A stretch of DNA of 34,942 bases. It comes from Candidatus Delongbacteria bacterium (GTDB lineage Bacteria; UBA4055). A program made the translations under genes and the position numbers. Below, piece after piece: positions 1 through 34,942 of this stretch (within the stretch, counting starts at the first letter, position 1; each line of letters opens with the position of its first letter). The stretch lies in the NCBI GenBank assembly GCA_016937995.1, contig JAFGVM010000081.1, positions 1 to 34,942 on the forward strand. The letters are read 5' to 3'. A model generated the notes under the pieces. It ran no database searches and was not told where the DNA came from. It saw only the letters and a list, made by a program, of their open reading frames with translations.

Positions 1-47
1 AACTCTAAAAATAAAAATATGAACTTATATAATCAAATCTTAATGAG

Positions 48-356
48 TTACAACGATTTTAGCACCCACTTTTTGACCATTAACCCTAATTTGTCGGTTT
101 CACTGTCAAAAACCTTTTTAAGTTGTTCATAAAGATACAGCTCGATCTCTTTAAACTGATTCTTTCTCGCGATCTCAAGAGGAGATAATCCGTTTTTATC
201 TTTAGTAATAACAGACACACCGCTTTCAACAAGTGATATGACCTTGCTTAAATTACCATCTTCAATTGCTTTAAAAAGCTTATCTTCATTTGATGAGCAG
301 GAAAATAAAGATAAAATTACAGATATTATAATGATGATCCTAAAGATTTTATACAT
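48..356 (-). CDS. small ankyrin-repeat lipoprotein
   Basis: This 102-residue protein starts with a hydrophobic signal ending in LFSC (Cys20), a lipobox with Phe at -2, so it is probably lipidated and exported. Residues about 25-80 look like one to two ankyrin repeats (KAIEDGNLSKVISLVESG, then a NGLSPLEIARKN helix pair). Such domains bind proteins; the partner is unknown. The start follows AGGAGAG on the minus strand. The gene lies 18 bases downstream of tyrS with no terminator between them, so it is probably cotranscribed with tyrS. The ankyrin match is by eye, and function beyond a possible binding role is unknown. Confidence 0.7.
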   Translation of the reverse strand: MYKIFRIIIIISVILSLFSCSSNEDKLFKAIEDGNLSKVISLVESGVSVITKDKNGLSPLEIARKNQFKEIELYLYEQLKKVFDSETDKLGLMVKKWVLKSL

Positions 357-374
357 GATCTCTCCTATAAACGA

Positions 375-1598
375 TTAGATTACTTTCACCAGAAGAAAAG
401 TCTTCTTGCCTTTTTTCATCATGAACTCACCATTTGTGAGATCGTTTTTATCAAAAACAGAATTAATATCATTTACTTTCTTATCATTGATACTCAAACC
501 GCCCTGCTTGATCATTCTTCGTGCTTCACCCTTTGATTCGAAAAGATTTGCTTCGACTGTAATATCTACAATAAGTTTGTCAATTACTTTATTTTTGTCC
601 ATTTCGATGCTTGGGGCACCATCGCTTCCACCATTTAAAAATATGTTTTTTGCTGCTTCTCTTGCGGAATCAGCATTTTCGACACCGTGAAGTATTTTTG
701 TTGCTTCGTAAGCTAGTAATTCTTTGACCTGATTCAGATCTTCACCTTTATAAGTTTCAAACTTATTAATTTCATCAAGGGGTATGTAAGTAAATATTTT
801 TATGAATTTTATTACATCCTCATCTGTTGAATTTCTCCAGAATTGATAATATTCATATGGTGTAGTCCATTCGGGATCAAGCCATATTGCTCCGCCTTCA
901 GTTTTCCCCATTTTTTTTCCATCAGATTTTGTTAAAAGTGGAAAAGTCATTCCCATTCCCTCTCTTGCATCAATCCTACGTATCAATTCAATTCCAGCGA
1001 TAATGTTTGACCATTGATCATCTCCACCAATTTGTAATTCACATTCGTATTTTCGTGATAATACATAAAAGTCATAAGCCTGCATTATCATATAATTGAA
1101 TTCCAAAAATGATAACCCCTTCTCCATTCTCATCTTAAAACATTCAGCTGCCAACATTCTGTTCACTGTGAAATGTGGTCCGACAGTTCTAATAAAATGT
1201 ATATAATTTTCATTCCCTAACCAGTCGTAATTATTCACTAGAAGTGCTTTTTCTTCTTTAAAGTCTATAAAATGAGATAACTGTTTTTTTATTCCTCGAA
1301 GATTTTCTTGAATTTTTTCATCAGTTAGCATTTCTCTCATACTGTCTTTACCACTCGGATCCCCAACCAGAGCAGTAGCTCCTCCAACAACACAAATAGG
1401 TCGGTGCCCTGCTCTTTGCATATGCGAAAGTAGCATAATAGGCATAAGATGACCTACGTGCAATGATTCTTTAGTCGGGTCAAAGCCTACGTACATGCTT
1501 ATTTTTTTATTATTCAGGATGTTTTCAATTCTTTCTTCAGGGACAGTGATCTGTTTAATAAAACCACGTTGTTTAAGCTCTGTAAATAAATTCGACAT
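375..1598 (-). CDS. tyrS: tyrosyl-tRNA synthetase
   Basis: Class I cytoplasmic aminoacyl-tRNA synthetase that attaches tyrosine to tRNA-Tyr. At 407 residues it has the usual bacterial length. The Rossmann-fold signatures are intact: YVGFDPT (36-42) in the tyrosine pocket, HVGH (47-50) as the HIGH motif, QIGGDDQWSNI (189-199), and KMGKT (229-233) as the KMSKS loop. Residues about 345-407 form the S4 RNA-binding domain (ARRMIKQGGLSIN). The start is preceded by TAGGAAAAG. It diverges from glnS, with a promoter at 1649-1677, and the small ankyrin lipoprotein gene follows it. Identification is secure. Confidence 0.97.
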   Translation of the reverse strand: MSNLFTELKQRGFIKQITVPEERIENILNNKKISMYVGFDPTKESLHVGHLMPIMLLSHMQRAGHRPICVVGGATALVGDPSGKDSMREMLTDEKIQENLRGIKKQLSHFIDFKEEKALLVNNYDWLGNENYIHFIRTVGPHFTVNRMLAAECFKMRMEKGLSFLEFNYMIMQAYDFYVLSRKYECELQIGGDDQWSNIIAGIELIRRIDAREGMGMTFPLLTKSDGKKMGKTEGGAIWLDPEWTTPYEYYQFWRNSTDEDVIKFIKIFTYIPLDEINKFETYKGEDLNQVKELLAYEATKILHGVENADSAREAAKNIFLNGGSDGAPSIEMDKNKVIDKLIVDITVEANLFESKGEARRMIKQGGLSINDKKVNDINSVFDKNDLTNGEFMMKKGKKTFLLVKVI

Positions 1599-1648
1599 TT
1601 CTTTTCCTACTTTTCTGTTTGTTAATAGTTTGCAATAGACTCAGTATA

Positions 1649-1677
1649 AATATATTTACCCATGAATGATTTAACAA
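1649..1677 (-). promoter_or_regulatory. predicted promoter of tyrS
   Basis: On the minus strand it reads TTGTTA, 17 bases, TATATT, about 50 bases before the tyrS start. The -10 hexamer and spacing match the other promoters predicted in this window. Confidence 0.6.
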
Positions 1678-1696
1678 GCAAAATATATTTAGTTAA

Positions 1697-1725
1697 TTGA
1701 TTATTCTAACATACATGATTATATT
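1697..1725 (+). promoter_or_regulatory. predicted promoter of glnS
   Basis: TTGATT (1697-1702), 17 bases, TATATT (1720-1725), 35 bases before the glnS start. It lies back to back with the tyrS promoter. Confidence 0.6.
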
Positions 1726-1760
1726 GTGGGTCTTAAATATAACATTTACAGGTAAGTTCC

Positions 1761-3407
1761 ATGAAAGAAGAAATTACAAGATCGAATTTTATTAAGACGT
1801 TTATTGATGAAGACCTCGAAAGCGGTAGATTTTCTAAAGTTCACACCAGATTTCCTCCTGAACCGAGCGGATATTTGCACATTGGACATGCAAAAGCAAT
1901 TGTGATCAGTTATGGAATTGCAGAGGAGTATAACGGCTTATATAACCTGAGGTTCGATGATACAAATCCTCTAAAAGAAGATAAAGAATATGAGCTTGGT
2001 ATTATCAGAGATATAAAGTGGCTTGGTTTTGACTGGGGGGACAGATTATTTTACGCTTCAGATTATTTTCCTATCCTGTATGATTTTGCAGTTGAACTTA
2101 TAAAAAAAGGCAAAGCATATGTTTGCGATCTAAGTCCTGAAGAAATGAAAATTTATAGAGGAACTCTTACTGAACCGGGTAAGGACAGTCCATACAGAAA
2201 TCGAACTGTCAGTGAAAATATGGATCTGTTCGAGAGAATGAAAAATGGAGAATTTTCTGAAGGATCAAAAGTACTCAGAGCCAAGATTGATATGGCCAGT
2301 CCAAATATGAATATGAGAGATCCTGTGATGTACAGAATTCTTTTTAAAGAACATCATAGATGTGGTAAACAATGGTGTATCTACCCGTCATACGATTTTA
2401 CTCACGGACAGTCAGATTCGATAGAAGGTATCACTCATTCATTATGTGACCTGTCTTTTGAAAATCACAGACCGTTATACGACTGGTTCATAGAAGAATT
2501 AGGAATATTTCATTCAAGGCAGATCGAATTTTCCAGACTGAATCTTTCACATACTGTTACTAGTAAGAGAAAATTGAAGGAATTAGTTGAAAATGATATA
2601 GTTAAAGGTTGGGATGACCCAAGATTGCCGACTTTGATCGGACTTAGAAGAAGGGGTGTGCCTCCAGAAGCTATAAAAGAATTTGTCGGAGCGATCGGCA
2701 CCAGTAAAAAAGAGGGTGTTATAGATGTTGAAACATTTGATTATTATATCAGAGAGAATTTAAAACTTACGAGCTCTCATATAATGGCAGTTCTTGATCC
2801 GGTAAAATTAGTAATAAATAATTATCCTGAAGATAAATGTGAAATTTTAAATCTTGAAAATTTCCCGAATCTTAAAGATTCAGAAACACGTGAAGTAAAA
2901 TTTTCGAGAACATTGTATGTTGAAAGGGATGATGTAAAAGAAGAAAGTGATGAAAAGTTTTTTAGGCTTGCTCCGGGTAACTATGTTAAGTTGAGAAAAA
3001 CTTATATAGTTAAGTGTACAGCTGTTGAAAAGGATAATAGTGGTAGAATCGATACAGTTTATTGTGATTTAGTACCTGATTCTCAGAAGAGTATGAAAAT
3101 TGACAGTAAAAAAGTGAATGGTATAATTCACTGGGTATCTGCTAATGACTCAATTGATGCTGAAGTAAGAATTTATGACAAACTTTTTACTAAAGAGAAC
3201 CCTTTAGATGATAAGGGTGCGGATTTTAAGGAATTTATTAATAGTAATTCCCTGAGCGTATATAAAAATTGTAAGATCGAGAATAGTGTTGCAAAAGCAA
3301 AACAGGAAGATAGATTTCAGTTTGAAAGAGTGGGTTATTTTTGTGTTGATATGTTGGATTCCGTTGATGGAAAACTGGTATTCAATAAAACATTATCTTT
3401 ACGCTAA
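1761..3407 (+). CDS. glnS: glutaminyl-tRNA synthetase
   Basis: Class I synthetase that charges tRNA-Gln directly with glutamine. Its 548 residues match the enteric enzyme in length and can be followed along the whole chain. PPEPSGYLHIGHAK (32-45) carries the HIGH motif. RFDDTNP follows, and GWDDPRLPTLIGLRRRG is the anticodon-side signature. The C-terminal anticodon-binding beta-barrels contain IIHWVSA and end in FQFERVGYFC. The KMSKS loop reads VTSKR (266-270), with Thr where the enteric enzyme has Met (VMSKR); the Ser-Lys-Arg core is kept. The start follows AGGTAAG. It is apparently monocistronic, with its own promoter (1697-1725) and terminator (3431-3460). Confidence 0.97.
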   Translation: MKEEITRSNFIKTFIDEDLESGRFSKVHTRFPPEPSGYLHIGHAKAIVISYGIAEEYNGLYNLRFDDTNPLKEDKEYELGIIRDIKWLGFDWGDRLFYASDYFPILYDFAVELIKKGKAYVCDLSPEEMKIYRGTLTEPGKDSPYRNRTVSENMDLFERMKNGEFSEGSKVLRAKIDMASPNMNMRDPVMYRILFKEHHRCGKQWCIYPSYDFTHGQSDSIEGITHSLCDLSFENHRPLYDWFIEELGIFHSRQIEFSRLNLSHTVTSKRKLKELVENDIVKGWDDPRLPTLIGLRRRGVPPEAIKEFVGAIGTSKKEGVIDVETFDYYIRENLKLTSSHIMAVLDPVKLVINNYPEDKCEILNLENFPNLKDSETREVKFSRTLYVERDDVKEESDEKFFRLAPGNYVKLRKTYIVKCTAVEKDNSGRIDTVYCDLVPDSQKSMKIDSKKVNGIIHWVSANDSIDAEVRIYDKLFTKENPLDDKGADFKEFINSNSLSVYKNCKIENSVAKAKQEDRFQFERVGYFCVDMLDSVDGKLVFNKTLSLR

Positions 3408-3430
3408 GTCATATTTTTTATTTTTCTATA

Positions 3431-3460
3431 ACGGAAATCTTCAGATTTCCGTTTTTTTTT
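3431..3460 (+). terminator. rho-independent terminator of glnS
   Basis: The perfect 10-bp stem ACGGAAATCT / AGATTTCCGT with a tight loop is followed by a run of nine T, 24 bases after the glnS stop. Confidence 0.9.
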
Positions 3461-3484
3461 AATCTATTTTGCAATTTTTTTTGC

Positions 3485-3513
3485 TTGTCAAATATATATA
3501 TATATACTATATT
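3485..3513 (+). promoter_or_regulatory. predicted promoter of the PPIase-bamD operon
   Basis: TTGTCA (3485-3490), 17 bases made mostly of a TA run, TATATT (3508-3513), 50 bases before the first ATG. Both hexamers match the sigma70 consensus at five of six positions. It appears to drive all seven genes up to the terminator at 13237. Confidence 0.7.
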
Positions 3514-3563
3514 CATTGGAGTTTCTAAATTAGGTATAAATCAAAACATTCAGGAGTAACTTA

Positions 3564-5024
3564 ATGAGATTTATCAAAGCAACCGCAGTAATCATAGCAA
3601 TAATAACTTTAATAGCCTGCAAACAAAATTCAAACAACTCTAAATACGTAGTTACATCTTCTGTAGGTAATATCATTTTTTCCGACTTTCAGGATCAGAT
3701 GTTAAAGAAAGAATTTGAAGGTGATAAGCTTAAAGCTGCAAACAGTAAAATGGAGCAGAGAGAAAGATTTCTAAATTCAATGATAATGGATAATATCGTA
3801 AAGGATATGGCCGCAAAAAATGATCTTGACACTGTTAAAACCGTAAAGGATAAGTTCCATAATATTTTGTTTTACGATGCGATAGTTAATCACATGGTCG
3901 TTGATAGTGTTGAGAGTAAGATCTTCAGCCAAAAGGATGTTCTAGATACCTATGAAAAGAAAAAAACAGATTACTTCCCTAAACATATTCTTATAGCTGT
4001 AGATAAATCGCTGAACGATACACAGGCAAAAATGAAAATAGATTCCATTTACAATGAATTGGTGTCAGGTAAGGATTTCTCAGAACTCGCAAAAAAATAT
4101 TCATCAGATAAAAAAACAGGTGTTAACGGAGGAGAGTTGGGGTGGTTGCACTCTTATGACCTTCTTGAAGAATTTGAAAATGTATTGATAAAGCTTAAGA
4201 AAGGTGAGATATCAAAGCCTTTTAAAACAAAATATGGATATCATATCGCATTATTATCGGACATTAAAAATAATGAAGACCTGAAACCTTTTGAAGAAGA
4301 GAAGGGTGTTATAGAAAAGGAGTTGACGGCTAAATACGGAAAAGAATATTCAAATGAAAGCAGAAAATTTCTTGATAACATAATGGTAAGGTTAAATGTC
4401 AGAATAGACACTTTGGGTATTAAAACTCTCGTTAAGCAGTATAGAAAGAACGAACTGGAATTTAAAGATACCGACAAAGATCCTATTTCCAGATTCTCAA
4501 ATGAAGACAGAAAAAAGATCCTGGCAAGTTTCAATGATGTCAAGATTGATATTGATACTCTGCTGACAATGATGGGAACAATTCAGATCAATAAAAGACC
4601 ACCTCTAAAGAATCTAAACAACGTTATAGATATTCTGAAGAATATTCTAAAAATAAAAATGCTAGAGAATTATGCAGAAAATTTGGGTTATACAAAACGA
4701 CCGGAACTGATCGAAAAAGCTAAAGATGCAATGTTGCCTACATACAAAGATGTACTTATTAACAAGCTTGTAAAATCTAAAATTGAGATTTCTGAAAAGG
4801 AAATTGAGGAATTTTACAAGGAAAACATGGACAAATATAAAACACCTGAAGGATACGATCCGATCGATAAAGTAAAAGCAGGAATAAAAAATTCAATTAA
4901 AGGTAAAAAATTCAAAAAAGAGCTGAATAAATGGGAGGATGACCTTTTTAAGAATTATGATGTTAAAGTAAACAAGGTGCTATTGGAAGAAACCTTCTAC
5001 TACGTAAGTGATGACAAACAATAG
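3564..5024 (+). CDS. parvulin-type PPIase lipoprotein (PpiC family)
   Basis: A 486-residue exported lipoprotein with signal and lipobox LIAC (Cys19). Residues about 138-235 are a rotamase (PpiC) domain: FPKHILIAVD, then DFSELAKKYSSD, NGGELGWL and PFKTKYGYHIALL, the usual order of landmarks. The rest is charged and helical, as in the SurA/PrsA chaperone arms. The family folds or escorts secreted and outer-membrane proteins in the periplasm. The lipid anchor makes it PrsA-like in topology. AGGAG (3552-3556) sets the start. It is the first of three consecutive PPIase genes, 14 bases before the next. The domain call is firm; the specific clients are unknown. Confidence 0.88.
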   Translation: MRFIKATAVIIAIITLIACKQNSNNSKYVVTSSVGNIIFSDFQDQMLKKEFEGDKLKAANSKMEQRERFLNSMIMDNIVKDMAAKNDLDTVKTVKDKFHNILFYDAIVNHMVVDSVESKIFSQKDVLDTYEKKKTDYFPKHILIAVDKSLNDTQAKMKIDSIYNELVSGKDFSELAKKYSSDKKTGVNGGELGWLHSYDLLEEFENVLIKLKKGEISKPFKTKYGYHIALLSDIKNNEDLKPFEEEKGVIEKELTAKYGKEYSNESRKFLDNIMVRLNVRIDTLGIKTLVKQYRKNELEFKDTDKDPISRFSNEDRKKILASFNDVKIDIDTLLTMMGTIQINKRPPLKNLNNVIDILKNILKIKMLENYAENLGYTKRPELIEKAKDAMLPTYKDVLINKLVKSKIEISEKEIEEFYKENMDKYKTPEGYDPIDKVKAGIKNSIKGKKFKKELNKWEDDLFKNYDVKVNKVLLEETFYYVSDDKQ

Positions 5025-5038
5025 GGATTACTGAAAAT

Positions 5039-6445
5039 ATGCGAAAATTTATACTTTTAATACTCATAATGTCAGTAGCAGGAAGTTATGCTGCTTTGGA
5101 TTCAAATCTGGTATTAACACCCGGTTATGAAAACAAAGTATTGGCTACGATCGATGGTAAAGAGATCAAAGAATTTGATGTTTTTGGTATTCCCAGCTTT
5201 TCAAAGATTAGAGAAAAGATCAGTTTGCAAACAAGAATTGCAAAGATCCAGGACCATATTCTGGATGTGATTTTTCAGAAAGAGGGTAATACTCCTGAAA
5301 TTACAAATTCAGTTGATTACGTCAAAACCTATAACATGATATCAAAAAAGATCTCAGTCGATCAATTCAGGGATGATCTGATTGATAAGAAATTTCTAGG
5401 AAAAAGACAGATCGAAGAATATTACGAACTTAATAAGGATAAATATCCTGAAGGAATGAAAGATATTGCGAAAATTAAAGAAGATCTACGAAATTCTAGG
5501 AAAAGAGAGATCGATTCATTCATTTCTCACACACTTGATTCATTGAAAATTGATAAGAAAGTTGAGTATAACGAAGAATTACTGAGAAAGATAGCAGAGA
5601 TAAGATTGTCAGAGCCTTCTGTATTCGCAGATTCTTTAAAATCTATTGGTTTAGGGAAAGTATTGGTAAGTTACAAGGATCAGAAAAAAACCATTACAGA
5701 CCTGTATGCAGTTGTAAGAAATTTTAAACCATACCACATGGATAATTTAAATAATATAAGAGTTTTAAAATCTTTGGTAGATGGTGAGATATTAAATGAA
5801 CTGTTGGCTGAAATAGCAAAATCAAAAGGGTATTTAGATGATAAAAGGGTAATCGAGAATTCAAAAGATAAAATGAAGTATTTTATTTCTTCTGAGTACA
5901 AAAAAAGATTATTCCAGGTTGATAATTTCAAACCTACAAAGGATGAGCTGATCGACTATTATATTGAGCACAAAGATGATCCTGAACTTAAAACCAGAAA
6001 AAAAATGTGGACTTTTGAAATATTTAAAGCTTACGACAATTCAGACAGTATTGACACCAATGATAAAATTAAAGTTGCTTTGGAACTTGAAAATATTCGA
6101 CAAAAGATACTCAATGGTGAAAGTTTTGAAAAATACGCAAAATTCTACGCAAGGCCAAGTACAAGAGATGGAGAGCTTGGTTACATATACAGGACTGACT
6201 ATGCTATGATAGGTGAAACCGCTGATAAACTTGAAGTTAATGAGATCTCTGAGTTGATAATTCAACAGAAAGCAATATCGATAGTAAAAGTGACAGAGAT
6301 AAAAAATCCACAATTGTATAAATTCGATTATGTGGAGGAGATAGTTAAGAATAGGGTGATTGACCAAAAGAGAGATAAGTTCAAGGACGAATTAAAGAGT
6401 AAACTTTTTAAAAAATACAATGTTGTGTTTTTAGGCGAGCAATAA
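5039..6445 (+). CDS. periplasmic PPIase-like protein (divergent PpiC family)
   Basis: This 468-residue protein has a cleavable signal peptide (MRKFILLILIMSVAGSYA). A SurA-like helical N-terminal region begins at about residue 35 (NKVLATIDGKEI). Near residues 317-425 is a divergent PpiC domain: ESFEKYAKFYARPS, RDGELGYIYR and LEVNEISELI keep the order of parvulin landmarks, but the active-site segments are less conserved than in its two neighbours. It may therefore act as a chaperone more than as an isomerase. It sits 14 bases after the lipoprotein PPIase and 12 bases before surA. Confidence 0.75.
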   Translation: MRKFILLILIMSVAGSYAALDSNLVLTPGYENKVLATIDGKEIKEFDVFGIPSFSKIREKISLQTRIAKIQDHILDVIFQKEGNTPEITNSVDYVKTYNMISKKISVDQFRDDLIDKKFLGKRQIEEYYELNKDKYPEGMKDIAKIKEDLRNSRKREIDSFISHTLDSLKIDKKVEYNEELLRKIAEIRLSEPSVFADSLKSIGLGKVLVSYKDQKKTITDLYAVVRNFKPYHMDNLNNIRVLKSLVDGEILNELLAEIAKSKGYLDDKRVIENSKDKMKYFISSEYKKRLFQVDNFKPTKDELIDYYIEHKDDPELKTRKKMWTFEIFKAYDNSDSIDTNDKIKVALELENIRQKILNGESFEKYAKFYARPSTRDGELGYIYRTDYAMIGETADKLEVNEISELIIQQKAISIVKVTEIKNPQLYKFDYVEEIVKNRVIDQKRDKFKDELKSKLFKKYNVVFLGEQ

Positions 6446-6457
6446 ACCGGAGATAAA

Positions 6458-7720
6458 GTGAAAAGTGTTATATATATCCTGATAGCCATACTGTTTTATG
6501 CGAGCAGTACTCGATGCGAAATAATTGATAGAATATCTGCTGTGGTCGGAGATGAGATCATTTTGCAAAGTGAAGTCTATCAATTGGTAGAGCACCAGAA
6601 ATATATGCTGAGCGGGAATTATAACAAAGCGGAACTCAGGCAGATGGTACTTGACGAGCTAGTGTCTGCAAAAATATTATATGATGTCGCACTAAAAGAC
6701 ACCACCATAACTGTTGAAGATGAGGAAGTAGAACGGATATTGGATGACAGGATAAATTCTGTTCTTGAGAGAGTTGGTGGAGAAAAAAATCTTCAGGAAC
6801 AATACAATACTACTGTTAGCAAACTAAAAAAAGAATATAGAACTGAAATAAGAAAAACTCTGTTCGTCGACAAGCTTAAAAACAGAAAACTTCAAAAAAT
6901 CGATGTTTCAAGAAAGGAGATCGAGGATTTTTATAACAATTTTAAAGATTCTATTCCTGAAGTAAAATCAACGATATCACTCAGTCAACTGGTCATAAAC
7001 AGCAGTGATGAGTCATTAGCATTACAAAAAGTATTTCAAAAACTTAAAGCCATTAAAGAAGAAATAATTTCAGGTAAGATCACTTTTGAGGAAGCTGCAG
7101 AAAAATACTCACAGGATCCTGCTTCAGCCAAAAACGGTGGTGAACTGGGTATCACTTCAAGAGGTGATCTTGTTACAGAATATGAAATATCCGCTTACAA
7201 CCTGAATGAAGGAGATATTTCTGAACCGGTAAGAACAGCTTTCGGGTATCATCTGATCAGACTGAATAAAAAGATCGGCGAGAAGATAAATACATCTCAT
7301 ATACTCATAAAAGCCACACAAGATGAAGCAGATGATGATGCAGCTAAAAATAAAGCACTACTTGTTAAAGATTCCATAATGAACAAGTACATGACATTTG
7401 AGGAAGCTGTTAAAAAATATAGCTCAGATCCGGTGTCTAAAGCTAAAAATGGCAGGATAGGAATTCTTAAAACTGATGATCTTGATCCAAAATATCAGGA
7501 TATTTTCTCGGATTCGAAAATTGGATTTATAAGTGATCCGCTCAAGCAAAACGATGGGTATTATGTTTATAAGGTCATTGATAAACAATCTGCCCATAAA
7601 GTTGACTTAAAAACTGATTATAGTATGTTGAAAAATCTTGCTTCAGATCGTAAGAGACAGGAAGTTATGAAAAAATGGATTGAAGAGCTGAAAGAAAAAG
7701 TGTATATTGAAATCAAGTAA
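6458..7720 (+). CDS. surA: periplasmic chaperone/peptidyl-prolyl isomerase SurA
   Basis: A 420-residue periplasmic chaperone with the SurA layout: signal peptide, then the N-terminal module opening DRISAVVGDEIILQSEV (about 24-40), two parvulin domains and a C-terminal helix. The parvulin domains lie near 171-272 (KNGGELGITSRGD, GYHLIRL) and 277-376 (NTSHILIKA, KNGRIGILK). SurA guides unfolded outer-membrane proteins to the BAM complex, and bamD lies two genes downstream. The start is GTG, preceded by GGAGAT. The Cys at the end of the signal has Arg before it, so it is not a lipobox. Family placement is confident. Confidence 0.9.
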   Translation: MKSVIYILIAILFYASSTRCEIIDRISAVVGDEIILQSEVYQLVEHQKYMLSGNYNKAELRQMVLDELVSAKILYDVALKDTTITVEDEEVERILDDRINSVLERVGGEKNLQEQYNTTVSKLKKEYRTEIRKTLFVDKLKNRKLQKIDVSRKEIEDFYNNFKDSIPEVKSTISLSQLVINSSDESLALQKVFQKLKAIKEEIISGKITFEEAAEKYSQDPASAKNGGELGITSRGDLVTEYEISAYNLNEGDISEPVRTAFGYHLIRLNKKIGEKINTSHILIKATQDEADDDAAKNKALLVKDSIMNKYMTFEEAVKKYSSDPVSKAKNGRIGILKTDDLDPKYQDIFSDSKIGFISDPLKQNDGYYVYKVIDKQSAHKVDLKTDYSMLKNLASDRKRQEVMKKWIEELKEKVYIEIK

Positions 7721-7745
7721 TGTGTAAATTACAAGGATAACGTTA

Positions 7746-10544
7746 ATGCAGAGTAACTACCGGTTTTTATATCTTATAATTCTATTGGTAGGCAGTATTT
7801 TTGCTACAGAAGTGGAGTTGTCAGAGGTAAATGAAATATTAACAAATAAGCACAAAGAGATCGGGAATGGCTTGATAAAAAATGTGCAGATTGCTCCGTT
7901 TAACGAAAATTTAATGAGCTTTGAAGTTCACTATGCGGATGATAAAACCATCAAGTTATTTTTGTATAATATCGAGGAAAAATCAATTTATCAGATCCAG
8001 TCTGCAAACTACTCCACTGGCAAAAAAAGCAAGAAAAGATATTATTTAAAAGATCAGGGTGTATCATGGCATCCAACTGAGAATTGGTTTACATTTTACG
8101 GAAATGGTCATTTGAAAAGAGATCAGTTATTTCTGTGTAAAGTTTTAGTGCCACAACTTATAAACGACTTCTCGGTTAAAGGTTACATGTTAGACATAAG
8201 GGAGAAGAAAAATACAAGGAGCTATTATAAGCAGCCATGTTTTGATTCAGAGGGAAAAAACATATTTTTTTCAAGAAGGATCGAGCTGAAAGATAAAAAA
8301 GCAAGATATAACAGAACGTATAATATCGCTTATATTGAGAATGTTATTTCAAAAGAGGAATCAAATTTTTCAGATATAGAATTTAAAACTGCAGTTGAAA
8401 AGAAATTTGATCAAATTTCTCCGATCTGTTCACCTACTGATCCGAAACTTGTTGCATATATTTCTTACAGGAACATGAAAAAAAGAGGTGGTGAATTCTA
8501 TCCTGATTATTCTTTGAATATCGTGGATATTTCCACCCAGGAAATAGCTGTGGTTGACAAAATGGACGGATATGATGATTACCCGTTCCAATGGAGTCCT
8601 TCAGGTAATTATATATTTTATTACAAGGCACTTTCACTTCTCATGACCAAGCAGGAATTCATTGATGATAAGATGAACGTGTTAAACCTTAAATTCGCAA
8701 AGGTAACGAGAGAAGGCAACACTATTAAAACATTTGTACAGTCCAATCCTAAAAGTGATATATTGCTGGATGACATAACCGGTAAATTTCACGGAATAGC
8801 TTTTTTGAACGATGAAAATATTCTGGTTTCAAAATATGATCCTATGGAAGCAATTACTTTAGTTGATATTCAAAAATGGAAAGATCTGGATAAGAAATAT
8901 TCAACTAAGCTTGATTTTAGTAATGATACGGATTACCCTATACTTGTTGGAAGTAAATTATTTTTTGTTTCTTATGAACTTGTCAATGACAATCTGGTCA
9001 TTGCCGCAAATTTTTCAGATGTGAAGATAAGTCTGCCTGATGGTCAATCAAGGATATTAACTTCAGCTTCTGCGATAGAGGAACAGATAGAGAAGTTCAA
9101 TGCTAAAATTTCTGAACATAATAAAGAAATTGAACCTATAGAAAAAGAATTGTCACAATTACAAAGTTCTCTTGATGCCGAAAATAAAATATTCACTGAA
9201 CTTACATCTCAAAAAGAAAAATTATCTTCCGTCAGGGATACTGAACTAGCTACATTGAACAGTTACAGAGAGAAAAAATCTTCAGGTCTTGAAACAGAAC
9301 AGGAGATAAGTAAACTGGTTACTCAGAAAGCGGAAATAGAAGCTCAAATAAAAAGTAATCAGGAATTAGTTGATGTTGAAAATGAGAAGATAAGAAAATT
9401 ATTACAAAATAAATCATCATTACAAGCTGATAAGAATACATCATTGGAATTGATCGTTCAATATAAGAGTAATCTAGCTGAAGTGTTACTGGCTGAAACA
9501 GAGATAACGACTATAAAGAACAATATAAACAAAGCAAAATTGGAAATTTCAGAAATAGAAAACAGCATGACAAAACTAAATGCTGAAATTGAAGAAGAGA
9601 ACAATCTTAAATCCAAGTTGGAATCAGATCTTGCAGCAAAAAATACTGAGAAAGCCAAAGCACGAGGGAATATAGATAATCTAAAGATCGAAAAAGCTAA
9701 AACTCTTGAATCGGAAGGAATGCTGGCAAGTTTTCAAAATCAGCTAAAAGAATTGAAAACAAAATCAACTAATATAGACAGCGAGATTAAGAAACTTCAG
9801 GATGACTTAAATTCAGAGAACTCTGCTTTAGCAAATAATGAAACTGCTATGAACTCAAAATCAAAAGAAAAAAGTGATCTTATAGCTTCAATTGAAAAAC
9901 TGAATAGAGATAAAACAGCTTCTGAATCCAAAAATATAGAAGAGCAGGTAGCATCATTACAAACAAAGCTTGATCAGTTGAATACTGAATTGGAAAAAAC
10001 GAATGATAAGCTTGGTACTTTTACATCTTTAGTTGCAGAGGAGAATAAAGCACTTGAAACCAGCAGGAAGACTTTAAAGGAGAAAAACGAAGAGAAACTT
10101 ACTTATATTAAAGACATCGAAAATTTAAAAACTGCTAAAGCACAAGCAATTAAAGATGAAACTTTAGCTAAGCAGAAAGAGGAAGAAGAACTTGCTGCAA
10201 AGAAGGAAGCAGAAGAACTTGCTGCAAAGAAGAAAGCAGAAGAACTTGCTGCAAAGAAGAAAGAGGAAGAGGAAAAATTGCGAAAAGAAAAAGAGGCTGC
10301 TGAACTTGTTGCAAAACAAAAGAAGGAAGCTGAAGAACTTGCTGCAAAACAAAAGAAAGAAGCTGAAAATCTTACACAAAAAGATACTGCTACTTCTGAA
10401 GAGGATGAATATTCAGATGATGATGAATACGTTGATGAGGATGAATACGTTGATGAGGATGAATATATAGAAGATGAGGAAGACTACTTTGACAATAATA
10501 CTACAACACCTACAACGTCAGGATCCACAAGGAGAAGAAGATAA
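7746..10544 (+). CDS. exported beta-propeller/coiled-coil protein with acidic repeat tail
   Basis: A 932-residue protein I cannot name. A signal peptide (about 1-21) is followed by a region to about residue 435 with TolB/PD40-like propeller blades: VSWHPTENWFTFYG, ISPICSPTDPKLVAYIS and FQWSPSGNYIFYY. Residues about 440-805 are a long heptad-rich coiled coil. Residues 806-878 are K/A/E-rich helix built from short tandem repeats (ELAAKKKAE, then ELAAKQKKEAE), resembling TolA domain II. Next comes an acidic DEYVDE repeat tail (about 885-915) and a final TTSGSTRRRR. It lies between surA and bamD, overlapping neither. A role spanning the periplasm or bridging the envelope is inference from architecture and position. 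The propeller call is by eye. Confidence 0.75.
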   Translation: MQSNYRFLYLIILLVGSIFATEVELSEVNEILTNKHKEIGNGLIKNVQIAPFNENLMSFEVHYADDKTIKLFLYNIEEKSIYQIQSANYSTGKKSKKRYYLKDQGVSWHPTENWFTFYGNGHLKRDQLFLCKVLVPQLINDFSVKGYMLDIREKKNTRSYYKQPCFDSEGKNIFFSRRIELKDKKARYNRTYNIAYIENVISKEESNFSDIEFKTAVEKKFDQISPICSPTDPKLVAYISYRNMKKRGGEFYPDYSLNIVDISTQEIAVVDKMDGYDDYPFQWSPSGNYIFYYKALSLLMTKQEFIDDKMNVLNLKFAKVTREGNTIKTFVQSNPKSDILLDDITGKFHGIAFLNDENILVSKYDPMEAITLVDIQKWKDLDKKYSTKLDFSNDTDYPILVGSKLFFVSYELVNDNLVIAANFSDVKISLPDGQSRILTSASAIEEQIEKFNAKISEHNKEIEPIEKELSQLQSSLDAENKIFTELTSQKEKLSSVRDTELATLNSYREKKSSGLETEQEISKLVTQKAEIEAQIKSNQELVDVENEKIRKLLQNKSSLQADKNTSLELIVQYKSNLAEVLLAETEITTIKNNINKAKLEISEIENSMTKLNAEIEEENNLKSKLESDLAAKNTEKAKARGNIDNLKIEKAKTLESEGMLASFQNQLKELKTKSTNIDSEIKKLQDDLNSENSALANNETAMNSKSKEKSDLIASIEKLNRDKTASESKNIEEQVASLQTKLDQLNTELEKTNDKLGTFTSLVAEENKALETSRKTLKEKNEEKLTYIKDIENLKTAKAQAIKDETLAKQKEEEELAAKKEAEELAAKKKAEELAAKKKEEEEKLRKEKEAAELVAKQKKEAEELAAKQKKEAENLTQKDTATSEEDEYSDDDEYVDEDEYVDEDEYIEDEEDYFDNNTTTPTTSGSTRRRR
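10188..10268 (+). repeat. 27-bp tandem repeat, three copies, inside a coding sequence
   Basis: Three near-identical 27-base units start at 10188, 10215 and 10242, each beginning GAACTTGCTGCAAAGAAG. They encode the nonapeptide ELAAKKxAE; the third copy diverges at its 3' end. Confidence 0.9.
10302..10367 (+). repeat. 33-bp tandem repeat, two copies, inside a coding sequence
   Basis: Two units start at 10302 and 10335 and encode ELVAKQKKEAE and ELAAKQKKEAE. The unit is two residues longer than the 27-bp repeat just upstream, from which it probably derives. Confidence 0.85.
10422..10475 (+). repeat. 18-bp tandem repeat encoding DEYVDE
   Basis: Two identical units, GATGAATACGTTGATGAG, at 10422 and 10440 are followed by a diverged third at 10458. 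They form the acidic tail of the propeller/coiled-coil protein. Confidence 0.9.
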
Positions 10545-10545
10545 T

Positions 10546-11259
10546 ATGAAACTTACATCATTACGGATATTAATGGTCTTATTCTTTACCTTTATCTTTT
10601 TTTCATGCACTAAAGAGATGAATATCAAAGATATGGGATTTGAGAAAAGTTTTTCAATCGCAAAGAAAAAATATCTAAATGAAAATTATATTCAGGCCCT
10701 TGATGATTTTAATGTATTATTATTGAACTATGGAGGCGAGACCGGTATTGATTCTGTACAATTTCTACTCGCTGATACACATTATAAACTGGGAGAATAT
10801 TATTCCGCATCATACGAGTTCAATAGATTAACCGAAAGTTTCCCAGAATCTAAATTAGCGGAAGAGTCATATTTTAATTCAGCTATGAGCTATAACGAAT
10901 TATCCCCAATATATTCACTTGATCAAAAAGAAACTTTTACAGCTATATCGAAATTTCAATTTTATCTTGATCTTTACCCATTCGGTAAATTTGCTGAGAA
11001 ATCTAATGAACATATAATCCTTTTAAGAGAAAAACTTGCAAAGAAGGAGTTTGAATCGGGCAGATTGTATCTGAAGATGGATCAACCCAGAGCAGCGAAA
11101 CTATATTTTCAAGAGATAATTAACAATTATTACGACACATCATACTATGTTCAATCCTTAAAATTTATAGCAGAAGCATATGATTCGATGAAGGATAATT
11201 ATAACTCACATCTTTTTGAAAAAAAATATGAAGAAGCTTTAAAAGACAATGCCAAGTAG
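10546..11259 (+). CDS. bamD: outer-membrane assembly lipoprotein BamD (YfiO)
   Basis: A 237-residue lipoprotein with lipobox FFSC and a TPR array: KKYLNENYIQALDDFNVLL, ADTHYKLGEYYSASYEF and FPESKLAEESYFNSAMSY. The BamD hallmark DQKETFTAISKFQFYLDLYP follows at about residues 123-142. BamD is the essential TPR lipoprotein of the BAM complex that inserts beta-barrel proteins. I chose the ATG at 10546, one base after the upstream stop. The frame is open 72 bases further up, but that stretch lies inside the preceding gene and would put a charged extension before the signal peptide. It overlaps nadD by 11 bases. Confidence 0.9.
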   Translation: MKLTSLRILMVLFFTFIFFSCTKEMNIKDMGFEKSFSIAKKKYLNENYIQALDDFNVLLLNYGGETGIDSVQFLLADTHYKLGEYYSASYEFNRLTESFPESKLAEESYFNSAMSYNELSPIYSLDQKETFTAISKFQFYLDLYPFGKFAEKSNEHIILLREKLAKKEFESGRLYLKMDQPRAAKLYFQEIINNYYDTSYYVQSLKFIAEAYDSMKDNYNSHLFEKKYEEALKDNAK

Positions 11260-11815
11260 AATAGGAATATTTGGAGGTTCATTTGATCCGGTTCATAATG
11301 GACATTTAATAATTTGTAATTTAATTCGTGAAGAATTAAAATTGGAAAAGATAATATTTGTTCCTGCTTACAGATCACCACATAAGAAAGTAAGTAAATA
11401 TACAAAACCCGATGAAAGATTCGAAATGTTAAAGTTGGCTATTGGAGATAATGAGCACTTCAATATATCTGATTTCGAGATCAAACATAACAGGATGGTT
11501 TACAGTATTGAAACGTTGACTCATTTTAAGGGAATTTATCATGATTGCGAATTGTTCATGATATTAGGTTCAGATTCATACAACAATATTTCAAAGTGGA
11601 AAGATCCTGATAAAATAAAGAATATCGCAAAACTCGTTGTAGCCTCCAGAGATAACATTGTAATTGAAAACGAAGTTATTTGTGCTAATACACCAATTAT
11701 TGAAATATCATCTACAATGATCAGAGATAGAATAAGAAAAAATTTAAGTATTAAATATCTTGTAAATCCCGAAGTTGAACACTATATTTATAAAAAAAAG
11801 TTGTACGCAAATTAA
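11249..11815 (+). CDS. nadD: nicotinate-nucleotide adenylyltransferase
   Basis: A 188-residue cytoplasmic enzyme of NAD synthesis that adenylates nicotinate mononucleotide to deamido-NAD. GIFGGSFDPVHNGHL (6-20) holds the nucleotidyltransferase (T/H)xGH motif. PAYRSPHK is the NaMN-binding segment, GSDSYNNISKWKD the central signature, and EISSTMIRDRI the ISSTxxR motif. The length is normal. The start codon lies inside the last codons of bamD in another frame, suggesting translational coupling. It has no functional tie to the envelope genes around it. Confidence 0.95.
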   Translation: MPSRIGIFGGSFDPVHNGHLIICNLIREELKLEKIIFVPAYRSPHKKVSKYTKPDERFEMLKLAIGDNEHFNISDFEIKHNRMVYSIETLTHFKGIYHDCELFMILGSDSYNNISKWKDPDKIKNIAKLVVASRDNIVIENEVICANTPIIEISSTMIRDRIRKNLSIKYLVNPEVEHYIYKKKLYAN

Positions 11816-11846
11816 GAAATATCAAGAATTTATTTGGTAGAAGATA

Positions 11847-13211
11847 ATGTCTGAAGAAAAAAATAACAACTCAAAAAGTGGATACAAGGATGTCCTAAAT
11901 AACCGAGAAGGAAGTGAAGGTCCAAGTATATATGGTAGCTTCAGAAAAAGAATCCTCGATGAAAATGAAAAGCAGATATACGATAAGGTTCAGGACGGAG
12001 CTTCAACTGGTTATAATTTTGAAGGAGAAAGTACTTTAGAAGGTGATTATATACGTAAAGTTGATAAGAAAGTTGTCGTTTTGTATGTTGTTATATCAAC
12101 GATCATATTAACCTCTCTCATAATATTCCTTTACAGCTTAATCCCGGGGCCAGAAGATAAATTCAAACAGTACAAATCTTTAAGAGCTGAATTTGAAAAA
12201 TTAAGCGTTAAAATGAGCCAGAAAAGAAAAGAAATTGAAACTATTGTGCTGGAATTAAAATCTAATGAAAAATATAAAGATCTTGAACTTGAAGATTCCG
12301 AAGGCAGCATTCTATCTGATCAGCAGTTGGAAACTCTTTCAGAAAAAGCAGAAACTGAAGATGATAAAGGGATCAAATCCAAGATTAATACTATTGTGCA
12401 AACGGATAAGGAATTAAAAGAGCTTCAGAAGAATATCCAGTCTAAATATAAAGGTCTTGAAGCACCTGAGGTAATGACAGATGAGATCGGCCATGAAGAG
12501 ATAGCACTAAGCTATTTAATAAATACCAAAGGTCTTGATCATACAGAAGCGTTAAATCTGCTGGAAAGTGTCAATATTTTTGATTATGCATATGAGGGAT
12601 TATATGTTTGGAATTTTTATGAGGATGGTTTTTATGGATCATTTATTACAAAGGGTGAAGCCGATAAAACTCCAAATGAAATAAAAAAATTAGCTAAACG
12701 GGCTTTCAAAGCAAGGATTAATGCATTACTTACTGAAAAGCAGAAATTAACTGAAAAGATAGAGATGCTGGAAGCTGAGAACAGAAGAAATAATACTAAT
12801 AAAGAAATCGATGACTCTCCGGTTGTTGAGAAAGAAGATACCGATGATACTCCTGCTGATACATATGAAGAAAAAAATATAGTTGAAGTTAAAGCGATCA
12901 ACTACAAATTACTCAGTTTTGATTACGCTCAAAAGAAAGGTGTAATAACTGAGTCTATGTGGGATGGAGTCAAGCTAAACAATTCAAGAGGAATCGATTA
13001 CGCTTCTAAAGTGGATTTCTCAGTGACCGATAATCTTATAATTAAACCTAAGCAATTTGGTCTTTCAACTTTTACAGAAGTTTATGTTTTCCCGAAAAGT
13101 TTAGTCGCCTCAGGATATATAGACGTGATAAAGAAAAATACAGAATGCAGAATAGAATTTAACGGCCTAGATAATTTGAACGGTAAAAATTTATTGATCA
13201 TTGCAAAGTAG
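11847..13211 (+). CDS. single-pass membrane protein with coiled coils, function unknown
   Basis: I do not recognise this 454-residue protein. A charged N-terminal segment (1-75) precedes one transmembrane helix (about 76-99, VVVLYVVISTIILTSLIIF). Coiled-coil stretches follow near 105-140, 165-190 and 285-315, with an acidic linker (about 318-345). The final 110 residues (about 345-454) form a separate, probably beta-rich domain ending in KNLLIIAK. By the positive-inside tendency the N-terminus may be cytoplasmic. It is the last gene of the operon, 31 bases after nadD and just before the terminator at 13237. A part in envelope assembly is possible from position only. Confidence 0.75.
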   Translation: MSEEKNNNSKSGYKDVLNNREGSEGPSIYGSFRKRILDENEKQIYDKVQDGASTGYNFEGESTLEGDYIRKVDKKVVVLYVVISTIILTSLIIFLYSLIPGPEDKFKQYKSLRAEFEKLSVKMSQKRKEIETIVLELKSNEKYKDLELEDSEGSILSDQQLETLSEKAETEDDKGIKSKINTIVQTDKELKELQKNIQSKYKGLEAPEVMTDEIGHEEIALSYLINTKGLDHTEALNLLESVNIFDYAYEGLYVWNFYEDGFYGSFITKGEADKTPNEIKKLAKRAFKARINALLTEKQKLTEKIEMLEAENRRNNTNKEIDDSPVVEKEDTDDTPADTYEEKNIVEVKAINYKLLSFDYAQKKGVITESMWDGVKLNNSRGIDYASKVDFSVTDNLIIKPKQFGLSTFTEVYVFPKSLVASGYIDVIKKNTECRIEFNGLDNLNGKNLLIIAK

Positions 13212-13236
13212 AATACTTGAATTTACAAAGATATAG

Positions 13237-13270
13237 CAGCGGATCATTAAATATCCGCTGTTTTTATTTA
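13237..13270 (+). terminator. rho-independent terminator ending the PPIase-bamD operon
   Basis: The 8-bp stem CAGCGGAT / ATCCGCTG with an 8-base loop is followed by TTTTTATTT. It lies inside an upstream extension of the next open frame, which supports the later ATG at 13295 for that gene. Confidence 0.85.
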
Positions 13271-13294
13271 AGATTGAATTTAGAGAATGGAATT

Positions 13295-14668
13295 ATGAAA
13301 ATAATATTGATAATACTACTACTGACAAATTCTTTTATTTTTGCAGAAATTCCAGAAAAAGCACTTACATTAGATGATGTTATTGCCATGAGCAGACAGA
13401 GTCTTGATTTTAAAAAAATCAATATCTCAGTTATGGAACTGGAAAGATCGAATGATCAACTGTTTTATTATTATTTCCCTAAACTGGAGATGAATACCTC
13501 TGCAAATTATGACCACTATGCAGATTCATCTAATTCATCACAAAATACTATAATGGGACTAAATTTAACACAGAATTTTATTTTTAACAGTAAACTGTCA
13601 GCAACTTTAAGTGGGACTAATCTGTTCGAAGAAAAGTACAATATGGGCAAAAGATTCAGTGTTTCATTATCAGCTGATATCCATTATAAAATGAAATTAA
13701 TGCAGGAGTATGATACTCAAAAAAGATATAATATGATCCAAAAACTGCAGGTTGATGAAAGTGCAAGGGAGTTCTATTTAAATGTTATAGATCGTTTTTA
13801 CAGTTTATACCGGTCTATTAGTCAATTTGAAATAGAAACAAAAGGCTACGAACTAAGCTTGAAGCATTATAACGAGGGGGTAGCAAAATACAAGGCGGGA
13901 ATCATTCCTGAAGTAGAAATGCTTGACCTTGAGTTGTATCTTCAAAGGAAGGAACTTTCTTTAAAAAGGAGTAAAAACGCTTTGTCTTATGCAAAGGAGG
14001 ATTTCAACCGTTATTTTAATCTGCCCCTTGATTATGAGATCAGAGTGAAGCATGCTTTAGAGGTAGTGGATGAATATTTGATAGATATTCATTCTGATCT
14101 TGAAAAAATATTGAATTCAAATCCTGATCTGTTGATCACCAAGTACAATATAGAAAATAAAAGTGACGAAATCATAGATGTCCATAGATCTAAATCTATA
14201 AAAGGTAATATAGGGGTCAGTTTTTCAACAGAAAGCACAAATACAGATTATGATCTCAATTTTGATGAGAATGCCGGTACCACGTCTTACTATCTTGGTC
14301 TAACTATACCTATATTTGACAAAGGCGAATTTTTTAATTCACTTGATATAGCAAAACTTAACTATAAACTTGCAAAAGAAGAGTATAGAAATAAGGAAAA
14401 AGAATTAGAAAATACACTAAGAGCAAAAGTGCGTACTTTGAATTTGAATTATGAAAATTTAAAGATATCAAAAAAAAGTTTTGAACTATCAGAAAAGATA
14501 TATAATATCTCACAGAAGAGATTTGAGAACGGTTTGATCACATCAAAAGACTTTATACAAAATCAGATTGATTATATGAATAACAAGCAGGACATGATCA
14601 ATAGTGAGATCGATTATATATTGATGGTTTATGAATACAAAAAATTTATCGGGATCGACCTGTTTTGA
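13295..14668 (+). CDS. TolC-family outer-membrane efflux protein
   Basis: A 457-residue outer-membrane channel protein of the OEP family. The signal peptide (MKIILIILLLTNSFIFA) leads into EIPEKALTLDDVIAMSRQ, the usual mature start. Two OEP repeats follow, each with long helices. In the second, YYLGLTIPIFDKGEFF, NLNYENLKISKKSFELSEK and RFENGLITSKDF are typical. TolC proteins form the outer-membrane duct of tripartite export pumps; no pump or adaptor gene is in this window. I use ATG 13295 because the open frame further up runs through a terminator hairpin and would add a charged segment before the signal. Confidence 0.88.
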   Translation: MKIILIILLLTNSFIFAEIPEKALTLDDVIAMSRQSLDFKKINISVMELERSNDQLFYYYFPKLEMNTSANYDHYADSSNSSQNTIMGLNLTQNFIFNSKLSATLSGTNLFEEKYNMGKRFSVSLSADIHYKMKLMQEYDTQKRYNMIQKLQVDESAREFYLNVIDRFYSLYRSISQFEIETKGYELSLKHYNEGVAKYKAGIIPEVEMLDLELYLQRKELSLKRSKNALSYAKEDFNRYFNLPLDYEIRVKHALEVVDEYLIDIHSDLEKILNSNPDLLITKYNIENKSDEIIDVHRSKSIKGNIGVSFSTESTNTDYDLNFDENAGTTSYYLGLTIPIFDKGEFFNSLDIAKLNYKLAKEEYRNKEKELENTLRAKVRTLNLNYENLKISKKSFELSEKIYNISQKRFENGLITSKDFIQNQIDYMNNKQDMINSEIDYILMVYEYKKFIGIDLF

Positions 14669-15816
14669 TTAAACTTATGAAAAATATTGCTAAGAAAGAT
14701 AATTTGATAGAACTTAGAAAATTATTGCATTCTAAAGCTGAACTGTCAGATAATGAGATCAACACTTCAAAGATAATTAATGACTTTATAAAGATTCATG
14801 ATCCGGATGAAATTATATCTTTCAAATACGGGTCAGCATTTGTTTTTGATAGTGGAAATGCAGGTTTAACTGTTGTTTTCAGGGCAGATATGGACGGATT
14901 ACCTATTCATGAGGAAAATGACCATGACCATGTGTCAATGAACGACAATGTATCTCATGCATGCGGACATGACGGTCATATGGCAATATTGTGTGGGTTA
15001 GCTGAAAAAATATCAGCTGATAAACCGGATAAAGGTAAAGTGGTTTTATTATTTCAGCATGCAGAAGAAACCGGAGAAGGTGCCAGATACATCGCAGATC
15101 ACATTAATTTTAGAGAGTTAAAACCGGATCATATTTTCGGTCTGCATAATATCCCCGGTTATAAAAAAGGCAAAATTATCTTTAAAAATGATAATTTCAC
15201 TTCTGCTTCTCGGGGAATAGTATTAGAACTTATTGGTAAAACATCACATGCCAGTGAACCCGAAAAAGGTATAAATCCTGTCTTTGCAATTAAGAAACTT
15301 ATTGAAAGTTTATATGAAATACCGAAGGATCCATGTTTTAAAGGTTTTGCTTTGATAACTTTTGTGTATATAAAACTTGGGGAAATAGCCTTTGGGACTT
15401 CACCTGGATATGCTGAAATTATGATCACTGTAAGATCAGAATTAAATGTTGAAATGGACTTAGTGGTTGAAAAGATAGAAGAAAAGATAAATAATATAAC
15501 TACTGAAGAAAAATTGAAGTATAAAATTTCATATAAAGAAATATTTCCTGTTGTTCATAACGATAATTTATCAAATAAGTTAATTGTTGATGCTGCTAAA
15601 AAAAATAATTTCAGTATCGAGGAATTGACAGACCCTTTCAAATGGTCTGAAGATTTTTCTTACTACACCAATAATTTCAGAGGTGGATATTTTGGTATTG
15701 GATCGGGACTAGATCATCCGGGCCTACATAACAGCGATTATGATTTCCCTGATGATATCATTAATATTGGGGTTGAGATGTTCTATCAGATATATAAATT
15801 AACATTGAAAAATTAA
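14665..15816 (+). CDS. M20-family metal-dependent amidohydrolase/peptidase
   Basis: A 383-residue M20D-type enzyme, the family that cleaves N-acyl or amide bonds of amino acids (hippurate, IAA-amino acids, N-acetyl-diaminopimelate). Metal-binding residues are in place: ACGHDGH (Cys100, His102), HAEETGEG (Glu134, Glu135) and FGLHNIPG (His161). Near the C-terminus are SEDFSYY and a GLDHPGLH histidine. There is no signal peptide, so it should be cytoplasmic. The substrate cannot be told from sequence. The start is uncertain: TTG at 14665 overlaps the tolC-like stop by 4 bases, and ATG at 14677 is the alternative; neither has a strong ribosome site. Confidence 0.88.
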   Translation: MIKLMKNIAKKDNLIELRKLLHSKAELSDNEINTSKIINDFIKIHDPDEIISFKYGSAFVFDSGNAGLTVVFRADMDGLPIHEENDHDHVSMNDNVSHACGHDGHMAILCGLAEKISADKPDKGKVVLLFQHAEETGEGARYIADHINFRELKPDHIFGLHNIPGYKKGKIIFKNDNFTSASRGIVLELIGKTSHASEPEKGINPVFAIKKLIESLYEIPKDPCFKGFALITFVYIKLGEIAFGTSPGYAEIMITVRSELNVEMDLVVEKIEEKINNITTEEKLKYKISYKEIFPVVHNDNLSNKLIVDAAKKNNFSIEELTDPFKWSEDFSYYTNNFRGGYFGIGSGLDHPGLHNSDYDFPDDIINIGVEMFYQIYKLTLKN

Positions 15817-15874
15817 GTATCTTTGTTGAAATGATATTGACTGATGAACCTACATATTGAGATGATCTAAGAAC

Positions 15875-15903
15875 TTGACATATCGTGTAAAATGACTTAT
15901 ATT
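15875..15903 (+). promoter_or_regulatory. predicted promoter of the small Fn3-like gene
   Basis: TTGACA (15875-15880, perfect -35), 17 bases, TATATT (15898-15903), 32 bases before the ATG at 15936. It is the closest match to the sigma70 consensus in the window. Confidence 0.75.
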
Positions 15904-15935
15904 AAAATGGATATACACAAAGGGAAGAGTTGCAG

Positions 15936-16322
15936 ATGAAAAATATAATATTAATAATTCTTATCGTTATAGGGGTTGTTTTAGGCTCAACATCTATATT
16001 GAATTTATCTATTGTAGCTGAAACTAACCTTGTGAAGATCCAGTGGACAACAAATACAGAAACAAATGTTAAACAGTTCATCATAGAGAAGTCATCTGAT
16101 AATGTTAATTTTGAATCGTTCACGGTTGAGACGCCAAAAGGAAGTGCATCATCTTACGCAATTATTGATTCAAATCCTTATTCCAAGAACGCTACACTTT
16201 ATTACAGGGTAGTGGTAGAGGACTATGATGGAACAAAAAACATATCAGAAACAATAAGTGTGACTATCAGTACTGCGGGTATTCCAGCTACTTGGGGAAG
16301 TATCAAAGCAATGTTCAGATAG
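15936..16322 (+). CDS. small exported Fn3-like protein
   Basis: A 128-residue protein with a signal peptide or N-terminal membrane helix (KNIILIILIVIGVVLG). A single Ig/Fn3-like beta domain follows: VKIQWTTNTETNVKQFIIEK, then VNFESF and ATLYYRVVVEDYDG. This looks like the beta-sandwich common in secreted proteins of FCB bacteria (compare WxTxxExNxxxFxIExS). The last ten residues, TWGSIKAMFR, are not part of that fold and look like a separate tail. ATG 15936 is preferred because AGGGAAGAG (15921-15929) sits at the right distance; a TTG at 15930 abuts it. The gene stands alone between a promoter and a terminator. Function unknown. Confidence 0.75.
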   Translation: MKNIILIILIVIGVVLGSTSILNLSIVAETNLVKIQWTTNTETNVKQFIIEKSSDNVNFESFTVETPKGSASSYAIIDSNPYSKNATLYYRVVVEDYDGTKNISETISVTISTAGIPATWGSIKAMFR

Positions 16323-16343
16323 GAGTTCTTTTGTTCGAAATTT

Positions 16344-16370
16344 AGCGAGTTTTACTCGCTTTTTTTATTT
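16344..16370 (+). terminator. rho-independent terminator after the Fn3-like gene
   Basis: The 7-bp stem AGCGAGT / ACTCGCT with a TTT loop is followed by TTTTTTATTT, 21 bases after the stop. Confidence 0.85.
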
Positions 16371-16438
16371 AAAAAAATAAACAGAATAAAAATATAATAT
16401 CCTTGCAATTAGACTTAAAATATTATAATATTATATAC

Positions 16439-16469
16439 TTGTAGAGCACTGGTTCAATGCGAATATAAT
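16439..16469 (+). promoter_or_regulatory. possible ruvB promoter
   Basis: TTGTAG (16439-16444), 19 bases, TATAAT (16464-16469). The spacing is long. TTGCAA at 16403 with TAATAT at 16426 is an equally weak rival. A promoter is expected here because the gap follows a terminator. Confidence 0.3.
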
Positions 16470-16526
16470 TATGAATTTGTTTACTAGTTGTGCTTGATTC
16501 AGGATTATGTTTTTTAAGAGGATAAT

Positions 16527-17540
16527 TTGAGAGAAACTATTTTAACAGGTTCGGAATTGAATGAGGATATCAAGATCGAACAATCCTTAAGACCTTTAAA
16601 ATTTGATGATTTTGTAGGACAGGAGAAGATCAAAGAAAATTTAAAGGTTTATGTAGAATCTGCTCATATGAGAAAGGATAGCCTTGATCACGTTATACTG
16701 CATGGACCCCCCGGACTGGGAAAGACCACTTTGGCATATATTATAGCTAATGAACTTGGAGTAGACATAAAAGTGACCTCCGGTCCAGTTTTGGAAAAAG
16801 CTGCGGATCTGGCAGGCCTATTAACAAACTTAAATGAACATGATGTGATATTTATTGATGAAATTCACAGACTTGCTCCAATTATTGAAGAGTATTTATA
16901 TCCTGCAATGGAAGATTATTCGATCGATATAATGCTCAGTAGCGGACCGGCAGCTAACAGTGTGCAACTAAAATTACCGAAGTTCACTTTGATTGGAGCA
17001 ACAACGAAAGCAGGAAATCTTACGTCACCACTCAGAGCCAGATTTGGGATCACTTGCAGGATGACATACTATAATTCGGATGAGATCTATCAGATCATTA
17101 AAAGAAGTGCAAAGTTGCTTGAAATTCATGTTGATGAAGATGGTATCATGGAAATGGCAAAACGATCAAGAGGGACACCAAGAATTGCAAACAGAATTTT
17201 GAGAAGACTCAGAGATTATGCTCTTGTTAAACACAGTGGAAAAATAACAAGAGAGATAGCCATGAGTGGACTGGATTCTCTAGATATTGATCATCTGGGA
17301 CTTGATGATATGGATAGGGATATTATAACTACAATGATCGAGAAATTCGGTGGAGGTCCTGTTGGGATCAAAAATATAGCTGTTGCTGTAGGTGAAGAGA
17401 GTGATACGATAGAGGAAGTTTATGAGCCATATTTGATACAGGAAGGTTTTATTCAAAGAACACAAAGAGGAAGGATCGTTACGGAATTAGCATATAAACA
17501 TTATGGTTATAAAGTAAATAATTCTGGTTTGGGGATTTAG
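16527..17540 (+). CDS. ruvB: Holliday junction branch-migration ATPase RuvB
   Basis: A 337-residue AAA+ motor that drives RuvA-bound Holliday junctions during recombinational repair. Walker A is HGPPGLGKTTLA (59-70) and Walker B is DEIHRL (111-116). Sensor 1 lies in LIGATTKAG, the arginine-finger segment is SPLRARFG, and the sensor 2 region contains RGTPRIANR. The C-terminal winged-helix domain ends in GFIQRTQRGR. The start is TTG with AAGAGGAT (16516-16523) just upstream. queA follows 3 bases after the stop, a ruvB-queA order seen in many bacteria. ruvA and ruvC are not in the window. Confidence 0.97.
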   Translation: MRETILTGSELNEDIKIEQSLRPLKFDDFVGQEKIKENLKVYVESAHMRKDSLDHVILHGPPGLGKTTLAYIIANELGVDIKVTSGPVLEKAADLAGLLTNLNEHDVIFIDEIHRLAPIIEEYLYPAMEDYSIDIMLSSGPAANSVQLKLPKFTLIGATTKAGNLTSPLRARFGITCRMTYYNSDEIYQIIKRSAKLLEIHVDEDGIMEMAKRSRGTPRIANRILRRLRDYALVKHSGKITREIAMSGLDSLDIDHLGLDDMDRDIITTMIEKFGGGPVGIKNIAVAVGEESDTIEEVYEPYLIQEGFIQRTQRGRIVTELAYKHYGYKVNNSGLGI

Positions 17541-17543
17541 AAA

Positions 17544-18575
17544 ATGTTAGAACTTTCGGACTATGATTATGATCTGCCAAAGGAACTTATAGCTCAGGAA
17601 CCAGCTGAGAAAAGAGACAGTTCAAGATTACTCATAGTTGACAGGGAGTCGAATAAAGTTTGTATGAAAAATTTTACTGAAATAGTAGACTATTTCAATA
17701 AAGGGGATGTTCTAGTAATTAATGAAACCAAGGTAATACCTGCAAGATTTTATGCTAAAAGAAAAGATACAAATGCTGAAATTGAAATATTCCTTCTAAG
17801 AGAAATTTCAGAAAGAACCTGGGAAGTTATGGTAAAACCCGGAAGGAAAGTAAAACTGAATATTGAACTACTTCTTCCAGGAAACGCTATTTGTGTAGTT
17901 AAAAGTATCACTGATACCGGAACCAGAATAGCTGAATTTAAGTACGATGGTGATTTTATTAAGTATATCTATGAAAATGGACATGTTCCCTTGCCTCCTT
18001 ATATAGAAAGGGAATCAAATGTAAATGATAAAGAAAGATATCAGACAGTATTTGCAAACAAACCAGGAGCAGTTGCAGCACCTACGGCCGGACTGCATTT
18101 TACTGATGATTTATTAATGAAAATTGAAGAAAAGGGTGTAAAAATAGCAAAAATAATTCTTCATGTTGGAATAGGCACTTTCCAGCCTATAAAAGTGAAA
18201 AAAATTGAAGATCACAGGATGCACGAAGAATATTATGAAGTTTCAAAAGAAGCAGAGGTTATGATAAATAGTGCAAAAAAAAATAAAAATAAAATAATTG
18301 CACTTGGGACTACTTCAGTGAGGGCGATAGAATCTGTTGCTGATGATAAGGGAAAGATACATTCCAGTAATGGTGAAACGGATATATTCATATATCCTGG
18401 CTATAAATTCAAAGCAGTTGACAAACTGATAACAAATTTTCATCTACCAAAATCTTCTCTAATGTTACTGGTATCAGCATTCAGTTCAGTGGATTTAATA
18501 AAGAAGGCATACAAAAAGGCCGTTAAAGAAAAATTTAGATTTTTCAGCTATGGCGATGCAATGATAATAATATAA
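17544..18575 (+). CDS. queA: S-adenosylmethionine:tRNA ribosyltransferase-isomerase
   Basis: A 343-residue cytoplasmic enzyme that moves the ribosyl group of S-adenosylmethionine onto preQ1-modified tRNA to give epoxyqueuosine. Family signatures run the full length: YDLPKELIAQEPAEKRDSSR (9-28), VLVINETKVIPARF, GHVPLPPYIER, GAVAAPTAGLHFT, HVGIGTFQPI, GTTSVRAIES and TNFHLPKSSLMLLVSAF. The ribosome site lies in the end of ruvB, so the two are probably translationally linked. queG/queH and tgt are not in the window. Confidence 0.97.
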   Translation: MLELSDYDYDLPKELIAQEPAEKRDSSRLLIVDRESNKVCMKNFTEIVDYFNKGDVLVINETKVIPARFYAKRKDTNAEIEIFLLREISERTWEVMVKPGRKVKLNIELLLPGNAICVVKSITDTGTRIAEFKYDGDFIKYIYENGHVPLPPYIERESNVNDKERYQTVFANKPGAVAAPTAGLHFTDDLLMKIEEKGVKIAKIILHVGIGTFQPIKVKKIEDHRMHEEYYEVSKEAEVMINSAKKNKNKIIALGTTSVRAIESVADDKGKIHSSNGETDIFIYPGYKFKAVDKLITNFHLPKSSLMLLVSAFSSVDLIKKAYKKAVKEKFRFFSYGDAMIII

Positions 18576-18604
18576 AAATTAAATTAAATTAGGAGTTCTA
18601 CATA

Positions 18605-20014
18605 ATGATCTGTCCAGAATGTAAAACACTAAATCCGAATTCGATCAAAAAGTGTATTAAGTGCGGTGCTAAATTAGAAAAAAGTGATGCACCAAAAAAG
18701 AAACCTGAAAAAAGAACAAGTATTAAACCTCAGAAACAAGTAGCACCTACACCTGTAAAAGTCCAAAAACAAAAACCGGCCGGAGGTGGCGGAGAGGAGA
18801 AGAAAGGAAAAGGCATATATGTAGTTCTTCTTGTAATATTAGCTGCTGTCGGAGCATATTTTACAAAACCTGATCTTGCTAGTTTTAAAGAATTCATTAC
18901 AAGCAGTATTCAAGCTGATCAAGAAGATGCTTTCTTTCAATCTTTAACGAAGGATGAATTTATTACCAAAGGATTGGTAGATTCACTTGACTATCAGGAC
19001 ATGTATGTATGTGCAATGATAGAAGTTGAAAGCAAAGGAAATACAAGAAAATATCTTGGTATAGCAAAAAGCTGGTACGACATTACTTCTCAGGAAGTTG
19101 CTCCAGATACAACTGCTGTTGCTGAAGCTGATTCAGTTTCGTCAGAAGATCTTACGGATAAAAAAAATAATGATGTCTATGATGAATACAATGACATATA
19201 TCTTGGAAAAAAGAGTAAAGGCCCACAGGATACGACCCTATACAAATCTTTATCTGATGCTGAACTTGCTCAAAGGAATAAGAAGCTGAGAAAACCGAAT
19301 GAGAAAATTTATTACGCAAAAGACAATAAGAAAATGATGCTGGTCCCTGCTCAAACCTTTAAAATGGGAAGTGATAAAGGGTCTATGATTGAAAAACCTT
19401 CTCACACGGTTAAAGTTAGAGCTTTTTACATGGACGCAACTGAGGTCACTAATATTCAGTTTAAAAGATTTTTGAAAGAGACAGGATATAAACCTAAAGG
19501 CAGTCTAGAGCATTTGAAGGATAGAAGGTTCAATCATGATAACCAACCTATAGTGGATGTAGATTATTATGACGCAGCTGAGTATGCTAAATGGGCAGGT
19601 AAACGACTGCCAACTGAAAGAGAATGGGAATGTGCTGCGAGAGGTGGAAAAGGATTAAAATATGCAGTTGGAGATTCTATCAGCACTGATATGGCGAGTT
19701 ACGGACTGCCGATAACAACAGGGAGTCCTGCAAGAGTAGGTAATTACAAGGAAAATGTCTACGGTATCAGTGATCTGAGCGGTAACGCAGCTGAATGGGT
19801 TTCAGGAGTTCTTACGGCATATCCTGGAAACAAAGCGATGTTCTCAGGTTACGGAAAAAATAGGATCGCTCGGGGAGGGTCATGGCTTTCAGAGGAAAAC
19901 GAAACTACAACTTTTGCCAGAAAACATTTGGATATTTCAAATTCTACCGGAAACATCGGATTCAGATGTGCTATCGGGCATGATATGGTAATGAAAATTG
20001 AGAACTCAAAGTAA
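18605..20014 (+). CDS. zinc-ribbon membrane protein with FGE/SUMF1 domain
   Basis: A 469-residue protein in three parts. An N-terminal zinc ribbon has CxxC pairs at Cys3/Cys6 and Cys17/Cys20, followed by a basic, proline-rich linker. One transmembrane helix lies near 76-93 (GIYVVLLVILAAVGAYF). After a charged spacer, residues about 240-462 form a formylglycine-generating-enzyme-like domain: MLVPAQTFKMGSD, VRAFYMDATEVTN, GKRLPTEREWECAARGG, GNAAEWV, RGGSWL and GFRCA. Most bacterial proteins with this fold are not sulfatase activators, and no sulfatase gene is near, so the activity is open. AGGAG (18591-18595) sets the start. It lies 29 bases after queA, with an SPFH gene next. Confidence 0.85.
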   Translation: MICPECKTLNPNSIKKCIKCGAKLEKSDAPKKKPEKRTSIKPQKQVAPTPVKVQKQKPAGGGGEEKKGKGIYVVLLVILAAVGAYFTKPDLASFKEFITSSIQADQEDAFFQSLTKDEFITKGLVDSLDYQDMYVCAMIEVESKGNTRKYLGIAKSWYDITSQEVAPDTTAVAEADSVSSEDLTDKKNNDVYDEYNDIYLGKKSKGPQDTTLYKSLSDAELAQRNKKLRKPNEKIYYAKDNKKMMLVPAQTFKMGSDKGSMIEKPSHTVKVRAFYMDATEVTNIQFKRFLKETGYKPKGSLEHLKDRRFNHDNQPIVDVDYYDAAEYAKWAGKRLPTEREWECAARGGKGLKYAVGDSISTDMASYGLPITTGSPARVGNYKENVYGISDLSGNAAEWVSGVLTAYPGNKAMFSGYGKNRIARGGSWLSEENETTTFARKHLDISNSTGNIGFRCAIGHDMVMKIENSK

Positions 20015-20050
20015 TTGAGATAAGATCTTTTTAGATCAGGAGGTATTATT

Positions 20051-21286
20051 ATGTCAACTTCGTCTAAATCAAATGCAATAGTATTAACGATGATTATGAT
20101 AATAATGATCGTAGGAGCTTTACTTTATTTTCTTGGTGGAGAAGTTAAATCTGACAAATATGTGATAAGACAGGAATTCTTCACAGGTAAAATGAGTGCT
20201 ATAACTGATGAAGGCTGGTACTTTAAATTTGGTTATGTCACGGAATTCAATATATCTGATATTATATGGTTCAGCGCAGATGCTGAAGAGGGAAGAGAGA
20301 AAGATGAATCAATTCGAGTTAGATTTAATGATGGTGCTTCAGCCCAAATATCAGGTTCTGTAAGATTTGTTTTGCCAACTGAACCGGACAAACTTATTCA
20401 ATTGAAGAAACAGTTCGGAACTTTTGAAAGAATTAAGAAGGAACTTGTTATACAGGTGGTCAATGAAGCGATTTATCTTACAGCTTCTCTGATGAGTTCA
20501 AAGGAGTCATATACAACTAAAAGAAGTCTTTTCTCTGATTATGCACAGGATCAAGCACTGAACGGTGTTTTCAGGACAAGAACGAATGAAATATTAACGA
20601 GAGATTCATTAACCGGTGAAGTTTCAACTTTTACTGAGATAGAGATCCTGAGAGATCCGAAAACAGGTGAGATACTGAGAAAAGAATCAGCCTTAAAGGA
20701 TTATGGTGTAAAATTAAAGAATTTTGTTGTTAAAAGAATTCAGTACCCGGACAATATTTTAGTTCAGCTTGATGAGCAGCAACAGGCTTTAATGGATGTT
20801 CAGAAAGCTAAAGCGATGGCTCAAAAAGCTGAGCAGGAAGCTATTACAGCTGAAAAAGAAGGATTAGCTAAGATAGCTATAGCAAAAGCTAAAGAGGAAG
20901 CAGTAAAGATCCAGGCGGTTGTTCAGGCAAAAAAAGTCAAAGAAGTAGCTGTGCTGGAAGCAGAAAAAGCCTTAGAGGTTGCAAAACTTGATAAGATGGC
21001 CGCAAAAGAATATAAAGAAGCAAAGGACCTAAGAGCTGAAGCTGATGCTAATGCTGCAAGAAAACTGATACAGGCGGACGGAGCACTTAAGCAAAAACTT
21101 CAAACATATGAAAATGTAATGAAATTCTGGGCTGATGCCTACACTAAACAAAGACCTACTCCTGATATTGTTATAGGTGGCGAGGATAAAAAAGGATGTG
21201 GTAATGCCGCAGAGCAATTTATGAATTTACTCAGCATTAAAGCTCTAAAAGATCTATCGCTTGATATGAATGTTAAAAATAAATAA
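20051..21286 (+). CDS. SPFH/band 7 membrane protein
   Basis: A 411-residue protein with an N-terminal membrane helix (about 10-30, IVLTMIMIIMIVGALLYFL). An SPFH (stomatin/prohibitin/flotillin) domain spans about 35-240, including RVRFNDGASAQISGSVRFVLP. A long alanine/lysine/glutamate helix (about 245-365, MAQKAEQEAITAEKEGLAK) is the usual oligomerisation segment. The C-terminus is short and contains GCGNAAEQF. These proteins form membrane ring or cage assemblies and often regulate membrane proteases, but no FtsH or NfeD partner lies here. AGGAGG at 20038-20043, 7 bases before the ATG, is a textbook ribosome site. It probably shares transcripts with the FGE-domain gene 36 bases upstream. Confidence 0.88.
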   Translation: MSTSSKSNAIVLTMIMIIMIVGALLYFLGGEVKSDKYVIRQEFFTGKMSAITDEGWYFKFGYVTEFNISDIIWFSADAEEGREKDESIRVRFNDGASAQISGSVRFVLPTEPDKLIQLKKQFGTFERIKKELVIQVVNEAIYLTASLMSSKESYTTKRSLFSDYAQDQALNGVFRTRTNEILTRDSLTGEVSTFTEIEILRDPKTGEILRKESALKDYGVKLKNFVVKRIQYPDNILVQLDEQQQALMDVQKAKAMAQKAEQEAITAEKEGLAKIAIAKAKEEAVKIQAVVQAKKVKEVAVLEAEKALEVAKLDKMAAKEYKEAKDLRAEADANAARKLIQADGALKQKLQTYENVMKFWADAYTKQRPTPDIVIGGEDKKGCGNAAEQFMNLLSIKALKDLSLDMNVKNK

Positions 21287-21302
21287 TTTGTTCAAAAACT
21301 GT

Positions 21303-21331
21303 TTGCTTTTTGTAAAATGATTTATTATATT
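21303..21331 (+). promoter_or_regulatory. predicted promoter of rpmE
   Basis: TTGCTT (21303-21308), 17 bases, TATATT (21326-21331), 48 bases before the rpmE start. Confidence 0.65.
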
Positions 21332-21379
21332 CGTGCTGCTGTAAGTAAAGCATGAAATTAGAAATTAAGGGGTTTATAG

Positions 21380-21595
21380 ATGAAAAAAGATATTCATCCA
21401 AAATATGAAACTGCAACAGTGTCATGTGTATGTGGAAATACTTTTGAGACAAGAACAACAGTTGGAGAGATCAAAGTAGAGATCTGTTCAAACTGTCATC
21501 CTTTTTATACTGGAAAAACAAGACTTCTTGATACTGCCGGACGTGTTGATAAGTTCATGAAAAAGTATAAGATCGCTGAAAAGAAAGAAGACTAA
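21380..21595 (+). CDS. rpmE: 50S ribosomal protein L31, zinc-binding type
   Basis: A 71-residue ribosomal protein of the large subunit. It opens [10 protein letters not shown] and carries the four zinc ligands of the C+ form, Cys16, Cys18, Cys36 and Cys39 (SCVCGN and [11 protein letters not shown]). It then shows the conserved [13 protein letters not shown] end. In many bacteria the zinc form is replaced by a cysteine-less copy when zinc is short; no second copy is seen here. It has its own promoter and terminator, with a DUF1385 gene next. Confidence 0.96.
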
Positions 21596-21627
21596 CTTTC
21601 CGGTCTGAGTTTCAATATTTTAAAATT

Positions 21628-21663
21628 AAAAGCACATACTTTACAAAGATGTGCTTTTTTACT
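21628..21663 (+). terminator. rho-independent terminator after rpmE
   Basis: The 10-bp stem AAAAGCACAT / ATGTGCTTTT with an 11-base loop ends in a T run, 33 bases after the stop. The DUF1385 start lies only 14 bases further on, so some readthrough or a promoter within rpmE would be needed. Confidence 0.85.
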
Positions 21664-21676
21664 TTAGGGGTATAAG

Positions 21677-22621
21677 TTGAAAGAAGAAAAGATATCTATT
21701 GGTGGCCAGGCAGTCATAGAAGGAGTTATGATGAGATCACCTCAATATATTTCCACAGTTATTAGAAGAGCTGACGGTTCTATGGAAGACAGAACCGATA
21801 AATTCATTCCTTTGTCAAAAAGATATAAAATATTAAATCTACCTGTCCTTAGGGGAGCGATCAGTTTATTTGAGATGATGAAGGTCGGTATAGGAACATT
21901 GAACTGGTCGGCAGATAAAGCTATTGAAGATGAGAACATTGCAAAAGGTAAAGAAGTGGATGTAAATAAGGAAAAATCATTCCTTCAAAAGTTGTTTGAT
22001 GCAGTTGGGACTTCAGTTATATTGCTTATATCTCTGGGTATATTTATGTACATACCTTACAAGTTAACTAGCTACCTAAAAGCAATTGATGGTAATCAAT
22101 TTCTTTTCAATTTATTTGCAGGGATTATAAGAACTGCATTCCTGATATTATATATGTATGCGATCAGTTTTATGAAAGATGTTAAAAGACTTTTTGAATA
22201 TCATGGTGCAGAGCATAAGACAATTGCCCTATACGAGCAGAAGCTTGAACTGACTGTTGATAATGCAAGAAAACAAAGCCGTTTTCATCCCAGATGTGGT
22301 ACTAGTTTTATTCTGATAGCTGCGATCATTACAATATTTATTTTTTCAATTTTTGATAGTATAATGTATTTGTTTTATCAATATCCGAATGTTATCTCAA
22401 GGATAGGTGTTCATTTATTGTTCGTTCCCTTTGCAGTTGGAGTTTCATTTGAGTTATTGAAGCTTTCTGATAAATATTCTACTAACATACTTGTCAGGCA
22501 GCTTATTAAACCGGGTCTTTGGTTGCAGAAGATAACTACAAGTGAACCGGATGATAAGCAACTGGAAGTTGCAATTGAGTCTGTAAAGCTGTCCACAGCT
22601 TACTTAAATGATAGTGATTAA
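21677..22621 (+). CDS. DUF1385 (YqhQ-like) multi-pass membrane protein
   Basis: A 314-residue integral membrane protein of the DUF1385 family. The N-terminal signature GGQAVIEGVMMRSP (8-21) and the central EYHGAEHKTIALYE and HPRCGTSFIL motifs are diagnostic. Four hydrophobic segments lie near 111-130, 145-165, 211-234 and 242-262. The conserved His, Glu and Cys residues around EYHGAEH and HPRCG suggest a metal or catalytic site, but I know of no settled reaction. The start is TTG behind AGGGGT. The position next to rpmE is a pairing found in other bacterial phyla, where prmC/prfA often follow; here they do not. Confidence 0.9.
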   Translation: MKEEKISIGGQAVIEGVMMRSPQYISTVIRRADGSMEDRTDKFIPLSKRYKILNLPVLRGAISLFEMMKVGIGTLNWSADKAIEDENIAKGKEVDVNKEKSFLQKLFDAVGTSVILLISLGIFMYIPYKLTSYLKAIDGNQFLFNLFAGIIRTAFLILYMYAISFMKDVKRLFEYHGAEHKTIALYEQKLELTVDNARKQSRFHPRCGTSFILIAAIITIFIFSIFDSIMYLFYQYPNVISRIGVHLLFVPFAVGVSFELLKLSDKYSTNILVRQLIKPGLWLQKITTSEPDDKQLEVAIESVKLSTAYLNDSD

Positions 22622-22635
22622 TGTTCGTGATTTGC

Positions 22636-22665
22636 AGGGGATACCTTCAAATCGTCCCCTCTTTT
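22636..22665 (+). terminator. likely terminator after the DUF1385 gene
   Basis: The 6-bp GC-rich stem AGGGGA / TCCCCT with a 13-base loop is followed by CTTTTT. It is weaker than the other terminators here. Confidence 0.55.
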
Positions 22666-22675
22666 TAAAAGATAG

Positions 22676-22698
22676 ATCCTGAAATAAATTCAGGATGA
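22676..22698 (+). repeat. small palindromic repeat, copy 1
   Basis: ATCCTGAA (22676-22683), 5 bases, TTCAGGAT (22689-22696), then GA. It shares the pattern ATYCYGAA-N5-TTCAGRAT and the same orientation with copies at 23773 and 25883. Confidence 0.75.
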
Positions 22699-22717
22699 CA
22701 AAGAAGGAGGATGAATT

Positions 22718-23731
22718 ATGAAATTTTTATTGATCTGTTTAACATTATTTACAAGTTTATTCTCACAATTTTCAAGTAGTGTTGATTATAAAGAATTATC
22801 TAGAAAAAAAAATTCATTCGGTTTAAGCTTAACTAATTTTACAGCTGAGAACCAATGGGATACTGATTTTATTAATGGCGTTGACACTGTTAAATTCACT
22901 GGTGTATATGATCATCTTGGAGATAAAATTGAACTCGATGGTTTTTATTACTTAAATGAAGACAGATTGATTTATAGACTTGGATTCTCACTGGACACAT
23001 ATTCTTCTATAATTAAGATCGATACACTGGGTTTCAGAGAAAGATTTGTACCTGATGAAAAAAATCTGGCATGTAGTTTCGGAGAGCTCGGATATGTTTT
23101 TGGAGAAGATGAATTCGGTGGTTCTGTAGGATTCAATTTATACTCGATAGATGAAAGAAAATGCTTTATAGGTTCAGTTAACGGATTTATTAACAGTAAA
23201 ACAGTATCAGGTAATAGATATGGTGCTGATCTGGGTTATATATTTGTATCTGATGACTCTTTAAGGTCATATGTTAGATCAAATAATGTCATATCTCCCG
23301 ATATCAAATTCGGTGTACACTACATTTATTCCGGTTATACATATGATCTGAAGTTTTATTCCGGTTTAAATCTATTTGACTCAGAGATATATGAAGAAAA
23401 TGCATATATTAATTTTAGTGTATCATACAATAGAAGTTTAGAAAAATTGAAAACCGATCTTTTATTTAATGTAGGTTCGAATGTTACTTCGGAATTTGAT
23501 ATTCCAGAGATCCAACTACCATTTCTTTATTATGGGGTTGCGGTTGAGAATAAATTTTTTGGGGAGAAATTCAGGTTGTTGATAGGATGGAGGTCTGAGA
23601 TGTATTATGCTGTTATAGGTAGTTTTGATGATATATCTGAGTACATCCCTGCTCATTATCCTGCAATGTTCGATCTGGAACAGACCATGACTAGGAATAA
23701 ATTGTTGATCGAAGTGAATTATTTGTATTAA
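22718..23731 (+). CDS. predicted outer-membrane beta-barrel protein, function unknown
   Basis: I do not recognise this 337-residue protein. It has a signal peptide ending LFTSLFSQ and then almost only short amphipathic beta strands with alternating aromatic residues (LDGFYYLNEDRLIYRLGF, FGVHYIYSGYTYDLKFYSG, LPFLYYGVAVENKFFG). No large soluble domain and no cysteine-rich region are seen. This is the look of an outer-membrane barrel. The start has a strong ribosome site, AAGGAGG (22704-22710). It lies 97 bases after the DUF1385 gene, with a terminator and a palindromic repeat between, and converges on the M29 peptidase gene. Confidence 0.7.
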   Translation: MKFLLICLTLFTSLFSQFSSSVDYKELSRKKNSFGLSLTNFTAENQWDTDFINGVDTVKFTGVYDHLGDKIELDGFYYLNEDRLIYRLGFSLDTYSSIIKIDTLGFRERFVPDEKNLACSFGELGYVFGEDEFGGSVGFNLYSIDERKCFIGSVNGFINSKTVSGNRYGADLGYIFVSDDSLRSYVRSNNVISPDIKFGVHYIYSGYTYDLKFYSGLNLFDSEIYEENAYINFSVSYNRSLEKLKTDLLFNVGSNVTSEFDIPEIQLPFLYYGVAVENKFFGEKFRLLIGWRSEMYYAVIGSFDDISEYIPAHYPAMFDLEQTMTRNKLLIEVNYLY

Positions 23732-23739
23732 GTTAAATA

Positions 23740-23768
23740 AAAAAGGTCAGGATTATCCTGACCTTTTT
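23740..23768. terminator. bidirectional terminator between convergent genes
   Basis: A 13-bp stem, AAAAAGGTCAGGA / TCCTGACCTTTTT, with a TTA loop. The A and T flanks give a U run in either direction, serving the barrel gene (plus) and the M29 gene (minus). Confidence 0.9.
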
Positions 23769-23772
23769 GAAA

Positions 23773-23796
23773 ATTCTGAATCAAGTTCAGAATGAC
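23773..23796 (+). repeat. small palindromic repeat, copy 2
   Basis: ATTCTGAA (23773-23780), TCAAG loop, TTCAGAAT (23786-23793), then GAC. It sits right after the bidirectional terminator. Confidence 0.8.
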
Positions 23797-23803
23797 GATC
23801 TAA

Positions 23804-25858
23804 TTATATCCCGTATTCATCTAACGGTATGTTCAACTCTTCAGTACCTGCAACAGCAAATCGCCCGTTCCTGATTATATCAAATTTCTCTCCATCTTCT
23901 GCAATAGCAGTAATGAATTCAATATCCTCGTAAGGAAGTGTTATATCAGTATGAACATTTGTATAAGCTTTTGAATAATCCTCTTTTCTGTTCAAGGTCA
24001 TTGAATTATCTCTTGCAGTGATCTCTTTATTGTCAATAGGGTTGTAAACAGCCATATCTTCAGTGTGAGAGAAGCACGTATCACCAATAGCAAAATGAGG
24101 TCCCATTTTTTCTATTATTAGAACTGGGAGGACATCCAGTATCTTATACTTTTGAGCAACTACATAAGCTAAAGTATTTGTACCGATTGCAAATTCACCG
24201 ATTGGTAATGTCTTATGTGGGAAGATAAGATTCTCTTCGATAAATTTCTTATTTTTAGCTTCTTCATCATAGTTCGCACAGCTGTAGTCAGAGATGAATC
24301 CATCTTTAAAAGTCAGGTTGAGTTCTTTGTATTTCAAACCGCCCAGGAAGGTTTCTTTAATATGAAGAGTTCCATTAGTTCCTTCAAGTTGAGGACTTGT
24401 AAATACTTCACCAACAGGAATGTTCACATCCGCTCCGCAGTTACAATAATTTGTCTGCTTGGAAGGATCTGTCAGCTTCTGATTCTTGATGATAATATCT
24501 GTAAGGTTACCATTCTGACCTTTGATGTGTACTTTAGTAGATCTGTCAAGAACATCAATGATGTTCTTTTGAATTACTTCATATCTTTCACTTTCAAGCA
24601 TGTTAATTTCAAGAGTATCTTCAAATATAGCTTCAAATTCTCCATCGATCTCTGGTGAAGGGAACGAAATTATACAGAAACTATTTTCAGTCCTAGGCAT
24701 ATATTTCTGTTGAGTTTGAGAATTTGTCATCATCATCTTCTGGTATATTTTCTGTTGTTCAGGATCTAATGACCATGCTGAATCTTTATTTTCTGGAGCA
24801 AAAGGTTTCTCTCCAAATTTTGTTACAGCGATCACACCTGAATACTGCTTGGTATATTCATCAGTATTTTCCCATGCTATTTTTGTTTGTTCTATAGACT
24901 TTTCAGCCAGTGATTCATCAAGGAACGATGCAATTGAGAATTTATGATCATGACCTAATTGTTTGTTTGCAGAAGTTGAAGCAGGAGATCTAACGATCGA
25001 GTCTAAATTATATTTTTCCTTAAGAAGTACGATCACTCTTTTTATCAATTCTTCCTGACCAATCTGACAAACAATCATAACGGTTGATTTCATTGACATA
25101 TCTTTATTGCTCTTAACGAATCCCTGCTCGTATGCTTTAACTATCTGAAGAGCCAAAATATCAAGTTTTTCTTTTGAGTATGATTTTAAAAAATTAGCTG
25201 TCTTGATCTCATTTTCGGTGATGTACGGGTCGAACTTGAACATGTATCTTAGATCGGATGGATCAGAATCGAGGATCACATCCTTATAGTACGTCAATTC
25301 TTTGTCAAACATTGCTTTTATGCCAATTATTCTTGCTTCCAAGTTCATTTGTTGCTGATATCTTCTCACTATTTCAGAGATAGATCTTGTTTCGATATTT
25401 AAAGTTCCATTAAAATAGTTGAAAAGTTCTAAAAAAAGCTTATTATATTTGTCCATTTCAAAGATCTTGTGTTCAAAAGAATAATTCCTGTAAGATCTGT
25501 ATATCTGATAAAGCACATAGAAAATTTTACCGATCTGCTCTCCGAAAATTTCTACAGAATAAACAGGATTAGCATAGGATCTTCCATAGTTTTCCGGCAA
25601 TATTTCTTCACTGAAACCATTGAATGTCTTTTGAAGTTCTTCAAAAGATTTATTATTGAAGAAATCATCATTGATTTTTTTTTCGTGCTCATAAAAATAT
25701 ATTATTAGATCAGCACACTTTATAAGAAAAGTTTTAAATTTCTCATCAATAGTTGTTACAGGTAATTTTAGAGCTATTTCTTTAATCAATGAGATATTTT
25801 TTTCATAGCTGTCCAGGATAGGTGCATTTATCTCTGAATAAAATTGTTTAAAATCCAT
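23804..25858 (-). CDS. M29-type aminopeptidase with long N-terminal extension
   Basis: A 684-residue protein. The C-terminal two thirds (about 255-684) resemble M29 (AmpS/AmpT) metallo-aminopeptidases. IPVGEVFTSP carries Glu484, PIGEFAIGTN Glu555, GPHFAIGDTCF His588 and NVHTDI the His636-x-Asp638 pair. This is the Glu-Glu-His-HisxAsp order and near spacing of the family's dinuclear metal site. Typical family members have about 410 residues. The first roughly 255 here form an extra helical domain I cannot assign. There is no signal peptide. I chose the start at 25858 because GGAGAAATAAT precedes it; the frame is open 36 bases further up, into the palindromic-repeat region. It probably removes N-terminal residues from cytoplasmic peptides. 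Confidence 0.8.
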   Translation of the reverse strand: MDFKQFYSEINAPILDSYEKNISLIKEIALKLPVTTIDEKFKTFLIKCADLIIYFYEHEKKINDDFFNNKSFEELQKTFNGFSEEILPENYGRSYANPVYSVEIFGEQIGKIFYVLYQIYRSYRNYSFEHKIFEMDKYNKLFLELFNYFNGTLNIETRSISEIVRRYQQQMNLEARIIGIKAMFDKELTYYKDVILDSDPSDLRYMFKFDPYITENEIKTANFLKSYSKEKLDILALQIVKAYEQGFVKSNKDMSMKSTVMIVCQIGQEELIKRVIVLLKEKYNLDSIVRSPASTSANKQLGHDHKFSIASFLDESLAEKSIEQTKIAWENTDEYTKQYSGVIAVTKFGEKPFAPENKDSAWSLDPEQQKIYQKMMMTNSQTQQKYMPRTENSFCIISFPSPEIDGEFEAIFEDTLEINMLESERYEVIQKNIIDVLDRSTKVHIKGQNGNLTDIIIKNQKLTDPSKQTNYCNCGADVNIPVGEVFTSPQLEGTNGTLHIKETFLGGLKYKELNLTFKDGFISDYSCANYDEEAKNKKFIEENLIFPHKTLPIGEFAIGTNTLAYVVAQKYKILDVLPVLIIEKMGPHFAIGDTCFSHTEDMAVYNPIDNKEITARDNSMTLNRKEDYSKAYTNVHTDITLPYEDIEFITAIAEDGEKFDIIRNGRFAVAGTEELNIPLDEYGI

Positions 25859-25882
25859 ATTATTTCTCCATTTTAAATTAAA

Positions 25883-25905
25883 ATTCCGAAACAAGTTCAG
25901 AATGG
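25883..25905 (+). repeat. small palindromic repeat, copy 3
   Basis: ATTCCGAA (25883-25890), ACAAG loop, TTCAGAAT (25896-25903), then GG. The left arm has one mismatch to a perfect palindrome. It lies between the barrel gene and the M29 gene. Confidence 0.75.
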
Positions 25906-25939
25906 CACTTTTGGTAGTAATGAGATACTTTTTACAAAA

Positions 25940-26689
25940 TTAAAATGCGGTAGTATAAATAACACGGACCTCTCTTCCAAGAGTTTCTCCAGTGTTTTTA
26001 AGAATATCTTTCACGTCGAACTCAAGATGCAGAACATTCTCAAAAGACCATCTTAATCCAATATTCAAGTATCCGTTACCTTTATTATTTCCTTCTTTAC
26101 TATTGTCATTCCAGGCAAAATCGTATTCGCAAAGCAAATTAACAGTGGGGACTATGCTCTTATCGAATCCGATGAACATATTAATGTTATCATCACCCTC
26201 GTATGGGTCTTCTTCAGTAACACAATAGTTAACTCCCCAATGGAAGCCTAAAGTCCCGAATTGTCCTTCAGCAACATAATAATTTTTGCTTAATACAAGA
26301 TAAAATCCTTTTGATTTGATCGCAAATCTGTCTCCAAGCCATTGTCCTGCTCCCTGGCTGTCAAAACCTACAGAAACATTTGGATAATAAAAATCCTCTT
26401 TAAATGCCAGGAACTGAATTCTCATCCCAGGTTGTCCATTCCATGCAGGAGTCTGATCACCTATAATGTTGGATGTACCATAACTGACACCAAAAAAGAA
26501 ATTCTCAAACACACCAATATTAACTTCTCCCATCATACCGTTAGATGCATAAAGTCTTCCACCTATTTCGATCTCAGCTCTGTTTAAAGAATATGCGGTT
26601 GGTGTATCAATGAGTCTTTTTGTGAATGCATCCTGACTTAACAGTACATTAACAGTGATTAAAGCAAAAATAAAGAAGATCTTTTTCAT
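25940..26689 (-). CDS. predicted outer-membrane beta-barrel protein
   Basis: A 249-residue exported protein with a signal peptide ending VLLSQ. Its strands resemble the YjbH/conserved barrel type found in FCB genomes: RLIDTPTAYSLNRAEIEIGG, FENFFFGVSYG, VSVGFDSQGAG and YLNIGLRWSFENVLHLEFDVKD. The final residues, IYTTAF, end in Phe as expected for a BAM substrate. The ribosome site AGGGAT is present. It follows the terminator at 26712-26739 on the same strand with no clear promoter in the 59-base gap. Function unknown. Confidence 0.7.
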   Translation of the reverse strand: MKKIFFIFALITVNVLLSQDAFTKRLIDTPTAYSLNRAEIEIGGRLYASNGMMGEVNIGVFENFFFGVSYGTSNIIGDQTPAWNGQPGMRIQFLAFKEDFYYPNVSVGFDSQGAGQWLGDRFAIKSKGFYLVLSKNYYVAEGQFGTLGFHWGVNYCVTEEDPYEGDDNINMFIGFDKSIVPTVNLLCEYDFAWNDNSKEGNNKGNGYLNIGLRWSFENVLHLEFDVKDILKNTGETLGREVRVIYTTAF

Positions 26690-26711
26690 TACAGTATCCC
26701 TATTGTTTTTT

Positions 26712-26739
26712 AAAAAAAAGGCACGATATTTCGTGCCTT
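26712..26739 (-). terminator. rho-independent terminator of the GlmL-like operon (minus strand)
   Basis: The 9-bp stem AAGGCACGA / TCGTGCCTT with a 4-base loop is followed on the minus strand by eight T. It starts 10 bases after the stop of the 374-residue protein. Confidence 0.88.
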
Positions 26740-26748
26740 GAATTAATT

Positions 26749-27873
26749 CTATTTTTCGATCATTTCAATGTTAGCTCTTGGGATCAATACATCTTTACCA
26801 TCCACATTAGCTATCATTACTCTGACCCAAGTTCCTGATTCAACTTTGTGAAGTTCTACAGGAAGGCTTACTACAGTTCCAAGTTTTCCAAAATAAGGTG
26901 CTCTAATGATCCTGATCTGGTCACCGGTCTCAATTCCAGTCTGTGCATAATCTTTAGACGTATTATCATCGATATTCTCGTTATGCGTAATGATTATTTC
27001 AGGTCTCATAACACCTGCTCTGATCTGTGTAGCACCGTTAATTGATGCTTTATAGCCTTCGTACTTTTTTAGAAGATCAAATGTTCTTTGTGCCATTGGG
27101 ATAGTTCCGAAACCTTCTGTAAGGATCAATGTGAATCCGATATCCTCGTGACCGGTTATAGCAACACCCAGATCTCTGCCCAGAATATCCTTGATGTCCT
27201 GGTATTCGAAACATCCACTGATAATTCCTTTTACACCAATTTCTTTAGATTTCTTCAATGCTTCAGGTGTTACTTTAGATCCTGCTACAATTACTTTTCC
27301 TTTCATTGCTTCAGTGATCATTGTCTCATTCAGAATTGTTTCAGGTGAGGATGAAGCCATCATAATTTCACCCTGAGTTTCTCCACCAAGACCAATGATC
27401 CCCTGTATATGAACACCGGTAGTTCCCATGATCACACCTTCTTTTGGTATTTCCTCAAGAACCTTACCATCTACATAAGCATCAATTTCTACAGGAATAG
27501 CAGGAGCGTTAAAAATAACCTGTCCGGTAATTCCGGATATCTGACTTACTGTGCCGGTAATAGGTGCCTTATATTCGCTCTTAAAGAATCCGAAAAATCC
27601 TTTACTTTGAGCAACTAATTCGCCTTTTGTTACCTGATCACCCTCCTTTTTTAACATTGCCTCTGGTAATTCGCTTGCTTTTCCTAAAGCTAACTGACCT
27701 GCAACATTGATAGGGTATACTTTGCCGGGTAATTCTGTTTTTGCCACAATAGTACGGGCATCTATCATATCATCTTTTTTTACTAATACGTCACCAAGAA
27801 GCGGTAGTTTTCGGGTTTTTTCGATCTCAGTCTTTGCTGCAACTTTTAATCCCGGTGTATATGCATGAGCCAT
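26749..27873 (-). CDS. GlmL-partner protein with sandwich-hybrid and KOW-like segments
   Basis: A 374-residue soluble protein without signal peptide or membrane helix. The N-terminal 130 residues look like two biotinyl/lipoyl-like barrel-sandwich segments (PLLGDVLVKKDDMIDARTIV, then KAPITGTVSQISGITGQV). Neither has the lysine-in-loop context of a lipoylated or biotinylated site. A central alpha/beta region (about 145-280) is glycine-rich (HIQGIIGLGGETQGEI). Residues about 310-374 resemble a KOW/SH3-like barrel (ETGDQIRIIRAPYFGKLGTV). It lies 36 bases after the GlmL-like gene on the same strand, with a terminator behind it. A physical or functional pairing with the GlmL-like protein is inference; the activity is unknown. 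Confidence 0.75.
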   Translation of the reverse strand: MAHAYTPGLKVAAKTEIEKTRKLPLLGDVLVKKDDMIDARTIVAKTELPGKVYPINVAGQLALGKASELPEAMLKKEGDQVTKGELVAQSKGFFGFFKSEYKAPITGTVSQISGITGQVIFNAPAIPVEIDAYVDGKVLEEIPKEGVIMGTTGVHIQGIIGLGGETQGEIMMASSSPETILNETMITEAMKGKVIVAGSKVTPEALKKSKEIGVKGIISGCFEYQDIKDILGRDLGVAITGHEDIGFTLILTEGFGTIPMAQRTFDLLKKYEGYKASINGATQIRAGVMRPEIIITHNENIDDNTSKDYAQTGIETGDQIRIIRAPYFGKLGTVVSLPVELHKVESGTWVRVMIANVDGKDVLIPRANIEMIEK

Positions 27874-27909
27874 AAAACTCTCCTATTAAAAAACTTTTAA
27901 AATTATTAG

Positions 27910-29826
27910 TTAAACACCATCTTTATCAGACTTTGGAACATAATTCTTTGAAATATCCCACTCTCCAAGCATTTTTACACGATCTTTAAAATCTTTAGAG
28001 AATTTGAATGGTCTACCTCTTGTATCTATGATCAGACCAACCACTCCACCTCTTAAATTTCTAGTTACAGTTTTACCTTTTCCAGCTCCAACATCGAAAC
28101 CTTTTGCAGGTTCTATAACAAATTTCACTTCTTCATCGTATGGGAAATCATATCTGATAACCTTATTAGATTCGATCCATTCATTTAATTTAGTTCCATC
28201 AGGAAGTTCAGCTGTGATCTTTACAACTTCTTTGCCTTCTTTGATCTTTCCTACAGGACAAATGCTCATAGCCAAATGAATCAGACAGTCCTTATCGAAA
28301 ACTTCCATAGCAGCTCTTTCACAACCAGGAGCATCAACTTCAGATAGAACTCCGAGTTGAGGCATCATGAAGATCGAATCTACTGCCAGTTCTGTAATTC
28401 CTTCAGGTAGAAAAGCGTCAACGAGCATGTGTGCGGACTGACTTCTAAGAGGAGCATGAGAAAGAACACCTCCTGAACCTACAAGCATATCAAGCTCCAT
28501 CATGTTTATGATAGAGTCACTTGTATCAGTATCACTGAATGCATCAGCAATACCTTTTTCCTGCTGAATACCCTTTAATCCAACTGCGAAAGCTTTATGC
28601 TGAATGAAGGAGAGTCTTAAAGCCTCTCTTGCAATCGCCTGCTCAACATCAAGATCCTGTTTTGACTGAGGAATAGTTGTAGGACGGATCATTTTATTTC
28701 CTATTCCGTTCCTAAGTTCAGATTCATCCATTTCAAAGGGAACCCATCTCATAATATCATCTAAACCAGACTCCAAAAGAACATTTGAAACAGAATATGA
28801 CATTCCCAGATTAGCAGATACAGTTCTGTTGAATTTCAGATGTTGTTTACCTTCTTTATCCTCAAGTTTAAATACAGAGAAAATATCAGTCGTAGCACCA
28901 CCAATATCTACACCGACAACATTTTTATTCTGCAATTCACCGATCTTTTTTATGATCAGGCCAACTGCTCCCGGTGTAGGCATAATGGGTGCATCAGTCC
29001 ATTTCATTAATTTATTATAACCAGGAGCCTGTTGCATAACATGTTCCATAAACAGGTCATGGATCTTGTCTGAAGCAGGTCTTAAATTTTCATGTTCCAG
29101 CGAAGGTCTAAGATTAGGTACGATACTTAACGCTGTATCATTTTCCAAGATCTTTTTAATATCTTCCTGAGCTCTCTGGTTCCCTGCATATATAACAGGA
29201 AGTGCATAGCCTGCACCAAGTCTTGCAGTCGGTCTTGCTGATTTAACAAGTTCAGACATTCCTATAACATGTTTAGGTTTTGCCTGATCCGTTTCTCCGG
29301 CAATTAGTATCATATCCGGTCTTAATGCTCTGATCCTTTCAATCTTTTCATGGGGAAGTCTTCCATCGTTGATCGCCAATACATCCATAACGATCGCACC
29401 TGCACCCAAAGCTGCTCTCTGAGCAGATTCGGCTGTCATTCCTTTAACTACTCCGAATACCATCATCTGAAGACCTCCACCTGCTGAAGAAGTGGATATG
29501 TATATATCACATCCTTCTTCGATGCCTTCAGAATTTACCGTTTTTCTCAGAATTTGCTCATTAGCTACAAATGTTCTCTTCTGGTTGTAATATTTACTAC
29601 CTTTTGCAGCATCTGACTTATAATATTCAGTAGCTAATTCTTCAAGTTCCATAATTGCATTCAGTACACCTTTAGTAACATCTTCAAATGGAGCTTCAAC
29701 AGTGGTAGGGGCTTCACCCCTGACAAGCTGACGATATTCATCGCCAACTTTTTCGATCAGGATCGCTTTTGTCGTAGTTGATCCGCAATCGGTTGCAATG
29801 ATCGTTGTGACTTCTTGGTTGGACAT
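27910..29826 (-). CDS. GlmL/MutL-family ASKHA ATPase-like protein
   Basis: A 638-residue protein of the glutamate-mutase-L (MutL, PF13941-type) family with the actin-like ATPase fold. The phosphate-1 loop is ATDCGSTTTKAIL (11-23) and the phosphate-2 loop VGVDIGGATTDIF (about 302-314). Other conserved stretches are STSSAGGGLQMMVFG, PDMILIAGETDQ, PTPGAVGLII and the LVGSGGVLSHAP loop. Family members studied next to adenosylcobalamin mutases are about 460 residues; this one has a longer C-terminal part (about 490-638). It is unrelated to the mismatch-repair MutL. The family is thought to act as chaperone or reactivator for B12 enzymes, but no such enzyme is encoded here. GAGG sets the start. Confidence 0.85.
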   Translation of the reverse strand: MSNQEVTTIIATDCGSTTTKAILIEKVGDEYRQLVRGEAPTTVEAPFEDVTKGVLNAIMELEELATEYYKSDAAKGSKYYNQKRTFVANEQILRKTVNSEGIEEGCDIYISTSSAGGGLQMMVFGVVKGMTAESAQRAALGAGAIVMDVLAINDGRLPHEKIERIRALRPDMILIAGETDQAKPKHVIGMSELVKSARPTARLGAGYALPVIYAGNQRAQEDIKKILENDTALSIVPNLRPSLEHENLRPASDKIHDLFMEHVMQQAPGYNKLMKWTDAPIMPTPGAVGLIIKKIGELQNKNVVGVDIGGATTDIFSVFKLEDKEGKQHLKFNRTVSANLGMSYSVSNVLLESGLDDIMRWVPFEMDESELRNGIGNKMIRPTTIPQSKQDLDVEQAIAREALRLSFIQHKAFAVGLKGIQQEKGIADAFSDTDTSDSIINMMELDMLVGSGGVLSHAPLRSQSAHMLVDAFLPEGITELAVDSIFMMPQLGVLSEVDAPGCERAAMEVFDKDCLIHLAMSICPVGKIKEGKEVVKITAELPDGTKLNEWIESNKVIRYDFPYDEEVKFVIEPAKGFDVGAGKGKTVTRNLRGGVVGLIIDTRGRPFKFSKDFKDRVKMLGEWDISKNYVPKSDKDGV

Positions 29827-29886
29827 TAATTACCTCAAAATTTATGTTAATTAATACATTTTACATAACTTCTTAATCAAGTAAAG

Positions 29887-29915
29887 AATATATTTATAAT
29901 CAGGGATTTTAGCAA
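29887..29915 (-). promoter_or_regulatory. predicted promoter of the GlmL-like operon
   Basis: On the minus strand it reads TTGCTA, 17 bases, TATATT, about 60 bases before the start codon at 29826. Confidence 0.65.
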
Positions 29916-29963
29916 GATTGTTTTTATTTTTTAATTACAATGAATATGACAGGATGTTGATAT

Positions 29964-29985
29964 TACGGTGCGAGATGCTACCGTA
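29964..29985. other. unassigned stem-loop
   Basis: TACGGTGC pairs with GCTACCGTA, giving 8 bp with one bulged base and loop GAGAT. No T run follows on either strand, so it is not a simple terminator. Confidence 0.5.
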
Positions 29986-30008
29986 TCTGTTTTCAAAGAA
30001 TTTTTAGA

Positions 30009-30034
30009 TTGATTAATCAAAATTATTTGATCAA
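30009..30034. promoter_or_regulatory. paired palindromes, possible operator
   Basis: TTGATTAATCAA (30009-30020) is a perfect 12-bp palindrome, and TTGATCAA (30027-30034) is a perfect 8-bp palindrome with the same half-site TTGA. Their centres are 16 bases apart. They lie about 110 bases before the gene at 30143. Confidence 0.35.
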
Positions 30035-30142
30035 TTTATGTTCATTATAAATCAGGCTGAAGAATGTATTGAGATTAAAATTTAGGTAGAGTTGTATACT
30101 GTTTTGATCATTAGATCAGGGTTTGAAAGAAAGGGAAAAGAG

Positions 30143-30766
30143 ATGAGAATGAAAAATATATTTATAATAGGATTATTAGCACTGGGAATTTGGTACTGGT
30201 ACGATATGCAGCCGGTTACTTATGGTCATGGTCAGATAGCACCGGATGCACCGAAACAAGTTTTAGGTTCAAAGAAAAAATTCAACTTTAAAGACGATTA
30301 TGAAATTTTACCTTTAGCTACTTTTGATATAACTGCCAGAGTACTTTCAAGAAAGAGATACTGGACTGGTAGAGATTCCGAATTAGCTCCGGTCGATCTG
30401 GCTTTAGGTTGGGGCCCGATGTCTGATGAAAAAGTACTGGATCAACTTAAAATAAGTCAGAGTAACAGATGGTTCTATTGGAGATGTAAAAAGTTACCTA
30501 TACCTCAACAGGATATTCTGTATAATTCTGCGAATATGCATCTTATTCCGGCTGATGATCAGATCGAAAGCAGAATAAAAGATGCTAAAAAGGGCGATCT
30601 TGTAAAGTTCAAAGGTTACCTTGTAAGGGTTGAAGGGGATAAGGGCTGGTACTGGCAGGGTTCACTGAGCAGAACTGATACAGGTGATGGAGCTTGTGAA
30701 GTTGTTTTCGTAAAGGAATTTGAGATAATAGATAAAGACAGTGTCCTGTCTAAAATGAAAATGTAA
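30143..30766 (+). CDS. membrane-anchored protein of unknown function
   Basis: A 207-residue protein that I do not recognise. An N-terminal helix (about 3-18, KNIFIIGLLALGIWYW) anchors it. The body is rich in tryptophan and charge: YGHGQIAPDAPKQ, ITARVLSRKRYWTGRDSELA, VDLALGWGPMSD, NRWFYWRCKKLPIP and GDLVKFKGYLVRVEGDKGWYW. The segment from about 155 to 200 (KGDLVKFKGYLVRV ... CEVVFVKEFEII) reads like an OB-type barrel strand set, and the gene appears intact. AGGGAAAAGAG precedes ATG 30143; the frame stays open 51 bases upstream, but that part has no ribosome site. It is not obviously linked to either neighbour. Confidence 0.7.
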   Translation: MRMKNIFIIGLLALGIWYWYDMQPVTYGHGQIAPDAPKQVLGSKKKFNFKDDYEILPLATFDITARVLSRKRYWTGRDSELAPVDLALGWGPMSDEKVLDQLKISQSNRWFYWRCKKLPIPQQDILYNSANMHLIPADDQIESRIKDAKKGDLVKFKGYLVRVEGDKGWYWQGSLSRTDTGDGACEVVFVKEFEIIDKDSVLSKMKM

Positions 30767-30776
30767 TTTATTTTTA

Positions 30777-30805
30777 TTGCTTTTGTAATTAGTTTGTTGT
30801 ATTTT
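30777..30805 (+). promoter_or_regulatory. predicted promoter of the beta-helix protein gene
   Basis: TTGCTT (30777-30782), 17 bases, TATTTT (30800-30805), 47 bases before the start. Confidence 0.5.
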
Positions 30806-30852
30806 TAATTTGCGGTTATCAAAATATCTTAAAATTTAATGGGGTATATAAA

Positions 30853-32466
30853 ATGAAAAAGACAGTTTTAGTAGCTTTTATTGTTTGCTTTTCATCGTTT
30901 CTTTTTTCGCAGACTCAGGTCCAGGGCGATGTGCTTACTTCTACGTGGACATTAGAAAATTCTCCTTACGAAATTATGGGAGATATTGTAATCCTGAATG
31001 GTGAAAGACTGACAATTGAAGAAGGTGTTGAAGTCGTTTTTTATGGACATTATATGATAAATGTTCAGGGTTCGATCGTTGCGAATGGAACATCTGATGA
31101 AATGATAACTTTCCGGTCAGTTGATGAAGAGACCAAATGGTTCGGGATAAGATTTCTATATACCACCGACAACAGTCCGTCAACAATAAATTATTGTCAT
31201 ATCCGGGATGCTAAGTCAATTTTGGAAGAACTCACTGGTGAAGATGCTTGGGACCTTAGACACGGTGGTGCAATATACTCAAGGAATTTTTCAAATTTCA
31301 CAGTATCGAACTGTATAATTGAAAATAATATAGCTGCAACGGGTGCAGGGATAGGGCTTATGTACTCAAGTCCAACTATCAAGGACAATTTGATAAGATA
31401 CAATTTATCAACAGGACCATCTTCCGGTTGGGGAGCAGGTATTTCAATTGCAATGGACAGTAATCCAATGGTAAGAGGCAATATCATTGAGTATAATGCA
31501 TGTGAAGGTCCAAATTATTGCGGTGGATCAGGAATGTATATTGAGCAGGCAGAACCAAAAATACATAATAATATAGTCAGGTATAACACAGTCTCTCATT
31601 CAGCTAAGAATTATGACGGAGCTGCCTTTTATATTCATACTGCAAGCCCTCAATTCGTAGGGAATCTTATTTACGGTAACTATGGACTGGATAATGTGAA
31701 TGACGGTGGTGGATTTTTTCTGTATATGTGTAACTCCCATTTCGTAAACAATACTATAAAAACAAACCTTGCAAGCAGGGGAGGGGGATTCTTTTTTAGA
31801 GAATCAAGTCCTGTTTTTCATAACAATATAATCAGATACAACGACGATCTTGGAGGTGGTGAGCAGATATACTTAAACGATGATAATTGTGATCCTGATT
31901 TTATTAATAACAATATCCAGGGTGGGGTTGAAGGATTTGGGGGAAGCGGAGCTGATTCCTATACAGGAGATTATATAAACAATGTTGATGAAGACCCCAA
32001 ATATGTTGATGCAAAGGGTGACGATTTTAATCTAACTTCTGACTCCCCTTGTGTTAACTCCGGTTTAAGCTATATCGAAGGGTTTGAATTTCCTCTGGAT
32101 GACCTGAACGGAAATTTAAGAATATTTGGTGATGATGTTGATATGGGAGCTTGCGAATTTGGTTCTACTTCTGAGATTCAGAATGGAGAATTGATAATTA
32201 AGAATTTCACTTTAGATCAGAATTATCCTAATCCATTTAACCCAACAACAACAATTAAGTATTCTATATCCGAAACTTCTTCAGTTAACCTGAACGTATA
32301 TAACATGCAGGGACAACTGGTAAAAAATTTAGTTAATGAAGTTCAAAAAGCAGGTATTCATAATGTTGAATTCAGAGCGGATGACATAATAAGCGGTGTA
32401 TATTTTTATTCATTGGTCTTAGATGGTGCCGTTACCGAAAGTAAAAAGATGATATTAGTTAAATAA
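30853..32466 (+). CDS. secreted parallel beta-helix protein with type IX sorting domain
   Basis: A 537-residue secreted protein. The signal peptide ends SSFLFSQ. Residues about 30-400 form a right-handed parallel beta-helix with repeated turns such as FTVSNCIIENNIAATGAG, PTIKDNLIRYNLS, PKIHNNIVRYNTVS and SPVFHNNIIRYND. This is the PbH1/NosD-like pattern of carbohydrate-binding or lyase proteins. Residues about 455-537 are a type A sorting domain (LDQNYPNPFNPTTTIKY, GVYFYSLVLDG, ESKKMILVK) that directs export by the type IX system and surface anchoring. No catalytic residues can be picked out, so it may be an adhesin or a polysaccharide-active protein. It has its own promoter, and a shared terminator follows. 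Confidence 0.9.
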   Translation: MKKTVLVAFIVCFSSFLFSQTQVQGDVLTSTWTLENSPYEIMGDIVILNGERLTIEEGVEVVFYGHYMINVQGSIVANGTSDEMITFRSVDEETKWFGIRFLYTTDNSPSTINYCHIRDAKSILEELTGEDAWDLRHGGAIYSRNFSNFTVSNCIIENNIAATGAGIGLMYSSPTIKDNLIRYNLSTGPSSGWGAGISIAMDSNPMVRGNIIEYNACEGPNYCGGSGMYIEQAEPKIHNNIVRYNTVSHSAKNYDGAAFYIHTASPQFVGNLIYGNYGLDNVNDGGGFFLYMCNSHFVNNTIKTNLASRGGGFFFRESSPVFHNNIIRYNDDLGGGEQIYLNDDNCDPDFINNNIQGGVEGFGGSGADSYTGDYINNVDEDPKYVDAKGDDFNLTSDSPCVNSGLSYIEGFEFPLDDLNGNLRIFGDDVDMGACEFGSTSEIQNGELIIKNFTLDQNYPNPFNPTTTIKYSISETSSVNLNVYNMQGQLVKNLVNEVQKAGIHNVEFRADDIISGVYFYSLVLDGAVTESKKMILVK

Positions 32467-32481
32467 ATTATGTTGATAATG

Positions 32482-32513
32482 AAAAAAAAGCGATCCAATG
32501 ATCGCTTTTTTTT
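32482..32513. terminator. bidirectional terminator between convergent genes
   Basis: A 14-bp stem, AAAAAAAAGCGATC / GATCGCTTTTTTTT, with a CAAT loop. It ends both the beta-helix gene (plus) and the radical SAM gene (minus, whose stop codon lies at its edge). Confidence 0.92.
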
Positions 32514-33498
32514 ATTTAGTTTTCTTCCCTAAGAAAAATTCCCGCATATATGGTCCGGTTGCATCAAGAAAATCTGAAACACCACTGAACCTTGAAGTTG
32601 CAAAATATTGATACCAACCACATTGCCTTGTACAATTTGCCATGGTTTTTCTGTCATTGATAGCTTGAGAACTGTTTAAAAAATCCATAAGATCATCTTC
32701 CTGAAGTTTTATCGTCTTTTTCTTAAGGGTTCTGCATGGATAGAATAACGATCCGTCAGCATCGATGATTATTGAACTCGGACTGCAACCGCCTTTCTTT
32801 TTTCTTACCTCCTTAAAGTAAGAATTCGGAGTAATGATAGTCTCAGGATATTTTTTCTTAAGTCTTATTATCTCTTTTTCAAGTTTATCAAAATCCGGGA
32901 AATGATCATCAGTATTGTCTAAGTGTACTGCAGGCATTAAAAGTATCTTACTGCCAGAGTCATAGCATTGTTTTACTTTATCCTCAACATAAGGTTGATC
33001 TTCTTTTGCAACAACTGTTTGAACACAAACTATCATGTCAAATTTATTAATTTCTTTCAACGAGTCGAATAAGTGCATATTATCATGACCTTCATCTATG
33101 GAAATATGAAGAAAGTCGATATACTTCTGATATCTGTACCATGGATAATCAAGAATATTTTTCTGACTTGTAGTGAACAGAAGATAAAATGGTTGTTTGT
33201 AGGTTTCTTTCAGGATATCTTCGATATCATTTCTTAGAAGTGGTTCTCCACCCTCTAAAGACAATAGGAATAAAGATGATCTTCCAAGATTTCTTATTAT
33301 TTTTTTTATTTCATCTGTAGGTATATCCGGTGTCTGGAAATATTTCATGTCGCAGAATTTACAATTAAAATGACATCTTGATGTTACTTTCAGAGAAGCA
33401 TAGAATGGGAATTTTTCATTGATAAAGTTTCTACCTGAGCATTTTAATACTTCCAGGTATCTGCTGAATGATAATTTCCTGATCTTTTTTATCGGCAT
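32512..33498 (-). CDS. radical SAM/SPASM-type enzyme
   Basis: A 328-residue enzyme with the radical SAM cluster motif CHFNCKFC (Cys42, Cys46, Cys49). Next comes SLEGGEPLLRND (80-91) in place of the usual TGGEPL stretch, and the later beta strands HISIDEG and MIVCVQTVV. Four C-terminal cysteines (Cys238, Cys255, Cys289, Cys293; GGCSPSSI, FYPCRTL, NCTRQC) suggest an auxiliary iron-sulfur cluster of SPASM or twitch type. Such enzymes modify peptides, sugars or lipids; no precursor-peptide or pathway gene adjoins it, so the substrate is unknown. AGGATCC precedes the start. It diverges from thpR. Confidence 0.88.
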   Translation of the reverse strand: MPIKKIRKLSFSRYLEVLKCSGRNFINEKFPFYASLKVTSRCHFNCKFCDMKYFQTPDIPTDEIKKIIRNLGRSSLFLLSLEGGEPLLRNDIEDILKETYKQPFYLLFTTSQKNILDYPWYRYQKYIDFLHISIDEGHDNMHLFDSLKEINKFDMIVCVQTVVAKEDQPYVEDKVKQCYDSGSKILLMPAVHLDNTDDHFPDFDKLEKEIIRLKKKYPETIITPNSYFKEVRKKKGGCSPSSIIIDADGSLFYPCRTLKKKTIKLQEDDLMDFLNSSQAINDRKTMANCTRQCGWYQYFATSRFSGVSDFLDATGPYMREFFLGKKTK

Positions 33499-33563
33499 TA
33501 TGGATCCTGTATTTATATCAGCTGGAAAAGTACAAAAAATAATGGTGATTTACAAGAATATAT

Positions 33564-33592
33564 GATATATTGTGATTTAACAAATTAAACAA
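33564..33592 (-). promoter_or_regulatory. predicted promoter of the radical SAM gene
   Basis: On the minus strand it reads TTGTTT, 17 bases, TATATC, about 65 bases before the start. A plus-strand -10, TATATT at 33566-33571, overlaps it and may serve thpR, though its -35 (TGGTGA at 33543) is poor. Confidence 0.45.
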
Positions 33593-33602
33593 TCGGTAAT
33601 TC

Positions 33603-34202
33603 ATGGAAGAATACAAGAGACTCTTCATTGCAGTCAAAGTTCAAATTGAACCATCACTTGAGAAATATATTTTATCATTGAAGGAGTTATTCGGTGATTC
33701 ACGTATTAAATGGGTAAGATCCGATAATCTTCATTTAACTCTAAAATTTCTCGGTAAAACTCATATCTCAAAGATTGATAATATTTCTATTGAATTATCA
33801 GAAATAGCCGGAAAAAGTGAACCTTTTAACATGAAGATACAGGGAAGTGGAGTTTTTAAAGATTTTTTTAGACCTACAATTCTGTGGGTTGGAGTTAGGA
33901 ATCATGATATCTTCGATATATTAAAAAATGATATTGAAAACAAAATGGGCGATCTAAATTTTCAGATAGATCATAAGCGATTCAAACCTCATTTAACTAT
34001 TGGCAGGATCAAAGAAATTAACAAAAGGGATGAATTTGAAAAATTTGTTAGGAGTTACGAACATATTTTATTTCAGATGATCAATGTTAATGAAATTATT
34101 TTATATGAGAGTATTTTAAAGCCAGAAGGTCCTGAGTATGTCGAGTTAGAGAAGTTTAAAATGGGGAAGAGCGGAACCGGGCTTGTTACTGAAAGGTTTT
34201 AA
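33603..34202 (+). CDS. thpR: RNA 2',3'-cyclic phosphodiesterase (2H family)
   Basis: A 199-residue 2H-phosphoesterase, the family once called 2'-5' RNA ligase (LigT). The paired catalytic motifs are HLTLKFLG (His44, Thr46) and HLTIGRIK (His130, Thr132), at normal spacing. The opening KRLFIAVKV and the later [16 protein letters not shown] are also typical. These enzymes open 2',3'-cyclic phosphates on RNA ends; the cellular role in bacteria is unclear. The ribosome site is weak (CGGTAA). The stop codon shares bases with the uvrB stop on the other strand. Confidence 0.93.
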
Positions 34203-34942
34203 ATTTTTTCTTCTATCAACTCTTCTAATATCCTTATTCTGTCCCTGTATTCAGCTGCTCTTTCAAATTCAAGGTTCTCAGCTGCTTCCATCATTAAAGC
34301 TTCCAGCTCAATAATTTCATTCCTTGCTTCATTTAATTCCTTGTAAGCAGCTTTCACTTCTTTAACCTTTTCAAGTTGTTCGTCATCCTGCATTTGAGTT
34401 TGTTTAAGAATATCCTCAGTGGATTTGTAAATAGTTTTAGGTGTTATGTTATACTTTTTGTTGTACTCGATTTGAACCTGTCTTCTTCTGTCAGTTTCAG
34501 ATATACAATTTTCCATTGACTGAGTTACTTTGTCAGCATAAAAAATAACTCTTCCATTAACGTTCCTTGCAGCCCTGCCTGAGGTCTGGAGCAATGATCT
34601 TCTGTCCCTGAGAAATCCTTCTCTATCAGCATCGAGAATGCCTATCAAAGAAACTTCCGGAAGATCAAGTCCCTCTCTCAAAAGATTTATGCCTACAAGA
34701 ACATCAAACTTCCCGAGCCTAAGTTCTCTGATAAGCCTTACTCTGTCCAGAGAACTTATTTCACTGTGTAGATATCTTGCCCTGACACCGTTCTCTTTTA
34801 GATACGTTGTAAGATCTTCAGCCATTCTTTTCGTAAGAGTGGTAATGAGTACTTTTTCTTTATTATCAGTTGTTTTCTTTATTTCCTCCATCAGATCATC
34901 GATCTGACCTTTAGAAGATCTTACCTCTATCATTGGGTCCAA
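34199..34942 (-). CDS. uvrB: excinuclease ABC subunit B, C-terminal part (cut by window end)
   Basis: The last 247 or so residues of UvrB, the helicase-like damage-verification subunit of nucleotide excision repair. The visible part starts [17 protein letters not shown], the segment after the conserved RPTGL. It continues through helicase motifs ([36 protein letters not shown]) and the [10 protein letters not shown] stretch to a UVR domain ([23 protein letters not shown]) that contacts UvrC. The first Leu codon lies at the edge; the true start and about two thirds of the protein are beyond it. Its stop overlaps the thpR stop. Confidence 0.96.

Follow-up and report, generated by a model that had tools for sequence, protein, structure and literature searches.

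The window analysed here, a stretch of 34,942 nucleotides from a genome of the uncultured phylum Candidatus Delongbacteria, encodes a real, lineage-specific and undescribed propeller-rod protein, hereafter X, which is packaged tightly with outer-membrane protein chaperones and BamD. Its conserved core consists of the propeller and a nearly indel-free coil (residues 551-785). The orthologues preserve the reading frame at 37-59% overall identity and retain the propeller, the coil, the acidic tract and the arginine end, and judged by this conservation the ORF is a genuine gene and not a chance one.

Gene model and probable export of X

All of the features that an earlier note on this DNA had listed for X (signal peptide, WSPSG and WHPTE motifs, heptads, K/A/E repeats, DEYVDE repeats and an RRRR end) were found in the ORF, which is preceded by an SD-like site 5' of its start. 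The features are located as follows.

7746..10544, + strand: CDS of X, a propeller-coiled-coil protein of 932 aa (ORF and orthologues)
7746..7805, + strand: signal-peptide-like N terminus, residues 1-20 (inspection of translation)
7809..9035, + strand: predicted beta-propeller, residues 22-430, 28 strands, seven blades by count (AlphaFold, Foldseek)
9078..10361, + strand: long helical/coiled-coil region, residues 445-872 (model secondary structure, heptad periodicity)
9396..10100, + strand: near indel-free coil block, residues 551-785, with a short gap at 726-732 (alignment A2)
9702..9713, + strand: helix break, residues 653-656 (model and conservation)
10170..10367, + strand: K/A/E-rich stretch, a 27-bp (33-bp) DNA tandem array (repeat scan, orthologues)
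10401..10465, + strand: DEYVDE acidic repeat, an 18-bp DNA repeat (repeat scan)
10530..10541, + strand: AGGAGAAGAAGA, last four codons of X (RRRR) and SD-like site of bamD (sequence, duplex energy)

By inspection, the hydrophobic N-terminal stretch, which ends in GSIFA directly before TE, looks like a cleavable signal peptide, and no lipobox Cys follows the h-region. X is probably exported, non-lipidated and periplasmic.

The earlier note had put X forward as an undescribed component, which was borne out in that X is a lineage-specific protein matched by neither of the family libraries searched: Pfam gave no match above cut-off, and the NCBIfam matches were all to SMC-type coils and far below cut-off. 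A profile search with the full alignment of X against PDB sequences returned generic coils only (Smc, CT398), and literature searches found no described propeller-coil-BamD protein. As far as searched, X appears to be confined to Delongbacteria.

The predicted propeller domain

A propeller-only AlphaFold run on an alignment of 11 sequences (A3) yielded a confident model of residues 22-430 with blades (pLDDT 85, pTM 0.87), as the earlier note had proposed. Its 28 strands form seven groups of four, with the N-terminal strand closing the last blade, the blade number being counted from a predicted model and not from a solved structure. Reading of the alignment gave seven PD40-like motifs, near residues 49, 108, 164, 226, 283, 353 and 398 (WHPTE lies at residue 108 and WSPSG at 283), which agrees with this count.

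The Foldseek search with full-length X was blurred by generic coil matches. Searched separately against the PDB, the propeller returned mostly propeller proteins, led by the TolB/Pal complex 4r40 (E 2.1e-8, TM ~0.41), while the best TM values among the top matches belonged to oligogalacturonate lyases (3pe7, 0.53/0.57; 3c5m, 0.54/0.59); S9 peptidases were also among the matches, and the fold matches of X included sialidases. Within the TolB/S9 propeller fold group that was matched, E ranged from 2e-8 to 1e-6 and TM from 0.4 to 0.6. A profile search with the propeller alignment against PDB sequences gave 0 matches, Pfam reported no family above cut-off for the propeller, and PD40 matched only 2 of the 11 members, with E values of 0.035 or weaker. 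Of the relation to TolB/PD40 that had been suggested, the fold match to the TolB/PD40/S9 group stood and the profile match above cut-off did not; as predicted, the propeller belongs to this broad fold group. A weak genome match in G057 was rejected as an S9-peptidase-like protein on reading of its sequence.

The predicted helical arm and its repeats

The long heptad coil described earlier is helical in the model (445-872, with breaks at 498-500, 581-584 and 653-656), with a moderate model confidence that is mostly 77-84 around residues 590-720 and lower in the rest of the coil. Its periodicity exceeds that of shuffled sequences: the P/W-free stretch of X has a hydrophobic period of 3.55 residues, exceeded in 0/500 shuffles, and the periods of 3.45-3.55 in X and the operon orthologues were reached in at most 2/500. 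Among eight full-length orthologues there is no indel at residues 551-725 and 733-785. The best-conserved part of the coil, residues 646-671 (LKIEKAKTLESEGMLASFQNQLKELK), contains the 653-656 break, and the arm, whose shape is predicted, may have a hinge or an antiparallel hairpin at about residue 655. At 0.15 nm per residue, the conserved block would be about 35 nm long if extended and about 15 nm if folded back.

The K/A/E-rich stretch, which had been likened to TolA, turned out to be a genus-specific DNA tandem array. It was found only in the window species and other members of the same genus, is missing from the orthologues of four other genera, and differs in composition from the conserved coil. 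In another genus, the short propeller paralogue carries a separate K/A/E-rich stretch at its N terminus, from which we conclude that such stretches arise repeatedly. The acidic tract is kept in the bamD-linked orthologues.

The transcription unit

As the earlier note had stated, X lies between surA (6458-7720) and bamD (10546) in the window, within a seven-gene unit.

3430..3453, + strand: terminator-like hairpin at the upstream end of the unit, following glnS (hairpin scan)
3485..3513, + strand: promoter-like TTGTCA-17-TATATT before PPIase 1 (consensus match only)
3564..5024, + strand: PPIase 1 with rotamase domain, first gene of the unit (domain search)
5039..6445, + strand: PPIase 2 with rotamase domain (domain search)
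6458..7720, + strand: SurA-like chaperone, two rotamase domains, weak SurA_N (PF00639 E 2.7e-40, PRK10770 match)
10546..11259, + strand: bamD, lipoprotein, FFSC lipobox by inspection (TIGR03302, PF13525)
11249..11815, + strand: nadD-like nucleotidyltransferase (PF01467)
11847..13211, + strand: uncharacterised protein of 454 aa, one TM-like segment and coil, no family, last gene of the unit
13235..13262, + strand: terminator-like hairpin at the downstream end of the unit, following the 11847 gene (hairpin scan)

The BamD assignment rests on a TIGR03302 score of 115.7 bits (cut-off 81.4). The unit PPIase-PPIase-SurA-X-BamD-NadD-(11847) is flanked by terminator-like hairpins, of which the scan found 7 in the window versus 4.4 expected. 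At the loci L026 and L028, similar promoter-like sites occur in the same place (consensus matches only), and terminators were not found at the same borders at the cut-offs used. The gene right after the unit varies: it is TolC-like in the window and unrelated in L026, and L028 has no additional gene at this place. For the TolC-like gene, the TTG start listed at 13217 precedes the hairpin at 13235-13262, and the true start of the gene is probably further downstream. The 11847-13211 protein, for which neither Pfam nor NCBIfam gave a match above cut-off, always closes the surA-X-bamD-nadD unit in relatives, at 53-75% identity. Elsewhere, the source genome has two strong Omp85-type genes (C82 5199-6089 and C31 31047-31994), one of which adjoins a Skp/OmpH-like gene.

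The RRRR end and the likely bamD ribosome-binding site

In the window, the junction between the two genes reads AGGAGAAGAAGA TAA T ATG, i.e. one AGG and three AGA codons, the stop of X, a single T and the start of bamD at 10546; an alternative bamD start at 10474 was rejected. AGR arginine codons end X in 10/10 bamD-linked copies read, and in 10/10 linked copies the bamD SD lies within the last codons of X, with duplex energies of -5.8 to -7.7 kcal/mol computed against the canonical anti-Shine-Dalgarno. In the linked copies, the stop of X overlaps the bamD start, directly adjoins it or lies very close to it, and in several of them the ATG overlaps or touches the stop. Both unlinked copies lack the motif (0/2). 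Since the arginine codons coincide with the bamD SD and are absent from both unlinked copies, the conserved RRRR end is most simply explained as a bamD ribosome-binding site read in frame; the terminal arginines may also have a role at the protein level, but a conserved sorting or binding motif was set aside as their main explanation for the same reasons. Tail arginine codons are AGA or AGG in 39/39 cases versus 184/211 in gene bodies, a bias that is weak by itself, as the copies have a common ancestry and AGR is in any case the dominant type of arginine codon. With its SD in the last codons of X and its start at or just after the stop, bamD is likely to be translationally coupled to X. A striking motif at a protein end (RRRR or RRGRR) can hence be a ribosome-binding site, and the two most eye-catching features of X, the TolA-like repeats and RRRR, both have ordinary explanations.

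Conservation in Delongbacteria

The propeller profile of X matched in 13/13 Delongbacteria genomes examined, the match in one of them (G002) being a fragment, and in 10 of the 13 the long form lies next to bamD. In nine genomes the order of the seven genes is kept as far as the contigs reach; in the tenth, the tail of X is followed by bamD. Wherever sequence covers them, the surA-X and X-bamD junctions of all linked copies are intact, and later genes change. The expectation that homologues in relatives would lie beside surA or bamD was thus largely supported, but two divergent genera (G004 and G007) have their propeller+coil genes at other places and a bamD-nadD pair that lacks X, from which we conclude that the linkage to BAM, as read from gene order, is strong and not obligatory. 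The remaining genome (G011) has neither a linked X nor a bamD orthologue, which suggests one assembly gap. The larger conserved block also includes the housekeeping genes tyrS, glnS, ruvB and queA, and another gene block in the window is likewise conserved, so that synteny alone is moderate evidence, supportive rather than decisive.

The tree places the operon copies together, weakly supported at 68/86, and unites the two unlinked ones in a single clade. In G004, motA/motB/fliL/fliM-like genes follow a few kb downstream of the homologue (L032 9962-12070). Most genomes also encode a propeller-only paralogue, which in the source genome shows 45% identity. These short paralogues (e.g. L034 9613-11223) have no coil and carry variable N-terminal extensions with a PEGA-like look in the window's genus and K/A/E-rich in G006.

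Proposed role of X

We tentatively favour the reading that X is a periplasmic, lineage-specific scaffold that helps outer-membrane protein assembly and is made together with three PPIase chaperones and BamD, its partner and function being inferred. X would be produced from one transcription unit with these proteins, NadD and the membrane coiled-coil protein; its propeller would serve as a docking head and its long coiled coil as an arm, and, as a lineage-specific accessory, it could help the chaperones to hand over unfolded outer-membrane proteins to BAM or, alternatively, keep BAM in place or position it. This role is supported by the confident propeller, the conserved order of the unit, the bamD SD in the codons of X, the bracketing hairpins, the joint lack of X and bamD in G011 and the existence of lineage-restricted BAM subunits (PMC12611786). 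It is weakened by the unlinked homologues in G004 and G007, the housekeeping genes in the block and the propeller-only paralogues. A more specific version, in which X belongs to the Delongbacteria BAM as a lineage-specific subunit or as an arm for docking chaperones, translationally coupled to BamD, with the propeller binding BAM or the SurA-like PPIases and the arm spanning much of the periplasm, we consider doubtful.

Less probable than the assembly scaffold, though to be taken seriously, is that X acts in the periplasm as a general structural or spacer protein with a propeller head and a rod body, unrelated to BAM, and that its position before bamD reflects an old gene block that was retained. 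The divergent homologues in unrelated neighbourhoods, one of them near motA/motB/fliM-like genes, as well as the housekeeping genes in the block and the conservation of the second block would fit this explanation, but it accounts poorly for junctions on both sides of X that stay unbroken in linked copies while later genes change, and for a bamD ribosome-binding site inside the reading frame of X. A secreted or surface rod with the propeller as an adhesin-like or ligand-binding head is improbable: the signal peptide without a lipid anchor, the long coil and the fold matches to lyases and sialidases are compatible with it, but Pfam and NCBIfam detected no sorting domain, anchor or surface-rod-typical repeat in X, which belongs to a chaperone-BamD unit.

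Comparison with known systems

TolB consists of a Rossmann-like domain and a six-bladed propeller (PMC12204202). X resembles it as an exported beta-propeller with 4r40 as its Foldseek rank 1, but the TM value is modest, X lacks the Rossmann-like part and has seven blades by count and weak PD40 repeats, it is fused to a coil, and none of the 10 linked loci has tolQ/R/A, pal or motor genes beside it. TolB_N (PF04052) has no match in X or the source genome and was not found in 13/13 Delongbacteria genomes, the single marginal match (G006) being a CsgG/FlgO-like protein on sequence reading. With TolA domain II, X shares a K/A/E-rich helical composition, but the stretch is a tandem array of DNA found in one genus only, and Pfam gave no match to the TolA C-terminal domain, the C terminus of X being an acidic tail ending in RRRR. 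X fits neither definition and is not a fusion of TolB and TolA, as the earlier note had read it.

As to tolB, tolA and pal elsewhere, the source genome lacks TolB_N matches but has one ExbB-type gene with adjoining ExbD- and TonB-like genes (by reading), three OmpA-domain genes and several PD40 proteins, one of them a small lipoprotein, and may thus encode a divergent TolB equivalent. In the cluster at C2 ~18600-23000 (L065), ExbB, two ExbD-like and two TonB-like proteins occur together, this ExbB being the only ExbB-family match in the source genome. That X replaces a missing Tol-Pal system, as one envelope-bridging protein with a TolB-like head and a TolA-like arm, would fit the lack of TolB_N in the phylum, the single ExbB-type motor gene and the fold match, but is very improbable given the blade number, the genus-bound repeats, the neighbouring genes, the lack of a match to the TolA C-terminal domain and an N terminus that reads as a signal peptide, with no other candidate for an inner-membrane anchor.

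The propellers of oligogalacturonate lyases and S9 peptidases (a PD40-like group) gave the best TM among the top matches and have WxPxG-type blade motifs like X, but are only ~7-13% identical to X, which has no peptidase domain or enzyme family match. BamB is the propeller lipoprotein of BAM. X, a propeller encoded beside a BAM component, could be its functional analogue, although it has no PQQ-type propeller match in Pfam and no lipobox Cys, and carries a coiled coil. The BAM of Bacteroidota has unexpected, partly lineage-limited subunits, with BamP only in Flavobacteriaceae and full-length BamM only in Flavobacterium (PMC12611786). We claim no homology or fold link between these proteins and X, but they provide a precedent for lineage-restricted BAM subunits, and while BAM composition outside Proteobacteria is under revision (PMC12611786), X is a concrete candidate for another lineage-specific extension.
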